Assembly (NCBI RefSeq): GCF_013377085.1
Contig: NZ_JACAAX010000010.1
Span: 1 to 64,000 of the forward strand
Direction: 5' to 3'
Source: Rhodoplanes sp.
GTDB lineage: Bacteria; Pseudomonadota; Alphaproteobacteria; Rhizobiales; Xanthobacteraceae
DNA length: 64,000 nt
Every line of letters starts with the position of its first letter. Position 1 is the stretch's first letter. Positions 1 to 64,000 of this stretch are shown piece after piece. A program made the translations under genes and the position numbers. A model generated the notes under the pieces. The model did not search any database and was not told the DNA's origin. It was given only the letters and a program-made list of their open reading frames with translations.

Positions 1-84
1 ACTGCTTCGCAACAGTCTCGGAATCCTCCGAGTCAATCACCCGGAAACCGTATGATAAGGGAGCGCGTCTCCACGCGTCGACGC

Positions 85-187
85 GTCATGCGCGGGCATC
101 GCGCCCGCGACTCCCTCGGACGCGTGAAAAATCCTTTGTCCGTAAGACGATGGATCGCCTGGTCGCCGGGTCGATCCCGGCGACGAC
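85..187. repeat. Extragenic palindromic repeat, family B copy 1
   Basis: Two short inverted repeats flank a spacer: an outer GTCATGCGCGGGC-type hairpin, then CGCCGGGTCG/CGATCCCGGCG. The same arrangement, including GATGGATCGCC and a CGTAA/CGTGAAAAA-type spacer, recurs near the other end of the window at 63682-63774. It is non-coding and lies downstream of the LuxR gene. Bases 1-84 show nothing recognisable. Confidence 0.6.
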
Positions 188-213
188 GCCGGGACGGACC
201 GGGTCTGTGCGCC

Positions 214-1029
214 TCAGCTTCGCTCCGGCCCGTCGCCCACCTTGTCCGGGCGGCCCTGCGTGAGGGCCCAGTGCACGGCCTGGGTGCGCGACGGCAAGCC
301 GAGCCGGGCCAGGATGCCCGACACGTGGATCTTGACCGTGTTGGGCGACAGCCCAAGCTGGCGGGCGATCTCCACATTGGTGAGGCCGTTGGTCATCAGC
401 GACAGCACCTGCCACTGCCGCTTGCTCAGCGGCGGCTGGCGCTCGTCGCCGGCCTCGGCGGAGGCGGCAAGCCGCGCCAGGGGCAGACGGTCGGGTTCGC
501 GGGTGGCGGCGATCGCCGCCAGCACCGAGGATTCGAGGGTGGTGGCCACCATGGCGAGATCGCGCGGCCCCGGCGCCTCCGCGAAGTGGCCGCCTTCCGG
601 AGCGGCCCCGGGGCCGGCATGGCGGCTTCTGTTCTGGATCAACGCCGAAAAGACCGACGTGATGTCGATATGCAGCAGGGCGGCGCGGCTGCCGTCCACC
701 GCATAGGGAAAGCCGAACAGCATGAACGACGTGTTTTGCATGGCCGAGCGGCGCGGATAGATGATCGAGACGCAGTCGATCTGGCCGGCCAGGAGCTGCG
801 AGATGCCGGTGATGAGGCGCGGCGACAGCGGGTCGGCAAAGGCGCAGAAGCGCAAATAGTTCTCGCCGACACCGTAGTTGACGGCCGGCCGGTCCTCGTA
901 AGGGAGAACCATCCCCCCCGCATCGACCAGCGTCTTCCATTGGCTGTTGACGGACAGGATGAAGCCGAAGCGGTCCAGCAATGCCGCATAGACCCGCAAA
1001 TCCTGAAACAAGGCGTCAGAGGTGGTCAC
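214..1029 (-). CDS. LuxR-family transcriptional regulator
   Basis: A 271-residue DNA-binding regulator. The C-terminal 60 residues (about 199-258) form a LuxR/FixJ-type helix-turn-helix with the usual sequence around LSKRQWQVL, GLTNVEIA and SPNTVKIHVS. The N-terminal 180 residues look like a PAS-like sensor with no identifiable cofactor motif and no receiver aspartate, so this is probably not a two-component response regulator. The start is GTG, preceded by a GAGGA ribosome site. The gene stands alone. The AT-rich gap upstream separates it from a divergent amine oxidase gene, which could be a target, but nothing in the sequence proves that. The fold of the regulator is certain; its signal is unknown. 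Confidence 0.85.
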   Translation of the reverse strand: MTTSDALFQDLRVYAALLDRFGFILSVNSQWKTLVDAGGMVLPYEDRPAVNYGVGENYLRFCAFADPLSPRLITGISQLLAGQIDCVSIIYPRRSAMQNTSFMLFGFPYAVDGSRAALLHIDITSVFSALIQNRSRHAGPGAAPEGGHFAEAPGPRDLAMVATTLESSVLAAIAATREPDRLPLARLAASAEAGDERQPPLSKRQWQVLSLMTNGLTNVEIARQLGLSPNTVKIHVSGILARLGLPSRTQAVHWALTQGRPDKVGDGPERS

Positions 1030-1659
1030 GCGAGATCCTCACGGCGGCCGGGACGCACGACCCGCGCCACGCGATCGCAGTCAGATGAGGTATCAAATCG
1101 AGATCGCAATGGAGTTGCATCCCAATCGTTCTTCGACGTAATGGCGAGGTGCTGCGAGCATATTCGGATTAATACTAAAGACGTATTATAGAGTGACCAT
1201 AGCATTAACCCGCCTATAGCCGTCTATTCACAATCATAAACAAGATTGCGCGCGGCCGATCATTTGATGAGAGCCTCCCGAGGTACCTTGTGTACCACTT
1301 TAATTGCTTTCGGGAACACACAATCCTAATTCCGAACCCGAATCAATACCAGCCAGTCTACAACCTACGTTCAATCCGACCCAGATTATCCCTTAAAACG
1401 ATCGAGCAATTAGCTGCGGTTCTTGGCTACTCCGTGGCTCCGTTGTCACAAAGCGCCACTTCCGGGTGCCACCGCCTCGTTCATCACTAAATTGTGATCG
1501 CCCTGCGACGAACGAACCGCAGACCGAAATCGATTGCACTGCTCATCGATGCAAAACGGATGAGCCATCCGGATGGTCTGCACCGGCCGCGAGCCGGGCT
1601 CCGGATTCGGACGCGGGTTTCTGCCCCGCCCCGACAGGGGGGCGGGCGAAAGGAGGCGC
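1030..1659. other. AT-rich intergenic region
   Basis: A 630-base gap between divergent genes, clearly richer in A+T (about 1080-1500) than the rest of the window. It holds a perfect 6-base inverted repeat, TAATAC-N7-GTATTA (1170-1188). An open frame at 1290-1490 carries a fragment resembling the end of an XRE helix-turn-helix (LSLKTIEQLAAVLGY). No ribosome site or intact domain supports a gene. The composition suggests acquired or decayed DNA. Confidence 0.5.
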
Positions 1660-2910
1660 ATGAGCGGGATCGACGTCGTCGTGGTCGGCGCCGGCGCGGC
1701 CGGCCTGACGGCCGCCTGCGAGCTCGCCGCTGCCGGGCTCGTGGTCCGGGTTCTCGAGGCGCGCGACCGGGTGGGCGGACGCGCCTTCACCCGAGTGATC
1801 GACGGACTGCCCATCGACCTCGGCTGCGGCTGGCTGCACTCGGCCAGCGAGAACGAATGGGTCGCGCTGGCGCTCGCCCGCGGCTTCGCGGTCGACCGGT
1901 CGCCGGCTCCCTGGCAGCGGCCGGCCGCGACGGCGACCTTTCCGTCCGGCGCCCAGGAGGCCTTCGCCCGCACCATCGACACGTTCTACGACCGGATCGC
2001 GGCCGCCGCCTCCGGGCCGGACCGCCCGGCCGCCGACCTTCTGACGCCGGGCGATCGCTTCGCGCCGCTGATCGACGCGGTCAGCACCTGGGCGAACGGC
2101 GTCGAGCTCGCGCATCTGTCGGCGCACGATCTCGACCGCTATCGCGACACCGGCGAGAACTGGCGGGTCGCCGCCGGATACGGCAGGCTCGTCGCTGCGC
2201 AGGCGACCGGCCTCGACATCGTCGTGAACTGCCCGGTGCAGTCGATCGATTACCACGGCGCGACCGTCCGGGTGGCGACCGCGCAGGGCGAGCTGACGGC
2301 GCGCGCCGTCATCGTCGCGGTGCCACCTACCGTGCTGACCGCCGGACGCCTGCGGCTCTCGCCGGAGCCGGCCGAGACGCTCGCGGCCGCCGCGGCGCTG
2401 CCGCTCGGCCTCGCCGACAAGCTGTTCCTGCGGCTCGACGCGCCGGAGGATCTCCCGGCGGAGACCCGGCTGATCGGTGCCCCCGACCGGCGCGCCACCG
2501 GCAACTATCATCTGCGGCCGTTCGGCCGTCCGCTGATCGAGGGCTATTTCGGCGGCGCGCTCGCCCGCGACCTCGAGGCCGGCGGCGACGCGGCGTTCCT
2601 GTCCTTCGCGCGCGAGGAGCTGGCGGCCGCGTTCGGGGGCAGGATCCGCGACCGCGTGCATCTGGTCGCGGCGACCGCCTGGGGCCGCGACCCCTGGGCG
2701 CTCGGTGCCTACTCCCATGCGCGGGTCGGCTCCACACAGGCGCGCGAGATCCTGGCGAGACCGCTCGACGATCGGGTGTTCTTCGCCGGCGAAGCCTGCT
2801 CGGTCCGCGGCTTCTCGACCGCGCATGGCGCGCTACGCAGCGGACGCGCGGCAGCCGCCGCCGTCACGGCTGCCCTCGTGCCGAGAACGGTCGGGCAGCG
2901 CGCGGATTAG
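1660..2910 (+). CDS. Flavin-containing amine oxidase / FAD-dependent oxidoreductase
   Basis: A 416-residue flavoprotein of the monoamine oxidase superfamily. The N-terminus has the FAD dinucleotide-binding fold (VVVGAGAAGLTAACELA), followed by the GGRAFT motif typical of amine oxidases. Near the C-terminus, FFAGEACS and a GALRSGRAAA segment match the second FAD-contact region. ATG at 1660 is chosen because a perfect AGGAGG lies 3 bases upstream; an in-frame codon at 1573 would only add a low-complexity extension. There is no signal peptide, so it is probably cytoplasmic. The substrate (amine, carotenoid-like or other) cannot be read from the sequence. A NUDIX gene follows 57 bases downstream. 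Confidence 0.85.
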   Translation: MSGIDVVVVGAGAAGLTAACELAAAGLVVRVLEARDRVGGRAFTRVIDGLPIDLGCGWLHSASENEWVALALARGFAVDRSPAPWQRPAATATFPSGAQEAFARTIDTFYDRIAAAASGPDRPAADLLTPGDRFAPLIDAVSTWANGVELAHLSAHDLDRYRDTGENWRVAAGYGRLVAAQATGLDIVVNCPVQSIDYHGATVRVATAQGELTARAVIVAVPPTVLTAGRLRLSPEPAETLAAAAALPLGLADKLFLRLDAPEDLPAETRLIGAPDRRATGNYHLRPFGRPLIEGYFGGALARDLEAGGDAAFLSFAREELAAAFGGRIRDRVHLVAATAWGRDPWALGAYSHARVGSTQAREILARPLDDRVFFAGEACSVRGFSTAHGALRSGRAAAAAVTAALVPRTVGQRAD

Positions 2911-2967
2911 CGGCCCGGCGCGAAGCAGGGTAGCGTCGGCCGGGATCAACAAGGCGACGAGCCCCGC

Positions 2968-3498
2968 ATGGCGGACCAGACCGGCCCCCGACCCGATTCG
3001 ACGACCCACGATCCCGCCGCCGTGGCACGGCTGCGGCGAGCCGGCGAACGGGCGTTGCGCGGCGTGCTGCATGTCTATTGGCGCGTGAGCCGCGGGCACA
3101 CGCTCGGCGTTCGCGGCCTGGTGGTCGACGGGCAGGATCGTGTCCTCCTGGTCCGCCACAGCTACGTCTCGGGCTGGTACCTGCCGGGCGGCGGCGTCGA
3201 GGTCGGCGAGAGCATGCACGAGGCCCTCGACCGCGAGCTGCGCGAGGAGGGCAACGTGCATCTCACGGCGGCGCCGGTGCTGCACGGCATCTATCTCAAT
3301 GCCAGGGTGTCGCGACGCGACCATGTCGCGCTGTTCGTGGTGCGGGCCTTCGAGCAGCCGGCGCCGCCGGTGCCGAACCGCGAGATCGTCGCCACCGGCT
3401 TCTTCGCCCTCGACGCGCTGCCGGCCGGCACCACCCGCGGCACCCGCGCCCGCATCGCCGAGGTGTTTCATGGCGCGCCGGCGACCGATCGCTGGTGA
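2968..3498 (+). CDS. NUDIX hydrolase
   Basis: A 176-residue NUDIX domain protein, expected to cleave nucleoside diphosphates linked to another group. The Nudix box runs from PGGGVEVGE to RELREEGNV (about residues 73-95). It keeps the catalytic REL-EE core, but the usual second-last Gly of the box is Asn. The first 45 residues, before GVRGLVVDG, are probably a helical lead-in. The gene follows the amine oxidase on the same strand and may be cotranscribed. The substrate is unknown. It converges with the GST gene 17 bases downstream. Confidence 0.85.
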   Translation: MADQTGPRPDSTTHDPAAVARLRRAGERALRGVLHVYWRVSRGHTLGVRGLVVDGQDRVLLVRHSYVSGWYLPGGGVEVGESMHEALDRELREEGNVHLTAAPVLHGIYLNARVSRRDHVALFVVRAFEQPAPPVPNREIVATGFFALDALPAGTTRGTRARIAEVFHGAPATDRW

Positions 3499-3515
3499 GC
3501 GTTCGCGCGAAAAGC

Positions 3516-4502
3516 TCAGGGCGGGCCGAAGCGGCCGCGGTCATGCGGCGCGTCGAAGTCGAGCGCCGGGCCGACCGGGACGATGCCGGTCGGATTGATG
3601 GTGAGGTGGCTGCCGTAATAGTGGCGCTTGATGTGGTCGAGATCGACCGTGCCGGCGACGCCCGGCACCTGATAGAGGTCGCGCAGATAGTTCGACAGGT
3701 TGGGATAGTCGACGATCCGCCGCAGGTTGCACTTGAAGTGCCCGTTATAGACGGCGTCGAACCGGATCAGCGTCGTGAACAGCCGCCAGTCGGCCTCGGT
3801 GATCTGCGTGCCCAGAAGAAACCGTCGCGCGGAAAGCCGCGCCTCGATCTCGTCGAGCGCCGCGAACAGTGCCCGGAACGCCTCCTCGTAAGCGGATTGC
3901 GTGGTGGCGAAGCCGGCGCGGTACACGCCGTTGTTGACGTTGGCGTAGACGAACGCGTTGATCTCGTCGATCTGCGCCCGCAGCTCCGGCGGGCTGTAGT
4001 CGGTCGCGACGTCCGTGAAGACCGCGAAGGCGCCGTTGAGCATGCGCAGAATCTCGGCCGACTCGTTGCTGACGATGGTGCGCCGCTGGCGATCCCAAAG
4101 CACCGGCACGGTGACGCGGCCGGTGTAGTGCGGCTCCGCCGCCACGTAGATCTCGGCGAGCGTGCGAGCGCCGCCGAGCGCGTCGCCGGTCGAGCCCTCG
4201 GCGGTGTCGAAGGTCCAGCCGAAGCGGCCCATATGGGGCGACACGACCGAGACCGAGACGACGGCCTCGAGCCGCTTCAGCGCCCGCAGGATCAGGGTGC
4301 GGTGCGCCCACGGGCAGGCGAGCGACACGTAGAGATGGTAGCGCCCCGCCGCGGCCGGGAATCCCCCCTGCCCGGTCGGTCCCGGCGCGCCGTCCGGCGT
4401 CACCCAGTTGCGGAACTGCGACTCGGTGCGCACGAAGCGACCGCCGGTCGAGCCGGTGTCGTACCACTGGTCGTGCCAGACCCCCTCGACGAGCAGACCC
4501 AT
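3516..4502 (-). CDS. Glutathione S-transferase family protein (glutathionyl-hydroquinone reductase type)
   Basis: A 328-residue omega/xi-class GST. The thioredoxin-fold N-terminal half contains the CPWAHR motif, whose Cys is the nucleophile in glutathionyl-hydroquinone reductases (YqjG/Ecm4 family). A helical C-terminal domain follows, with a conserved FVYANVNNGVYRAGFA segment. Family members reduce glutathionylated hydroquinones with glutathione in the cytoplasm. The start at 4502 is preferred because GGAGAAG precedes it at good spacing; the alternative at 4526 adds only eight residues. The length fits the family. The neighbours give no pathway. Confidence 0.9.
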   Translation of the reverse strand: MGLLVEGVWHDQWYDTGSTGGRFVRTESQFRNWVTPDGAPGPTGQGGFPAAAGRYHLYVSLACPWAHRTLILRALKRLEAVVSVSVVSPHMGRFGWTFDTAEGSTGDALGGARTLAEIYVAAEPHYTGRVTVPVLWDRQRRTIVSNESAEILRMLNGAFAVFTDVATDYSPPELRAQIDEINAFVYANVNNGVYRAGFATTQSAYEEAFRALFAALDEIEARLSARRFLLGTQITEADWRLFTTLIRFDAVYNGHFKCNLRRIVDYPNLSNYLRDLYQVPGVAGTVDLDHIKRHYYGSHLTINPTGIVPVGPALDFDAPHDRGRFGPP

Positions 4503-4615
4503 GCGCTTCTCCGGCCGGCCGATCACTGCTATCTAGTCACGGTGGCCGCACCGGACACCTTTCCGGTGCGCGCCTCACCGTCGCAGTCCCGACTCCAGCG
4601 CACATCTACCGCGTC

Positions 4616-5122
4616 ATGACCGATCTGTCGCTCGCCATCCTGCCGGAGACTCCCGCCGACGCCGTGGCGATCGAGCGGCTGCACGAGCGCACCTTCGGAC
4701 CCGGCCGCTATGCCCGCACGGCCTACCGGATCCGCGAGAAGGCGGCGCACGACAGCGCGCTGTCGTTCCTGGCCCGCATCGGCACCCTGCTGGTCGGCTC
4801 GGTCCGTCTCACCGCGATCCGGATCGGCGACGCCAAGGCGCTGTTGCTCGGTCCGCTGACCGTGGAGCCGCCGTTCCGCGACCGCGGCATCGGCCTCAAG
4901 CTGATCGTTCGCTCGCTCGACGAGGCGCGGCGCCGCGGCCACCGGCTGGTCGTCCTGGTCGGCGACGAGCCCTATTACGCCCGGGCCGGCTTCAAGCGCA
5001 TCCCGCACGGACGCGCCGTGATGCCCGGACCGGTCGACCCCGCCCGCCTGCTGATCGCCGAGCTCGAGCCGAACGCGTTCGAGGGAATAAGCGGCCCGAT
5101 CCGCCCGGATTGGGACGCCTGA
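4616..5122 (+). CDS. GNAT family N-acetyltransferase
   Basis: A 168-residue acyl-CoA-dependent N-acetyltransferase. Visible GNAT features are GPLTVEP on the central strand, the acetyl-CoA loop RDRGIGLKL (about residues 91-99) and PYYARAGFKRI near the end, as in the YhbS-like subgroup. No good ribosome site precedes the ATG, so the start is less sure. The acceptor cannot be predicted. It is divergent from the GST gene, and a binding-protein gene follows 86 bases downstream. Confidence 0.85.
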   Translation: MTDLSLAILPETPADAVAIERLHERTFGPGRYARTAYRIREKAAHDSALSFLARIGTLLVGSVRLTAIRIGDAKALLLGPLTVEPPFRDRGIGLKLIVRSLDEARRRGHRLVVLVGDEPYYARAGFKRIPHGRAVMPGPVDPARLLIAELEPNAFEGISGPIRPDWDA

Positions 5123-5208
5123 GCCGCCCGACCTTGCGCCTGCTCGATTCCGCTGCCCCGCTGCAAGACCCGCCCGACGCATCCGCGCCGATTCAACGAG
5201 GAGAACCC

Positions 5209-6189
5209 ATGTCCCGTCCGATGCGCTCGCTCGCGGCCGCCATGCTGGCCCTCGCCGCGGCCCTCGCCGTGACGACGGCCGCCACCGCCCAGGCTCCCTA
5301 TCCGGCCCAACCGGTGCGCTTCCTGGTCGCTTTCGCCCCCGCCGGTCCGGCCGACATCATCGGACGCATCGTCGGCCTCAAGCTGCAGCAGCTCTGGGGC
5401 CAGTCCGTGGTGATCGAGAACCGCGCCGGCGCCGGCGGCAACATCGCGGCCGTGCAGGTCGCGCGCGGCCAGCCGGACGGCTACACGGTGCTGGTGACGA
5501 CCAGCGCCTTCGCGGTCAATCCGAGCCTCTACAAGAATCCCGGCTATGCGGGCGAGACGGACTTCAAGGTCGTCGGGCTCGCCGCCACCACGCCGAACCT
5601 GATCGTCGCCGCCCCGGACCTCGGCGTGAAGACGCTGAAGGACGTGATCGCGCTGTCGAGGACCAAGAGCCTCACCTTCGGCTCGGCCGGCACCGGCACG
5701 ACGCCGCATCTCTCGGCCGAGCGCGTGTTCCGCTTCCTCGCCAAGGTCGACATTCCGCACGCGCCGTTCACGGGCGCCGGCCCCGCGCTCAACGCCGCGA
5801 TGGGCGGCCATGTGGCGCTCGCCAGCGTGGCGATGCCGGCGGCGACCGAGCTGGTCAAGGCCGGCAAGGTGGTGCCGCTCGCCGTGACCAGCCCGAAGCG
5901 GGTCGAGGCGCTGCCCGACGTACCCACGGTCGGCGAGGCGGGGCTCGACGAGGTCGACGACGCCACCTGGGTGGCGCTGTTCGTGCCGGCCAAGACGCCA
6001 CCCGAGGTGATCGCCAAGCTCAACGCCGACCTCAACACGGTGATCAAGGATCCGGACGTGAAGGAGCAGTTCGCCCGCATCGGCTTCTCGGCCATGGGCG
6101 GCTCGCAGGCCGACGCCGAGCGCTACGTCAAGGCCGAGATCGCCAAGTGGAGCGAGGTCGTCGACCGCATCGGGCTGAAGATCGACTGA
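5209..6189 (+). CDS. Bug/TctC-family tripartite tricarboxylate transporter substrate-binding protein
   Basis: A 326-residue periplasmic solute-binding protein. A cleavable signal peptide spans about residues 1-27 (RSLAAAMLALAAALA, ending ATAQA). The mature protein begins with the family hallmark YPAQPVRFLVAFAPAGPAD and continues with IENRAGAGGNIA. ATG at 5209 follows GAGGAG, which decides the start. No TctA/TctB membrane genes lie nearby. Such orphan Bug proteins are common in alpha- and betaproteobacteria and may feed a distant transporter or act as sensors. The ligand is probably a carboxylate; this is inference. Confidence 0.9.
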   Translation: MSRPMRSLAAAMLALAAALAVTTAATAQAPYPAQPVRFLVAFAPAGPADIIGRIVGLKLQQLWGQSVVIENRAGAGGNIAAVQVARGQPDGYTVLVTTSAFAVNPSLYKNPGYAGETDFKVVGLAATTPNLIVAAPDLGVKTLKDVIALSRTKSLTFGSAGTGTTPHLSAERVFRFLAKVDIPHAPFTGAGPALNAAMGGHVALASVAMPAATELVKAGKVVPLAVTSPKRVEALPDVPTVGEAGLDEVDDATWVALFVPAKTPPEVIAKLNADLNTVIKDPDVKEQFARIGFSAMGGSQADAERYVKAEIAKWSEVVDRIGLKID

Positions 6190-6215
6190 TCGCGATTGAG
6201 CTTGATCAGATCGCC

Positions 6216-6322
6216 GTCATTCCGGGGCGCGAGCCGAAGGCTCGCGAACCCGGAATCCAGCGGCAAGCCTGGTGATTGTGGCTGGATTCCGGGTTCGCCG
6301 CTGCGCGGCGCCCCGGAATGAC
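6216..6322. repeat. Extragenic palindromic repeat, family A copy 1
   Basis: A long inverted repeat between two convergent genes. The outer arms are GTCATTCCGGGGCGC and GCGCCCCGGAATGAC, with inner arms CCCGGAATCCAGC and GCTGGATTCCGGG. It belongs to a five-copy family in this window. In this convergent position it could also end transcription from both sides. Confidence 0.8.
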
Positions 6323-6333
6323 CAGCAACCGCG

Positions 6334-7551
6334 TCACGCCTTCACGGCGACGACGCTCTCGGCGATGGCACGGAACTCCTCGTCGGTGACGAGGCCGCGC
6401 TTGGCGATGCCCTGGTCCTTGACCTGCCTGAGCATCTCGTTGACGGCGGCGTCGTCCGGGACCGGCAGGCCGAGCTTCTCCAGCGTGTAGGTGATCGACG
6501 CCTTGCCGCTCTTCTTGCCGAGCACCACGTCGCCGGCCCGCCCGGTCAGCGCCGGATGGGTGCCGAACATGGCGAGCGGCTCCTTCACGACGAGATCCAC
6601 CCCGATTCCCGATTCGCGGGTAAAATTCTTCGAGCCGAGGATCGGCTTGTTGGCGGCGATCGGCACGCCGCTGATGCGGCTCACCAGGGCGCCGAGCTCG
6701 GGCAGCTTGTCGAGCCGGTACTGCTTGTCGTAGCCGTACAGCACGTGCAGCGCGACCATCAGCTCCTCGAGCGCCGCGTTGCCGGTGCGCTCGCCGAGCC
6801 CGTTGGCGCAGGAGTGCACGCAGCTCGCGCCCGCCTCGACGCCGGCCAGCTCGGTCGCCACCGCCATGCCGAAGTCGTTGTGGGTGTGCACCTCGACCGG
6901 CAGATCGGTGATGCGCTTCACCCACCGCACCATGTACTTGATCGCCTCCGGCAGGGCGCAGCCCATGGTGTCGACGACGCCGATCGAGTCGGGCGGCGCC
7001 TCCTGCATCAGGCGGGTGAGCAGGTTGGTCAGATCCTCCTCGCGGGCCCGCGTCGTGTCGTAGGGGAAGTAGACGACGTAGAGGCCGCGCTTCCTGGCGT
7101 AGTTGACCACCTCGACGCTCTTCCTGAGCACGTCCTCCCAGGTCCACTTGAACTGGTACTTGAGCTTCGGCCAGCCGATCGGCACCTCGACGATGACGCC
7201 GTGGCAGCCGCATTCGAGCGCCTTGTCGATGTCGCCCGTGACGGCGCGCGCGAACGAGAAGATCTTGGACTTCAGGCCGAGCCGGGAGATCTCCTTGATG
7301 GCGGTGAAATCCATGTCGGAGACGGCCGGCATGCCGGCCTCGATGCGCTCGACCCCGACCTCGGCGAGCTTTTCGGCGATCGCCACCTTGTCGGCGACGT
7401 CCATGACGATGCCGGGCGTCTGCTCGCCGTCGCGCAGCGTCGCGTCGTGGATCTCCACCTTCGGCGGAAGCTGCCGCGCCGCCGCCACCTCGGGCGCGTT
7501 GTTGTAGGGGCAGACCCACCATTCGTTGTCGCGGATATGGGGCTCGCTCAT
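6334..7551 (-). CDS. LeuA/HMG-CoA lyase family acyltransferase (isopropylmalate/homocitrate synthase-like)
   Basis: A 405-residue TIM-barrel enzyme of the pyruvate carboxyltransferase (HMGL-like) family. It shows DATLRDGEQTPG near residue 40, the metal-binding VEVHTHNDFG, and the NGLGERTGN loop, as in 2-isopropylmalate, homocitrate and citramalate synthases. It lacks the C-terminal LeuA allosteric domain, consistent with its length. ATG at 7551 is preferred because AGGTGA precedes it; a GTG three codons upstream also exists. The specific substrate cannot be decided. No leucine or lysine pathway genes adjoin, so annotation as LeuA or NifV would be over-reach. Confidence 0.8.
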   Translation of the reverse strand: MSEPHIRDNEWWVCPYNNAPEVAAARQLPPKVEIHDATLRDGEQTPGIVMDVADKVAIAEKLAEVGVERIEAGMPAVSDMDFTAIKEISRLGLKSKIFSFARAVTGDIDKALECGCHGVIVEVPIGWPKLKYQFKWTWEDVLRKSVEVVNYARKRGLYVVYFPYDTTRAREEDLTNLLTRLMQEAPPDSIGVVDTMGCALPEAIKYMVRWVKRITDLPVEVHTHNDFGMAVATELAGVEAGASCVHSCANGLGERTGNAALEELMVALHVLYGYDKQYRLDKLPELGALVSRISGVPIAANKPILGSKNFTRESGIGVDLVVKEPLAMFGTHPALTGRAGDVVLGKKSGKASITYTLEKLGLPVPDDAAVNEMLRQVKDQGIAKRGLVTDEEFRAIAESVVAVKA

Positions 7552-7792
7552 GTCGATCACCTATTGGCGTGGATTGCCCGGGTTCTTGCAGGGGAGCCCC
7601 TCTTAGCCCCGGAAGCCCGGCGCCGTCCATCCGGGCGCCCGCATGCGGGGGCCGCGTTTCGGAAGTAGAAACACGCCGCGCGACGACCCTCGACGACGGC
7701 CGATCTCGACCTCGTGCATTGAACCACCGCCACGGCGCATGTCACGACAAGCGAGACTGCAAGCCGACGCAACCTCTGAAAGGCCCCCGCCC

Positions 7793-8092
7793 ATGACGCT
7801 GCCCGCCGCCGCATTCGCCCTGCTCGCCGCCGCGACGATCGCGACCGCGCCGACGCCGGTCGCCGCCCAGAAGCTCGATCTCTCGACCATCACCTGCAAG
7901 GACTTCTTCGAGGGCAGCAAGGACCGGCTCGACTTCGTGATCGCTTGGATGCTCGGCTACTACACGGGCGAGGACGACCCGCCGGTGCTCGACTTCGACA
8001 AGCTGAAGGACCGCGCCGGCAAGCTCGGCGCCTATTGCGCCGCCAATCCGACCCTCGGCCTGATCACGGCCGCCGACAAGGTGATGGAGTAG
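7793..8092 (+). CDS. HdeA-like periplasmic acid-stress protein
   Basis: A 99-residue secreted protein. Residues 1-24 form a signal peptide (LPAAAFALLAAATIATAP, ending VAAQ). The mature part contains TCKDFFEG, a central IAWMLGYYTG helix and a second Cys in AYCAANP, matching the HdeA/HdeB fold with one disulfide. Family members are periplasmic chaperones that protect proteins at low pH. ATG at 7793 was chosen because the signal peptide starts there and AAAGG lies upstream. It is divergent from the LeuA-family gene. Confidence 0.8.
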   Translation: MTLPAAAFALLAAATIATAPTPVAAQKLDLSTITCKDFFEGSKDRLDFVIAWMLGYYTGEDDPPVLDFDKLKDRAGKLGAYCAANPTLGLITAADKVME

Positions 8093-8317
8093 AGCTATCG
8101 TCTCCCCTCCCGGAAACCAGCTCGCCGACGGCACGCGGGATTGTCCGACCGGGGCGAGCGCAGGCTCCTCCCGGTCGAGCCAAGAAGGCCAACCCGGCAG
8201 TCGATCGTCCGACCGTCCCGGACGGGTTGCAGATTCTTCGACTGTGTGTCTTGCGTGCACTAGCGGTGGCCCGCAGCTCTCCTAAGACTCGGTAACGATT
8301 TACTGCCGGGGGGCACC

Positions 8318-9160
8318 ATGACGAGTCCAGTGGTCAAAGCAGCGGTCGCCGCCGCCCTTTGCGTCGCGGCAACTTGCGTCGCGGCAACGTCGTCTTTCGC
8401 AGCCGACATGGCACTGAAGGCACCGCCTCCCGCGCCGATCGTGGCGCCGCCGAGCTGGACCGGCTTCTATCTCGGCGCCCATGTCGGCTACGGATGGGGC
8501 GATGCCGAGGTGACGCTGCGTCCCGGGCCCTGGTTTCCCGGACAGCCGGCGTGGCTGACAGCCAACGGCTCGCCGACGCTGAACACCAGCGGCGCGCTCG
8601 GCGGTTTCCAGGCCGGCTACAACTCTCAGATCGGCAACTGGGTGCTCGGCGTCGAAGCCGATTTCTCCTTCGCCGACATCAATGGCAGCCGCAGCACCGG
8701 ACTTCTGACTCCCCCGCCGGCGCTGGCACTGGCGAACCGCTCCTTCGCCGAGAGCGACCACCTCGACTGGCTCGCCACGTTCCGCGGTCGGCTCGGCTAT
8801 TCGGTGCAGAGCCTGCTCGTCTATGCAACCGGCGGCCTCGCCCTCGGGCATCGCGACTATTCGCAGTCCATCCTCACGGACCCGGCGCTCAACTTCAACA
8901 ACATCCGCGGCTCGGTCACGCAGACGAAGACCGGCTGGACCGTCGGTGGCGGCCTCGAATACGCGCTGACGCGAAACTGGTCCGTGAAGGCCGAGTATCT
9001 CTATGTCGACCTCGGCTCGATCGGCTTTTTCGCCGACGTCGACACGGCGCCCGGATTCGGCCTCACGGTCGACAGCTCGAGCAAGCTCACGCTCCACACC
9101 GCCCGCGCCGGCATCAACTACCGGTTCGACTGGGGCGCGCCGGTGGTGGCGAAGTACTGA
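8318..9160 (+). CDS. Outer membrane beta-barrel protein (Omp25/Omp31-like)
   Basis: A 280-residue outer-membrane protein. A signal peptide ends around SSFAADMALK, then WTGFYLGAHVGYGWG starts the first strand as in the Omp25/Omp31 family of Rhizobiales. Alternating hydrophobic strands continue to a C-terminal AGINYRFDW strand; the last residue is Tyr, an aromatic end typical of barrels. The conserved YSVKAEYLYVDLG-like segment precedes it. It probably acts as a small structural porin-like barrel. It is monocistronic and faces the minus-strand MoxR operon. Confidence 0.88.
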   Translation: MTSPVVKAAVAAALCVAATCVAATSSFAADMALKAPPPAPIVAPPSWTGFYLGAHVGYGWGDAEVTLRPGPWFPGQPAWLTANGSPTLNTSGALGGFQAGYNSQIGNWVLGVEADFSFADINGSRSTGLLTPPPALALANRSFAESDHLDWLATFRGRLGYSVQSLLVYATGGLALGHRDYSQSILTDPALNFNNIRGSVTQTKTGWTVGGGLEYALTRNWSVKAEYLYVDLGSIGFFADVDTAPGFGLTVDSSSKLTLHTARAGINYRFDWGAPVVAKY

Positions 9161-9255
9161 TCAGCAGCCGGCGCCGCTTGCTTTCCAAGAGCGGCGCGCA
9201 GGCTCGCGCCGATCCTCGTGTCCCGATCCTCGTGACGCGTGGCCCGTTGCCTGCG

Positions 9256-11328
9256 TTACCGTCCCTCCCTGGCCCACGTCAGGGCGAGGCTGCCGACCAG
9301 CAGCAGCAGGCCCAGGAGCCCGGCGAACATCGGCAGCACGCCGACGCCGCGCACCACGCTGGCCTCGCGCATCTTGAGGCCGATCCAGTTGTCGCCCTTG
9401 AAGGTCTCGGACGAGCGCACCGGCAGGACGCGCGGCAGATCGATCTCGGCGCCGGGACGCGACGACAGGCGACGCGCCGAGCCGCCGGTCGCCTCGAGCA
9501 GCGGGGAGAGCACGTCGGGCGTCGACGTCACCTCGGAGAACTCGCGCGGGTTGGGCGGCCCGACATTGACGAGCGCGGTCAGCTTGCCGTCGGCGGCGCG
9601 CCACAGGCCGAGCTCGTTCGCCTCGACGCTCTTGCGCCAGACGCCGGCATCGGCCGGATCGAGCTCGATCGTGCGGGTGGCGCCCGACGGCGCCGTCAGG
9701 GTCACGGGGGCCGCCGTCTCGGCCATGGTCTGGCGCTGGACGACGATCTCGCGGCCGCGCGCAAAGAGACGCAGCGCCTCCTCCTCGAGGTCTGGCTGCT
9801 TCATCAGCCAGTGCGACAGCCGGCGCAACAGGTCGATATGCGGGCCGCCGCCTTCGTAGCCGCGCGCCCACAACCAGATGTGATCCGACAAGAGCAGCGC
9901 GACACGCCCCTCGCCCTCGCGGGACAGCACCAAGAGCGGCTTGTCGTCGGGGCCCTTCATCACCGTCATGCCCTCGGTCGAGCGGGCGTCGACGATGCGG
10001 AACCAGCGGCTCCAGTGCGGCGGCTCGGCATTGGCGCCTTCGAGCGTGCGGGTGACCGGGTGGCGCTTGCCCACATCCGTCAGCGCCGCGCGGAACGCCT
10101 GCTCGGTGACGTTGCCGCTCGGCTCCGCCGGCAGGATCGATTCGAGCGGCGTGCGCCACAGGCTGGTCGGGCTCGCATAGTCGGGGCCGGCGGCCACCAG
10201 CACGGCGCCGCCGTCGCGCACATAGCGGGCGATGTTGTCGAAATAGATGATCGGCAGCACGCCCTGGCGGGCGTAGCGGTCGAAGATGATGAGCTGAAAC
10301 TCGTTGATCTTCTGCTGGAACAGCTCGCGGGTCGGAAACGCGATCAGCGACAGCTCGTTGATCGGCGTGCCGTCCTGTTTTTCAGGCGGCCTCAGGATGG
10401 TGAAGTGAACGAGGTCGACATTGGCGTCGGACTTGAGGAGATTGCGCCAGGTGCGCTCGCCGGCATGCGGCTCGCCCGACACCAGCAGCACGCGCAGCTT
10501 GTCGCGCACGCCGTCGATCGAGACGACGGCGCGATTGTTGAGGGCGGTGAGCTCCCCCTCGATCGGCGAGGCCTCGATCTCGACGATGTTCTGGCCGGGA
10601 TGCGGGATCGGCACCTGCACGCGCACCTGATCGCCGGACATCACGGTACGGCGCTCGACCGTCTCGCCGTCGCGGCTGATGCGGATTTGGGCCGGCCCGC
10701 GCGGCGCGCCGGAATCCTCGACCCGGAACACCACCACCTGCTGCTGGCCGACGATGCCGAAGCGTGGCGCCGAGAGCAGCACGACGCGGCGGTCGCGCTC
10801 GCCCGGATGGCCGGTGATCAGCGCATGCACGGGCGCCGAGAAGCCGAGCGCCCCGGTGTCGGCCGGCACGTCGTGGACGCGGCCGTCGGTCAGCATGATG
10901 GCGCCGGCGACCCGTTCGGGCGGCACGTCGGCAAGGGCTGCGCCGAGCGCCGAAAACAGCCTTGTGCCGTCGGTCTCGCCGTCGGCCTGACCGGCCTCGA
11001 CGGTGCGCAGCTCGAGACCCGGAATGCGCTGCAGCCGCTCGGTCAGCGCCACGCGCGCCGCCTCGGCCTGCGCGGCGCGGTCGCCAAATCCCTGGCTGGC
11101 GCTCTTGTCGACCACCATGACGGCGACCGACGACAGGGGCTCGCGGTCCTCGCGGGTGAGCGACGGATTGGCGAGCGCCGCGACCAGCAGCGCGAGCGCG
11201 ATGCCTCGCACGACCGCGCCGCGGCTGCGCGCCACCACGAGCAGCAGCACCACCGCGACGGCCGCGGCCAGCACGGCCCACAGCACGTAATCAGGAACAA
11301 GCGGCGCGAACGAGATCCCGAAGGTCAT
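9256..11328 (-). CDS. VWA/glutamine-amidotransferase-like membrane protein (MoxR operon)
   Basis: A 690-residue protein anchored by two N-terminal transmembrane helices (about 8-27 and 38-55) and one near the C-terminus (about 665-683). Just after the second helix, VVDKSAS matches a DxSxS metal site, so a VWA-like domain follows. The middle (about residues 235-430) resembles the class I glutamine-amidotransferase fold found in this family, without an obvious catalytic triad. It is the last gene of a minus-strand operon with MoxR, DUF58 and BatA/DUF4159 proteins, separated from the third gene by a palindromic repeat. Role in envelope or stress physiology is inferred from MoxR relatives. Confidence 0.75.
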   Translation of the reverse strand: MTFGISFAPLVPDYVLWAVLAAAVAVVLLLVVARSRGAVVRGIALALLVAALANPSLTREDREPLSSVAVMVVDKSASQGFGDRAAQAEAARVALTERLQRIPGLELRTVEAGQADGETDGTRLFSALGAALADVPPERVAGAIMLTDGRVHDVPADTGALGFSAPVHALITGHPGERDRRVVLLSAPRFGIVGQQQVVVFRVEDSGAPRGPAQIRISRDGETVERRTVMSGDQVRVQVPIPHPGQNIVEIEASPIEGELTALNNRAVVSIDGVRDKLRVLLVSGEPHAGERTWRNLLKSDANVDLVHFTILRPPEKQDGTPINELSLIAFPTRELFQQKINEFQLIIFDRYARQGVLPIIYFDNIARYVRDGGAVLVAAGPDYASPTSLWRTPLESILPAEPSGNVTEQAFRAALTDVGKRHPVTRTLEGANAEPPHWSRWFRIVDARSTEGMTVMKGPDDKPLLVLSREGEGRVALLLSDHIWLWARGYEGGGPHIDLLRRLSHWLMKQPDLEEEALRLFARGREIVVQRQTMAETAAPVTLTAPSGATRTIELDPADAGVWRKSVEANELGLWRAADGKLTALVNVGPPNPREFSEVTSTPDVLSPLLEATGGSARRLSSRPGAEIDLPRVLPVRSSETFKGDNWIGLKMREASVVRGVGVLPMFAGLLGLLLLVGSLALTWAREGR

Positions 11329-11375
11329 ACTGAGTCCTGACGGTTCCTTCGCGCGCCGGCGACTAAATATTCTCC

Positions 11376-11476
11376 GTCATTCCGGAAGCCGACCGAAGGT
11401 CGGCTGTCCGGAATCCATAACCCCTGTCTGTGAGTATGGATTCCGGGCTCGCCGCTACGCGGCGCCCCGGAATGAC
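11376..11476. repeat. Extragenic palindromic repeat, family A copy 2
   Basis: Inverted repeat with GTCATTCCGGAAGC and GGCGCCCCGGAATGAC as imperfect outer arms, and a CCATAACCCCTGTCTG...GTATGGATTCCGGG core shared with copies 4 and 5. It lies between the third and fourth genes of the MoxR operon, where a hairpin in the transcript could lower expression of the last gene or stabilise the upstream message. Confidence 0.75.
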
Positions 11477-11506
11477 CGGCTCTTCGGTTATACGGGGCGC
11501 AATCCA

Positions 11507-14335
11507 TCATTGTCCCAGCCGCTCGAGCAGCGCCGGGACGTGAACCTGGTCGGCCTTGTAGTTGCCGGTCAGGGCGTACATCACGATGTTGACGCCGGCC
11601 CGGAAGGCGTGCTCGCGCTGGCGCGGCTCGCCCGGCACCAGCGGCAGCAGCGCCTGCCCGTCGGGCCGCGTCGCCCAGGCGCCGGCGAGATCGTTGGACG
11701 TGATCAGGATCGACGAGACGCCGTCGCCGGCGCGCGCCGGCCGGCGATCCTCCGGCCCGTCCGGATCGGCGGCCGGCATCGCCTCGACCCACAGCCGCCC
11801 GGCCGTGAAGCGGCCCGGAAAGTCGCGCAGCAGGAAGAACGTCTTGGTCAGCACGTGCTCGCGCGGGATCGGCTCCAGCTCGGGAATGTCGAGCGAGGCG
11901 AGGATGCCGCGCAGCGCCACCATGCCGGGGCTCTGCGTCTCGGCACCCGGCGACGCCTCGACGGCGTCGCGGGTGTCGAACAGGATGGTGCCGCCCTGCT
12001 TCATGTAGGCGTCGACGCGGGCGAGCGCCTGCGCCGACGGCTTCGGCGCATCGGGCACGATCGGCCAGTAGATCAGCGGGAAGAAGGCGAGCTCGTCCCG
12101 GCCGAGATCGAGGCCGAGCGGCTCGCCGCCCTCCAGCGCGGTGCGCTGGGCCAGGAACACCGTGAGGCTCTGCAGGCCGGCCTTGCTGATCGCGTCGACC
12201 TCGGCATTGCCGGTCGCCACATAGGCGAGCCGCGTGCCCGAGGTGGCCTTGGCGGCGAAGGCGTCGGCGGCCGGATCGGGGCGCTTCGGATCTTCGGCGC
12301 GGGCGATCTGCGGCGCCGCCGCCAGCGCGATCGCGACGCCCAGAAGAATCGCGGCGGGCGCGCGGCGCCAGCCGGTCAGGCGGGCGAGACCGCCGGCGAG
12401 CCAGAACACGACGAGCGCATCGAGCAGCGCCAGCGCGACGGCGCCGAGGAAGATCGGCCCACGCAGGTCCTGCGGCTCGGTGGCGCGATACGGCTCCAGC
12501 CGGGCCGACAGCGGCGCGACGTCGAGCGGCTTCGGCCGGTCGGTTCCCAACAGCGTGTTGACCGCGACCAGGCCCTCGGGCGGCCCATAGAAGCCGGGCG
12601 GATTGTCGGCGGTAGCGCGGCCCGCGAAGCCTGCCGCGACCGGCCGGGCGGTCGGCGGCGGCGCCCCGAACACACCGTAACCGTCGAGCAGGCGGGTCGG
12701 CGCCACGGTCTCCTGGCCGCCGGCGGGCTGCGGGGCGACGTCGGGACCGACCGTCGCGCCGGACAGGCCGACGATGCGGCGGAGCATGTCGACGAAGGCG
12801 CCGGACAGCGGCAGATCGGACCAGCGGGTGTCGGCCGTGACGTGGAACAGCACCACGATCCCCTTGCCGCGCTTGGCGGCGGTGACGAGCGGGGTGCCGT
12901 CGGCGAGCGCCGCCCAGGTGTGATCGGCGAGGCTCGAATCCGGCTCGGCCAGCACCTGGCGGCTGACCGTGACGTCGTCGGGCACCATCAGGCCGGCGAA
13001 CGGACCCTCGTGCGAGAAGCTGGCGAGCCGCTGCGGCTGCTCCCAACTGAGACTGCCGCCGAGCACGCGGCCGCCGCGGCGCAGCCGCACCGGCACGAGA
13101 TCGTCGTCGGCGGCCGCCAGCCGCGGGCCGGCGAAGCGCACCAGCACACCGCCCTCCTCGACCCAGCGCGACAGCCTTTCGCGCGCCTCTCCGGCGACGT
13201 TGCCGACATCGGCCAGCACCATCATGGGCAAGCGCTGGTCGGCGAACTGGGTGACGGCCTCGGCGGGCGAGCCGCGCTCGGCCATGCGGGCGTCGGCGAA
13301 GGGCCCGAGCGCGCGAGCGAGATAGAACGTCGAGGCGAGCAGCGGCTGCGCCGTCTCGCTGGTCGAGCCGGTGACGACGCCGACGGTGCGGCGGCGCCAG
13401 CGCTTGTCGAGAAGCTGCACGGCACCGGCCGAGTGCTCGCCGGCGATCTCGAGCCGGGCAATGTCGTTGCGGATCTCGACCGGCAGGTCGAGCTTGGCCT
13501 CGGTCTCGCGGCCGCCGGACCCGAACGCATAGGCGGTCTCCCCGAGCGGCAGGCCGCGCAGATCGAGCGCCCGCACGGTGCCGGCCGTGCTTCCGTCGGC
13601 GTCGGCACGCAGGACTTTCACGGCGAGGCCGCCGGCCGCGTTGTCGACGCCGGCCAGCGCCAGCGCGGCGTGCACGCCGCCGTTCACCACCGTGACGGCA
13701 CGGCCTTGCGTCAGCTTGGCGAGGCCGGAGACGAACTCGTCGCCGCGGCCGAGATCGACGCCGTCGGAGAGCCACACGATCTCGGCCTCCGGCGCACCGG
13801 CGAGCAGGCGGCCGATGGCGGGCAGCGCGTCGGCGCGCTCGACCGCATGCGGCTTCGGCTTGATCAGGCGCAGCCGCGCGGCGGCGGCATCGGGCGTCTC
13901 GATGGAGAGGTCGCGGGTCGGGTCGGACAGCGGCACCAGGGCGACGCCGCGGCTGTCGGCCTGGGCGCGGGCGACCAGATCGGTCGCGGTCCGCAGCCGC
14001 GCATCGAACGTGGAGGCGGACGACCAGCCGTCGTCGATCAGCACGACCAGCGGCGCGCGGGCCGTGGCGGTCGACACCGGCGGATTCCACATCGGCCCGG
14101 CGGCCGCGAGGATCACCAGCGCCGCAAGCGTGAGCCGCAGCAATGTCAGCCACCACGGCGTGCGGGCCGGCGTCTCTTCCTTGGGGGCGATGTCGAACAG
14201 GAGGCGCGTCGGCGGAAAGTCGACCCGGCGCGGCCGCGGCGGCACCAGCCGCAGGAGCCACCACAGGATCGGCAGGCTGACGAGGCCGATCAGGATCAAC
14301 GGCTGGGCGAAGGCGAGCGGCAGCCCGGGGATCAT
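11507..14335 (-). CDS. BatA/DUF4159 domain membrane protein (MoxR operon)
   Basis: A 942-residue membrane protein. The first 95 residues match the N-terminal BatA domain: a helix around PLILIGLVSLPILWWLLRLV, then PPRPRRVDFPPTRLLFDI, then a second helix. A VWA-like region follows but has a degenerate metal site (LIDDGWSSAS), and two more helices lie near residues 610-670. The C-terminal 210 residues fit DUF4159 (LAYVATG, LIYWPIVPDAP, GGTILFDTRDA). Its start overlaps the stop of the DUF58 gene (ATGA), so translation is coupled. Probably an inner-membrane partner of the MoxR ATPase; the exact function is unknown. Confidence 0.8.
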   Translation of the reverse strand: MIPGLPLAFAQPLILIGLVSLPILWWLLRLVPPRPRRVDFPPTRLLFDIAPKEETPARTPWWLTLLRLTLAALVILAAAGPMWNPPVSTATARAPLVVLIDDGWSSASTFDARLRTATDLVARAQADSRGVALVPLSDPTRDLSIETPDAAAARLRLIKPKPHAVERADALPAIGRLLAGAPEAEIVWLSDGVDLGRGDEFVSGLAKLTQGRAVTVVNGGVHAALALAGVDNAAGGLAVKVLRADADGSTAGTVRALDLRGLPLGETAYAFGSGGRETEAKLDLPVEIRNDIARLEIAGEHSAGAVQLLDKRWRRRTVGVVTGSTSETAQPLLASTFYLARALGPFADARMAERGSPAEAVTQFADQRLPMMVLADVGNVAGEARERLSRWVEEGGVLVRFAGPRLAAADDDLVPVRLRRGGRVLGGSLSWEQPQRLASFSHEGPFAGLMVPDDVTVSRQVLAEPDSSLADHTWAALADGTPLVTAAKRGKGIVVLFHVTADTRWSDLPLSGAFVDMLRRIVGLSGATVGPDVAPQPAGGQETVAPTRLLDGYGVFGAPPPTARPVAAGFAGRATADNPPGFYGPPEGLVAVNTLLGTDRPKPLDVAPLSARLEPYRATEPQDLRGPIFLGAVALALLDALVVFWLAGGLARLTGWRRAPAAILLGVAIALAAAPQIARAEDPKRPDPAADAFAAKATSGTRLAYVATGNAEVDAISKAGLQSLTVFLAQRTALEGGEPLGLDLGRDELAFFPLIYWPIVPDAPKPSAQALARVDAYMKQGGTILFDTRDAVEASPGAETQSPGMVALRGILASLDIPELEPIPREHVLTKTFFLLRDFPGRFTAGRLWVEAMPAADPDGPEDRRPARAGDGVSSILITSNDLAGAWATRPDGQALLPLVPGEPRQREHAFRAGVNIVMYALTGNYKADQVHVPALLERLGQ

Positions 14336-15354
14336 GCGGACCTCGCTTGCGCGAGCACGTCGACGCCCGCACCGGCGTCGTCATCCGCCTGGGCGTCGGC
14401 GATCGCGGCGGCGTCGGGCGCCGGCTCGGCGCGGAGCGGGGCCGCACCGCTGCGGCCGACCGACAAGCGGGCATGGAGTTGCAGCATCAGGTCGGTCGCC
14501 GGCCGGTCGGTGCGGTGGACCACGAAGCTCCAGCCGATGCGGTCGGTCTCGGCGCGGATCTGGCTGCGGTGGAGCGCGACGCGCGCGGCGTAGTCCTCGC
14601 GCCAAGCCTCGGCGCGGCCGGCCGTGACGGAACCGAAACCTTCCGGCTCGACGAACTCGACCCGGCCCGAATACGGGAACGTCTCCTCGGCCGGATCGAC
14701 GATCTGCACCACATGGCCGTGCGCGCCGGCGGCACTGAGCTGCGCCAGGGTCTGGCGGATCTCGGCGATCGGGCTCCACAGGTCGGACAGCACCAGCACC
14801 TCGGAGAGCGGCGACGGCGAGAAGGCCGGCGGCAGGCTGGTGCGATCCATCGGATCGTGCAGAATCGCCTGCACCATCCGGTCGATCACGTTGCGGTTCG
14901 CCGTCACGGTCATCAGGCCCGGAATGCCGACGCGCTCGCCGCCCTGCACCAGCACCTCGCCGAGCGCCAGCGCCATCACCAGGCCGCGCTCCAGCTTGCT
15001 GTCGGTGGCGAGCTTCGAGCGGAACGCCATCGAGGGCGAGCGGTCCGGCCAGATCCATACCGTGTGGGCCGCCTCCCATTCGCGCTCGCGCACATAGAGA
15101 TGCTCGTCGCGCGCCGAACGGCGCCAGTCGACCCGCCCGGAGGATTCTCCCGAGACGAAGCGGCGGTACTGCCAGAAATTCTCGCCGGGCCCAGCCCGGC
15201 GGCGGCCGTGCAGCCCGTGGATGACGGTCGCGGCGACGCGGCGCGCCTCCAGCACCAGCCGCGGCATCACGGCCGCAAGGCTGCGACTCGACGCGCCGGC
15301 GCGGTCGAGCGCGAGACGTTCGGGCGACGGCGAGGCGGAGGGGGGTGCCGCCAT
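14332..15354 (-). CDS. DUF58 domain protein (MoxR-associated, VWA-like)
   Basis: A 340-residue soluble protein. The DUF58 signature appears as RRSARDEHLYVREREWE (about residues 79-95), soon followed by PDRSPSMAF, an intact DxSxS metal-ion site of a VWA-like fold. DUF58 proteins partner MoxR AAA+ ATPases in proteobacteria. The gene starts 5 bases after the MoxR stop and overlaps the next gene by 4 bases, so all are surely cotranscribed. Unlike the downstream partner, it has no transmembrane helix. Confidence 0.85.
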   Translation of the reverse strand: MAAPPSASPSPERLALDRAGASSRSLAAVMPRLVLEARRVAATVIHGLHGRRRAGPGENFWQYRRFVSGESSGRVDWRRSARDEHLYVREREWEAAHTVWIWPDRSPSMAFRSKLATDSKLERGLVMALALGEVLVQGGERVGIPGLMTVTANRNVIDRMVQAILHDPMDRTSLPPAFSPSPLSEVLVLSDLWSPIAEIRQTLAQLSAAGAHGHVVQIVDPAEETFPYSGRVEFVEPEGFGSVTAGRAEAWREDYAARVALHRSQIRAETDRIGWSFVVHRTDRPATDLMLQLHARLSVGRSGAAPLRAEPAPDAAAIADAQADDDAGAGVDVLAQARSA

Positions 15355-15359
15355 CGGGC

Positions 15360-16364
<1,005 letters not shown>

Positions 16365-16591
16365 TCGGTACTCCTCGATCCCGATCCGTCGGGGTTCACA
16401 CCGGCGGTCGCCGGCCTGCCATGCATCAACCACGCCAGCCGGCTGTTGCGCCCGGCCGTTCCCTCTCACACCTATGCACCATAGGCTATCGGGATGAGTC
16501 GGGGCCCGGCAACGGCCCATCACGATCCCGCGACCCCTCCGGGTCGCACGATCCCGCCGTCGCGGGTGCGTCTCACAGGGTAAGTCGAACC

Positions 16592-17227
16592 GTGGCGAAG
16601 GAAGGGCGGACCGGCGAAGGACAGACCGGCGGCCGATTCGAGGCGCTGGCCGGCACGGTGCGGGCTGCGGCCGAGCGCGGCCCACCGCCCGTGCACCTGT
16701 GGAATCCGCCCGACTGCGGCGACATCGACCTGCGCATCGCCGCCGACGGCACCTGGTTCTATCAGCGTAGCCCGATCGGGCGGCTCGCTTTGGTCAAGCT
16801 GTTCGCCTCGGTGCTGCGGCGGGACGGCGACCGCTACGTGCTGGTCACCCCGGTCGAGAAATGCGGCATCACGGTCGACGACGCCCCCTTCCTGGCGGTC
16901 GAGATGGCGCGCGAGCCCGCCGGCGAGGCGACCGCCCCGGTGCTGCGCTTCCGCACCAATGTCGACGACTGGGTGACGTGCGACGCCGAGCATGCGCTGC
17001 GCTTCGAGCCGGAGGCCGGCACGGGCGGGCTGAAACCCTACCTGCATGTCCGGCGCGGACTGTGGGCCAAGGTGGTGCGGCCGCTGTATTACGACCTGGT
17101 CGAGCTCGGCGAGGAGCGTGAGGTCGACGGCCATCGCATGTTCGGGGTGGCGTCTGGCGACGCCTTCTTTCCGATGACGCCGGCCGACACGCTGAAAGAT
17201 CACGCCGCAAAGGACAGCCCGCCATGA
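16592..17227 (+). CDS. DUF1285 domain protein
   Basis: A protein of about 211 residues matching DUF1285: HLWNPPDCGDIDLRIAADG, then GTWFYQRSPIGR and later LRFRTNVDDWVTCDAEH. GTG at 16592 is the best start, as the upstream frame (from 16421) reads as intergenic DNA; the ribosome site (AGGGTAAG) is weak. Its stop overlaps the next gene's start (ATGA), so it is coupled to a NUDIX gene. The DUF1285 fold is known, the function is not. This neighbourhood, divergent from moxR, is common in Rhizobiales. Confidence 0.82.
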   Translation: MAKEGRTGEGQTGGRFEALAGTVRAAAERGPPPVHLWNPPDCGDIDLRIAADGTWFYQRSPIGRLALVKLFASVLRRDGDRYVLVTPVEKCGITVDDAPFLAVEMAREPAGEATAPVLRFRTNVDDWVTCDAEHALRFEPEAGTGGLKPYLHVRRGLWAKVVRPLYYDLVELGEEREVDGHRMFGVASGDAFFPMTPADTLKDHAAKDSPP

Positions 17228-17889
17228 CGGCGATCGAGCCGGCCGACCCGCTGACGCTGAGCGAGGCGTTCTTCGCGCGGGCGCGCGAAAAGCTCGACAT
17301 GGCGGTGCCGACGGCCCTGACCGACCCGAGCCAGCCGGCGACCCGCGGCGACATCGACCTCGACCCCGAGCTGTGGGCGAGGGCCGAGGCGATCCCGGCG
17401 CGGCCCGCCGCCGTGCTGATCGGCGTGGTCGACCGGCCCGAGCCCGGCGTCATCCTCACCCAGCGCACCACCAGCCTGCCCAACCATGCCGGGCAGATCG
17501 CCTTTCCGGGCGGCAAGATCGAGCCGGAGGACGAAACCCCGCTCGCCGCCGCACTGCGCGAGGCCGAGGAGGAGATCGGGCTCGACCGGCATCTCGTCGA
17601 TCCGATCGGCTATCTCGACCTCTACTGCACGTTCTCGGGCTTCCGCATCCTGCCGGTGGTGTCGCGGGTCCGCCCCGGCTATGCCCTCACCCTCAATGCG
17701 GGCGAGGTGGAGGACGCCTTCGAGGTGCCGCTCGCCTTCCTGATGGACGCCCAGAACCACGCCTTGCACAGCCGCGACTGGAAGGGCCTGAAGCGCCGGT
17801 TCTACGTGATGCCCTACCAGGAGCGGTACATCTGGGGCGTCACCGCGGGAATCCTCCGCAATCTCTACGAACGGGTGTACGAGAGATGA
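17224..17889 (+). CDS. NUDIX hydrolase, CoA pyrophosphatase-like
   Basis: A 221-residue NUDIX protein. It carries the UPF0035-type motif LTQRTTSLPNHAGQI directly before the Nudix box (FPGGKIEPED to REAEEEIGL, about residues 96-121), the pairing that marks NudL/PCD1-like CoA pyrophosphatases. These cut coenzyme A to 4'-phosphopantetheine and 3',5'-ADP. The first 65 residues are less conserved. Translation is coupled to the DUF1285 gene by a 4-base overlap, and a small membrane protein and cca follow. Confidence 0.88.
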   Translation: MTAIEPADPLTLSEAFFARAREKLDMAVPTALTDPSQPATRGDIDLDPELWARAEAIPARPAAVLIGVVDRPEPGVILTQRTTSLPNHAGQIAFPGGKIEPEDETPLAAALREAEEEIGLDRHLVDPIGYLDLYCTFSGFRILPVVSRVRPGYALTLNAGEVEDAFEVPLAFLMDAQNHALHSRDWKGLKRRFYVMPYQERYIWGVTAGILRNLYERVYER

Positions 17890-17929
17890 CGGGCTCCCCG
17901 CCGGAGCCGCAAGGCTGTACCGTCGTGCC

Positions 17930-18193
17930 ATGATCCGCCCTGTCTTCACCGAGATCGCCCTCTTCCTCACCCCGTTCGTGCTGTACGCGCTGTTCCTGGT
18001 GGCGACGCGCACGGGCCTGCTCGACGCCAGCGCCTGGCGGCCGCCGGTGGTCGGCTGGCTGACGCTCGCCGCGCTCGGCCTGCTGATCTTGAGCTTCGTC
18101 GTGATGGCGCAGTTCGGCGGGGTGCCGCCGAACTCGACCTATGTGCCGGCCCATATGGAGAACGGCCGGTTCGTGCCGGGCAGTACCGAATGA
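17930..18193 (+). CDS. Small DUF6111-like membrane protein
   Basis: An 87-residue protein with two predicted transmembrane helices (about 7-26 and 39-61) and a short C-terminal tail containing VPPNSTYVPAHMENGR, a segment conserved in the alphaproteobacterial family that sits between the NUDIX gene and cca. It is probably an inner-membrane protein. No function is known. It ends 13 bases before cca, so the five genes from DUF1285 to the TauE homologue likely form one operon. Confidence 0.75.
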   Translation: MIRPVFTEIALFLTPFVLYALFLVATRTGLLDASAWRPPVVGWLTLAALGLLILSFVVMAQFGGVPPNSTYVPAHMENGRFVPGSTE

Positions 18194-18206
18194 CACCGGG
18201 GCGGCC

Positions 18207-19466
18207 ATGACGACCGCTCCGCCGCGGCTGCCGGCGGCCGGCTGGCTCGACGCCGAACCGCTGGCCGGCGTGCTGGCGGCGCTCGACCGCGACGGCGAGG
18301 AGGCCCGCGTCGTCGGCGGCGCCGTGCGCAACACGCTGCTGGGCGAGCCGCCCGGCGACATCGACATCGCCACCACGGCGACGCCCGAGGAGGTGATGCG
18401 CCGGGCGGTCGCGGCTGGTTTCAAGGCGGTACCGACCGGTATCGACCACGGCACCGTGACGATCGTGGCGGCCAGCCGGCCCTTCGAGGTGACGACGCTG
18501 CGCGAGGACGTCGAGACCTTCGGCCGCAAGGCGACGGTCGCCTTCGGGCGCGACTGGACGACCGACGCCTGGCGGCGCGACTTCACCATGAACGCCCTCT
18601 CGGTGTCGCCCGACGGCACCCTGCACGATCCGGTCGGCGGCCTGCCCGACATCGCCGCGCGGCGGGTGCGCTTCATCGGCGAGCCGGCCAGACGGATCGC
18701 CGAGGACCATCTGCGCATCCTGCGCTTCTTCCGCTTCCATGCCTTCTACGGCAACGGCGCCTTCGACCCGCCGAGCCTCAAAGCCTGCATCGTCGCCCGC
18801 GAAAGCCTGCGCGGCCTGTCGCGCGAGCGAGTCCGCATGGAGACGCTCAAGCTGCTGATCGCGCCGGCCGCCGCCACGACGCTTCAGGTGATGGCCGAGA
18901 CCGGCATCCTCCAGCTCGTGCTCGGCGGCATCGGCCGGCCGTGGGATTTTGCCGCCATGGTGTCGCGCGAGGCGGCACTCGACCAGCCTCCCGACACGAC
19001 GCGGCGTCTCGCGGCCCTCGCGGTGCTGGTCGAGGAGGACGCCGAGCGGCTGCACGAGCGGCTGCGGCTCACCAATGCGGAGCACCGCCGCCTCGCCGCG
19101 ATGGCGCGTCAGTGGCGGCGCCTCGGCACGACGACCAGCGAGGCGGCGGCGCGTGCCCTGCTCTACGGGCTCGGCCCGGACGCTTATGTCGATCGCGTGC
19201 TGCTCGCCTGGAGCCGGGCCGGCTCCGCGGCGGCGGACGATCCGGCCTGGCGCCTGCTCGCCACCCTGCCGGTGCGCTGGCACGCGCCGCGTTTCCCGCT
19301 GCGCGCCAGCGCCTTCATGGCGTACGGCCTCGCCGGCCCGGCGCTCGGCGCCGCCATGAAGGAGGCCGAGGCGGCCTGGATAGAGGCCGGCTTCCCGGCC
19401 GACCGCGCCGCGCTCGACCGGCTGGTTCACGCCATCGCGGCCCGCGCCGACCGCCGGCCGGACTGA
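18207..19466 (+). CDS. cca: CCA tRNA nucleotidyltransferase
   Basis: A 419-residue class II nucleotidyltransferase / poly(A) polymerase family enzyme. Motifs: VGGAVRNTLLG and GDIDIATTATPEE (catalytic DxD of the polymerase head), then RRDFTMNALSV with the RRD element, and EDHLRILRFFRFHAFYG for nucleotide binding. It adds or repairs the 3'-CCA end of tRNA. ATG at 18207 begins the protein just upstream of the conserved head; the frame further upstream overlaps the preceding gene. It could instead be a poly(A) polymerase I-like enzyme, but the short form and context favour CCA addition. Confidence 0.9.
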   Translation: MTTAPPRLPAAGWLDAEPLAGVLAALDRDGEEARVVGGAVRNTLLGEPPGDIDIATTATPEEVMRRAVAAGFKAVPTGIDHGTVTIVAASRPFEVTTLREDVETFGRKATVAFGRDWTTDAWRRDFTMNALSVSPDGTLHDPVGGLPDIAARRVRFIGEPARRIAEDHLRILRFFRFHAFYGNGAFDPPSLKACIVARESLRGLSRERVRMETLKLLIAPAAATTLQVMAETGILQLVLGGIGRPWDFAAMVSREAALDQPPDTTRRLAALAVLVEEDAERLHERLRLTNAEHRRLAAMARQWRRLGTTTSEAAARALLYGLGPDAYVDRVLLAWSRAGSAAADDPAWRLLATLPVRWHAPRFPLRASAFMAYGLAGPALGAAMKEAEAAWIEAGFPADRAALDRLVHAIAARADRRPD

Positions 19467-19471
19467 GCCCC

Positions 19472-20215
19472 GTGTACGACGTCTCGCTGCTGCAGCTTCT
19501 CCTGATCGGCGTCGCCGGCCTGACCACGGCCGTGATCGGCGGCGTCGCCGGCTATGGCACCGGTGCGCTGATGCCGCTCGTGCTGGTGCCGATCGTCGGG
19601 GCCGAGCCGGTAGTGCCGATCATCGCCATCGCGGCGATCTTCAACAATTTTTCGCGCGCCACCGTGTTCAGGAACCAGGTCGACTGGCGGCGCGTGCCGC
19701 TGGTGCTGCTGCCGGCGCTGCCGACCTGCGTGCTGGGCGCCTTTCTCTACACGAGGCTCGACGGCCGCGGCGCCCTGATCGTCATCGGCACCATGCTGGT
19801 GGCGAGCGTGCCGCTGCGGCGCGTGCTGAAGACGCGCGGCGTGCGGCTCGGCCCGGCCGGGCTGGCGGCGAGCGCGACCGGGTGGGGCGTGCTGGTCGGC
19901 GGCACCTCGGGCGCCGGCATCATCCTGATCTCGATGCTGATGGCGGCCGGCCTCGAAGGCGCCGCCGTGATCGCCACCGACGCCGCCATCTCGACCGTGA
20001 CGGGCCTGCTGAAATTCTCGGTGTTCGGCGCCTCCGGCGTCGTCACGGCGCAGGTGCTCGCCATCGGGCTGATGATGGGCATCATCGCGATCCCGGGCGC
20101 CTGGCTGGCCAAGCGCCTGGTCGAGCACCTGCCGATCAAGGTCCACACCGCGATCCTGGACGCCATGGTGATCCTCGGCGGCGCCGCGATGCTGATCCGG
20201 GCAGTGGCCTACTGA
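19472..20215 (+). CDS. TauE/SafE-family membrane transporter
   Basis: A 247-residue integral membrane protein with about eight helices and the TauE/SafE layout: two four-helix halves, each opening with a glycine-rich stretch (GGVAGYGTGALMPL and VGGTSGAGIILIS). Family members are thought to export sulfite, sulfoacetate or other anions. The start is taken as GTG at 19472, six bases after the cca stop; no ATG is available near the first helix and the ribosome site is weak. A second, distinct TauE/SafE gene occurs at 57562-58305. The substrate is unknown. Confidence 0.85.
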   Translation: MYDVSLLQLLLIGVAGLTTAVIGGVAGYGTGALMPLVLVPIVGAEPVVPIIAIAAIFNNFSRATVFRNQVDWRRVPLVLLPALPTCVLGAFLYTRLDGRGALIVIGTMLVASVPLRRVLKTRGVRLGPAGLAASATGWGVLVGGTSGAGIILISMLMAAGLEGAAVIATDAAISTVTGLLKFSVFGASGVVTAQVLAIGLMMGIIAIPGAWLAKRLVEHLPIKVHTAILDAMVILGGAAMLIRAVAY

Positions 20216-20266
20216 GGCGGACCACCATACATTTTCGAGATTTGCCACCCGACAGGGGTCCGGACA

Positions 20267-20707
20267 TCAAGAGAAAAGCGGATTGACCACGACAGTTTCG
20301 CCGCCGGAGAACTGCTTGAAGTCGCGATCGGCGGACCACAGCTCGCGGACCGCATGCTGCCGACACAGTGCCAGGATCCGGGCGTCGTGGACGCGCGCAC
20401 CGACGATCCGACGCTCCGTGACCAAGGCTCGAAGCGCGAACCAATGTCGCTCGGTCTCGCCCAGAACGACGAGCGTCGGCGATTCAAACCAAGCGTCGAC
20501 CTGATCGACAGCGGCCGTGATCGGTGTCGGCGGATCGTAGATGCGGGGATGTGTGACGATCGCAAGGAACTCGTGCAGGCACGGCCACGGGATCGCCCAC
20601 CTTTGGCTGCCTTCGGCGAGCGAACGTAGGCAGCGTTCGGCCGGCCCATGGAACGGCGAATCCTCGCGATGCGCATAGACGAGAATATTGGTGTCGACGG
20701 CGATCAC
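20267..20707 (-). CDS. vapC: PIN-domain toxin of a VapBC module
   Basis: A 146-residue PIN-domain ribonuclease. The acidic residues expected for metal binding appear in VDTNILVYAH (first Asp), LHEFLAIVTHPRI (Glu), ARVHDARILALC and SADRDF. The GTG start at 20707 overlaps the antitoxin stop (GTGA), typical translational coupling. Such toxins cut specific RNAs, often initiator tRNA or rRNA, when free of the antitoxin. The module lies between unrelated genes and could be mobile, but no flanking repeats are seen. Confidence 0.88.
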   Translation of the reverse strand: MIAVDTNILVYAHREDSPFHGPAERCLRSLAEGSQRWAIPWPCLHEFLAIVTHPRIYDPPTPITAAVDQVDAWFESPTLVVLGETERHWFALRALVTERRIVGARVHDARILALCRQHAVRELWSADRDFKQFSGGETVVVNPLFS

Positions 20708-20949
20708 CCGCCTCGACCCTCCTGTGCGATCTCCCGCAGCCGATCCCAGCCCGCGTCGCGGGCCGCCGGCGCCAGCCCCCGACCCTTGAAACTCGCCTTG
20801 CGCAAACGGAAGACCGGCGCAGCACCCCGGTCGGCCAGGATGTGCCGAAGCCCCTGCTCGACCAGCGCATCGACCGTCGTGGCTTCGCGCGCCGCCACGT
20901 CGCGGGCTTCGCGAAGCAGGGCGTCGGCGATGTCGAGCGTCGTTTTCAT
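20704..20949 (-). CDS. vapB: VapB-type antitoxin
   Basis: An 81-residue antitoxin. The N-terminus MKTTLDIADALLREARDVAA is a ribbon-helix-helix DNA-binding unit, and the C-terminal half (GAAPVFRLRKASFKGRGL and following) is the likely toxin-binding tail. It is the first gene of the module and overlaps vapC by 4 bases. By analogy it neutralises VapC and represses its own promoter. The upstream 90 bases hold short inverted ATAAGC elements that may be its operator; this is only suggestive. Confidence 0.85.
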   Translation of the reverse strand: MKTTLDIADALLREARDVAAREATTVDALVEQGLRHILADRGAAPVFRLRKASFKGRGLAPAARDAGWDRLREIAQEGRGG

Positions 20950-21115
20950 GCGGGCTTATGATCTCAATCGACCAACGCCACAGCTTATCGCCGAGACGGG
21001 CTGCGGGCAACGCCGTGCCGCCGGCGACACGCTGGCAGCATCACTCCTCGTCCTCCTCCTCGTCGGCGAAATCGCCGGCGAGGCGGAGGCCGTCGATCCA
21101 GGTCTCGCCGTTGCG

Positions 21116-22222
21116 CTAGATCACGGTCCGCGACGTGATGCCGCCGTGGTCCGCGAAAGCCTGCGCCAGCGTTTCCGAATGGGTGACCACCCAGATCTGA
21201 CTGCGCGTCGCGGCCCGGATGATCATACGGGCGAGCGGCGCCAGCAGCTCCGGATGCAGGCTCGCCTCCGGCTCGTTGAGGGCGATGAATCCCGGCAGGC
21301 GATAGCCGAGCAGCGCGCCGGCGAGTGCGAGATAGCGCAACGTTCCATCCGACAGCTCGCCCGCCTCGAACACCCGCTTGGGGTAATCGGGAAACATCAG
21401 CCCGAACGATGCCGTGCGGCCGGGCGGCGGGACGACCAGGCGGGCCCCCGGAAAGGCATCGTCGATCGCCCGGTCGAGCTCCGACGTATCCTCGCGGATA
21501 TGGACGAGCGTGGCGAATACGGCGGCGAGGTCGGCGCCGTCGGAGGACAGCGTCGGGGTCGTCACGGCGAGGCAGGGCTGGCGCAGCGGCGCGGCGCGGT
21601 CGGAGCGGAGGTCGTGATAGAACCGCCAATCCAGCATGGCGCGTCGGACGGCGTCGACCTCGGGAAAGCGCGCCGCATCCTGCATGGCGGCGAGCGCGGT
21701 TTCCGAGGCGAGCAGATGCAGGGCAAAGGGCTGCTTGCGTCCCTTGTCGTCGAGCGCCGTGGCGCGCGGGCCGGCGCGTTCCAGCAGCCTGAGCGGCCGG
21801 CGGCCGCTCTGGGAGACCAGCGTCTCCTGCTTGATCTGCGGCTCGAGCTGGAACGCCGCGTCCGTCACCTTGGGCAACCCGATCTCGTGCTCGTATGAAA
21901 ACGTCAGCCCGGCGTGGACGTCGTAGGCGAGCTCGCCCTGCTCCCGGTCGTCGTTGCCGGCGGCGAGGTCGACCGACAGCTTGATGCGGGCCGGCTGGCC
22001 GACCCGTCGCGGGCCGGCCCACAGGGCCGACTCCATCCCGCCCTCGGCGGCGAGCTCGCGCGCCAGGGTGCCGGCAGCGGCCGCCTGCAGGAGCTGCAGG
22101 CTGCGGTAGAGATTGCTCTTTCCGACCCCGTTGGCGCCGACGAAGACGGTCAGCCGGCCGACCGGGAAGCGGATCGCGCGGAGCGATCGATAGCCGGCGA
22201 CGCCGACCTCGCGGATGACCAT
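21116..22222 (-). CDS. RecF/SMC-like AAA ATPase, possibly truncated by an amber codon
   Basis: A 368-residue predicted ATPase of the OLD/RecF-like group (COG4637 type). Walker A is FVGANGVGKSNL near the N-terminus; the ABC-like signature is LSDGTLRYLALAGALL; Walker B is LPGFIALNEPEASLHPELL, and the switch His is VVTHSE. The first stop is TAG at 21116-21118, but the same frame continues for 24 sensible codons (RNGETWIDGLRLAG..., acidic tail) to TGA at 21041. That tail looks like the native C-terminus. The missing part lies beyond the catalytic core, so the shortened protein may work. Function unknown. Confidence 0.8.
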   Translation of the reverse strand: MVIREVGVAGYRSLRAIRFPVGRLTVFVGANGVGKSNLYRSLQLLQAAAAGTLARELAAEGGMESALWAGPRRVGQPARIKLSVDLAAGNDDREQGELAYDVHAGLTFSYEHEIGLPKVTDAAFQLEPQIKQETLVSQSGRRPLRLLERAGPRATALDDKGRKQPFALHLLASETALAAMQDAARFPEVDAVRRAMLDWRFYHDLRSDRAAPLRQPCLAVTTPTLSSDGADLAAVFATLVHIREDTSELDRAIDDAFPGARLVVPPPGRTASFGLMFPDYPKRVFEAGELSDGTLRYLALAGALLGYRLPGFIALNEPEASLHPELLAPLARMIIRAATRSQIWVVTHSETLAQAFADHGGITSRTVI

Positions 22223-22256
22223 GCCCCCTCACCACAGTCCCGTCACGGCGATCCCG

Positions 22257-23180
22257 TCACGGCCATTTCACCAGCGGCGGCATCGACGAGAGGATCGACT
22301 CGACATTACCGCCGGTCTTGAGGCCGAACACGGTGCCGCGGTCGTAGAGCAGATTGTACTCGACATAGCGGCCGCGGCGAACGAGCTGCTCGTCGCGCTC
22401 GGCGTCATTCCAGGGCGTTGCGACATTGCTGCGAATGATGGCCGGATAGGCGCCGAGAAATGCCTCGCCGACGTCGCGCGTGAAGGCGAGGTCGGCGGCC
22501 CAGTCGCCGGAATCGAGCCAGTCGTAGAAAATGCCGCCGACGCCACGCGGCTCCTTGCGGTGTGGGAGGAAGAAGTACTCGTCGCACCACGCCTTCAGCC
22601 GGTCGTGAGAGGCGACCGCGGCATGCGCCTCGCAGGCCCGTCGCATCGCCGCATGGAACGCCACCGTGTCGGGATCGTCCTGGGTGCGGCGGCGCGCCAG
22701 CACCGGGGTGAGGTCGCCGCCGCCGCCGAACCAGGCGCGGCTCGTCACCACGAAGCGGGTGTTCATGTGCGCGGTCGGCGCATGCGGATTCAATGGATGG
22801 GCGATCAGCGAGATGCCCGAGGCCCAGAAGCGCGGATCCTCGGCGGCGCCCGGGATGTCCTTGCGGAACTCGGGGGCGAACTCGCCGTGCACGGTCGAGA
22901 CGTGGACGCCGACCTTCTCGAAGACGCGGCCGTGCATCATCGACATCACGCCGCCGCCGCCGGCCGCGCCCGAATGGTCGGTGCGGCTCCATGGCGTGCG
23001 CACGAAGCGACCCGGCGCACCGACATAGAGTGTCGCCGGAGCGTCGTCCTCGATCGCCTCGAAGGCGGCGCAGATGCGGTCGCGCAGCCCTTCGAACCAG
23101 GCTCTGGCCTCGCCCTTGCGGGTTTCGAGCACGGCGGGCTCGGGCAGCGGCGAGGAGGCAGCGGGGGTGAGGGGGGGCAT
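22257..23180 (-). CDS. hemF: Oxygen-dependent coproporphyrinogen III oxidase
   Basis: A 307-residue enzyme that oxidatively decarboxylates coproporphyrinogen III to protoporphyrinogen IX in haem biosynthesis. Conserved stretches include [22 protein letters not shown], the YDWLDSGDW region, and the C-terminal [15 protein letters not shown] and [18 protein letters not shown]. The length fits the family. The gene is minus-strand, 34 bases downstream of the ATPase start, and alone in its pathway here. The upstream region has a TTGACC element but no convincing FNR box. Confidence 0.95.
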
Positions 23181-23306
23181 GTCGGGGGCGTCCGGGTTTG
23201 GCTTTGCGATAATGTTTAGAGGGTCAAGGATGCGGCCCGGTGAGGGGCCACCTGATCAGATCGGTCGCGTTGCTCGTCTCGCTCGCGCCCATACGATCCT
23301 CCGCGA

Positions 23307-23777
23307 CTAATCTCGGGAGACTAGATGGTTGTCGCCGGTCTGGCGCAAGGCCTCGCCGACCGTCATGGCGCAGGCCATCGCGACATTGAGCGAGCGCAGG
23401 CCGGGCCGCATCGGGATCAGCAGCCGGGCATCGGCGGTGGCGTGGACGCGCTCCGGCACGCCGCCGGATTCGCGGCCGAGAAGCAGCACATCGTCGGCCG
23501 AGAAGCGATGCTCCAGATAAGGTGTCGCGGCCGCCGTGGTGAGCAGCACCAGGCGCAGGCCGCGCGCCCGCCGGAACGCCTCGAAGGCATCGAACGAGGC
23601 GTGGCGGGTCAGCCGCACATGGTCGAGATAGTCCATGCCGGCGCGGCGAAACGCACGGTCCGTGGTGGGAAATCCGGCCGGCTCGATCAGATCGGCGTCG
23701 AGGCCGAGGCAGGCCGCGAGGCGGAGGATCGTCCCGGTGTTCTGCGGGATGTCGGGTTCGTAGAGGGCGATCCGCAT
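23307..23777 (-). CDS. trmL: tRNA (cytidine(34)-2'-O)-methyltransferase
   Basis: A 156-residue SPOUT-class methyltransferase that 2'-O-methylates the wobble base of tRNA-Leu isoacceptors using S-adenosylmethionine. It starts with the family motif MRIALYEPDIPQNTGTILR and shows the knotted C-terminal pieces LLLGRESGGVP, LLIPMRPG and RSLNVAMACAM. ATG at 23777 is chosen because the conserved protein starts exactly there; the frame upstream has no family resemblance. It is divergent from the Rieske gene, an arrangement seen in many Rhizobiales. Confidence 0.92.
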   Translation of the reverse strand: MRIALYEPDIPQNTGTILRLAACLGLDADLIEPAGFPTTDRAFRRAGMDYLDHVRLTRHASFDAFEAFRRARGLRLVLLTTAAATPYLEHRFSADDVLLLGRESGGVPERVHATADARLLIPMRPGLRSLNVAMACAMTVGEALRQTGDNHLVSRD

Positions 23778-24141
23778 GGCCTCAGCGGCTTGTCCGGACA
23801 CGGCCGATGTCAGCTCCGCGAACGCATCGCCACGCGCCGTCCGCCGGTCGCGGACATGACGAACAATCGACACCGCTCGACCGCACCGTCTCACCTCCCG
23901 GCAGCCGGCCGGCCACACCGCTACGGGGACCGGGACGCCGTCGCCTCATCCTATTTGCCATATGCGGCTCTCGGCAACTGGACGGGCTTGCGCTTCCCGG
24001 GGAAAGGATGCCAATAGGAGATTAAGGTGGCGTGGAGTGCGCCTCCCGCGAGCCCGGCGCCGCGATTGTTCCCGCCGCCGGCTTTGCTCGGGCCCGCCCT
24101 CCCGGGGTTGCCCGCCCATCGATTGAAAGGGACCGAAGACT
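23778..24141. other. Divergent intergenic region, trmL / petA
   Basis: A 364-base gap containing the upstream regions of both trmL and the bc1 operon. A short inverted repeat, TTGCC-N13-GGCAA, lies at 23955-23977. No clear -35/-10 pair, terminator or coding frame with a ribosome site was found; the open frames here look like high-GC background. Confidence 0.4.
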
Positions 24142-24672
24142 GTGACCAATCCGTCATTGCCAGCCGAGCCGACCCGGCGCGATTTCCTTTACATCGCCAC
24201 CGGCGCGGTCGGCGCGATCGGAGGCGCATTTGTTCTCGTGCCGCTGATCGCCCAGATGAACCCCAACGCCTCGACCATCGCGGCGGGTGCGCCGATCGAG
24301 GTCGACCTCGCGCCGATCGCGGAGGGGCAGGTCATCAAGGTGACCTGGCGCGGCAAGCCGATCTTCATCTCGCACCGGACCAAGCAGGAGGTCGAGCAGG
24401 CCCAGTCCGTCAAGATGAGCCAGCTCCCCGATCCGCAGACCGACCAGGACCGGACCAAGCCCGGGCACGAGCAGTGGCTCGTCGTTGTCGGCATCTGCAC
24501 CCATCTGGGCTGCATCCCGATCGCCAAGTCGGGTGATTACGGCGGATGGTTCTGCCCCTGCCACGGGTCGCAGTACGACGACTCCGGCCGCATCCGTCAG
24601 GGACCGGCGCCGGCGAACCTGCCCATTCCGCCGTACCGCTTCGTATCCGATTCCAAGATCGAGATCGGCTGA
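24142..24672 (+). CDS. petA: Ubiquinol-cytochrome c reductase, Rieske iron-sulfur subunit
   Basis: A 176-residue Rieske protein of the cytochrome bc1 complex. A twin-arginine-like N-terminus (TRRDFLYIA) precedes a single membrane anchor (about residues 20-40). The 2Fe-2S motifs are CTHLGC and CPCHGS, supplying two Cys and two His ligands plus the disulfide pair. It carries electrons from ubiquinol to cytochrome c1. The start is GTG with GAAAGGGA upstream. It is 42 bases ahead of fbcH in the usual fbc order. Confidence 0.95.
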   Translation: MTNPSLPAEPTRRDFLYIATGAVGAIGGAFVLVPLIAQMNPNASTIAAGAPIEVDLAPIAEGQVIKVTWRGKPIFISHRTKQEVEQAQSVKMSQLPDPQTDQDRTKPGHEQWLVVVGICTHLGCIPIAKSGDYGGWFCPCHGSQYDDSGRIRQGPAPANLPIPPYRFVSDSKIEIG

Positions 24673-24714
24673 CGCGGCCTCCGGACCGCAGCGCCCTCCG
24701 GACAGAGACACACC

Positions 24715-26826
24715 ATGAGTGGACCTTCCAAGTTTCAGCCGACGCATCCCGTGCTCAAGTGGTTCGAGGCGCGGCTTCCCATCCTCAGCCTGCTGTACGA
24801 TTCGTTCGTCTCCTACCCGACGCCACGGAACCTGAACTTCCTGTGGACGTTCGGCGCGATCCTGTCGTTCCTGCTGATGATCCAGATCGTCACCGGCATC
24901 ATCCTGGTGATGCATTACACGGCGAACGCCGACCTCGCCTTCGCATCGATCGAGCAGATGATGCGCGACGTGAACTACGGCTGGCTGCTCCGCTATGCGC
25001 ACGCCAACGGCTCGGCGCTGTTCTTCTTCGCCGTCTACATCCACATGTTCCGCGGCATGTATTACGGCTCCTACAAGGAGCCCCGCGAGGTGCTGTGGAT
25101 CATCGGCGTGATCATCTATCTGCTGATGATGGCGACCGGCTTCCTCGGCTACGTGCTGCCCTGGGGCCAGATGAGCTACTGGGCCGCCACCGTCATCACC
25201 AACCTGTTCTCGGCCGTTCCGATCGTCGGCGAGACCTTGGTGACCTGGCTGTGGGGCGGCTACTCGGTCGGCAATCCGACGCTGACGCGCTTCTTCTCGC
25301 TGCACTACCTGCTGCCCTTCGTGATCGTCGCCTTCGTGGTGCTGCACGTCTGGGCCCTGCATGTGGTGGGTCAGAACAATCCGGCCGGCGTCGAGCCCAA
25401 GTCCGACGAGGACACGGTGCCGTTCACGCCCTATGCCACGTTCAAGGATCTGTTCTTCTTCTCGGCGTTCATGCTGCTGTTCTGCTGGTTCCTGTTCTAC
25501 CTGCCGAACTATCTCGGGCACGCCGACAACTACATCCCGGCCAATCCGAGCGTGACGCCCGCCCACATCGTGCCCGAATGGTACTATCTGCCGTTCTACG
25601 CGATCCTGCGGGCCATCCCGAACAAGCTCGCGGGCGTCATCGCCCTGTTCGCCTCGATCCTCATCCTCGCCTTCCTGCCCTGGCTCGACACCTCGAAGGT
25701 CAAGTCGGGACGCTATCGGCCGCTGTTCAAGATCTTCTTCTGGATCTGGATCGCCACCTGCATCGTGCTCGGATGGCTCGGTGCGATGCCGGCGGAAGGC
25801 GGCTACGTGATCGCGTCGCGGATCCTGACGGCCTGGTACTTCCTGCACTTCATCGTCGTGCTGCCGGTCATCGGCATGATCGAGAAGCCGCTGCCGGTGC
25901 CGGACTCGATCACCGAGGACCATATCGGCGGTCACAAGAAGAAGGCGGGCGCCGTCGCGGCCCTGGTGGCGCTCGCCGCCCTGGTCGGCCTGTCGGTGTC
26001 GAGCGAGCCGGCCCGGGCGTCGTCCGAGCAGCCGAAGCCGCCCCAGCAGACCTGGACGTTCGCCGGTCCGTTCGGGACCTTCGACCGCGCCCAGCTCCAA
26101 CGCGGCTTCCAGGTCTATCGCGAGGTCTGCTCGGCCTGCCACGGGCTCTCGCTCATGTCCTTCCGCAACCTGGCGGAGCCGGGCGGACCCGGCTTCACCA
26201 CGGCGCAGGCGGCCGCGGTTGCCGCCGAGGCCAAGGTCAAGGACGGCCCGAACGACCAGGGCGAGATGTTCGAGCGGCCCGGCCGGCTGGCCGACCGCTT
26301 CCAGTCGCCCTATCCGAACCCGCAGGCTGCCGCGGCGGCCTTCAACGGGGCGGCGCCGCCCGACCTGTCGGTGATGGCCAAGGCCCGCACCTACGAGCGC
26401 GGCTTCCCGACCTTCCTGTTCGACATCCTGACCCAGTACCAGGAGAACGGCGTCGACTACATGGTGGCGCTGCTCGGCGGCTACGAGGATCCGCCGGCGG
26501 ACTTCAAGCTGCCGGACGGGAGCAACTACAACAAGTACTTCCCGGGCCATGCGGTGGCGATGCCGCCGCCGCTGGCGGACGGGGTGGTCGCCTACACGGA
26601 CGGTTCGCCCCAGACGCTGAATCAGTACGCCAAGGACGTCGCGGCATTCCTGATGTGGACGGCAGAACCGCATCTCGAGGCGCGCAAGCGCCTCGGCTTC
26701 CAGACCATGATCTTCCTGCTCGTCCTCACCGGTCTGCTCTACTTCACCAAGAAGAAGATCTGGCACGACGTCGAGCATCCGACCGAGGCGGCGCCCGGCC
26801 AGGATCCCAAGGCGACGAAGATCTGA
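24715..26826 (+). CDS. fbcH: Fused cytochrome b / cytochrome c1 precursor of the bc1 complex
   Basis: A 703-residue fusion. The first 415 or so residues are cytochrome b with the haem-bearing helices, the [20 protein letters not shown] segment and [12 protein letters not shown] at the quinol site. An internal signal-like helix ([18 protein letters not shown], about 424-441) ending in ARA leads into cytochrome c1, which has the haem motif [13 protein letters not shown] near the end and a C-terminal anchor ([13 protein letters not shown]). In Bradyrhizobium and relatives the precursor is cleaved here by signal peptidase to give separate subunits. A hairpin terminator follows. Confidence 0.96.
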
Positions 26827-26855
26827 GCCTACCTCCGATAACGGAGGCGTCACGG

Positions 26856-26888
26856 ACCGGCCCGCGCAAGCGGGCCGGTTTCGTTTTT
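26856..26888 (+). terminator. Rho-independent terminator of petA-fbcH
   Basis: A perfect 10-base-pair stem, ACCGGCCCGC / GCGGGCCGGT, with a GCAA loop, followed by TTCGTTTTT, 30 bases after the fbcH stop. A smaller CCTCCG/CGGAGG hairpin lies just before it at 26832-26847. Confidence 0.88.
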
Positions 26889-26940
26889 GGGGGGTGTGTT
26901 TTGGCGAATGGGGCCGAGGCGAAGCGCGCGGGGGTCTTCG

Positions 26941-27077
26941 CCTCCCCCTGGAGGGGGGAGGTCGGTGGACGAAGTCCGCCGGGAGAGGGTGATCGGCGAA
27001 GCCGGTGTTTGTGGCTTCACCCCACCCCGGACGTCCGCTGACGCGGACGCCCGACCCTCCCCCTCCAGGGGAGGGTA
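26941..27077. repeat. Extragenic palindromic repeat, family D copy 1
   Basis: An inverted repeat whose ends are CCTCCCCCTGGAGGGGGGAGG and CCTCCCCCTCCAGGGGAGGG, with internal hairpins CGGACGTCCG-like and GGCGAAGCC. It lies between convergent fbcH and ubiG. Three other copies with different stem sequences but the same CCCTCTCCCC / GGGGAGAGGG theme occur at 40150, 54641 and 57119. Confidence 0.7.
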
Positions 27078-27096
27078 AAAGCCAGAGCTCCTCGAC

Positions 27097-27849
27097 CTAC
27101 GCCGCCTTCTCGGCCGCGATCATGTAGTTGACGTCCATGTCGCGGGCGAGCGACCAGCGGTCGGCGAGCGGATTGTAGATCACGCCGCTCTCGTCGGCGA
27201 CGCTCAGCCCGGCCTGCTCCATGGCGGCCTCGAGCTCCTTCGGGGTGACGAACTTGTCCCACTGGTGGGTGCCGACCGGCAGCCAGCGCAGCACATATTC
27301 GGCGCCGACGATGGCCAGCGCCCAGCTCTTGAGGGTGCGGTTGAGGGTCGCCGCCACCATCAGGCCGCCGGGCTTGGCCATGCCGGCACAGACCGAGACG
27401 AACAGCGGCACGTCGGTGACGTGCTCCACCACCTCCATGGCCAGCACCACGTCGAATCGCTCCCCGGCCTCGGCCAGCGTCTCGGCCGTGGTGTTGCGGT
27501 AGTCGATGGCGAGGCCGCTCTTGGCGGCATGCAGCCTGGCGACCTCGATATTGGTGACCGCCGGGTCGGCTCCGACCACGCTGGCGCCGAGCCGCGCCAG
27601 CGGCTCCGAGAGGATGCCGCCGCCGCAGCCGATATCGAGAAAGCGCAGGCCCGACAGGCAGTCGATCCGCCGCGGGTCGCGCCCGAATCGCGCGCAGGCC
27701 GCGTCACGGACCCAGGCGAGCCGGACCGGGTTGAACTTGTGCAGCGTCGCCATCTTGCCGCGCGGATCCCACCAGGTCTCGGCGATCGCCTCGAAACGGG
27801 CGATTTCGGCCGCGTCGACCGTGGTGGACCTGTCGAAATCGATGCTCAT
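27097..27849 (-). CDS. ubiG: Bifunctional 3-demethylubiquinone 3-O-methyltransferase / 2-polyprenyl-6-hydroxyphenol methylase
   Basis: A 250-residue S-adenosylmethionine-dependent methyltransferase for both O-methylations of ubiquinone synthesis. Motif I is [17 protein letters not shown], followed by VVGADPA and LAMEVVEHV (motif II). The typical UbiG opening [15 protein letters not shown] precedes them, and TLNRTLKSW and [11 protein letters not shown] come after. ATG at 27849 is the family start, with a weak ribosome site. It is divergent from aspartate kinase, which is its usual neighbour in Rhizobiales. Confidence 0.95.
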
Positions 27850-28009
27850 GAAAACTGTCCGATGCTGGCGTCCGGCGGGACGCGGCGATGCGGGCGGGGC
27901 CGTTGCCATCGCGGGCCCCCGCCGTTATGTATACGCGCCTTTTTCGCGCCGGGATCAGCGCCATGCAAGCTTTCCCGCGCGCCCGTATCCGAAGGACGAC
28001 CACGCCGCC

Positions 28010-29260
<1,251 letters not shown>

Positions 29261-29400
29261 GCGGGATTGCGCGGCCGGTCGTCCCGGCCGGCCGAACGCC
29301 CCGGCAGGCCACCGGGGGGCGCCAGACGACCGACAAAGCCGTTCAGTCGCAAAGTGTTGGACAATAAGGAAAAGAGCTGCGTCGCAGCACGTCCTTTCGC

Positions 29401-29429
29401 TTGCAGCGCACACGGCGCATTCGCTATAG
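29401..29429 (+). promoter_or_regulatory. Putative sigma-70-type promoter for ptsP
   Basis: TTGCAG and CTATAG separated by exactly 17 bases, about 110 bases before the ptsP start, inside the 279-base lysC-ptsP gap. This is a sequence match only; the rest of the gap shows no other feature. Confidence 0.5.
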
Positions 29430-29539
29430 CCGTCTTGGAGTCGCGCGACAGGCCCGCCCCGGCGCGATTCTCCGAACCGGACCCGAAACCTCTCGTCCGG
29501 GCCGGCCCCTGGTGATGCGACCCGGAAGGACCTCACGCG

Positions 29540-31807
29540 ATGCGCGGTGCGCTGGGCGGTCCGCGCGTGCTGTTACGGCGCCTCCGCGAGGTGATGGCGG
29601 AGCCGGTCAGCGCGCAGGAACGCCTCGACAAGATCGTGGTTCTGATCGCCGCGAACATGGTCGCGGAGGTGTGCTCCGTCTACGTGCTGCGCGTGGACGG
29701 CACACTTGAGCTGTATGCCACCGAGGGCCTCAACCGGCAGGCCGTCCACCTGACCGTGATGCGCTCCGACGAGGGCCTGGTCGGCCTGGTCGCCACCGAG
29801 GCGAGCGCCATCAACCTCTCCGACGCGCAGGCGCATCCGGCCTTCTCGTACCGGCCCGAGACCGGCGAGGAAATCTACCGCTCGTTCCTGGGCGTGCCGA
29901 TCCTGCGGGCCGGCAACACGCTCGGCGTCCTGGTCGTCCAGAATCGCGCGCGCAGGACCTATTCCGAGGAAGAGGTCGAGGCGCTGCAGACCACCGCGAT
30001 GGTGCTGGCCGAGATGATCGCCTCGGGCGAGCTCACCTCGCTGGCCCAGCCCGGGGCCGAGCCCGCGGTGCGGCGGCCCGTCCACGTCAACGGGGCGGCC
30101 CTGACCGACTCGATCGCGCTCGGCCACGTGGTGCTGCACGAGCCACGCGTCGTCATCACCAATTTCATCGCCGACGACATCCAGAAGGAGCTGCACCGGC
30201 TCGGCATCGCCATCGAGACGCTGCGCGCCGAGCTCGACCTGATGTTGGAGAGCGGCGAGGTGGCGGAGGGCGGCGAGCACCGCGACGTGCTCGAGGCCTA
30301 CCGCATGTTCGCCCATGACCGCGGCTGGGTGCACAAGCTCGAGGAGGCGGTGCTCACCGGCCTGACGGCGGAGGCCGCCGTCGAGCGCGTGCAGTCGGAC
30401 ACCCGCGCCCGCATGCTGCGCCAGACCGACCCGTATCTGCGCGAGCGCCTGCACGACTTCGACGATCTCGCCCATCGGCTGCAGCGCCAGCTCCTCGGCT
30501 ACGACCACGCGCCGACCCGCGACAAGCTGCCCGAGCATGCCATCATCGTGGCCCGCTCGATGGGCCCCGCCGCACTGCTCGACTACGACCGCAACCGGCT
30601 GCGCGGCCTGGTGCTCGAGGAGGGCGGCGCCAACTCGCATGTGGCGATCGTCGCCCGCGCGCTCGGCATCGCCGCGGTCGGCGAGGTGCCGAACGCCACC
30701 GGCCTGGCCGATCCCGGCGACGGCATCATCGTCGACGGCGTCACCGGCGACGTGCACATCCGGCCGTCCCCCGACATGGAAGCGGCCTATGTGGAACGAG
30801 TGCGGCTGCGCGCCCGCCGCCAGCTCCAGTATCTCAGCCTGCGCGACCGGCCGTGCGTCACCAAGGACGGCCAGCCGATCACGCTGATGATCAATGCCGG
30901 CCTGCCGGTCGACCTGCCGCATCTCACCGAGACCGGCGCGGCCGGCATCGGCCTGTTCCGCACCGAGCTGCAGTTCATGGTGGCGGCGCAGTTCCCGCGC
31001 ACCAGCGAGCAGCTCTCGCTGTATCGTAACGTGCTCGATGCCGCCGGCGGCCAGCCGGTGGTGTTCCGCACGCTCGACATCGGCGGCGACAAGGTGCTGC
31101 CCTACATGCGCAACTACGAGGAGGAGAACCCGGCGCTCGGCTGGCGCGCGATCCGCCTCGGCCTCGACCGGCCCGGCCTGTTGCGCAGCCAGGTGCGCGC
31201 CATGCTGCGCGCCGCCTCGGGACGCGAGCTGCGCATCATGTTCCCGATGGTCGCCGCCGTGCAGGAGTTCGACGAGGCCAAGGGCCTGGTCGAGCGCGAG
31301 CTGACCCATCTGCGCCGGCACGGCCACCGCCTGCCCGAGCGCGTCGAGGTCGGCACCATGCTGGAGGTGCCGTCGCTGCTGTTCCAGCTCGACGAGCTGC
31401 TGGACCGCGTCGATTTCCTCTCCGTCGGGTCGAACGACCTCCTGCAGTTCTTCTACGCCGCCGACCGCGGCAATTCGCGCGTCGCCAACCGGTTCGACCC
31501 GTTGTCGGTGCCGGTGCTGCGCGCCCTCAAGCTGATCGTCGAGCGCGGCCATGCGCACAGCAAGTCGGTGACGCTGTGCGGCGAGCTCGCCTCGAAGCCG
31601 ATCGGCGCGCTCGCGCTGATCGCCATCGGCTTCCGCGCCTTCTCGGTGCTGCCTTCGGCGGTCGGTCCCGTGAAGGCGATGCTGCTCGACCTCGACGCCG
31701 GCAAGGCGGAGCGACTGATCGCCTCGCTGATGGCGATGCCGCTCGGCAGCGCCTCGATCCGTGCCGAGCTCACCGCCTTCGCCGAGGCCGAAGGCCTGAC
31801 CCTGTGA
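29540..31807 (+). CDS. ptsP: Phosphoenolpyruvate-protein phosphotransferase of the nitrogen PTS (EI-Ntr)
   Basis: A 755-residue enzyme I paralogue. An N-terminal GAF domain (about residues 20-165) is the nitrogen-PTS hallmark and may sense glutamine. Next come the PEP-utilising N-domain, the phosphohistidine loop EEGGANSHVAI, and the C-terminal PEP-binding barrel with GIGLFRTELQFM, FRTLDIGGDK and SVGSNDLLQFFYAADR. It starts the phosphorelay from PEP to NPr and EIIA-Ntr. A good ribosome site (GGAAGGA) precedes ATG. No ptsO or ptsN is nearby; prfA follows after 12 bases. Confidence 0.94.
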   Translation: MRGALGGPRVLLRRLREVMAEPVSAQERLDKIVVLIAANMVAEVCSVYVLRVDGTLELYATEGLNRQAVHLTVMRSDEGLVGLVATEASAINLSDAQAHPAFSYRPETGEEIYRSFLGVPILRAGNTLGVLVVQNRARRTYSEEEVEALQTTAMVLAEMIASGELTSLAQPGAEPAVRRPVHVNGAALTDSIALGHVVLHEPRVVITNFIADDIQKELHRLGIAIETLRAELDLMLESGEVAEGGEHRDVLEAYRMFAHDRGWVHKLEEAVLTGLTAEAAVERVQSDTRARMLRQTDPYLRERLHDFDDLAHRLQRQLLGYDHAPTRDKLPEHAIIVARSMGPAALLDYDRNRLRGLVLEEGGANSHVAIVARALGIAAVGEVPNATGLADPGDGIIVDGVTGDVHIRPSPDMEAAYVERVRLRARRQLQYLSLRDRPCVTKDGQPITLMINAGLPVDLPHLTETGAAGIGLFRTELQFMVAAQFPRTSEQLSLYRNVLDAAGGQPVVFRTLDIGGDKVLPYMRNYEEENPALGWRAIRLGLDRPGLLRSQVRAMLRAASGRELRIMFPMVAAVQEFDEAKGLVERELTHLRRHGHRLPERVEVGTMLEVPSLLFQLDELLDRVDFLSVGSNDLLQFFYAADRGNSRVANRFDPLSVPVLRALKLIVERGHAHSKSVTLCGELASKPIGALALIAIGFRAFSVLPSAVGPVKAMLLDLDAGKAERLIASLMAMPLGSASIRAELTAFAEAEGLTL

Positions 31808-31819
31808 GGCGATGCCGCC

Positions 31820-32899
31820 ATGCTGCCGCACGTGAAGCTCGATGCGCTGGTGACGCGCCATGCCGCGCTCCAGGCGGAGCTTGCCGGCAAGCTGCCGCCC
31901 GAGAGCTTCGTGCGGCTGTCGCGTGAGCTCGCCGAGCTCACCCCGATCGTCGAGAAGGTGACGCGCTACACGGATCTGCTGCGCGAGATCGACGACGTCG
32001 CGGCGATCGCCGCCGATCCGGCGAGCGACAGCGAGTTGCGCGACATCGCGGCCGCCGAGAAGGCGACCCTGGAGGAGACCCGCGAGAGCCTCGAGCAGGA
32101 CATCAAGCTCGCGCTCATCCCCAAGGACGCCATGGACGAGCGCAACGTGATCCTCGAGATCCGCGCCGGCACGGGCGGCGACGAGGCGGCGCTGTTCGCC
32201 GGCGATCTGTTCCGCATGTACGAGCGCTACGCCGCGCAGCGCGGCTGGAAGACCGAGATCATGTCGGCCAGCGAAGGCACCATGGGCGGCTACAAGGAGA
32301 TCGTCGCCGAGATCCGCGGCGCCGGCGCCTTCGCACGGCTGAAGTTCGAGTCGGGCGTGCACCGCGTCCAGCGGGTGCCCGACACCGAAGGGTCCGGCCG
32401 CATCCACACCTCGGCCGCCACCGTCGCGGTGCTGCCCGAGGTCGAGGAGGTCGACATCGCCATCAACGAGGCGGACCTCAAGATCGACACCATGCGGTCG
32501 AGCGGCGCCGGCGGACAGCACGTCAACAAGACCGAGTCGGCGATCCGGGTGACGCATATGCCGAGCGGCATCGTCGTGTTCGTCCAGGAGGAGCGCTCGC
32601 AGCACCGCAACCGCGCCAAGGCGATGGCGATGTTGCGGGCGCGCCTCTACGACCAGGAGCAGCAGAAGCGCGATGCGGCGCGCGCCGCCGAGCGGCGCGG
32701 CCAGGTCGGCTCCGGCGACCGCTCCGAGCGCATCCGAACTTATAATTTCCCGCAGGGTCGCGTCACCGACCACCGCATCAACCTGACTCTCTACAAGCTG
32801 CCGCAAGTGATGGAAGGCGAGGCGCTCGGCGAGTTCGTCGACGCGCTGGTGACCGAGCACAATGCCGCGCTGCTCGCCGCCGAAAGCGGCGCGGTATGA
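31820..32899 (+). CDS. prfA: Peptide chain release factor 1
   Basis: A 359-residue class I release factor that reads UAA and UAG. The peptidyl-hydrolysis GGQ loop is [17 protein letters not shown] (about residues 230-246). The codon-recognition region ends at [21 protein letters not shown], with the preceding [15 protein letters not shown]. The N-terminal coiled-coil domain is intact. It is followed by a small membrane ORF and prmC, whose product methylates the GGQ glutamine, so the cluster is functionally matched. Confidence 0.96.
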
Positions 32900-32950
32900 C
32901 GCCCCGCATCCCTGACGCATGTCGACCCGACGCGATTCGGACGTGACCCC

Positions 32951-33130
32951 ATGCACAAGCCGCGATTTCCTCTCCGCTGGCGGCACCGGTTTCTCAGGGT
33001 GCTGGCGCCGCGCACCTGGCAGGGACGCTTCATCCAGCTCGTGCTCGCGACCGCGGTGCTGATCGCGGCGCTCTACTGGACCGGCCATTTCGCAGTGATC
33101 GCGGCGCTGTGGTCGCGATGGACCGGCTGA
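32951..33130 (+). CDS. Small predicted membrane protein between prfA and prmC
   Basis: A 59-residue frame starting ATG at 32951 and ending TGA at 33128-33130. The N-terminal third is very basic (MHKPRFPLRWRHRFLR), then a hydrophobic segment (FIQLVLATAVLIAALYW, about residues 31-47) could span the membrane with the basic end inside. It overlaps the prmC start by 13 bases in another frame, which would couple the two. The ribosome site is poor. Whether it is translated is uncertain; its charge pattern and position make it more than a random frame. Confidence 0.45.
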   Translation: MHKPRFPLRWRHRFLRVLAPRTWQGRFIQLVLATAVLIAALYWTGHFAVIAALWSRWTG

Positions 33131-34005
33131 TCGTCGCGCCCGGCCTGCCGATCGGCGCCGCGCGCCGCGCGCTTGCCGCGGCTCTGCGCGGGGCAGGATG
33201 CGACACGCCGGAGCTCGATGCGCGCCTGCTGATCGGCCACGCGCTCGGGCTCGATCACGCCGGCCTCGCCGTCGCCGCCGAGCGCCCGCTGTCCGCCGAC
33301 GAGGCGAGGCGCATCGACGCGCTGGCGCAGCGCCGGCGCGCTCACGAGCCGGTCTCACGGATTCTTGGTTCGCGCGAGTTCTGGAGCCTGCCGCTCGCGG
33401 TGACGCCCGCCGTGCTCGATCCGCGTCCCGACACCGAGACCGTGGTGACGGCGGCGCTCGCCGCCATTGACGCGCGCCATGGCCGCGGCGCGGTGCGCCG
33501 CATCGCCGATCTCGGCACCGGCTCCGGCGCGCTGCTGCTGGCGCTGTTGTCCGAGCTGCCGCAGGCGCACGGCATCGGCACCGATCGCAGCCTCGCAGCC
33601 CTCGCCGTGGCAGGTGAGAATGCGCGACGTCTCGGCCTCGTCACACGCGCCGCGTTCGTCGCCTGCGACTACGGCTCGGCACTCGCGGGCGGCCTCGACC
33701 TCGTCGTCTCCAACCCGCCCTATATCCGCAGCACCGACATCGCCACCTTGGCGCCGGAGGTGCGCGACCACGATCCGCATCTCGCGCTCGACGGCGGGCC
33801 GGACGGGCTCGACGCCTATCGGGCGATCGCGGCGGACGCGCCGCGCCTGCTCGCACCGGGCGGCACCCTGGTGGTCGAGGTCGGCGCCGGTCAGGCCGCC
33901 GCGGTTGTCGCTTTGTTCGATACGTCCGGACTCGACACGAACCGGTCGCCGCATCCGGACTTTTCCGGAGTTCTTCGAGCCGTCATGGCGCAACAGCAGA
34001 CCTGA
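33118..34005 (+). CDS. prmC: Peptide chain release factor N5-glutamine methyltransferase
   Basis: A 295-residue SAM-dependent methyltransferase that modifies the GGQ glutamine of release factors. Motif I is RIADLGTGSGALLLALL and the signature glutamine-binding SNPPYI lies near residue 197, followed by LALDGGPDGLDAYR. The N-terminal helical domain shows the usual DARLLIGHALG. ATG at 33118 is taken as start; a GTG at 33109 is an alternative. The pairing with prfA is the classic arrangement. Confidence 0.94.
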   Translation: MDRLIVAPGLPIGAARRALAAALRGAGCDTPELDARLLIGHALGLDHAGLAVAAERPLSADEARRIDALAQRRRAHEPVSRILGSREFWSLPLAVTPAVLDPRPDTETVVTAALAAIDARHGRGAVRRIADLGTGSGALLLALLSELPQAHGIGTDRSLAALAVAGENARRLGLVTRAAFVACDYGSALAGGLDLVVSNPPYIRSTDIATLAPEVRDHDPHLALDGGPDGLDAYRAIAADAPRLLAPGGTLVVEVGAGQAAAVVALFDTSGLDTNRSPHPDFSGVLRAVMAQQQT

Positions 34006-34475
34006 TATACAAATTCGAAAGTCTTTCCCAACCTCCGACAAAAAAGAACTTGATTATCCAGCGAGAGCGACTAGTTTCCGCTTACGGAATCGACCTGGGT
34101 TGGGGTTGAGACGCTGCATAGGAAGCCCGGAGCAAGGCTCGGCGAGGCAAGCAGCGTCGACGCGGTCAGCAAAATCCGATGAACAGGATTGGTGCTGCAC
34201 CACCCAGGATCGAGTTACTTCAACGGCTTCGGCGTGCGCTTCGGTTCGGTGGACTGCGAGCGGCGTGAGCATCGTGAGAGGTTGGCAGCGCCGCAGATGT
34301 GCTGCGGTCCAAGCTGAGCCATCAGAAGGCAAATTGTGGTGCGTCTGCGGACGCCCGCAGGGTATCGGCTGTGCGCGGTTGCAGCCGGTGGCGATCGGTC
34401 GTGGGCCGGTCCATGCAACCATTGATGTAACCGGTGGATGAACCGCCGCAATCAGAGGTGGCCGAAAGCCAAACC
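34006..34475. other. 470-base leader region upstream of DUF4167
   Basis: A long gap on the path from prmC to the DUF4167 gene. Its first 90 bases are A+T-rich and include TTGATT...TAGTTT as a weak promoter candidate. The rest is mixed and has a tight GGTGC-T-GCACC palindrome near 34190. No frame here has a ribosome site and recognisable protein. It may hold a promoter with a long untranslated leader or a small RNA, but the sequence does not prove either. Confidence 0.4.
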
Positions 34476-35177
34476 ATGAGAAACGGTCAGAACAACAAGC
34501 GCATGCGGGGGCGCAACCGCAAGAGCCACAATCCGCTCACCCGGGTCTACGAGTCGAACGGCCCTGACGTCAAAATCCGCGGCACCGCATCGCACATCGC
34601 CGAAAAGTACATGCAGTTGGCCCGCGACTCGCAATCGTCCAGCGATCCCGTTTCGGCAGAGAACTATTTTCAGCATGCCGAGCACTATTTTCGGCTGATC
34701 GCGACGGCCCAGGAGCAGTTCCGCCAGACCACGCCGTTCTATCGCGGCGAGGGCGGCCCGGGTGATCCCCGCGACGACATGGACGACGACGACGGTGACG
34801 ATCAGGGCCCGACGCAGGGCGCCGCCGATCAGCCCGCGTTCGGAACCCGCGACCCGCAGCCCTATCTGCCGCGCGATGCGCAGTTCTTCGTGCCGCGCGA
34901 ACAGCCTTATGTGCGCCAGCCGCAGCCTGCCCAGGGCGGTGGCGACGAAGGCATCGACCGCCTGCCCTCGTTCGTCACCGGCGGCGCAGCGCCGCAGCAG
35001 CAGTCGGCGCAGAATTTCACCCCCCCCAACGGCGGCTTCGAGGGCCAGAGCGGCCAGAACAGCGACCGCTTCCCGCTGCATCGCCGCCGCCGCCGTCATC
35101 GCGGCGTGCGCGGCGAGCCGGGCTCGGCCGGCGAGAGCGGCGACGAGGGATCCTCGTCGGGTCCGTCGCAGGACTGA
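34476..35177 (+). CDS. DUF4167 domain protein
   Basis: A 233-residue protein. The N-terminal 85 residues are the conserved DUF4167 region: MRNGQNNKRMRGRNRKSHNPL, then VYESNGPDVKIRGTASHIAEKY and a helical NYFQHAEHYFRL. It is strongly basic at the start, suggesting RNA or DNA binding. The remainder is low-complexity, rich in Gln, Pro and Asp, ending in an RRRRRH patch and a Ser/Gly/Glu tail. ATG at 34476 matches the family start; 42 bases of open frame precede it. It lies after prmC throughout Rhizobiales; function unknown. Confidence 0.88.
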   Translation: MRNGQNNKRMRGRNRKSHNPLTRVYESNGPDVKIRGTASHIAEKYMQLARDSQSSSDPVSAENYFQHAEHYFRLIATAQEQFRQTTPFYRGEGGPGDPRDDMDDDDGDDQGPTQGAADQPAFGTRDPQPYLPRDAQFFVPREQPYVRQPQPAQGGGDEGIDRLPSFVTGGAAPQQQSAQNFTPPNGGFEGQSGQNSDRFPLHRRRRRHRGVRGEPGSAGESGDEGSSSGPSQD

Positions 35178-35216
35178 AGCCTCCCAATCCAAACGAGTGC
35201 CATCGCACAATCAAAA

Positions 35217-35246
35217 CGCCGTCACGCGTGGTGACGGCGATTTTGC
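35217..35246 (+). terminator. Rho-independent terminator after DUF4167
   Basis: A 9-base-pair stem CGCCGTCAC / GTGACGGCG with a GCGTG loop, followed by ATTTTGCTT. AATCAAAA on the other side makes it potentially bidirectional for the convergent phosphoketolase gene. Confidence 0.8.
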
Positions 35247-35323
35247 TTGTGGGCGAACGCCGAAGGATTAGTCCGACAGGATGGCCGGCGCCGGCGCCCG
35301 TCGGCGCGACAGCGGCACAAGCT

Positions 35324-37732
35324 CTAGTCCCCGCCCTTCACCGTCGTGCCGCCGGGCCAGGTCCAGCCCGTAATCTCCGGCATGTCCTCGCCGTGGCGGA
35401 TCACATAGGCACGGTGCTCGGTCCTCTTGTCGCGCAAAAGCTGCTTCACGTGCGCGGCCGTGACGGCGAGGCCGGGGACGCGGTCGATCACGTCCATGGC
35501 GAGGCGGAAGCGGTCGAGATCGTTGATCACCATCATGTCGAACGGCGTCGTCGTGGTGCCCTCCTCCTTGTAGCCGCGCACATGGATGTTGTCGTGGTTG
35601 GTACGACGATAGGCGAGGCGGTGGATCAGGTACGGATAGCCGTGGAAGGCGAAGATCACGGGCCGGTCGCGAGTGAACAGTGAATCGAAGTCCCGATCGC
35701 TCAGACCGTGCGGATGCTCGCTCTCCGGCTGCAGCGTCATCAGGTCGACCACGTTGACGACGCGGATCTTCAAGGCGGGCAGATGCTCGCGCAGCAGGGC
35801 GACGGCGGCGAGCGTCTCCAGCGTCGGCACGTCGCCGGCGCAGGCCATCACCACGTCGGGCGTTTCGCCCTGGTCGTTGGAGGCAAAGTCGAAGATGCCG
35901 ATGCCGGCGGCGACGTGGCGGATCGCCGCCTCGATGTCGAGCCACTGCGGCGCCGGCTGCTTGCCGGCGACGATGACGTTGATGCGGTCCCAGGTGCGCA
36001 GGACATGGTCCGTGACGGCCAGCAGCGTGTTGGCGTCGGGCGGCAGATAGACCCGCACCACGTCCGCCTTCTTGTTGATCACCACGTCGATGAAGCCAGG
36101 ATCCTGATGCGTGAAGCCGTTGTGGTCCTGCCGCCAGACATGCGAGGTGAGCAGATAGTTGAACGAGGCGATCGCGCCGCGCCACGGCAGGCCGCGCGCC
36201 ACCTTGAGCCACTTGGCGTGCTGGTTGAACATCGAGTCGACGATGTGGACGAAGGCCTCATAGCAGGAGAACAGGCCGTGGCGGCCGGTGAGCAGATAGC
36301 CTTCGAGCCAGCCCTGGCAGAGATGCTCGCTCAGCACCTCCATGACGCGGCCCTGGCGGGCGAGATGCACGTCGTAGGGCTCGATCGTCTCCTGCCAGAC
36401 CCGCTCGGTCGCCTCGAACACGGCGTCGAGCCGATTGGAGGACGTCTCGTCCGGCCCCATCAGGCGAAAGTTTCGTGCCGCCTCGTTGAGGCGGATCACA
36501 TCGCGCAGATAGGTGCCCATCACGCGCGTCGCCTCGCCCGTGGTGGCGCCCGGCGCCTCCACCGCGACCGCATGGATACGCAGATCCGGCAGCGCCAGCG
36601 CGCCGCGCAGCCCGGCATTGGCGTGCGGGTTGGCACCCATGCGGCGCGGGCCTGACGGCGCGAGCGTCGCGATGTCGTCGCGCAGGCGCCCCGCCTCGTC
36701 GAACAGCTCGGCGGGCCGGTAGCCGTGCATCCAGTCCTCGAGCAGCTTCAGATGCGCCGGGTTTTCGCGCGGGTCCGTGATCGGGACCTGGTGGGCGCGC
36801 CAGAACCCCTCGACCCTCTTGCCGTCGACCTCCTTCGGGCCGGTCCAGCCTTTCGGGCTGCGCAGCACAATCACGGGCCAGCGCGGCGGGGGCTCGTCCC
36901 GTTGCGCGTCGCGTCGTGCCGACGACTGGATCGCCGCGATCTGGTCGAGCGCGCGGTCGAGCGTCGCCGCCATCAGGCGGTGCATCGCCATCGGCTCGTC
37001 GCCGACGACGAACAGCGGCTCCCAGCCGAGCCCGCGGAACATGGCGGCAATCTCGTCGTCCGCCATGCGGCCCAGCACGGTCGGATTGGCGATCTTGTAG
37101 CCGTTGAGATGCAGGATCGGCAGCACGGCGCCGTCGTGCACCGGATCGAGGAATTTTATCGACTGCCACGCGCCGGCGAGCGGGCCGGTCTCCGCCTCGC
37201 CGTCGCCGACTACGCAGGCGACCACGAGAGCCGGATTGTCGAACGCCGCCCCGAAGGCGTGAGCGAGCGAATAGCCGAGCTCGCCGCCCTCGTGGATCGA
37301 GCCCGGCGCCTCCGGCGCCGCATGGCTCGGAATGCCGCCCGGGAACGAGAACTGGCGAAAAAGCTTTTGCAGGCCCTCCGCGTCGCGGCCGATGTCGGGA
37401 TAGATCTCCGAATAGCTGCCCTCGAGATACGTGTTCGCCACCATGGCGGGGCCGCCATGACCAGGGCCGCACACAAAAATCATGTCGAGGTCGCGCGCCA
37501 CGATAACGCGGTCGAGATGCACATAGACGAAGCTCAGGCCCGGCGACGTGCCCCAATGGCCGAGCAGTCGCGGCTTGATGTGCTCGCGCCGGAGCGGCTC
37601 GCGCAGCAGCGGATTGTCGAGGAGATAAATCTGCCCGACCGTGAGATAGTTCGCGGCGCGCCACCAGGCGTCCATGCGGGCGAGAAGCGTCTCGTCGAGG
37701 CCGCTCGCGGCTGCGGCTGTGGTCTGGTCCAT
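35324..37732 (-). CDS. xfp: Xylulose-5-phosphate/fructose-6-phosphate phosphoketolase
   Basis: An 802-residue thiamine diphosphate enzyme that splits xylulose-5-P (or fructose-6-P) with phosphate to acetyl phosphate and an aldose phosphate. Conserved features include [13 protein letters not shown], the TPP-binding [43 protein letters not shown] and [18 protein letters not shown]. Full family length. A strong GAGGAGA site precedes the ATG. In rhizobia and methylotrophs such genes are often induced under low oxygen or on sugars, but no FixK-like box is seen upstream here. No acetate kinase gene adjoins. Confidence 0.95.
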
Positions 37733-37772
37733 GTCTGTCTCCTCGCCGCTGGTTGGCGTCGCCGTCTTCTCC

Positions 37773-37840
37773 GCTCATGCCCGCGAAAGCAGGCATCCAG
37801 GTGCGCGGTCCTGGGTCCCCGCTTTCGCGGGGACGAGCGG
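37773..37840. repeat. Extragenic palindromic repeat, family C
   Basis: Inverted repeat with arms CGCTCATGCCCGCGAAAGC and CCGCTTTCGCGGGGACGAGCG around a GGATCCAG-like core, lying between xfp and the TRAP genes. It resembles the CCCGCGAAAGCGGG class of rhizobial intergenic palindromes and is the only copy recognised here. Confidence 0.7.
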
Positions 37841-37926
37841 AACAGGGAACGCCCCGAGCACAACGTCTCGATGACGACTGCGGCCACATCCTGTCTGCAA
37901 CGATCCGACACGCTACTCCGTTCCCG

Positions 37927-39495
37927 TCATGGCCCGGCCAGCACGCCCGGCAACCAGGTGGCGAGCTGCGGCACGAACCACAGGAGAACCAGCGCGAAGA
38001 GCTGGATCAGCACGAACGGGATGGCACCGACATAGATGTGCGCCGTGGTGATCTCCTTGGGCGCGACGCCGCGCAGGAAGAACAAGGTCGGCCCGAGCGG
38101 CGGATGGATGTAGGATGTCTGCAGGTTGAGCGCGATCATCACGGCGAGCCACACCGGATCGACTCCGGGAAGCTGCAGCAGCGCCGGCGCGACGATCGGC
38201 ACGACGACGAAGATGATCTCGAAGGCGTCCATGACGAAGCCGAGCAGGAAGATCGCCAGCATCACGGTGAGCACGGCGCCGGCCGTGCCGCCCGGCAGAT
38301 CCGACAGCGCGCGGTGCACCAGGTCGTCGCCGCCGAGCCCGCGAAACACCAGGCTGAACAGCGTCGCCCCGATCAGGATCAGGAAGATCATGCTGGTGAC
38401 CTCGGCGGTGCGGGCCAGCACCGCCGTCAGCACGCCGGCGCGATAGACCTTTGCGACCGGCATGATCACCAGCACGGCGGCCACGGCCAGCAGGGCCGCC
38501 GGCAGCGCCGCGGCGATCTCGCCGTCGAAGATTTCGCGCGGCGCCGGGCCCTGGGCGGACAGCGCCCGCAGGGCGACCAGCACGGCCGCCATCGCAGCGA
38601 CCCAAAAGCCCCAGGCGCGCGGGTCGGAGCGCGCGGCCAAGAGCGTCGCGCCGAAGGCGCCGACCGCGGCCGCCTCGGTCGGCGTCGCCAGGCCGCCCAG
38701 GATCGAGCCCAGCACGGCGACGATCAGCAGGATCGGCGCGACCAGCACGGCGAGCACCTGCCGCAGCAGCGCGAGCCCGTGTGGCGCATCCGGATCGGGC
38801 GGGATCGCCGGCGAGGATTTCGGAACCACGATCGCCACGCCGATCAGGAACACCAGATAGAGCGCGACCAGCCCGAAGGCCGGCAGCATGGCGCCGGCGA
38901 ACAGGTCGCTCACCGTCACGGACTGGGGCGCGAAGTTGCCCTGCGCGAGCTGCGCCGCCTGGTAGGCGTTGCTCATCTGGTCGCCGAGCAGCACCAGCAC
39001 GGTGGCGGGCGGGAAGATCTGCGCGAGCGTCGCCGTGGCCACGACCGTTCCGGCGGCGAGCCGCTTGTCGTAGCCGTGCCGCAGCATGGTCGGCAGCACG
39101 ATCAGCCCCATCGTCACCGTGGTGGCGCCGACGATGCCTTTTGCCGCGGCGAGAAGCACGCCGACCAGGACCACCGCGACCGCCAGGCCGCCGCGCAAGG
39201 TGCCGAACAGGCGGCCCATCGCCTCCAACAGCTCCTCGGCGATACGTGAGCGTTCGAGCATCACGCCCATGAACACAAACAGCGGGATGGCGAGCAGCAC
39301 CTCGTTGGTCATCACCCCGAAAATGCGCTGCGGCAGGGCGCCGAGCAGCGCCGTGCCCATTACGCCGGCGAGGTCGCCGATCGCCACGAAGGCGAGCGCG
39401 ACGCCGGCGAGCGTCAGCGCCACCGGATAGCCGGCCATCAGCAGCGTGACGGCGGACACCACCATCAGGATCGCGAGAAGGTCGGGACCGCCCAT
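37927..39495 (-). CDS. dctM: TRAP transporter large permease (DctM type)
   Basis: A 522-residue membrane protein with about 13 helices. It opens with the DctM region LLAILMVVSAVTLLMAGYPVALTLAG, continues with IPLFVFMGVMLERS, GATTVTMGLIVLPTMLRHGYDK and, near the end, the family stretch LNLQTSYIHPPLGPTLFFLRG. It is longer than simple DctM proteins, as in the subgroup with an enlarged central loop. It would carry the substrate with sodium. The small-permease gene lies 3 bases upstream. No DctP binding protein is adjacent, so its substrate cannot be guessed. Confidence 0.92.
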   Translation of the reverse strand: MGGPDLLAILMVVSAVTLLMAGYPVALTLAGVALAFVAIGDLAGVMGTALLGALPQRIFGVMTNEVLLAIPLFVFMGVMLERSRIAEELLEAMGRLFGTLRGGLAVAVVLVGVLLAAAKGIVGATTVTMGLIVLPTMLRHGYDKRLAAGTVVATATLAQIFPPATVLVLLGDQMSNAYQAAQLAQGNFAPQSVTVSDLFAGAMLPAFGLVALYLVFLIGVAIVVPKSSPAIPPDPDAPHGLALLRQVLAVLVAPILLIVAVLGSILGGLATPTEAAAVGAFGATLLAARSDPRAWGFWVAAMAAVLVALRALSAQGPAPREIFDGEIAAALPAALLAVAAVLVIMPVAKVYRAGVLTAVLARTAEVTSMIFLILIGATLFSLVFRGLGGDDLVHRALSDLPGGTAGAVLTVMLAIFLLGFVMDAFEIIFVVVPIVAPALLQLPGVDPVWLAVMIALNLQTSYIHPPLGPTLFFLRGVAPKEITTAHIYVGAIPFVLIQLFALVLLWFVPQLATWLPGVLAGP

Positions 39496-39498
39496 GGA

Positions 39499-40077
39499 CT
39501 ATCCGTGCCCCGCCGCCGGCGCGCGCCCGGCCAGCACCAGGACGGCGCGGAAAAGCTGGGCGAGGCCCTGAAGAAACATCAGCACGGCGAAGGCCGGGAT
39601 CAGGCTTTTGAGCAGGAACACCAGCGGCAGGCCGCTCGCCTCGCGCGAGCGTTCGAGGATCGCCCAGGAGCGCCCCACATAGGGCCAGGACAGCCACAGA
39701 AGCACGCCGGCGAAGGGGAGGAGGAACATCACCGTGCCGAGCGCATCGACGATCGCTATTTTGCGCGGCGCCGCGTCGGCGTAGAAAAGGTCGACCCGCA
39801 CATGTCCGCCGCGTGAAAGCGTGCCGGCGGCGGCCAGCATGAACAGGGCGGCGTGGGCGTAGACGGCGGTCTCCTGCAGCCACAGCGAGCCGGCGCCGAG
39901 CGCGTAGCGGCAGAGCACCACGGCGAGCTGCACCAGGACGACCACCAGCGCCCCCCAGGCCGCGACGCGGAACACCGCCCCGGTGAGGCGGTCGATCCCG
40001 TCCGCCACGGCGGCGAGCCGCGCCAGACGGGCGCGCGGCGGGAGCATCTCGGGGCGGGGGGCGGCAGGGGCGGACAT
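39499..40077 (-). CDS. dctQ: TRAP transporter small permease (DctQ type)
   Basis: A 192-residue membrane protein with four transmembrane helices (about 34-54, 68-87, 109-131, 151-176). Family features are the helix-2 segment [14 protein letters not shown], where the WxxE element is conserved, and [10 protein letters not shown] after helix 2. It forms the membrane domain with DctM, whose start lies 3 bases downstream. ATG at 40077 is preferred: residues upstream come from the palindromic repeat and read as non-protein. Confidence 0.9.
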
Positions 40078-40149
40078 CGGCGCCTTATACGACGGCCGGG
40101 GCGGGGGAATAAGAACTGTCGTGCATTGCCGAATGGGCACAGCGTCGCG

Positions 40150-40267
40150 TCTCCCTCTCCCCGCGTGCGGGGAGAGGGTCGGGGTGAGGGGGCGCCTCGT
40201 GGACACGGAAACGCCCCCTCACCCGGATCGCTTCGCGATCCGACCTCTCCCCGCACGCGGGGAGAGG
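40150..40267. repeat. Extragenic palindromic repeat, family D copy 2
   Basis: Inverted repeat with CCCTCTCCCCGCGTGCGGGG and CCTCTCCCCGCACGCGGGG hairpins at either end, an inner GGTGAGGGGGCG / CGCCCCCTCACC pair, and GATCGCTTCGCGATC. It lies between divergent dctQ and the CobW gene. No promoter can be assigned inside it; TATATA lies between it and the CobW start. Confidence 0.75.
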
Positions 40268-40335
40268 TGACGAATTGCCCCGGGCTTTCCCCTCGCCCAC
40301 CCGCTCGCCTATATAGAGGCCGAACGGAGCCCTCC

Positions 40336-41415
40336 ATGACCGAAAAGATCCCCGTCACGGTCCTCACCGGCTATCTCGGTGCGGGCAAGACCACCCTCCT
40401 CAACCGCATCCTGTCGGAGCCACACGGCTACCGGTTCGCCGTCATCGTCAACGAGTTCGGCGAGATCGGCATCGACAACGACCTCGTCGTCTCGGCCGAC
40501 GAGGAGGTGTTCGAGATGAACAATGGCTGCCTGTGCTGCACGGTGCGGGGCGACCTCATCCGGATCATCGAAGGCTTGATGCGGCGGCGCGGCAAGTTCG
40601 ACGCCATCCTGGTGGAGACCACCGGGCTCGCCGACCCGGCGCCGGTAGCGCAGACCTTCTTCGTCGATGCCGATGTCGGGAAGGCCGCCAAGCTCGACGC
40701 CGTGGTGACGGTCGCCGACGCCAAATGGCTGCGCGACCGCCTGAAGGATGCCCCCGAGGCGAAGAACCAGATCGCCTTCGCCGACGTGATTCTGCTCAAC
40801 AAGACGGATCTGGTCAGCGCCGACGAGCTGCTGGACGTCGAGGGCCACATCCGCGCCATCAACCCCTACGCGACGCTGCACAGCACCGAGCGCTGCAGCA
40901 TTCCGATCGCCGAGGTCCTGGGACGCAACGCCTTCGATCTCGACCGCATCCTGGAGATCGAGCCCGCCTTCCTGGACAAGGACGACCACGACCACGACCA
41001 TGATCATGATCATGATCATGATCACCACCATCATGATCATGACCACGGGAACGGCCATGATCACGATCATCACCACCACGACGAGCCCCATGGCGGCGGC
41101 CTGAAGCACTATCACGACGAGCACATCCAGTCGGTGGCGATCAAGACGACACAACCGCTCGATCCCGACAAGTTCTTTCCCTGGATCCAGAAACTGGTCG
41201 CCGAGGAAGGCCCGAAGATCCTGCGCTGCAAGGGGATCCTGTCCTTCAAGGACGATCCCGACCGGTTCGTCTTCCAGGGCGTCCACATGATCCTGGACGG
41301 CGACCATCAGCGCGCCTGGCGCGACGACGAGACGCGCGACAGCCGGCTCGTCTTCATCGGCCGCGAGCTGCCCGAGCAGCTCATCCGCGACGGGTTTGCG
41401 ACGTGCCTGACATGA
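40336..41415 (+). CDS. CobW/COG0523-family metallochaperone GTPase with His-rich loop
   Basis: A 359-residue G3E GTPase. Walker A is [11 protein letters not shown], the metal-binding CxCC motif is [11 protein letters not shown], and the guanine-specificity motif is NKTDL. Between the G domain and the C-terminal CobW_C domain (about residues 216-253) is a stretch of alternating Asp and His, a likely metal-storage or sensing loop. Such proteins deliver zinc, cobalt or iron. Zinc is the most common guess for His-rich forms, but no Zur-like palindrome is visible upstream. A WD40 gene overlaps the stop by 4 bases. Confidence 0.9.
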
Positions 41416-42428
41416 GCGACACCTCGGTCCCGTCCAACTCGCTGGTCGAGCGCACCCGCGCCATCGATGCGGGCGCTCCCGTGGTGGCGGTCGGCTTCGT
41501 CGGCCCGAAGGGACGCGACACCGCGGCCTTCGCGCTCGGCGAGGAGACGGTGCTGCTGGTCGGGGACGACGGCACCGAGCGGCACGTCGCCGTCCACGGC
41601 GGCGGCATCCTGTGCGCCATGAGCGACGGCGCGCGGCTGATCACCGGCGGCGACGACGGCCGCGTGATGGCGACGGCGCCGGACGGTACCGTCACCGAGA
41701 TCGCCGTCGACGCCAAGCGGCGCTGGATCGACAGGGTCGCGGCCGGGCGCGACGGCGTCGTCGCCTGGTCGGCCGGCAAGCAGGTGTTTGCCCGGACCAG
41801 CAAGGGCGAGGTGCGCGCGACCGAGGTCGGCTCGTCGGTCGGCGGGCTCGCCTTCGCGCCCAAGGGGCTCAGGCTCGCCATCGCCCACTACAACGGCGCC
41901 TCGCTGTGGTTCCCCAATGCGCAGACGCCGCCCGAGAGCCTGGAGTGGAAGGGCTCGCATATCGGCGTCAGCTTCAGCCCGGACGGCCGCTTCCTGGTCA
42001 CCTCCATGCAGGAGCCGGCCCTGCACGGCTGGCGGCTCGCCGACAGCAAGCACATGCGGATGATGGGCTACGCCGCCAAGGTGCGGGCGATGTCGTGGAC
42101 CGCGGATGGCCGCGAGCTCGCCACCTCGGGCGCCGACACGCTGGTGATCTGGCCGTTCCACGGCAAGGACGGCCCGATGGGCCAGCAGCCCCGCCTGCTC
42201 GCCCCGACCGCCAACCTGGTGGTGGCGGTGGCGTGCCATCCGGGCCAGCCGGTCGCCGCGGTCGGCTACGACAACGGCATGGTGCTCTTGGTGCGGCTCG
42301 AGGATGCGGCCGAGATCGTGGTGCGGCATCCGGGCGGCAGCGCCGTCTCGGCACTCGGCTGGAACGCGGCCGGCACCCGGCTCGGCTTCGGCACCGAGGA
42401 CGGCGCCGCCGGCCTGCTGGCACTTTAG
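41412..42428 (+). CDS. WD40-repeat beta-propeller protein
   Basis: A 338-residue protein predicted to fold into a seven-bladed propeller. Repeating units end near [70 protein letters not shown] and [21 protein letters not shown] at 41412 overlaps the CobW stop (ATGA), so expression is coupled. The pair is conserved in Rhizobiales, which suggests that the propeller is a partner or client of the metallochaperone; that is inference. There is no signal peptide. Confidence 0.88.
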
Positions 42429-42444
42429 TCCACGGAGCGTGGCG

Positions 42445-43239
42445 TCACGGCGCCGCCCCGGGTGGCGCCACCAGGGCGCTGACCAGGCCGAACCGATCGA
42501 AGACACGCCGCACCAGGCCGGAGGCCTTCGCCTCCTCGACGAAGGCGGCCACCAGGGCCCTGGCCCGTGGCCGCCCCTTCGGCACCGCCACGGCCGTCGT
42601 CGTCGTCAGGAAATACTCGTCGAGGATCCGCGATCCGGCGATCTCCGGGGCCATGCCCAGCAACGATTCGCGCCCCATCGCGATCGCGTCGGCATTGCCG
42701 CCGTGCATCATGGCGACGGCGTCGTCCGGCGAATCGACGGCGAGATGGGTGGCGCGCGGCGCGGCCCGCATCGAGGCCCGCAGGGTCGCGCTGTCGCGCA
42801 CCGCCGTGATGCGCACGCCGGGCGCGTCGGCGTCGGCCACGCATTTGATGCGCGATCCGACAGGCACCAGGTAGGTGCTCTGCAGGATGTGGTAGGCGCT
42901 GCCGAAGTCGACCAGGGCGCGGCGCTCCTCGTCGGCGGGCAGGAAGGCTACGTCCCAGCGGCCGCTCTCGGCCGTCATCTGGATCTCGCCGGTGCCGCGG
43001 AACGCCACCAGATCCAGCGGCAGGCCGGTCGCCGCGGCCAGCGCCTCGGCCAGCGCGACGGTGACGCCGCGCAACGGCCCGGTCGGATAGTCGCGGACCG
43101 CGTAGACGGCCGACGGCGTCAAGCTGATCGGGACGGCAACGCGCAGGCGCCTGGTCGGCGCCAGCTCCTCCAGGACGGCCGGGCTGATCGGGATGTCCTC
43201 GGCCGCTGCGCTCGTCACGATCCGGTCCGGCATGGGCAT
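42445..43239 (-). CDS. Family 3 extracellular solute-binding-like protein without signal peptide
   Basis: A 264-residue protein with the type 3 (amino-acid) periplasmic binding fold: TRRLRVAVPISLTPS, the GPLRGVTVALAEALA helix, DVAFLPADEERRALVDFG and the C-terminal FVEEAKASGLVRRVFDRFGL. Unusually, no signal sequence precedes it: the start at 43239 has a strong AAGGAGAG site, and the frame upstream adds only 13 non-hydrophobic residues. It may be cytoplasmic, exported by another route, or act as a regulator-like sensor. It converges with the WD40 gene. Confidence 0.8.
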   Translation of the reverse strand: MPMPDRIVTSAAAEDIPISPAVLEELAPTRRLRVAVPISLTPSAVYAVRDYPTGPLRGVTVALAEALAAATGLPLDLVAFRGTGEIQMTAESGRWDVAFLPADEERRALVDFGSAYHILQSTYLVPVGSRIKCVADADAPGVRITAVRDSATLRASMRAAPRATHLAVDSPDDAVAMMHGGNADAIAMGRESLLGMAPEIAGSRILDEYFLTTTTAVAVPKGRPRARALVAAFVEEAKASGLVRRVFDRFGLVSALVAPPGAAP

Positions 43240-43491
43240 GCGGCTCTCCTTGGGGCCGATCCCCAGGGCGCGAATCATCTCAGAAGAAATCGCTTTTCGC
43301 CATTGCTCTCGCGACTTACCCCCGGGACAATCGGCGCGGGAAGAACGCCGGACGGCACGCCTATGCGGGTCATCCTAGCCCGGCCGAGACGACGCGGCGC
43401 GCCGCCGCTCCCTTCTCGCGCAGGGCGGGCAGGCTGCTAGGATTGCAGCAGGCGCGCGCCGCGCTCCCGGACCGGCGTGGAAAGGATCAGC

Positions 43492-44475
43492 ATGCATGTG
43501 CTCGTGACCGGCGCCGCCGGCATGATCGGCCGCAAGCTCGCAGAACGACTCGGCCGCGAGGACGTGCTCGGCGGCGCCGCCATCACGGTGCTGACGCTCA
43601 CCGACGTGGTCGAGCCGCCGGTGCCGGCCGGCTTTTCCGGCTCGATCCGCCGGATCACCGCCGATCTCGCCGCTCCGGGCGTCGCCGCCAGCCTGATCTC
43701 GGCGCGACCGGACGTCGTGTTCCATGTCGCCGGTGTCGTCTCGGCCGAGGCGGAAACCGATTTCGACAAGGGCTATCGCAGCAATCTCGACGGCACCCGC
43801 GCCCTGCTCGATGCGATCCGGGCCGTCGACGGCGGCTATGCGCCGCGATTCGTCTTCACGTCGTCCTGCGCGGTGTTCGGCGCGCCGTTCCCCGAGACCA
43901 TCGGCGACGATTTCCATCTCACGCCGCTGACCTCCTACGGCACCCAGAAGGCGATGTGCGAGCTGCTGCTCGCCGACTACAGCCGGCGCGGCTTCCTCGA
44001 TGGCGTCGCCCTGCGGCTGCCGGCTGTCTGCGTGCGGCCGGGACCGCCCAACAAGGCCGCCTCGGGTTTCTTCTCGGCCATCATCCGCGAGCCGCTCGCC
44101 GGCCGCGAGGCGATCCTGCCGGTCGGCGACGACGTGCTGCACACCCATGCCAGCCCGCGCGCCACCGTCGGCTTTCTGATCCACGCCGCCGGCCTTTCGC
44201 GCGACACACTGGGACCGCGCATCGCCCTCACCATGCCGGGCGTGTGCTGCACGGTGGGCGAGCAGATCGAGGCGCTGCGACGGGTCGCCGGCGACGCCGC
44301 GGTGTCGCTGATCAGGCGCGCTCCCGATCCGCTGGTGGAACGAATCGTCGCCGGTTGGCCACACCGCTTCGATCCGGCGCGCGCCCGCGCGCTCGGCTTC
44401 GTCGCGGAGTCATCGTTCGACGAGATCGTGCGCATCCACATCGAGGACGATCTCGGCGGAACAATCCCGGCCTGA
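43492..44475 (+). CDS. denD: NAD-dependent epimerase/dehydratase family, D-erythronate dehydrogenase-like
   Basis: A 327-residue extended short-chain dehydrogenase. The NAD motif is VTGAAGMIGRKLAERLG, the active-site pair appears as FTSSCAVFG and SYGTQKAMCELL (YxxxK), and PAVCVRPGPPNKAASGFFS follows. Overall it matches DenD, which oxidises D-erythronate to 2-oxo-tetronate. AAAGGA precedes the ATG. The usual partners (OtnK kinase, OtnC aldolase, OtnI isomerase) are absent here, so the assigned substrate is tentative, while the family is sure. Confidence 0.8.
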   Translation: MHVLVTGAAGMIGRKLAERLGREDVLGGAAITVLTLTDVVEPPVPAGFSGSIRRITADLAAPGVAASLISARPDVVFHVAGVVSAEAETDFDKGYRSNLDGTRALLDAIRAVDGGYAPRFVFTSSCAVFGAPFPETIGDDFHLTPLTSYGTQKAMCELLLADYSRRGFLDGVALRLPAVCVRPGPPNKAASGFFSAIIREPLAGREAILPVGDDVLHTHASPRATVGFLIHAAGLSRDTLGPRIALTMPGVCCTVGEQIEALRRVAGDAAVSLIRRAPDPLVERIVAGWPHRFDPARARALGFVAESSFDEIVRIHIEDDLGGTIPA

Positions 44476-44505
44476 CGCGCCGCGATCGAGGCGGTAGACA
44501 GGCGC

Positions 44506-45279
44506 ATGCGCTTCGCCACCCCGCTGATCCCGGCCACCCTGCTGCGCCGCTACAAGCGTTTCCTCGCCGACGTGGCGCTCGCCGACGGCGCGGTGGTGAC
44601 CGCGCATGTCGCCAATCCGGGCAGCATGCTGGGGCTGGCCATGCCGGGCCTGCGGGTATGGCTGTCGCGCTCGAACAATCCGGCGCGGAAGCTCGCGCAT
44701 TCGTGGGAGCTGGTGGAGGTCGATATCGGCGCCGGGCCGGAGCTGGTCGGCGTCAACACGGCGCATCCGAATGCTCTGGCGGCCGAGGCGATCGCGGCCG
44801 ACGCCATTCCGGCGCTCGCCGGCTATGCCGGGCTGCGCCGCGAGGTGAGATACGGCACCCGCTCCCGGGTCGACCTGCTGCTCGAGGATTCGTCGCGGCC
44901 GCCCTGCTGGGTGGAGATCAAGAGCGTCACGCTGATGCGGCAGCCGGGACTGGCCGAGTTCCCGGACGCCGTCACGGCCCGCGGCGCCCGCCATCTCGAC
45001 GATCTCGCGGCCCAGGTGGCGGCGGAACACCGGGCCGTGATGCTGTTCCTGATCCAGATCGGCTCGGCCGCGCGGTTCTCGCTCGCCCGCGACATCGACC
45101 CGGCCTACGGCATCGCCTTCGATCGGGCCCGGGCCGCCGGGGTCGAGGTTTTGGCACACCGCTGTACGGTCACGCGCGAGGGGATTTTGGTCGGCGACCC
45201 CGTCCCCCTGGCGGAGCCGGGGGCAGCCGCGGCCGCCCCCGGCCAGAAAATCACCCGACCCGCCGGGCGAGCGGGATGA
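44506..45279 (+). CDS. sfsA: SfsA family protein (sugar fermentation stimulation homologue)
   Basis: A 257-residue protein. It shows the OB-like N-terminus [15 protein letters not shown] and [15 protein letters not shown], then [24 protein letters not shown] and [16 protein letters not shown], which form a nuclease-like core (D-ExK). SfsA was named for maltose fermentation in E. coli; it probably binds or cuts nucleic acid, but its activity is not settled. It lies 30 bases behind the DenD-like gene, and its 3' end overlaps a convergent small gene by 29 bases. Confidence 0.92.
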
Positions 45280-45475
45280 CCAGATGGATCATCGCCAGCA
45301 CCATCGGCGGCACGACGACGGCCGTGAGGGCCGGCAGCGGCCACCCGGACGTCAGCGGCGTCACCAGGGCCAGCAGCAGGTTGATGGTCAGGTATGCCCC
45401 GATCATCGCGGTGGCGGCGAAGCGGATCGGGGCGCGGCGAACAGGGTTTTGGGTGGAGTTTTGGGCGGCGACCAT
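45251..45475 (-). CDS. Small two-helix membrane protein (DUF2798-like)
   Basis: A 74-residue protein with two hydrophobic helices (about 20-40 and 48-68): [19 protein letters not shown] and [18 protein letters not shown]. It resembles small DUF2798-type membrane proteins often controlled by a neighbouring TetR gene. AGGAGAG precedes the ATG well. It is divergent from a TetR regulator, and a promoter facing it overlaps the putative operator. Likely the regulated target. Function unknown. Confidence 0.75.
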
Positions 45476-45495
45476 GAGGCTCTCCTGACGACCAT

Positions 45496-45567
45496 GAAAC
45501 GGATCGATACGGAACGACCCGTTTCGTTCATGGGCCTTGATCTATACGGACCGTTTCGTTAAGTCAA
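45496..45567. promoter_or_regulatory. Putative TetR operators and divergent promoter
   Basis: Two related elements lie between the divergent genes: GAAACGG...CCCGTTTC (45496-45524) and TACGGACCGTTTCGTT (45545-45560). On the minus strand TTGACT (45567-45562) and TATAGA (45546-45541), 15 bases apart, form a promoter for the small membrane gene; the second element fills its spacer and the first lies in its leader. Binding of the adjacent TetR protein would block transcription. Confidence 0.6.
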
Positions 45568-45624
45568 GAGGGCCGCGCGGCGCAGAATCGCATCAAAACC
45601 GGACGCCGCGCCGAGGAGCCTGCC

Positions 45625-46290
45625 ATGGACGAGCCGAGCAACGGCGATCTCCCCGGCCCCGGCCCTGCTTCGGCAGGATCGCCCGAGTGCGAGCACGCGG
45701 CGCGGCGCGCCTCGATCGGGGCCCGCCGCAACCCGGCGACCGAGGCCGCGATCCTGGAGGCGGCCCGCGGCCTCCTGGCCGAGAAGGGCTATGCCGGCTT
45801 CTCGATCGACGAGGTGGCGCGCCGCGCCGGCGCCGGCAAGCCGACCATCTATCGCTGGTGGCCGTCCAAGGCCGACCTGTTCATCGCCGTGTACGCGGCC
45901 GACAAGGCGGCCGCCATCGCGGTGCCGGACACCGGCGACCTCGCCGACGACCTCGTCGCCTACACGACCAATGTCTGGCGATTCTGGCGCGAGAGCGTGC
46001 CGGGAGCGGCGTTCCGGGCACTGATTGCCGAGGCCCAGGCGACTGGCTCCGCCCTCGAGGTGCTGCGCGAGAAATTCCTGCCGGCGCGCCTGTGCGACCT
46101 CGAGAGCCTGTTCACCCACGCCGCCGCGCGCGGCGAGATCGCGGCCGACGACGTCGAGGGCCTGCTGCGGCTCTATATCGGCTTCCACTGGTTCCAACTG
46201 CTGACCGGCCGCATCGACGAGGATCCGGCCCTGATCGCCCGCATGGTCGGTCTGATCGTACGGGCCGGCCGCAGCGGCCGGCCCGCCTGA
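45625..46290 (+). CDS. TetR/AcrR-family transcriptional regulator
   Basis: A 221-residue repressor. After a 35-residue variable lead-in, the TetR helix-turn-helix spans about residues 36-82 (NPATEAAILEAARGLLAEKGYAG to AGAGKPTIYRWWPSK). The C-terminal ligand domain (about 90-215) resembles TetR_C_11/16 types (LVAYTTNVWRFWRE, FRALIAEAQATG). It is divergent from a two-helix membrane protein with operator-like repeats between them, so autoregulation is likely. The inducer is unknown. Confidence 0.9.
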   Translation: MDEPSNGDLPGPGPASAGSPECEHAARRASIGARRNPATEAAILEAARGLLAEKGYAGFSIDEVARRAGAGKPTIYRWWPSKADLFIAVYAADKAAAIAVPDTGDLADDLVAYTTNVWRFWRESVPGAAFRALIAEAQATGSALEVLREKFLPARLCDLESLFTHAAARGEIAADDVEGLLRLYIGFHWFQLLTGRIDEDPALIARMVGLIVRAGRSGRPA

Positions 46291-46330
46291 CAAACGCGTC
46301 GGCAGGACCCAGACCCGCCCGCCGGGATGA

Positions 46331-46358
46331 TTGATTCGGGGCTCCAAACGCCTACATT
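46331..46358 (+). promoter_or_regulatory. Weak promoter candidate for map
   Basis: TTGATT and TACATT, 16 bases apart, end 30 bases before the map start codon. The -10 match is poor; offered only as the best candidate in this gap. Confidence 0.3.
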
Positions 46359-46388
46359 CGGAACATCATCGACGAGGCCTGATCATTC

Positions 46389-47222
46389 ATGACGTATATC
46401 GATGCGGCGGCCGCGCCGCTGCGCAAGAACGGACAGATCAAGATTTACGGACCGGACGCGTTCGCCGGCATGCGGCAGGCGGGCCAGCTCGTCGCCCGCT
46501 GCCTCGACATGCTGGTCCCCGAGGTGAAGCCCGGCGTTCCGACCGACCGCATCGACCGGCTGGTGTTCGAGTTCGCCATGGATCACGGCGCCTATCCGGC
46601 GACCCTGATGTATCGCGGCTATACGCGCTCGACCTGCACGTCGCTCAACCACGTGGTCTGCCACGGCATCCCCAACGACAAGCCGCTCAAGGAGGGTGAC
46701 ATCGTCAATGTCGACGTCACCCTGATCCTCGACGGCTGGCACGGCGATTCGAGCCGCATGTTCGGGGTCGGCGAGATTCCGCGCCGCGCCGAGCGGCTGA
46801 TCGACGTCACCTACGAGTCGATGAACCGCGGCATCGCGGTGATCAAGCCGGGCGCCACGGCGGGCGACATCGGCGCCGCCATCGAGGCCTTCGTCGAGCC
46901 CCAGAACATGAGCGTGGTTCGCGACTTCTGCGGCCACGGGCTGGGCCGCCTGTTCCACGACGAGCCCAACATCGTGCATGTCGGCCGGCGCGGCGAGGGC
47001 ATCGTGCTGCGGCCCGGCATGCTGTTCACGGTGGAGCCGATGATCAATCTCGGCCGCCCGCACGTGAAGGTGCTGTCCGACGGCTGGACCGCGGTGACCC
47101 GCGACCGCTCGCTGTCGGCGCAATTCGAGCACACGGTCGGCGTCACCGAGACGGGCGTCGAGGTGTTCACCTACTCGCCCCAAGGCCTCGACAAGCCGCC
47201 GGTGACCAGCGGCCGGCATTGA
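46389..47222 (+). CDS. map: Type I methionine aminopeptidase
   Basis: A 277-residue metalloprotease that removes the N-terminal Met from nascent proteins. All ligands are visible: His in NHVVCHGIP, Asp in NVDVT and HGDSSRMF, His in GHGLGRLFHDEPN, Glu in FTVEPMI and Glu in QFEHTVGVTE. Length and order fit the short bacterial type I enzyme with a modest N-terminal extension. It lies alone; a family A palindrome follows. Confidence 0.96.
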   Translation: MTYIDAAAAPLRKNGQIKIYGPDAFAGMRQAGQLVARCLDMLVPEVKPGVPTDRIDRLVFEFAMDHGAYPATLMYRGYTRSTCTSLNHVVCHGIPNDKPLKEGDIVNVDVTLILDGWHGDSSRMFGVGEIPRRAERLIDVTYESMNRGIAVIKPGATAGDIGAAIEAFVEPQNMSVVRDFCGHGLGRLFHDEPNIVHVGRRGEGIVLRPGMLFTVEPMINLGRPHVKVLSDGWTAVTRDRSLSAQFEHTVGVTETGVEVFTYSPQGLDKPPVTSGRH

Positions 47223-47255
47223 GGGCGGCGCTCACGTCACGCGTATGCTGACGCT

Positions 47256-47358
47256 GTCATTCCGGGGCGCTGCGAAGCAGCGAACCCGGAATCCAGCGAG
47301 ATATTCCGAGCATGTGGCTGGATTCCGGGTCCGGCGCGTTGCGCCGTCCCGGAATGAC
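47256..47358. repeat. Extragenic palindromic repeat, family A copy 3
   Basis: Inverted repeat with GTCATTCCGGGGCGC and GGCGCGTTGCGCCGTCCCGGAATGAC-type ends (arms interrupted) and inner CCCGGAATCCAGC / GGCTGGATTCCGGG. It most resembles copy 1 and separates convergent map and MFS genes. Confidence 0.8.
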
Positions 47359-47375
47359 CCGCGATCGAAGCAGCC

Positions 47376-48533
47376 TCACGCCGTCGCGTCGCGCCAGAAC
47401 GCCGCGACGACGGCGGCCATCAGGGCGATGATGGTCAGCACCATGCCGACCGTCGCGGGCCAGCCGCCGAGCGCCCAGGCGAGGCCCGGCAGCGAGGCGC
47501 CGGCGCTGCCGCCGACATAGAACACCGTCATGTAGAGACCGACGGCCGAGGAGCGCCCCTCCTTGGCCGTGGCCGTCACAGCACCGGTCGACACGCCCTG
47601 GCACATCATGCCGCAGGTGGCGCACAAGGTGAGGCCGATCAGGATGCTCCACACGGCCGGCGTGAGCAGCAGCGCCGCACCCACCGCCCAGCCGGCCAGC
47701 ACGCCGAGCACGAAGCGCCGCCGGCCGAACAGCGTGACGGCCCGGCCGATCGACGGCACGGTCGCCGAGCCGACCAGATAGGTCAGGAAGATGAGGCCCA
47801 GCATCGAGGGCGAGAAGAAATACGGCGCACCGGCGAGGTGGAAGTTCACATAGGTGAACACCGCCATGAAATTGAACAGCACGCCGAAGCCGACCGCGTA
47901 GATCGGAATCAGGCGCCGGTCGACGAGGTGACGGAGCATCTGCCGCAGCGAGGCGCCCAGGCCCTCGGAGCGCACGAAATGCCGCTCCTTGTCGAGTGCC
48001 AGACCGAACAGGAGCGCGCACGCGACGGTGATCACGGCCAGCGAGGCGATGGCCGGCCGCCAGCCGACCAGATCGGTCAGCAGGCCCGGGATCAGGCGGC
48101 CCGAGAAGCCGCCGAGGCTCGACCCCATCATGTAGATGCCGGCGACGCCGGCCACCTCTGCGGGCGGAAACTCGTCGCCCACATAGGCGAGCGCGGTGGC
48201 GAACACGGGCGGCAGCGCCAACCCCTGGATGAAGCGCCAGACGACGATCTGGTGCACGTCGGTGGCGAGCGCGACCATCACGGTCGGCAGCGCCACGGCC
48301 AGCATGGCGATGACGATCACCCGCTTGCGGCCGAGCATGTCGGTGACGACACCGGTGAACGGCGCCGAGATCGCGATCGAGAGGGTGCCGGCCGTCATCA
48401 CGGCGCTGATTTCGGCGGCCGTGACGCCGAATTCGTGCGCCAGCGCGGGCAGCAGCGCCTGCGGCGAGTAGAGATTGAGGAAGGCGCAATATCCCGCGAG
48501 GGCGATGCCGACGCGGCGGGAGTCGATGGTCAT
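47376..48533 (-). CDS. MFS transporter (YnfM-like)
   Basis: A 385-residue carrier with twelve predicted helices. The loop 2-3 motif is GVVTDMLGRKRVIV and the loop 8-9 counterpart is GRAVTLFGRRRFVLG. The N-terminus (GYCAFLNLYSPQALLPALA) matches the YnfM/arabinose-efflux branch. The start is taken at 48533, where a compact N-terminus leads straight into helix 1. It is probably a proton-driven exporter of an unknown compound. The neighbouring kinase-like gene ends upstream on the same strand. Confidence 0.88.
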   Translation of the reverse strand: MTIDSRRVGIALAGYCAFLNLYSPQALLPALAHEFGVTAAEISAVMTAGTLSIAISAPFTGVVTDMLGRKRVIVIAMLAVALPTVMVALATDVHQIVVWRFIQGLALPPVFATALAYVGDEFPPAEVAGVAGIYMMGSSLGGFSGRLIPGLLTDLVGWRPAIASLAVITVACALLFGLALDKERHFVRSEGLGASLRQMLRHLVDRRLIPIYAVGFGVLFNFMAVFTYVNFHLAGAPYFFSPSMLGLIFLTYLVGSATVPSIGRAVTLFGRRRFVLGVLAGWAVGAALLLTPAVWSILIGLTLCATCGMMCQGVSTGAVTATAKEGRSSAVGLYMTVFYVGGSAGASLPGLAWALGGWPATVGMVLTIIALMAAVVAAFWRDATA

Positions 48534-48564
48534 TCCGAGTTCGTTTCGTGATGGATCGTGCGGA

Positions 48565-50193
48565 CTATACCAGAGCCGGCGGGCCGCGGTCCTGCCGCTG
48601 TAAGCAGGGCAGCGCAGCGCGCAGCCGCACGAGCGTATCGGCCGGCGTGCCGGAGGCGTCGACCGGGCTCCAGTCGAGCGTGCCGAGATCGTAGGCCTCC
48701 TGGCGGCGGACGACGGCGGCGTCGGCGTCGGACGCATCCGCCGTGCGGCCGCCGACCCGGGCGAGCCTCGTGGCGAGATCGGCGCCGAGGAACGCGCCGG
48801 CGAACGGCACGCCGGCGGCCCGCGCCGCCGCGGCGATCGCGGCGCGCTCCTCGGGACGGGCGAACACCGCATCGGCGATCACGCTGTGCCCGGCCGCGAG
48901 CGCCCGTCGCGTGCGCGCGAAAAGCTCGGCATAGACGCGCGCCGTTTCGGCCTCGCTGTAAGCCTCGGCCGGCAGCCGCGTGTGCTCGTCGACCCCGGAC
49001 AGCGCCTTGCGCAGCACGTCGGTGCGCAGCAACACGGCGCCGGGCGCCGGCCCGAGGTCGGGGGCGAGCGCGCGCGCCGCCGCCGACTTGCCGGTGCCCG
49101 ACAGGCCGCCGATCGCGATCAGCACGGGCCGCGGCGGCGCCATCAGGGCACAGGCGAGCCAAAAGTACTTTTCGGCCGCGGCGTCGCGGGCGGCGCGCCC
49201 GCCCACGGGCGCCGGCCGGGCCGCCGTCACCTTGGCCCGGATGGCGGCACGCAGCGACAGGAACAGCGGCAGCGCCGCGAGCGCGTCGAGGTCCGACGCG
49301 TAAAAATCCTGCTGCCGGCCGGTGTCGGCGAGCCAGCGGTCGAGCACGATGTTGGCCTGCGGACGCAGGTCGCGTTCCCACAGATCCATCAGCAGGAAGG
49401 CGAGGTCGTAGAGCACGTCGCCGGAGGCGACCAGCGGGTCGAACTCCAGCGCGTCGAACGGCACCGGTCTTCCGTCGATCAGGGCGATGTTGCCGAGATG
49501 GAGGTCGCCGTGCCCGCGCCGCACCAGCCCGGCTTTTCCGCGCGCGATCAGGAGGGGCTTCAGCCGCACCAGCGCCGCCCGCGACCGCGCCGTGAGCTCC
49601 GCCACGACCTGTGCGGCGAACAGGTCCGGCCGCTCGAAGAAGGCGTCGGCGTTCTGCGCCACATAGAGGCCGAGCGCGTCGATCCACGGCGCTGCCTCGA
49701 CCACCGGCGCGCGGGCATGCGCGGCCGCCACCACGCGGCCGAGCTCATCGGCGAGGCCCGCGTCGATCGCACCCGCATCGGCGAGGCGGTCGAGCGTGCG
49801 GGTCTCGTCGAAGCGGCGCATTCTCACGGCCCATTCGACCGGCGGCCCGGCGCCGCCGAGCGCCAGCCGGCCATCGGCCTCGCGCGTGATCGCGACCACC
49901 CCGTCGTAGAGGTCCGGTGCGAACGGCCGGTTGGCCACGAGCTCCGCCTCGCAGACGGCGTGACGCTTCTCCAGCGTCGAGAAATCGAGGAACGGAAAGC
50001 GCACCGGGCGCTTGATCTTGAGGGCGCGGGATCCGGCCAGAAACACCGCGGCCGCATGGGTGTCGATCCGCGTCACCGGTGCGCCGCCATGGGTCGCGGG
50101 ATCGCCCAGGAATGCCAGCACGGCATCCTGTCCGGCGCCGGGCGTCGCCGCCGCGGCCTCGTTCTGCGTCCTGTCGGAAGGTGAAACCATCAT
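48565..50193 (-). CDS. Bifunctional aminoglycoside phosphotransferase-like / AAA kinase protein
   Basis: A 542-residue two-part protein. The first 340 residues are an APH/ChoK-type kinase-like domain (COG2187) with GHGDLHLGNIALIDG as the catalytic loop and FDALEFDP supplying the metal Asp. The rest is a P-loop kinase (COG0645) with IGGLSGTGKSAAARAL. The Mycobacterium homologue Rv2004c belongs to the hypoxia-linked DosR regulon. Two adjoining ATGs (50193, 50190) are possible starts. A FixK/FNR-like box lies 67-80 bases upstream, in keeping with low-oxygen control. Substrate unknown. Confidence 0.85.
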   Translation of the reverse strand: MMVSPSDRTQNEAAAATPGAGQDAVLAFLGDPATHGGAPVTRIDTHAAAVFLAGSRALKIKRPVRFPFLDFSTLEKRHAVCEAELVANRPFAPDLYDGVVAITREADGRLALGGAGPPVEWAVRMRRFDETRTLDRLADAGAIDAGLADELGRVVAAAHARAPVVEAAPWIDALGLYVAQNADAFFERPDLFAAQVVAELTARSRAALVRLKPLLIARGKAGLVRRGHGDLHLGNIALIDGRPVPFDALEFDPLVASGDVLYDLAFLLMDLWERDLRPQANIVLDRWLADTGRQQDFYASDLDALAALPLFLSLRAAIRAKVTAARPAPVGGRAARDAAAEKYFWLACALMAPPRPVLIAIGGLSGTGKSAAARALAPDLGPAPGAVLLRTDVLRKALSGVDEHTRLPAEAYSEAETARVYAELFARTRRALAAGHSVIADAVFARPEERAAIAAAARAAGVPFAGAFLGADLATRLARVGGRTADASDADAAVVRRQEAYDLGTLDWSPVDASGTPADTLVRLRAALPCLQRQDRGPPALV

Positions 50194-50259
50194 GCCCGGC
50201 GTTCGCGAGCCCAGGGCCGGGGCAATGCCCGCACCGGCCGATCGTTCGCGGCTCCAAAA

Positions 50260-50273
50260 TCGATCCAGATCAA
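50260..50273. promoter_or_regulatory. FixK/FNR-like binding site
   Basis: TCGATCCAGATCAA differs at one position from the TTGAT-N4-ATCAA consensus. A CAGAAT hexamer at 50295-50300 would place a plus-strand start near 50307, about 41 bases from the centre of the box, the typical activating distance. It could serve the gene at 50363, the divergent kinase gene, or both. Confidence 0.5.
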
Positions 50274-50362
50274 AGTCGTGCGCTCGACACGGTCCAGAAT
50301 CATCATACGATAAATTCGGCGACGCAGTGGTGTCGCCGAGCGGAAGGAAGAGGAGGGCCGTC

Positions 50363-50761
50363 ATGACCCAGTTGCCGCACGCGCTCAAGCGCATCCGGTT
50401 GAACCTCGCACGCTCGAAAGACTATCCGCTCGGGTCGGCCACCCACGGTTACGAGTTCGTCGCCCCGCTGCGCCCCGACGGCCATATCGATCCCGAGCTG
50501 TGGCGCAAGCAGCGCGAGCACTGCCGGGTGCGCCGCTTCTGGGGCGCCGAGGACGACGAGATCGGCCGCCTCGTGCACAAGCCGGGCGGTCCGGAGCACG
50601 CCCGCTGGGTGTTCGACTACGACGAGACCGCCGAGGACGACGACGAGGCCGGCTACCGGTTCGGCGCCCACGCCTTCCTGCCGGGTGAATACGTCTCGAT
50701 CCGCGACGAGGACGGCGAGATGCGCACCTTCCAGGTCGTCACGGTCGAGCCGGCGACCTGA
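50363..50761 (+). CDS. Conserved hypothetical acidic protein
   Basis: A 132-residue soluble protein that I cannot assign to a named family. It starts with a basic helix (LKRIRLNLARSKDYP), then THGYEFVAPL, and has an acidic stretch (DYDETAEDDDEAGY) and a C-terminal beta-rich portion (PGEYVSIRDEDGEMRTFQVV). The ribosome site AGAGGAGG is strong. The likely FixK-type box 90-103 bases upstream and the divergent DosR-type kinase-like gene suggest expression under low oxygen; the role itself is unknown. Confidence 0.75.
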   Translation: MTQLPHALKRIRLNLARSKDYPLGSATHGYEFVAPLRPDGHIDPELWRKQREHCRVRRFWGAEDDEIGRLVHKPGGPEHARWVFDYDETAEDDDEAGYRFGAHAFLPGEYVSIRDEDGEMRTFQVVTVEPAT

Positions 50762-50819
50762 GGCGGCTCGGCCGCCGCGCGCCGACGCGGCGTGACGGCG
50801 GTTCAAGTTTTCGGCCCTT

Positions 50820-50846
50820 TGTCGGGTTCGGCTAGGCTCAGCCGTC
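50820..50846 (+). promoter_or_regulatory. Putative ECF42-type promoter of the YciI-sigma operon
   Basis: TGTCGG, a 17-base spacer, then CGTC, ending 25 bases before the YciI start. It is close to the TGTCGA / CGTC elements reported for ECF42 sigma factors. An identical element with the same spacing precedes the SRPBCC operon at 52588. Confidence 0.6.
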
Positions 50847-50871
50847 CTTGGTCCGCCAAAGGAACCGAAAA

Positions 50872-51264
50872 ATGCTCTACGCCATCCTGTGCTACCACCA
50901 AGAGGACGTCGTCTGCTCCTGGAGCAAGGAGGAGGACGACGCCGTCATGCAGAAGCTCGCCGTCATCCAGGAGCGGCTCGCCCGCGAGGGCCGGCTCGGG
51001 CCGGTGGCGCGCCTGATGCCGACCACGGCGGCGACCACGCTGCGCAAGGACCGCGAGCCGCCGCTGGTCATCGACGGCCCGTTCGCCGAGACCAAGGAAC
51101 AGCTTCTCGGCTTCTACATCGTCGACTGCGGCTCGCTCGACGAGGCGCTGGCCATCGCCAAGGAGCTCGGCCAGGCCAATCCGGGCGGCTCCTACGAGCT
51201 GCGGCCGGTGGCGCTGTTCAACCCCGCCGGTGCGCCGGCCACACCCGCATCCGCGGGCGCATGA
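50872..51264 (+). CDS. YciI/DGPF-domain protein
   Basis: A 130-residue protein of the YciI-like (DGPF) family. It starts MLYAILCYHQEDVV and contains the naming motif as DGPFAETKEQLLGFYIVD, then the C-terminal EVRPV-like LRPVALF. The fold is a ferredoxin-like dimer of unknown activity. It overlaps the sigma-factor start (ATGA), so the two are coupled. DGPF proteins are the regular partners and targets of ECF42 sigma factors. AAGGAA precedes the ATG at 50872. Confidence 0.9.
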   Translation: MLYAILCYHQEDVVCSWSKEEDDAVMQKLAVIQERLAREGRLGPVARLMPTTAATTLRKDREPPLVIDGPFAETKEQLLGFYIVDCGSLDEALAIAKELGQANPGGSYELRPVALFNPAGAPATPASAGA

Positions 51265-52571
51265 TGGATGTCGACTGGATCGGCGCCACCCTGACGGCGG
51301 CGCGCCCGCAGGCGCTCGCCGCGCTCTTGCGCGCGTTCCGGGATCTCGACATGGCCGAGGAGGCCCTGCAGGAGGCGTGCCTCCGTGCTCTCAGGACGTG
51401 GCCCCAAAATGGTCCGCCGCGCGACGCCGCCGCCTGGCTCATCATGGTCGGCCGCAATGTGGCGATCGACACGGTGCGGCGCCGGCGCCGCGAGGCACCA
51501 CTGCCCGACGAGGAGGTCTTGTCCGAGCGCGACGACGCCGAGTCGGCGCTCGCCGAGGAGCTCGACGAGAGCCACTATCGCGACGACATCTTGAGGCTGC
51601 TGTTCGTCTGCTGCCATCCCGATCTGCCGGATGCCCAGCAGATCGCGCTGGCGCTGCGCATCGTCTCGGGTCTCTCGGTCAAGGAGATCGCCCGCGCGTT
51701 CCTGGTCGGCGAAAGCGCCATGGAGCAGCGCCTCACCCGCGCCAAGCGCAAGGTGGCGAGCGCCGACGTGCCGTTCGAGGCGCCGAGCCCGCCGGAGCGC
51801 GCCGCCCGCGTCGCCACCGTGATGGCGGCGATCTATCTCGTGTTCAACGAAGGCTATGCGGCGAGCGGCGGCGACGCCCATCTGCGCCTGCCGCTGTGCG
51901 AGGAGGCGATCCGGCTCGCCCGCCTGCTGCTGCGGCTGTTCCCGACCGAGCCGGAGATCATGGGGCTTTCGGCGCTGCTGCTGCTCCAGCATTCGCGCGC
52001 CGCGGCACGACTCGACGCCGACGGCGACATCGTGCTGCTCGACGACCAGGACCGCGGCCGCTGGGACGGCCGGCTGATCGCCGAGGGGCTGGCGCTGCTC
52101 GACAAGGCAATGCGGCACCGCCAGCCGGGCCCTTATCAGCTCCAGGCGGCCATCGCGGCCCTGCATGCGCGTGCCAAAAAGCCCGAGGACACCGACTGGG
52201 CCCAGATCGAGCTTCTGTACGGCGCGCTCGAACGGCTGTCGCCCTCGCCCGTGGTGACGCTCAACCGCGCCGTCGCGGTGTGGAAGCAGCGGGGTCCGGC
52301 CGCCGCGCTCGCTCTCATCGCACCATTGCGTGAAACACTCTCGGGCTATTTCTATTTCCACGGCCTCGAAGGCGCGCTGTTGGACAAGCTCGGCCGCACC
52401 GGCGAGGCCAAGGTGGCGCTCGACCGCGCCATCGCGCTCGCCCATTCGCCCGCCGAGGCGGCGCATATCCGCCGCCAGATCGACCGGCTGACGGCGCCGG
52501 GACCAGGCGCCGAGGTGGCCGCGCGCACCGCTGCGGCCGATGCCCCCGCCGCCTCCGATACCACTCGCTGA
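51261..52571 (+). CDS. ECF sigma factor with C-terminal TPR-like extension (ECF42 type)
   Basis: A 436-residue sigma factor, much longer than a standard ECF. Region 2 is seen at AALLRAFRDLDMAEEALQEA and RDAAAWLIMVGRNVAIDTV; region 4 at LRIVSGLSVKEIARAFLVGESAMEQRL. The remaining 250 residues are a DUF6596/TPR-like domain (FNEGYAASGG, EPEIMGLSALLLLQHSRAAAR, GPYQLQAAIAALHA), the hallmark of ECF42. No anti-sigma gene is present, as usual for the group, in which the extension is needed for activity. It probably activates its own operon and the SRPBCC operon. Confidence 0.92.
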   Translation: MMDVDWIGATLTAARPQALAALLRAFRDLDMAEEALQEACLRALRTWPQNGPPRDAAAWLIMVGRNVAIDTVRRRRREAPLPDEEVLSERDDAESALAEELDESHYRDDILRLLFVCCHPDLPDAQQIALALRIVSGLSVKEIARAFLVGESAMEQRLTRAKRKVASADVPFEAPSPPERAARVATVMAAIYLVFNEGYAASGGDAHLRLPLCEEAIRLARLLLRLFPTEPEIMGLSALLLLQHSRAAARLDADGDIVLLDDQDRGRWDGRLIAEGLALLDKAMRHRQPGPYQLQAAIAALHARAKKPEDTDWAQIELLYGALERLSPSPVVTLNRAVAVWKQRGPAAALALIAPLRETLSGYFYFHGLEGALLDKLGRTGEAKVALDRAIALAHSPAEAAHIRRQIDRLTAPGPGAEVAARTAAADAPAASDTTR

Positions 52572-52587
52572 AAATTTTCCGAGTCAC

Positions 52588-52614
52588 TGTCGGAGCCACC
52601 GCTGCCCGTCCGTC
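52588..52614 (+). promoter_or_regulatory. Putative ECF42-type promoter of the SRPBCC / beta-grasp / propeller operon
   Basis: TGTCGG, 17 bases, CGTC, ending 30 bases before the SRPBCC start. The hexamer, tetramer and spacing are the same as at 50820-50846. The gap after the sigma-factor stop is only 73 bases. Confidence 0.6.
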
Positions 52615-52644
52615 TTCAGGACGATCGAGGCAAGGAGGAACCCC

Positions 52645-53229
52645 ATGCTCGAAGGCATCATCATCACGGCGGCCGTGCTGGCAGGCGTCATGGTCGTGGT
52701 CGCGGCCTTTGCTTCGACCAGGCCTGATCACTTCAAGATCGCGCGCTCGACCACCATCGCGGCGCCATCGGCCGCCATCTATCCACTGATCGCCGACCTG
52801 CACCGCTTCAACACTTGGAATCCTTTCGCCCTGAAGGATCCGTACGCCAAGGGCCATTACGAGGGTCCCCCGAACGGCGTCGGCGCCGGCTACGTGTTCG
52901 ACGGCTCCAAGTCCGGCACCGGACGCATCGATGTGGTCGACACGAAACCCGATGCCGCCGTAATCATGCGCCTCCTGATGACCAGGCCGATGGCAGCCGA
53001 CAACCGCATCGCCTTCACGCTGGAGCCGCAGGGCGACGCGACGCGCATCGCGACACGCGTCACCTGGGCCATGGAAGGCGCGGTGCCATTCGTCGGCAAG
53101 CTGGTGTCGCTGGTGCTCGACTGCGAGACGATGGTCGGACCGGACTTCGAGGCCGGCCTCGCCTCGCTCAAGGCGCTCGCCGAAGGGTCCGCGCCCCTCG
53201 GCCCGGGCCGGACCGCGGGCGGAACGTGA
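52645..53229 (+). CDS. SRPBCC-family (polyketide cyclase/START-like) protein with membrane anchor
   Basis: A 194-residue protein. A single N-terminal hydrophobic helix (IIITAAVLAGVMVVVAAFA) is followed by an SRPBCC lipid-binding-type domain: ARSTTIAAPSAAIYPLIADLHRFNTWNPF, then GAGYVFDGSKSGTGR and a long C-terminal helix (VGPDFEAGLASLKALA). Such domains bind hydrophobic ligands. AAGGAGGAA gives a strong start at 52645. It is first in a three-gene run; its stop overlaps the start of the beta-grasp gene (TGATG). Confidence 0.88.
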   Translation: MLEGIIITAAVLAGVMVVVAAFASTRPDHFKIARSTTIAAPSAAIYPLIADLHRFNTWNPFALKDPYAKGHYEGPPNGVGAGYVFDGSKSGTGRIDVVDTKPDAAVIMRLLMTRPMAADNRIAFTLEPQGDATRIATRVTWAMEGAVPFVGKLVSLVLDCETMVGPDFEAGLASLKALAEGSAPLGPGRTAGGT

Positions 53230-53498
53230 TGCCGCGCGTCATCTTCACCCAGAACATCCAGCGCCACGTCGCCTGCCCGGAGACCATGGTCGCCGGCAGC
53301 ACGGTGCGCGAGGCGCTGGAGGCGGTGTTTTCAGAAAACCCGCAGGCGCGCGGCTATGTGCTCGACGACCAGGGCGCACTGCGCCGCCACATGGCCGTGT
53401 TCGTCGACGGCATTTTGGTGCGCGACCGCACGACATTGGCCGAGCCGGTGGCGCCGGCCAGCACCATCCATGTTTTCCAGGCACTCTCCGGAGGATGA
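53229..53498 (+). CDS. MoaD/ThiS-like beta-grasp protein ending in Gly-Gly
   Basis: An 89-residue ubiquitin-like fold protein. It has the MoaD/ThiS pattern: a first strand VIFTQNIQRHV, the helix TVREALEAVFSENPQARGYV, then MAVFVDGILVRD and a final strand IHVFQALSGG. The terminal Gly-Gly is the feature needed for adenylation and thiocarboxylation or conjugation. No MoaE, ThiF or E1-like gene is present in the window. It overlaps the SRPBCC gene by one base and is one base from the propeller gene. Confidence 0.88.
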   Translation: MPRVIFTQNIQRHVACPETMVAGSTVREALEAVFSENPQARGYVLDDQGALRRHMAVFVDGILVRDRTTLAEPVAPASTIHVFQALSGG

Positions 53499-53499
53499 C

Positions 53500-54600
53500 A
53501 TGAGCGACACGCTGCTCGTCTCGACCCGCAAGGGGCTGTTCACGGTTCTGCGCGACGGCACCCGGTGGGACATCGCCAAGGCCGACTTCCTCGGCGACAA
53601 CGTCACGCTGACCGTGATGGACCCGCGCGACGGCCGGCGCTACGCCGCGCTCGACCACGGCCATTTCGGCGTCAAGCTGCACCGCTCGACGGCGACCGGC
53701 TGGGAGGAGATCGCGACGCCGGCCTATCCGGAGAAACCGGCCGGCCTCGAGGAGAACGACATGTGGGGCCGGCCGCTGCCGTGGAGCACGGTGCGGATCT
53801 GGGCGCTCACGCCGGGCGGCACCGAGGAGCCCGGCACCATCTGGTGCGGCACGCTGCCGGGTGGCCTGTTCAAATCGACCGACCACGGCGAGAGCTGGTC
53901 GCTCGTGCGCGCGCTGTGGGACCATCCCAAGCGGCCGCAGTGGATGGGCGGCGGTGCCGATCTCCCGGGCCTGCATTCGGTCTGCGTCGATCCGCGCAAC
54001 TCGCGCCATGTCAGCATCGCCGTGTCGACCGGCGGCGTGTGGCACACCGCCGACGGCGGCGAGACCTGGAGCCAGCGCGGCGAGGGCATGCGGGCCGACC
54101 ACGTGCCGCCCGAGCTGACGCACGATCCGATCGCCCAGGACGTCCACTGTCTCGTCCAGTGCCAGGCCGCGCCGGAGCGCATGTGGGTGCAGCACCACAA
54201 CGGCATCTTCGTCTCCTCCGACGCCGGCCGCAGCTTCACGGAGATTCCGTCCGCCGGCCCGTCGACCTTCGGGTTTCCGGTCGCCGTGCATCCGGAGGAG
54301 CCCGACACGGCGTGGTTCGTGCCGGAGATCAAGGACGAGAAGCGCATCCCCTGCGACGGCCGGCTGGTGGTCACCCGCACGCGCGATGGCGGCAAGAGCT
54401 TCGAGGTGCTGACCCGTGGCCTGCCGGATCGCCACGCCTACGACGTCGTCTACCGCCACGCGCTGGCGCTCGACCCGGCCGGCGAGCGCCTCGCCTTCGG
54501 CTCCACCACGGGCGGCCTGTGGGTGAGCGAGAACCAGGGCGACGCCTGGACCTGCGTCACCCACACGCTGCCGCCCGTCTACGCGGTGCGGTTCGGCTGA
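53500..54600 (+). CDS. Asp-box (BNR) beta-propeller, sialidase-like protein
   Basis: A 366-residue propeller. At least five Asp-box turns (S/T-x-D-x-G-x-x-W/F) are visible: STDHGESW, TADGGETW, SSDAGRSF, TRDGGKSF and SENQGDAW. It lacks the Arg triad and FRIP motif that would make it a true sialidase, and has no signal peptide, so it is likely a cytoplasmic binding scaffold. It follows the beta-grasp gene by a single base; MoaD-like plus Asp-box pairs also occur in other bacterial phyla, which argues for a joint function. Confidence 0.87.
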   Translation: MSDTLLVSTRKGLFTVLRDGTRWDIAKADFLGDNVTLTVMDPRDGRRYAALDHGHFGVKLHRSTATGWEEIATPAYPEKPAGLEENDMWGRPLPWSTVRIWALTPGGTEEPGTIWCGTLPGGLFKSTDHGESWSLVRALWDHPKRPQWMGGGADLPGLHSVCVDPRNSRHVSIAVSTGGVWHTADGGETWSQRGEGMRADHVPPELTHDPIAQDVHCLVQCQAAPERMWVQHHNGIFVSSDAGRSFTEIPSAGPSTFGFPVAVHPEEPDTAWFVPEIKDEKRIPCDGRLVVTRTRDGGKSFEVLTRGLPDRHAYDVVYRHALALDPAGERLAFGSTTGGLWVSENQGDAWTCVTHTLPPVYAVRFG

Positions 54601-54640
54601 CCCCAGGTCAGCCCCGGCACGCAGAGCAGCCTTCGTGGTT

Positions 54641-54745
54641 CCCTCCCCCCTTGTGGGGGAGCGACAGGGAGGGGGGTGAGCCGCGCGCGCTTTCGGTTGG
54701 GGCTACCCCCCTCCCCAACTCTCCCCCACAAGGGGGGGAGGGAGA
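54641..54745. repeat. Extragenic palindromic repeat, family D copy 3
   Basis: Inverted repeat with CCCTCCCCCCTTGTGGGGGAG and CTCCCCCACAAGGGGGGGAG arms and an inner GGGAGGGGGGTGAG / CCCCCCTCCCC pair. It lies after the propeller gene and may end that operon's transcript. Confidence 0.75.
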
Positions 54746-54880
54746 GTCGGCGCCGCGGCTCCCACCTTTTGCCTCCCTCCGCCTCGCGGCCCTTGCCTGA
54801 CACCGCCCCTTCCCGCCGCCGCTTTCGGCTGTGCTAAGATGCCGTCGAACAACGCGGCACCAGCCCGGGGACAGGCACAG

Positions 54881-55207
54881 ATGACGATGCAGGATCCGGA
54901 GCGGCGGCCGATTCAGTACGGGGACGGCATGCCGCAGCGATCGACCATGGACCTCAACCGGCTGCTCGGCGGCTCGCCCGGCGCCGTCTTGGTGCGGCTG
55001 GTCCTTCTGTCGGTCCTGGTCGGCGTCATCCTGTCGGCCATCGGCCTCGATCCGCTGAACATCTGGCACAGCATCGAGCGGCTGATCCGCAGCGTCTGGG
55101 ACATGGGCTTCGACGCCGTGCTGTGGCTGTGGCGGTATTTCCTGCTCGGCGCCGTGCTGGTGATCCCGATCTGGCTGATCGTGCGCCTCACCAAGGGCGG
55201 CCGCTGA
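54881..55207 (+). CDS. Small membrane protein (DUF6460-like)
   Basis: A protein of about 108 residues with two transmembrane helices in the second half (about 41-60 and 79-99). They are separated by NIWHSIERLIRSVWDMGFDAV, a segment characteristic of a small alphaproteobacterial membrane family. The start is uncertain: ATG at 54881 has GGGACAGG upstream, whereas ATG at 54839 has none. Function is unknown, and no operon partner lies on either side. Confidence 0.7.
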   Translation: MTMQDPERRPIQYGDGMPQRSTMDLNRLLGGSPGAVLVRLVLLSVLVGVILSAIGLDPLNIWHSIERLIRSVWDMGFDAVLWLWRYFLLGAVLVIPIWLIVRLTKGGR

Positions 55208-55292
55208 GCCGCCCGGCGGCCGACCTGCCCTGACCCGTCCCGGCTAGCCTCGATCCCCCCGCCGACCCGGCTGGGAGCGGAGTGCGATCCGC

Positions 55293-55322
55293 TTGGCATT
55301 TCCAGGCTAAAATTCCTATACT
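55293..55322 (+). promoter_or_regulatory. Putative sigma-70 promoter of the S24 regulator
   Basis: TTGGCA and TATACT separated by 18 bases, ending 45 bases before the start codon of the S24 gene. Both hexamers are close to consensus. Confidence 0.6.
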
Positions 55323-55367
55323 GGCGCGACTCGCTCGTCACGGCTCCGGCGCTTCGCAGGAGGTCCC

Positions 55368-55997
55368 ATGCTGACCCATGCCCAAATCTGGACGGCGCTC
55401 GACCGGCTCGCCGCGCGTGCGAAGCTGTCGGCGTCCGGGCTCGCCAAGCGGGCCGGCCTCGACCCGACCACCTTCAACAAGTCGAAGCGCATCACGCCGG
55501 ACGGGCGGGCCCGCTGGCCGTCGACCGAGTCGGTAGCCAAATCGCTGGCGGCGACCAACACCACCATCGACGAGTTCGTCCGGCTGATCACCGAGGACGG
55601 CGCCCCGTCCGAGCAGGCCGTGCCGCTGATCGGCTTCGCCGAGGCCGGCACCGGCGGCTATTTCGACGACGGCGGCTTTCCGGTCGGCAAGGGCTGGGAC
55701 GAGATCGCCTTCCCGGCGGTCGGCGACGAGCACGCCTATGCGCTGGAGATCTCCGGCGAGTCGATGCAGCCGGCCTACCGGGACGGCACCGTGATCATCG
55801 TGTCGCCGTCGGCGCCGATCCGGCGCGGCGACCGCGTCGTGGTGAAGACCCGCGAGGGCGAGGTGCTGGCCAAGGAGCTGCGCCGCAAGACGGCGAGGAC
55901 GCTCGAGCTGCGCTCGCTCAATCCCGAGCACGAGGACCGCGTGCTCGCCGCCGAGGAGGTTCTGTGGGTCGCCCGCATCGTCTGGGCGAGCCAATAG
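55368..55997 (+). CDS. S24-family LexA/CI-like repressor
   Basis: A 209-residue regulator with an N-terminal XRE-like helix-turn-helix (ASGLAKRAGLDPTTFNKSKR) and a C-terminal S24 peptidase domain. The nucleophile is Ser in GESMQPAYRDG, the catalytic Lys lies in GEVLAKELRRKT, and a possible Ala-Gly cleavage site occurs at GFAEAGTGG. Such proteins self-cleave on RecA activation or act as simple repressors. GGAGGT is a strong ribosome site. No prophage genes are around it, so it is likely a chromosomal regulator. The targets are unknown. Confidence 0.9.
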   Translation: MLTHAQIWTALDRLAARAKLSASGLAKRAGLDPTTFNKSKRITPDGRARWPSTESVAKSLAATNTTIDEFVRLITEDGAPSEQAVPLIGFAEAGTGGYFDDGGFPVGKGWDEIAFPAVGDEHAYALEISGESMQPAYRDGTVIIVSPSAPIRRGDRVVVKTREGEVLAKELRRKTARTLELRSLNPEHEDRVLAAEEVLWVARIVWASQ

Positions 55998-56143
55998 GCG
56001 GCGCGGTGCCGACCGGGCCGGCTCTTGCGACGCGCGGCCGTCACACGGTAAGAGCGAATCGTCGGCATCGTGTCGGCCCGAGTCGGACGGCGGCGTACTC
56101 CGCGCCGCAGCGACGGACGGCCGCACCAACCCCCGGAGGCTCC

Positions 56144-56908
56144 ATGAAGCTCGATCGGCGTCATACGCTCAAGGCCCTGGCGGGCCTCGCGCTCTGCCCG
56201 CTGTGCGGTCCCGCGGCTTTCGCGGCCGATGCGCACCATTGGGGCTACGAGGGGGAGGCCGGCCCGTCGCACTGGGGCGACATGGACGCCGCCAGCAAGG
56301 TCTGCACGCTCGGCTCGCAGCAGTCGCCGATCGACATCGACCGCACGATCCGGGCCGAGCTGGCGCCGCTCGACATCAAGTGGGGCCGTGACGCCGCCGC
56401 CACCATCGTCAACAACGGCCACACCATCCAGGTGAACGCGGCGCCCGGCTCGACGCTGTCGCTCGGCGGCGACACCTACAAGCTGCTGCAGTTCCACTTC
56501 CACCGGCCGAGCGAGCACACGGTCGACGGCAAGAGCTTCCCGATGGAGGTGCACTTCGTCCACCAGAACGCCGCCGGCGGCCTCGCCGTGGTCGGCGTGC
56601 TGATGAAGACGGGCGCCGCCAACGCCGCCTTCGCCAAGGTGATCGCGACGATGCCGCAGAAGGAGGGCCCGCCGGTGCCGGCCGATGCGGCGATCGACCC
56701 CGGCGCCTTCATCCCGAAGGGCCGCAGCTACTATCGCTACACCGGCTCGCTGACCACGCCGCCCTGCTCCGAGACGGTCGAGTGGCTGTTGATGGCCGAG
56801 CCGGTCGAGGTCGCCGAGTCCGACGTCTCCGGCTTCGCCAAGCTCTACGCCATGAACGCTCGCCCGGTGCAGAAGGCCAACCGCCGCTTCATCCTGCGCT
56901 CGGGGTGA
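56144..56908 (+). CDS. Alpha-type carbonic anhydrase, exported
   Basis: A 254-residue zinc enzyme converting CO2 to bicarbonate in the periplasm. The N-terminus has a signal with Arg-Arg (LDRRHTLKALAGLAL), possibly a Tat signal, ending near AAFAADAHH. The zinc His residues are in QFHFHRPSEH and MEVHFVHQ; CTLGSQQSPIDID and SLTTPPCSETVEW are further alpha-class marks, with the two conserved Cys. GGAGG precedes the ATG. The gene lies 147 bases after the S24 regulator and could be unrelated to it. Confidence 0.93.
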   Translation: MKLDRRHTLKALAGLALCPLCGPAAFAADAHHWGYEGEAGPSHWGDMDAASKVCTLGSQQSPIDIDRTIRAELAPLDIKWGRDAAATIVNNGHTIQVNAAPGSTLSLGGDTYKLLQFHFHRPSEHTVDGKSFPMEVHFVHQNAAGGLAVVGVLMKTGAANAAFAKVIATMPQKEGPPVPADAAIDPGAFIPKGRSYYRYTGSLTTPPCSETVEWLLMAEPVEVAESDVSGFAKLYAMNARPVQKANRRFILRSG

Positions 56909-56915
56909 CTCTCCG

Positions 56916-57037
56916 GTCGTTCCGGGGCGCCGCGAAGCGGCGAGCCCGGAACCCATAACCCCTGTCTTTCGAGAAAATTGGACGCCGGGAGTATGGATTC
57001 CGGGCTCGCGGGCTTTCAACCCGCGCCCCGGAATGAC
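56916..57037. repeat. Extragenic palindromic repeat, family A copy 4
   Basis: Inverted repeat with GTCGTTCCGGGGCGCC and GCGCCCCGGAATGAC arms and a CCCATAACCCCTGTCT...GTATGGATTCCGGG core. It carries an extra inner hairpin, CTCGCGGG...CCCGCG, shared with copy 5. It follows the carbonic anhydrase stop directly. Confidence 0.8.
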
Positions 57038-57118
57038 GAACTCCGGAAGGCCCTTCCCCCGGCGGAGCGTTCTCCGCTGGCTTGCCTCATACGCGTTCCG
57101 GCTGATTAGTTCGGCTGC

Positions 57119-57236
57119 TGCCCCCCACCCCCGACCCCTCCCCACCACGAGCTTCGCTCGCGGGAGGAGGGGAGAAGACGGCGCTGCGGCTCCCCTCCCC
57201 CCGCGAAGCGGCGGGGAGGGGTCGGGGGTGGGGGGA
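57119..57236. repeat. Extragenic palindromic repeat, family D copy 4
   Basis: Inverted repeat CCCCCCACCCCCGACCCCTC / GGGGAGGGGTCGGGGGTGGGG enclosing CTTCGCTCGCG- and CGCGAAGCGG-type hairpins. Together with the family A copy just before it, it fills most of the 385-base gap between the carbonic anhydrase and lipoprotein genes. Confidence 0.75.
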
Positions 57237-57293
57237 AGCCCCGGGCGCTGACGTCAGTGGTTCTGGTTCCGAGCTGATCGCCCGGACCCCGTA

Positions 57294-57416
57294 TCACTGC
57301 GCCGGCGGACCGGCCCGGCACGAGGTGTATCCCCAGGTCGGGATGTCGCATCGCGAGCACCCGGCGAGGCCGAGCCCGAGGGCGACGACCATCCCGGCAA
57401 ACAACACGGCACGCAT
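57294..57416 (-). CDS. Small predicted lipoprotein
   Basis: A 40-residue frame starting ATG at 57416. A short signal (MRAVLFAGMVVALGLGLAGC) ends in a clear lipobox LAGC, giving a lipid-anchored 21-residue peptide that contains two further Cys and CDIPTWGYTSC. GGGAG lies 10 bases upstream. The peptide is far too short for typical gene calling. The coherent signal, lipobox and ribosome site make it a real gene candidate; function unknown. Confidence 0.65.
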   Translation of the reverse strand: MRAVLFAGMVVALGLGLAGCSRCDIPTWGYTSCRAGPPAQ

Positions 57417-57561
57417 ACAGACGTACTCCCGCACGCTCGATCCGTGTCCCCCAAGGCGATCCTAGACAGGCGGACGCGGCGGCCGCCACCGCGTTTACGT
57501 TTCGTTAACAATCGTTCGCTGGAGGTGTGGCGAATTTGCTACGGCGAAGCGGGCGCGCCAC

Positions 57562-58305
57562 TCACCCGCCCCACACCAGCACGATTCCGCGCCACAGATA
57601 GACGACGCCGATCGCCATGATGATGATCCGGGTCCAGCGGCGAAACCCGTGGTCGGTCATCCGCTCCAGCACCAGCACGGCGAGCGACGTGCCGCCGATG
57701 CTCAAGAGCAGCGCCGGCGGGATCGCCCACACGGGCTCGATGGTGGCGGCGCCGGCGAACGAGGCAAAGTAGGTCGCCCGCAGCATGTGGCTGAAGGTCT
57801 GGGTGACGGCCTTGGTGGCGACCGTGGTCTTGCGGTCGATCATGCTCTTCTGGAAGAACATGTCGAGAAACAGCCCGCCGACGCCGGAGAGGAACTGCAC
57901 CACCGTGGTCAAGAGGCCGGCCACGAACGGCATGCCGCGCCACTCGATGTTGGGCCGCGCGTCCCGGGGCAAAAGCTCGATGGCGAAGGGCAGGATGCCG
58001 AGCGTCAGATAGACGGTCGCCTTGTCGGGAATGAAGGCGATCAGCCGCATGATGGCGAAGGCTGCGAGCGACCCCACCGCATAGGACCGGAAGATCGACC
58101 AGCGCACGTGCTTGCGCCACATCACGGCGCGCCAGCCGTTGGCCGCGAACTGGATGATCGAGAACAGCACCATGGCGGTGGCGACGTCGTACTCGACCAG
58201 CAGCACGCCGAGCAGGATCATGCCGCCCGCCATCCCGAAAATGCCGGAGATGAAGGACGACACCACGATGGTGACGGCGATCAGCGCATAGGCGGCGAGG
58301 GTCAT
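57562..58305 (-). CDS. TauE/SafE-family membrane transporter
   Basis: A 247-residue membrane protein with about eight helices. The first half has SSFISGIFGMAGGMILLGVLL, the conserved Gly-rich entry of the family, and the second half repeats it around TTVVQFLSGVGGLFLDMFF. ATG at 58305 places the first helix directly at the N-terminus; an upstream codon at 58329 would add a few residues. It differs clearly from the other TauE/SafE gene at 19472. Likely exports an anionic sulfur or carbon compound; substrate unknown. Confidence 0.87.
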   Translation of the reverse strand: MTLAAYALIAVTIVVSSFISGIFGMAGGMILLGVLLVEYDVATAMVLFSIIQFAANGWRAVMWRKHVRWSIFRSYAVGSLAAFAIMRLIAFIPDKATVYLTLGILPFAIELLPRDARPNIEWRGMPFVAGLLTTVVQFLSGVGGLFLDMFFQKSMIDRKTTVATKAVTQTFSHMLRATYFASFAGAATIEPVWAIPPALLLSIGGTSLAVLVLERMTDHGFRRWTRIIIMAIGVVYLWRGIVLVWGG

Positions 58306-58334
58306 GCGGAGTTCATGGCGGGCCACCATCTCCC

Positions 58335-58437
58335 GTCGTTCCGGGGCGCCGCGCAGCGGCGAGCCCGGAACCCATAATCCCGGTCTGTGAGTATGGATTC
58401 CGGGCTCGCGGGCCTTTGGCCCGCGCCCCGGAATGAC
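58335..58437. repeat. Extragenic palindromic repeat, family A copy 5
   Basis: Inverted repeat GTCGTTCCGGGGCGCCGCG / CGCGCCCCGGAATGAC with a CCCATAATCCCGGTCTGTG...GTATGGATTCCGGG core, most similar to copy 4. It lies between two minus-strand genes. Confidence 0.82.
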
Positions 58438-58461
58438 CGGGACTGCTCGTCGGAGTTCTCC

Positions 58462-60102
58462 TCACGCGCTTCTGGCGAGCGCGCCGTCGATCATCTCGAC
58501 CGTGTTCTTCAGGCCGTAGATCGCCGCGAAGGAGCCGAAGCGCGGGCCTTTCTCCTGGCCGAGCAGCACCTGATAGAGCAGGTTGAACCAGTCGAGCGAG
58601 ACGCCCGGCTTGCCGTCCTTGCCTTTCTTCTTCTCGTCCAGGAAGGGCGGCCGCCGGCCGACCTCGTAGATGACCTCCTGGATCGCCTCGGCGGACGACT
58701 CCTCGGGGAGCTGCGACAAGGCCTCGCGGAGATCCATGAGCGCGGCGCGCTCGGCGTCGGTCGGCTCGCGGAATTTTTTGGTCGGCAGCACGAAGTCGCG
58801 AAAATAGTGGATCGCATACTCGACCTGCTGCTGCAGCTTGGGATGCGACTGCGGCGTCACGCCCGGCCAGTAGCGGCCGATGAAACCCCACAGCGTCTCG
58901 GCGCTCTCGGCGTTCGACGCCGAGACGAGGTTCAGCAGCATCGAGAACGTGATCGGCAGCTCGGGCGCGGGCGGATGGCCGGCATGGATGTGCCACACCG
59001 GATTGGTCAGCCGCTGCTTGGCGTCCTGGCGCTGATAGCCGTCCAGGAACTGCGCATACTCGTCGACATGGCGCGGGATGACGTCGAAGTAGAGCCGCTT
59101 GGCCGACTTCGGCTCGCGATACATGAACAGCGACAGGCTTTCCGGGCTGGCATAGCGCAGCCACTCGTCGATGGTGAGCCCGTTGCCCTTGGACTTGGAG
59201 ATCTTCTGGCCCTGCTCGTCGAGGAAGAGCTCGTAGTTGAAGCCCTCGGGCGGCGCGCCGCCGAGCGTCTTGCAGATCTCGCCGGAGAGCTTCACCGAGT
59301 CGATCAGATCCTTGCCGGCCATCTCGTAGTCGACGCCGAGCGCGACCCAGCGCATCGCCCAGTCGGGCTTCCACTGCAGCTTGCAGGCGCCGCCCGTCAC
59401 CGGCACGGTGACGCGCTCGCCGGTCTCCTGGTCGTCATAGGAGATCGTGCCTGCGTCGACGTTCCGGTCGACGATCGCCACCTGCAGCACCACGCCGGTG
59501 CGCGGGCAGACCGGCAGGAACGGCGAGTAGGAGGCGGCGCGCTCCTCGCGCAGGCTCGGCAGCATCACGGCCATCACGGCGTCGAAGCGCTCGAGCACGC
59601 GCAGCAGCGCCGTATCGAAGCGGCCCGACGTGTAGCACTCGGTCGAGGACAGGAACTCGTACTCGAAGCCGAAGGTGTCGAGGAAAGCGCGCAGGCGGGC
59701 GTTGTTGTGCGCCCCGAAGCTGTCGTGGGTACCGAACGGGTCGGGCACCCGGGTCAGCGGCTTGCCCAGATGGGCGCCGACCAGATCCTTGTTGGGGATG
59801 TTGTCGGGCACCTTGCGCAGCCCGTCCATGTCGTCCGAGAAGGCGATCAGGCGGGTCTTGATCTTGTCCTCGGTCAGCACCCGGAAGGCATGCCGCACCA
59901 TGGTTGTGCGCGCCACCTCGCCGAACGTGCCGATATGCGGCAGGCCGGACGGCCCGTAGCCGGTCTCGAAGATCACCTCGTCCTTGGGCGTCCTCTTCAG
60001 CCGGGCGACGATCTTCCTGGCCTCCTCGAACGGCCAGGCCGAGGAGCTTTCGGCGAGCGCCCGCAGGGCGGCGGGATCCAGGGCGGCAGCGGCATCGGAC
60101 AT
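58462..60102 (-). CDS. lysS: Class I lysyl-tRNA synthetase
   Basis: A 546-residue class I synthetase, not related to the class II LysRS of most bacteria. The HIGH-like motif is [13 protein letters not shown] and the KMSKS-like motif is [21 protein letters not shown] and [14 protein letters not shown] are further family marks, and a C-terminal helical anticodon domain completes it. Alphaproteobacteria typically use this form. ATG at 60102 has GGAGA upstream; a codon at 60141 would add 13 residues. Confidence 0.95.
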
Positions 60103-60238
60103 CGGCGGTCTCCGGGAGACGCGGATGCGCGCGGCGCCCATGGCGCCGCGGCAGAAGACCCGCGTCCGCCTCGTCTAAGGATCGTGACGCGCGGGGTCAA
60201 ATGCTTCGGCCCGCGCCGGCGCGCGGTCCGGCCCGCCG

Positions 60239-61165
60239 TCAGAACGGGTTGACGGGAAAGTATTTCAGCCAGAGGTCGGCGAACTTGCCCTTCTCCCACA
60301 GCCGGAACAGGGCCCAGTTGATGGCGAGGCGGAGCTGGTCGTTGCCCTTCTTCACCGCGATGCCGACGCCCTCGCCGAAATAGCGGCTCTCGACGAAGGG
60401 GCCGCCGACGAAGCGGCAGCAGCCGGCCGCCTCGGTGCCGTTGAGCCAGAAGGCGAGGCCGTAGCCGTCGCCGAACAGGAGGTCGACCTCGCCCTTCACC
60501 AGGGCGGCGCGCGCCTCCTCGGGCGTCGGGAAGGGCTTCAGCTCGGCCTCGGTGAACAAGGCGCGCAGATAGGCCTCGTGCGCCGTGCCGGCGACCACCG
60601 CGACCTTCTTGCCCTCGACCCGCTCGGGCAGCACCGAATCGATCGCGGCGCTGCGCTTGGCGGCGAAGCGCGCAACCGGCCGGTAATACGGATCGCTGAA
60701 ATCGACCTTCTTGCGGGTGTCGAACGAGACCGCCATCGAGGCGATGGCGGCGTCGCCGCGGTTCTCGGCGAGCGATTCGACCAGGGTGTCGAAGCGCCGC
60801 ATCTGCACCGTGCAGGCGACCTTGAGCTCGTCGCAGATCGCCCGGGCGAGGTCGACATTGAAGCCGGCCGGGTTGCCGTCCGGCCCCGCATAGTTGAACG
60901 GCGGATAATCCACCTCGCTCATGAAGCGGATCAGGGTGAGGCGAAGGTCCGGCCGCTCCGGCCGCCGGCGCGGATCCCAGAAGCCGGGGATCGGCACGCC
61001 CGGCGATGCCGCCTGGGCGTGGACCGGCGCCGGTGCAAGAGCACCCTGCCCCGCCACCATCGCCACGCCGGTCAGGATCGTTCCTGCAATCACAGCGAGC
61101 TTTTTGGCAAGCGCGCTCGTCACGATTCGCAACCTGGAGCTGCTTGGGCTAGTCTGTCTGGGCAT
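60239..61165 (-). CDS. Amino-acid ABC transporter substrate-binding protein
   Basis: A 308-residue family 3 periplasmic binding protein. A signal peptide is visible (LAKKLAVIAGTILTGVAMVAG, ending VHAQA). The mature protein shows YPPFNYAGPDGNPAGFNVDLARAI, DAAIASMAVSFDTRKKVDFSDPYYRP and GTAHEAYLRALF. The start is uncertain: ATG 61165 gives a longer signal; GTG 61123 gives a more typical one with a modest CCAGG site. No permease or ATPase genes adjoin. Ligand unknown. Confidence 0.88.
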   Translation of the reverse strand: MPRQTSPSSSRLRIVTSALAKKLAVIAGTILTGVAMVAGQGALAPAPVHAQAASPGVPIPGFWDPRRRPERPDLRLTLIRFMSEVDYPPFNYAGPDGNPAGFNVDLARAICDELKVACTVQMRRFDTLVESLAENRGDAAIASMAVSFDTRKKVDFSDPYYRPVARFAAKRSAAIDSVLPERVEGKKVAVVAGTAHEAYLRALFTEAELKPFPTPEEARAALVKGEVDLLFGDGYGLAFWLNGTEAAGCCRFVGGPFVESRYFGEGVGIAVKKGNDQLRLAINWALFRLWEKGKFADLWLKYFPVNPF

Positions 61166-61230
61166 CGGGCCGTCCGGGTCTGGGGCGCCGCGCCCTTATA
61201 GACGAAGTCGCCGGCCGAGGCAGCGCCGTT

Positions 61231-63210
61231 GTGTCAGAGCCGCGTGTCGGGGGAGCGATGGGGAATCGCGGCGAGCGTCCACGCGTGCGGGACGCGCTTG
61301 CGGACCCGGCGGGCGCCGTCAGCCCGTGTCCGGAGCTCGACTGCGTGCGCGACCGGCTGCCGCCGGTCGTTCTCGCCTTCGCCGAGCAGCGCGCCCGAAG
61401 CCTCGGCGTCACGGCCGACCGGGTGCTGGTCGCGGCCGGGCTGCTGACCGACGACGACTATGGCCGGGCCTTTGCCAGGAAGCTCGGCCTGCCGTTCGAG
61501 CCGATCGACTGGCGCCCGCGCAGCGCCTGCCCGCTCGCCGACGACCGGCTGATCGAAGCCGTTGCCGCCGGCATGGTGCCGATCGACGACGCGCGCGAAA
61601 GCGCCGTCGTGGTGGTGCCGCAGGGTGCGGCGGCACGGCGCCTCGCCGAGCTCGCCGGCACGCCGGCGCAGCCGCCGAATCTTCGCCTCACCACGGGTGA
61701 GCGGTTACGCCGCTTCGTGCAGCGCGGCGCCGGGGCGGCGCTCGGCACGCGCGCCGCCTTCGCGCTGGTGCACGAGCGGCCGGCCTTCTCGGCGGCGCCG
61801 AAAAGACCCCGGTCCGTCTGGCCAGTTCTGGCGCTTGCTGCCGGGGCGGTGCCGGTCCTCGCCTGGCCCGGCGTCGCGACGGCGCTCGGTATCGCGCTGG
61901 CGGCGCTGTTCCTGGCCTGGACGGCGTTGCGGATCGCCGCCGTCGCGATGCCGCCGGGCTCGCCGGTGCGCCTCGCACGGCTCCAGGACGGCGCGCTGCC
62001 GCTCTACACCATCGTGGTCGCGCTCTATCGCGAGGCCGCGACGGTGCCGCAGCTCGTCAGGGCCCTCGACGCACTCGACTACCCGCCCGAAAAACTGCAG
62101 ATCGTTCTGGTCCTGGAGGCCGACGACGCCGCGACGCGCGAGGCCCTGGAGGCGCAGCGGCTGGGGCCGCCCTACGAGATCCTGATCGCTCCCGACATCG
62201 GCCCGCGCACCAAGCCGAAGGCCCTCAACGCGGCCCTGCCGTTCGCCCGCGGCCATCTGCTCGCGGTGTTCGACGCCGAGGACCGCCCCGAGTCCGACCA
62301 GCTCCGCCGCGCCGTCGCCGCCTTCGCGGCCGGCGGCGACCGGCTCGCCTGCGTGCAGGCGCGCCTCACCATCGACAACACCCGCGACGGTGTTCTGACC
62401 GCGCTGTTCACGGCCGAATATGCCGGGCTGTTCGACGTGTTCCTGCCCGTTCTGGCGCGGCTGCGGCTGCCGCTGCCGCTCGGCGGCTCGTCCAATCACT
62501 TCCGCACGACGGCCCTGCGGGCGGTCGGTGGCTGGGATGCGTTCAACCTCACCGAGGATGCCGATCTCGGCATGCGGCTCGCCCGCCACGGTTTTGGCAC
62601 CGACGTGATCGCCTCGACCACGCACGAGGAGGCGCCGGCGCGGCTGACACCGTGGCTGCGTCAGCGCACCCGCTGGTTCCAGGGCTGGATCCAGACCTGG
62701 CTGGTGCACATGCGCGCGCCGCGCCGCACGCTGCGCGAGCTCGGGCCGGCCGGCTTCGTCACGCTGCAGCTCGTCGTCGGCGGCACCGTGCTGGCCGCGC
62801 TGGTGCACCCGCTGTTCGCCGCCGTGCTGATCGCCAAGCTCGCGACCGCCGGCTGGCCGCGCTTGTCCGACGGCGCCGAGGCGGCGCTGGTGACGCTGTT
62901 CGGCGGCACATGTGTCGCCGGCTATGCAGCCTCGGTGCTGCTCGGGCTGGTGGGCCTGGCGCGGCGGCGGCTCTTGTCGGTCGCCCCGGTGCTGCTGCTG
63001 ATGCCGCTGCACTGGCTGCTGCTCGCCGCAGCCGCGTGGCGGGCGCTGATCAAGCTGTTCCGCGATCCCTATCGCTGGGACAAGACCGAGCACGGGCTGG
63101 CGAGGACGTCGCGCACGACGACGTGGCGTCAGCGCGACGCCGGCTCCGGTATGCGAGGCGTGCGCAGCGGCTTGAAGAAGCCCGAGGTCGAGCCGGCGAT
63201 CAGCCAATAG
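61231..63210 (+). CDS. Family 2 membrane glycosyltransferase with MshEN-like N-terminal domain
   Basis: A 659-residue processive-type glycosyltransferase. Residues about 50-130 resemble an MshEN/GspE N-terminal domain (VLVAAGLLTDDDYGRAFARKLG), a fold that can bind cyclic di-GMP. Two helices follow, then the GT2 domain with FDAEDRPE (DxD-type), LTEDADLGMRLARHG and the QRTRW motif, and four to five C-terminal helices. It probably makes or exports an extracellular polysaccharide. The start is GTG 61231; ATG 61258 is a worse-spaced alternative. The gene stands without other polysaccharide genes. Confidence 0.85.
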   Translation: MSEPRVGGAMGNRGERPRVRDALADPAGAVSPCPELDCVRDRLPPVVLAFAEQRARSLGVTADRVLVAAGLLTDDDYGRAFARKLGLPFEPIDWRPRSACPLADDRLIEAVAAGMVPIDDARESAVVVVPQGAAARRLAELAGTPAQPPNLRLTTGERLRRFVQRGAGAALGTRAAFALVHERPAFSAAPKRPRSVWPVLALAAGAVPVLAWPGVATALGIALAALFLAWTALRIAAVAMPPGSPVRLARLQDGALPLYTIVVALYREAATVPQLVRALDALDYPPEKLQIVLVLEADDAATREALEAQRLGPPYEILIAPDIGPRTKPKALNAALPFARGHLLAVFDAEDRPESDQLRRAVAAFAAGGDRLACVQARLTIDNTRDGVLTALFTAEYAGLFDVFLPVLARLRLPLPLGGSSNHFRTTALRAVGGWDAFNLTEDADLGMRLARHGFGTDVIASTTHEEAPARLTPWLRQRTRWFQGWIQTWLVHMRAPRRTLRELGPAGFVTLQLVVGGTVLAALVHPLFAAVLIAKLATAGWPRLSDGAEAALVTLFGGTCVAGYAASVLLGLVGLARRRLLSVAPVLLLMPLHWLLLAAAAWRALIKLFRDPYRWDKTEHGLARTSRTTTWRQRDAGSGMRGVRSGLKKPEVEPAISQ

Positions 63211-63617
63211 GCGAGGCCGGCCGCGAGCCCGGCCGCGATCAGTGTCTTGGGCTCGGAAAAAGCGCGAAGACCGCCGTCGCCGCTGGCCGAGAGCGACCAG
63301 CCGATCCAGGCGGAAAGGCCGCCATTGGCGGCATGAAAGATCCACGAGCGGATGGCGAAAACCTCGGCGATCAGCACGCCGATCGCGGCCGCCGCCAGCG
63401 TGTACAGCATGGTGGTCGACAGCGCCACGAACAGCTCGGGCCCGGCCGCGACCAGCGCCATCATGTAGTCGCCCTGCCGCTCCGGATCGGCGGTCGCCAG
63501 CGCCTGGATGGCGCCCCAGTGGGCCGCCACCACGACGGCAATCGCCACCGCAACGGCGACCATGCCGCCGAGCGGCACGAGGAGCAGGCGAAGCAGCAGG
63601 CGGCCGACGTGATCCAT
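63129..63617 (-). CDS. Conserved hypothetical membrane protein
   Basis: A 162-residue protein with four predicted helices (about 10-35, 53-75, 79-100 and 127-145) and no recognised family motif. The 3' end overlaps the convergent glycosyltransferase gene by 82 bases, with both frames coding. ATG at 63617 was chosen because the protein proper (MDHVGRLLLRLLLVPLGGM) begins there; the upstream frame reads through a repeat. It could be an accessory membrane protein, but there is no evidence for a link to the glycosyltransferase. Confidence 0.7.
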   Translation of the reverse strand: MDHVGRLLLRLLLVPLGGMVAVAVAIAVVVAAHWGAIQALATADPERQGDYMMALVAAGPELFVALSTTMLYTLAAAAIGVLIAEVFAIRSWIFHAANGGLSAWIGWSLSASGDGGLRAFSEPKTLIAAGLAAGLAYWLIAGSTSGFFKPLRTPRIPEPASR

Positions 63618-63681
63618 GCGGCGGTTATACACGACCGGGTGCGGAGCGCACGGCACACATCGCGTCACATGCATCAGAACC

Positions 63682-63774
63682 GTCATGCGCGGGCTCGACC
63701 CGCGCATCCATCAAGTTTCGTAAAAACGCTCTTTTCGCAGCATGATGGATCGCCGGGTCGAGCCCGGCGATGAC
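63682..63774. repeat. Extragenic palindromic repeat, family B copy 2
   Basis: GTCATGCGCGGGCTCGACC / CGCGCATCC hairpin, a TTTCGTAAAAACGC spacer, then CGCCGGGTCGAGCCCGGCG hairpin and a final GATGAC. It matches copy 1 at 85-187 in order and core sequence. Confidence 0.75.
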
Positions 63775-63878
63775 GTCGGAGGGTGAGGCACGCTCTTTGC
63801 CGCACCATCCGATCTCTTCGACAAAACAAGATCTGAGCACCCCGTAGCGCCTGCGCGGTGTACGACGCCGCGTCCTCG

Positions 63879-64000
63879 CTACTCCGTCATCGCCATGGCG
63901 CGCAGCGCCATGCGCTCGCGGGCGGTGAGGCGCTCGGTCTCGCTCTTGAGCTGGCCGCAGGCGGCCGAGATGTCGCGGCCGCGCGGGGTCCTGACCGGCG
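63879..64000 (-). CDS. rlmN: 23S rRNA (adenine(2503)-C(2))-methyltransferase RlmN, C-terminal fragment
   Basis: The last 39 codons of a minus-strand gene that runs off the window edge; the stop is at 63879-63881. The readable end, [19 protein letters not shown], followed by a helical [10 protein letters not shown] tail, matches the C-terminus of RlmN, a radical-SAM enzyme that methylates A2503 of 23S rRNA and A37 of some tRNAs. The catalytic CxxxCxxC and most of the protein lie outside. Identification rests on this tail alone. Confidence 0.75.

Follow-up and report, generated by a model that had tools for sequence, protein, structure and literature searches.

Introduction

The closest described counterpart of the locus analyzed here is the regulon of RpoE10, an ECF42 sigma factor of Sinorhizobium meliloti. 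According to the part of that report drawn on here, the motif TGTCGG-N17-CGTC, in which N17 was counted by eye from the printed sites, occurs at three operons, two of which are induced by RpoE10 (PMC6180224). The operon SMc01149-SMc01148, which is numbered next to rpoE10, carries the motif in front and is upregulated when RpoE10 is overexpressed, whereas the YciI-rpoE10 operon, where the motif overlaps the putative start, showed no such rise (PMC6180224). The rpoE10-adjacent operon (by number) begins with a gene for a hydrophobic-ligand-binding domain, so that a ligand-binding (SRPBCC-like) protein among ECF42 targets was already known from S. meliloti, and another RpoE10 target is glyoxalase-like. 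ECF42 proteins carry a C-terminal extension of ~200 amino acids that is described as rich in TPR in the section consulted of PMC8999054, and no signal that activates ECF42 is described in the portions of the literature covered here.

ThiS/MoaD-type sulfur carriers form a second point of reference, as one of the genes described below encodes a ubiquitin-like protein of this type. The known ThiS, MoaD, and SAMP members act with MoaE, ThiG, or conjugation partners.

Results and Discussion

An ECF42-type sigma factor with two adjacent promoter-like elements

The window, by which we mean the whole 64,000-nucleotide stretch of Rhodoplanes sp. DNA that was analyzed, contains two consecutive operons on the same strand (Table 1). 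Pfam matches bear out the gene content read earlier from the sequence, namely YciI, an ECF sigma factor, an SRPBCC protein, a member of the ThiS family, and a propeller.

Table 1. Coordinates of the two operons and their predicted promoter elements within the window
Feature	Position	Strand	Basis or remark
ECF42-type promoter, TGTCGG-N17-CGTCCT	50820..50848	+	Before YciI-sigma operon; motif comparison
YciI/DGPF-type protein, 130 aa	50872..51264	+	Pfam PF03795, 8.1e-22
ECF42-type sigma factor (sigma2, sigma4, C-terminal DUF6596), 436 aa	51261..52571	+	Pfam PF20239; start 51261 or 51264
ECF42-type promoter, TGTCGG-N17-CGTCTT	52588..52616	+	73-base gap 3' of sigma gene
SRPBCC/Polyketide_cyc2 protein, 194 aa, first gene of operon	52645..53229	+	PF10604, 3.3e-11
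Ubiquitin-like (ThiS/MoaD-type) protein, 89 aa, C-terminus ...ALSGG	53229..53498	+	PF02597, 4.6e-6, above cut-off
Asp-box beta-propeller, 366 aa, 3b7f homologue	53500..54600	+	HMM, predicted structure, Foldseek

The sigma factor matches Sigma70_r2, Sigma70_r4_2, and DUF6596, all above the Pfam cut-off, and continues for ~270 amino acids beyond sigma4; no Pfam TPR model was among its matches. The YciI gene lies directly 5' of the sigma gene and overlaps its start, and a TGTCG[GA]/CG[TA]C promoter motif at fixed spacing is present in the sequence at the sigma factor's own operon. The YciI partner, the C-terminal DUF6596, and the motif support the assignment of this protein to ECF42, as the original prediction had proposed, and the motif agrees with that published for RpoE10. 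A Pfam scan of the neighbors of the sigma gene gave no anti-sigma match, with the gene at 50363-50761 having no match above the cut-off.

A scan of the window confirmed that TGTCGG-N17-CGTC occurs on the plus strand before both operons, at 50820-50846 and 52588-52614, and that the two copies end 25 bases before the YciI ATG (50872) and 30 bases before the SRPBCC ATG (52645), respectively. The latter start is our choice, supported by an AAGGAGG ahead of it; an alternative in-frame ATG at 52540, 5' of the second motif, would place the motif within the SRPBCC frame. No sigma-70-like promoter was found by a consensus scan of 50700-54850. The window contains a third match, at 1610 on the minus strand and within long frames, and since 3 of 100 window shuffles contained at least three matches (mean 0.47), the count within the window is by itself only mildly significant.

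The extended motif is rare in the genome

The genome contains 29 matches to TGTCGG-N17-CGTC compared with 10 for the reversed pattern. Long frames (more than 150 codons, high GC3) overlie 21 of these matches, including the second site (52588) owing to the upstream frame from 52540, and the bare 6+4 bases are therefore not diagnostic. The continuation CGTC[CT]T is found in only 4 of the 29, as read from the match listing: the two window sites, one site before a VOC-family gene, and one that is uncertain. The extended motif is thus rare rather than scattered across the genome, although the extension is not absolute, as the site at SMb20475 reads CGTCAT in the relevant part of PMC6180224. The significance of the motif derives from its presence at two consecutive operons, the CGTC[CT]T extension, the agreement with RpoE10, and the recurrence of exactly N17 at orthologous operons. 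On the basis of the spacing, extension, and reversed-pattern controls, we rejected the idea that the motif merely reflects chance in a GC-rich genome.

The exact spacing is also found upstream of ECF42 genes more widely, as TGTCG[GA]-N17-CG[TA]C precedes ECF42 in 30 of 40 regions, while any other spacing between 12 and 22 was found in at most 3. These regions comprised 20 of the 22 ECF42 holders at the class level, sampled with one ECF42 gene each although some possess several, and 20 chosen from the order. The match is absent upstream of ECF42 in some genomes that have the site at the ubiquitin-like/propeller pair: in G055, the site is found at the pair (L072) but the ECF42 upstream region (L263) does not match, and L283, L291, L292, and L306 carry the site at the pair but have no exact match in front of YciI-ECF42.

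The site recurs at orthologous propeller operons within the order

The motif, with its N17 spacing, recurs 5' of the propeller at 13 of 21 loci from the order and at 21 of 63 further loci from it, with control spacings giving 0-3 matches and the antisense N17 pattern 1 and 0. The two bases 3' of CGTC, which were not part of the search pattern, are CT or TT in 33 of the 34 sites against a background of 8.5%; these sites are related and hence non-independent, and the match nearest the pair was taken where several were present. The one site without the extension (L320) is probably a chance match.

This conservation bears on whether the second motif could be fortuitous, with read-through from the YciI-sigma promoter, or else some unrecognized promoter, accounting for transcription of the operon. 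The 73-base same-strand gap, in which a consensus scan detected no terminator-like site, and the frequency of the bare motif, mostly under long frames, are compatible with that explanation. However, the N17 site recurs at loci whose fetched stretch contains no ECF42 gene (L056, L062, L064, L065, L068, L072, L285-L287, L289, L294, L297, L299, L300, L312, and others), where read-through from a sigma operon is not available as an explanation, and the [CT]T extension is kept in 33 of 34 sites. We consider a fortuitous second motif very unlikely; read-through in addition to a second promoter would not contradict ECF42 control.

The occurrence of the site is also tied to that of the sigma factor, with presence of ECF42 in a genome being judged by PF20239. 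Across both sets from the order, the site is present at 32 of 54 loci with ECF42 in the genome compared with 2 of 30 without (Fisher 1.5e-6, ignoring relatedness), and in the second set alone, at 21 of 41 compared with 0 of 22 (Fisher 1.2e-5, likewise ignoring relatedness). Independent pairs gave on average 2.9 in the same direction and 0 in the opposite one, too few for significance. An ECF42 gene lies beside the pair in the fetched stretch at 7 of the 21 and 8 of the 63 loci, and also at L129 and, outside the order, at L126, which carries the site, and in Lysobacter (L173), which does not; the neighboring ECF42 and YciI genes were assigned with profiles built from window-like proteins, which may miss distant members.

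It is conceivable that the site is a genuine ECF promoter mainly used by another sigma factor of overlapping specificity, given that a CGTC -10 element is common to other ECF groups, as in the RpoE4 promoter, and that the site occurs without detected ECF42 in G013 (99% complete), as it does in G052 (79%). Yet TGTCGG with N17 is likewise found in front of many ECF42 genes, the site before the pair is found almost exclusively in ECF42 holders, and ECF42 and the pair are frequently neighbors, which makes such a sigma factor a highly improbable main user of the site.

Control by ECF42 is not a general feature of the pair. Within the order, the site is missing from the pair in 22 of the 54 ECF42 holders. 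At the class level, where 55 propellers with E values up to about 1e-80 were compared (the window and G112 being kept apart), the site is present at a single locus; 22 of the 55 hold ECF42, and 21 of these lack the site at the pair, including at least five with TGTCGG-N17-CGTC 5' of their own ECF42 gene (L245, L250-L253). Among 80 named loci, the best of 566 confirmed relatives picked by similarity to the window, the sense N17 site was found at one and the relaxed TGTCG[AG]-N17-CG[AT]C at five, with other spacings giving up to seven. General ECF42 control of the pair was therefore rejected. The expectation that orthologous operons carry the site held for many in the order but not for all, and the extension of the regulon to the pair operon is well supported by the sequence comparisons but limited to particular lineages, as the site was found at a single one of the 55 class-level loci outside the order.

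A conserved pair of a ubiquitin-like protein and a propeller

The most striking feature of the second operon is a conserved pair: a ubiquitin-like protein ending in GG and an Asp-box propeller in which a set of Lys, His, Gln, and Arg residues is invariant. The GG end is found at 140 of 148 loci in the first sets and 40 of 43 in a later set, and K11, H216, Q231, H233, R282, and R319 of the propeller are identical in 153 of 153 homologues (the matches longer than 300 amino acids among 156). No natural fusion of the two proteins occurs in 156 loci. A literature search on the pair was fruitless, albeit blunt, since "ThiS" also matched the word "this."

The propeller has a Sortilin-Vps10-type match and BNR/Asp-box matches below the Pfam cut-off, and its structure was predicted with a pLDDT of 93.5. 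It is a full-length homologue of 3b7f (Reut_B4987 of Ralstonia eutropha JMP134; HMM E value 2e-78, Foldseek TM 0.86, 33% identity), whose PDB title reads "putative glycosyl hydrolase" and whose family is entered as "Not known" in a table in the part consulted of PMC2716378. Assignment of the propeller as a glycosyl hydrolase was rejected, as it scored 57.9 bits against the F510_1955 model NF045728 (cut-off 175).

The ubiquitin-like protein resembles ThiS/MoaD carriers in exceeding the Pfam ThiS cut-off and in its GG end, and it weakly matches 1v8c (9e-4) and SAMP1 structures (PDB 3po0, 0.19); unlike ThiS, MoaD, and SAMP1, its gene is coupled to that of a propeller. The ThiS family, the GG end, and the weak SAMP1 similarity would all suit a protein-conjugation system, akin to ubiquitin-like modification, turned on by ECF42, and the original prediction had suggested a protein-modification module. 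This suggestion is not supported by our results. The protein scores 42.1 bits against the SAMP1 model NF041918, below the cut-off of 60, and the SAMP1 assignment was rejected on that basis. Moreover, E1, E2, and JAB families were found neither in the window operon nor among 25 listed of 54 neighbor families, which derive from 66 same-strand nearest frames of at most 600 amino acids (crude longest-frame rule; drawn from 184, with order-level loci left aside), and the sole E1-like gene of the genome is not linked to the pair operon. We therefore regard a conjugation system as unlikely.

It is possible, though we hold this only tentatively, that a housekeeping E1-like enzyme activates the GG tail and that the propeller, through its invariant Lys/His/Gln/His/Arg/Arg set, serves as the partner enzyme or receptor of the ubiquitin-like protein. 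A fuller version, to which we give slightly less credence still, is that the pair may be a widespread, undescribed two-part enzyme in which the tail, once activated by E1 through thiocarboxylation or adenylation, is passed to the propeller with these residues and which, in this order, could form part of an ECF42 response beside the YciI, SRPBCC, and VOC proteins.

A proposed ECF42 regulon

In the explanation we find very probable from the sequence evidence, the ECF42 sigma factor directs RNA polymerase to TGTCGG-N17-CGTC[CT]T promoters, where it would initiate transcription, and so drives the YciI operon that contains its own gene, the SRPBCC-ubiquitin-like-propeller operon next to it, and the VOC-family gene elsewhere in the genome; membership of the adjacent operon is itself very probable, given its conserved N17 site and the link of this site to ECF42 presence. 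The C-terminal extension may set sigma activity via a protein partner, as proposed in the ECF42 literature. The ubiquitin-like/propeller pair would be a widespread and mostly independent two-gene module that was recruited to ECF42 regulation in several of its family branches, mainly in this order.

This regulon resembles that of S. meliloti RpoE10, insofar as the latter is covered in PMC6180224, in the YciI-sigma operon, the motif, and the gene types found at the three, perhaps four, extended-motif sites of Rhodoplanes. In S. meliloti, a glyoxalase-like gene comes after the ligand-binding one, whereas in Rhodoplanes, the ubiquitin-like gene and the propeller occupy that position. The S. meliloti regulon is documented by transcriptome and start-site data, and the Rhodoplanes one is predicted computationally.

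ECF42 is a widespread sigma group of which few targets have been studied, and a target module found beside ECF42 and in trans across many genera offers a concrete readout for these sigma factors. The analysis also draws attention to a conserved partnership between a ubiquitin-like protein and a propeller, the chemistry of which is directly testable given the solved homologue 3b7f and the small set of invariant residues.

Results

The motif in the window and at ECF42 genes

Both copies of TGTCGG-N17-CGTC that the original prediction placed before the YciI-sigma and SRPBCC-ubiquitin-like-propeller operons were found on the forward strand, and the claimed 25-30 bases to the start codon held, with 52645 taken by us as the SRPBCC start (a second in-frame ATG lies at 52540). 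BNR/Asp-box hits in the window propeller were sub-threshold.

Motif sites and associated features in the window and elsewhere in the host genome
Feature	Position	Strand	Context
Site 1	window 50820-50846	+	25 bases before YciI ATG (50872)
Operon 1			YciI (PF03795), then sigma factor with sigma2, sigma4 and DUF6596 (Pfam hits)
Site 2	window 52588-52614	+	30 bases before SRPBCC ATG (52645), within 73-base gap after sigma gene
Operon 2			SRPBCC (PF10604), ThiS-family protein ending ALSGG, Sortilin-Vps10-type propeller (Pfam hits)
Inverted repeat	window 54640-54743		large, GC-rich, immediately 3' of propeller gene; 33-nt arms, 88% complementary; resembles a terminator or palindromic element
Site 3	contig 24, 57158 (locus L230, 1501-2047)		100 bases before single VOC/PhnB-like gene (family by eye)
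Site 4	locus L231		87 bases before alpha/beta hydrolase-like gene (by eye; uncertain)

The premise that ECF42 sigma factors recognise TGTCGA/CGTC-like promoters agrees with published sites and with our comparison. Table 1 of PMC6180224 prints sequences for SMb20475, the YciI gene SMc01151 and SMc01149 for RpoE10, the ECF42 sigma of S. meliloti, and TGTCGG-N17-CGTC is present in all three of these printed sequences, with the spacing counted by hand on the printed letters. According to the sections of that paper used here, start sites lie downstream of the SMb20475 and SMc01149 motifs and both operons rise on RpoE10 overexpression; the SMc01151 motif overlaps its putative start, and SMc01151 expression does not rise. 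In the same sections, CGTC is followed by CT in the SMc01149 sequence and by AT in that of SMb20475. Upstream of ECF42 genes, TGTCG[GA]-N17-CG[TA]C occurred in 30 of 40 regions (20 order-level, and 20 class-level, from outside the host's order), each other spacing from 12 to 22 being found in at most three. Two promoter flavours were apparent among these regions (L242-L281): TGTCGG with CGTC[CT]T, mostly accompanying sigmas near that of the window, and TGTCGA/CG[TA]C, mostly accompanying more distant ones. Five sigmas close to the window's had no match upstream (L247, where the region is incomplete, L263, L268, L278 and L280).

The genome scan proposed with the original prediction returned 29 N17 matches in the 6.48-Mb host genome, versus 10 for the reversed pattern, and four of the 29, as read from the list of matches, continue as CGTC[CT]T, including both window sites. 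The site in L230 is predicted from its sequence to be a third promoter of the window sigma. Pooling N16-18 gave 269 matches, of which N16 and N18 account for 240; these are not evidence for the motif.

The site before orthologous operons

Propeller relatives were searched in 120 relatives, 385 class genomes and 397 order genomes, and ECF42 (PF20239) in the same sets. When orthologous upstream regions were compared, as also proposed at the outset, the N17 site lay at most 2.2 kb upstream of the ubiquitin-like/propeller pair in 13 of the first 21 order-level loci, the window included (0-3 loci for any other spacing between 10 and 24, one for antisense N17), and upstream of the pair in 21 of 63 further order-level loci (other spacings 0-3, antisense 0). 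The site was at the pair in 11/13 and 21/41 loci with ECF42 in the genome in the first and further sets, respectively, and in 2/8 and 0/22 of those without; combined, 32 of 54 order-level loci with ECF42 bear it versus 2 of 30 without (Fisher 1.5e-6, in a test that ignores relatedness). On the propeller protein tree (84 rows), the site requires at least 14 changes, and independent pairs agree in direction (2.9 versus 0.0 on average), being too few to reach significance. Within the order it occurs in three deep branches of this tree, and in another order once (L126). The two bases after CGTC, which are outside the search pattern, were CT or TT at 33 of the 34 sites that precede the pair, versus 8.5% after CGTC across the fetched loci; as the site-bearing loci are related, these are not 34 independent events. 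The lone site without this extension, at L320, is probably a chance match.

Gene order around the site varied. YciI-ECF42-site-genes-ubiquitin-like-propeller is found in the window, L054, L055, L057, L058 and L129; site-VOC-propeller-ubiquitin-like-YciI-ECF42 in one row in L063 and L066; YciI-ECF42-site-gene-propeller-ubiquitin-like in L284, L288, L309, L311, L291 and L306, the gene being SRPBCC in the last two; and a divergent arrangement in L283. Site-bearing operons with ECF42 absent from the fetched stretch include L056, L062, L064, L065, L068, L072, L285 and L294, the ECF42 gene being inside the stretch in 7/21 and 8/63 order-level loci. In six loci, ten proteins encoded between the site and the pair were of DUF1428, YCII or glyoxalase/VOC types.

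The ubiquitin-like/propeller pair

Of the 156 loci in the first sets, 148 have a ubiquitin-like gene near the propeller on the same strand, placed before it in 116 and after it in 32, with a gap of up to 767 bases, mostly below 100. These 148 include all 80 named loci, the best 80 of 566 confirmed relatives, chosen for similarity to the window and titled Proteobacteria, Planctomycetota, Acidobacteria, Verrucomicrobia and others. Profiles detected the gene in 43 of the 63 further order-level loci, and three more have it as a divergent GG-ending frame; it was absent in 17 (one at a contig edge), none of which has the site. All 34 site-bearing loci have the gene, two in divergent form. The protein ends in GG in 140/148 (first sets) and 40/43 (further order-level loci).

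Propellers with neither ubiquitin-like neighbour nor site fall in three tree branches (L322-L325, L327-L329, L333, L334, L339; L305, L310, L316, L317; and L313, L314). In L301, L302 and L303 the partner ends in TAMIG, not GG, and the site is absent despite ECF42 in the genomes.

The window propeller is modelled confidently (pLDDT 93.5; structure match 3b7f). K11, H216, Q231, H233, R282 and R319 are identical in 153/153 propellers; several, lying before first strands or in second-third strand turns, would in the model face one side, and we infer that the invariant residues may form one pocket.

Discussion

The proposed extension of the ECF42 regulon to the pair was well supported within part of the host's order, where the site recurs mostly with ECF42, and did not carry over to the rest of the class: there, ECF42 is present for 22 of 55 loci, but the site was found at 1 of the 55. 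The site was likewise found at 1 of the 80 named loci, so ECF42 control of the pair would be a lineage habit and not a rule. At least five of the class-level genomes with ECF42 carry TGTCGG-N17-CGTC ahead of the ECF42 gene itself. Genome G013 has the site at the pair, but ECF42 was not detected in its assembly, which is 99% complete, and G055, L283, L291, L292 and L306 have it at the pair but show no exact match before YciI-ECF42. In the gammaproteobacterium Lysobacter maris (L173), ECF42 and YciI lie on the opposite strand ~0.6-3 kb upstream of the propeller; TGTCGG-N17-CGTC was not found at that locus.

The suggested protein-modification module fared less well. A dedicated conjugation system is less likely, since the lone E1-like (ThiF-family) gene in the host genome is unlinked and, by eye, MoeB-like, and the neighbour families listed, 25 out of 54, include no E1, E2 or JAB family. 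A sulfur-carrier-like or tail-binding partnership of the ubiquitin-like protein with the propeller is a more economical, if tentative, guess.

In S. meliloti, genes of ligand-binding-domain and glyoxalase-like types are already known targets of ECF42. Neither ECF42 control of the pair nor the pair itself was found in the literature searched, and the novelty of this control is provisional, as two key ECF42 papers lay outside that literature; a word search of a published survey that covers relatives of ubiquitin in prokaryotes (PMC1779556) found WD40, Vps10, propeller, BNR and YVTN all absent. The best reading, and in our view a very probable one, is a small ECF42 regulon that would include the SRPBCC-ubiquitin-like-propeller operon of the window.
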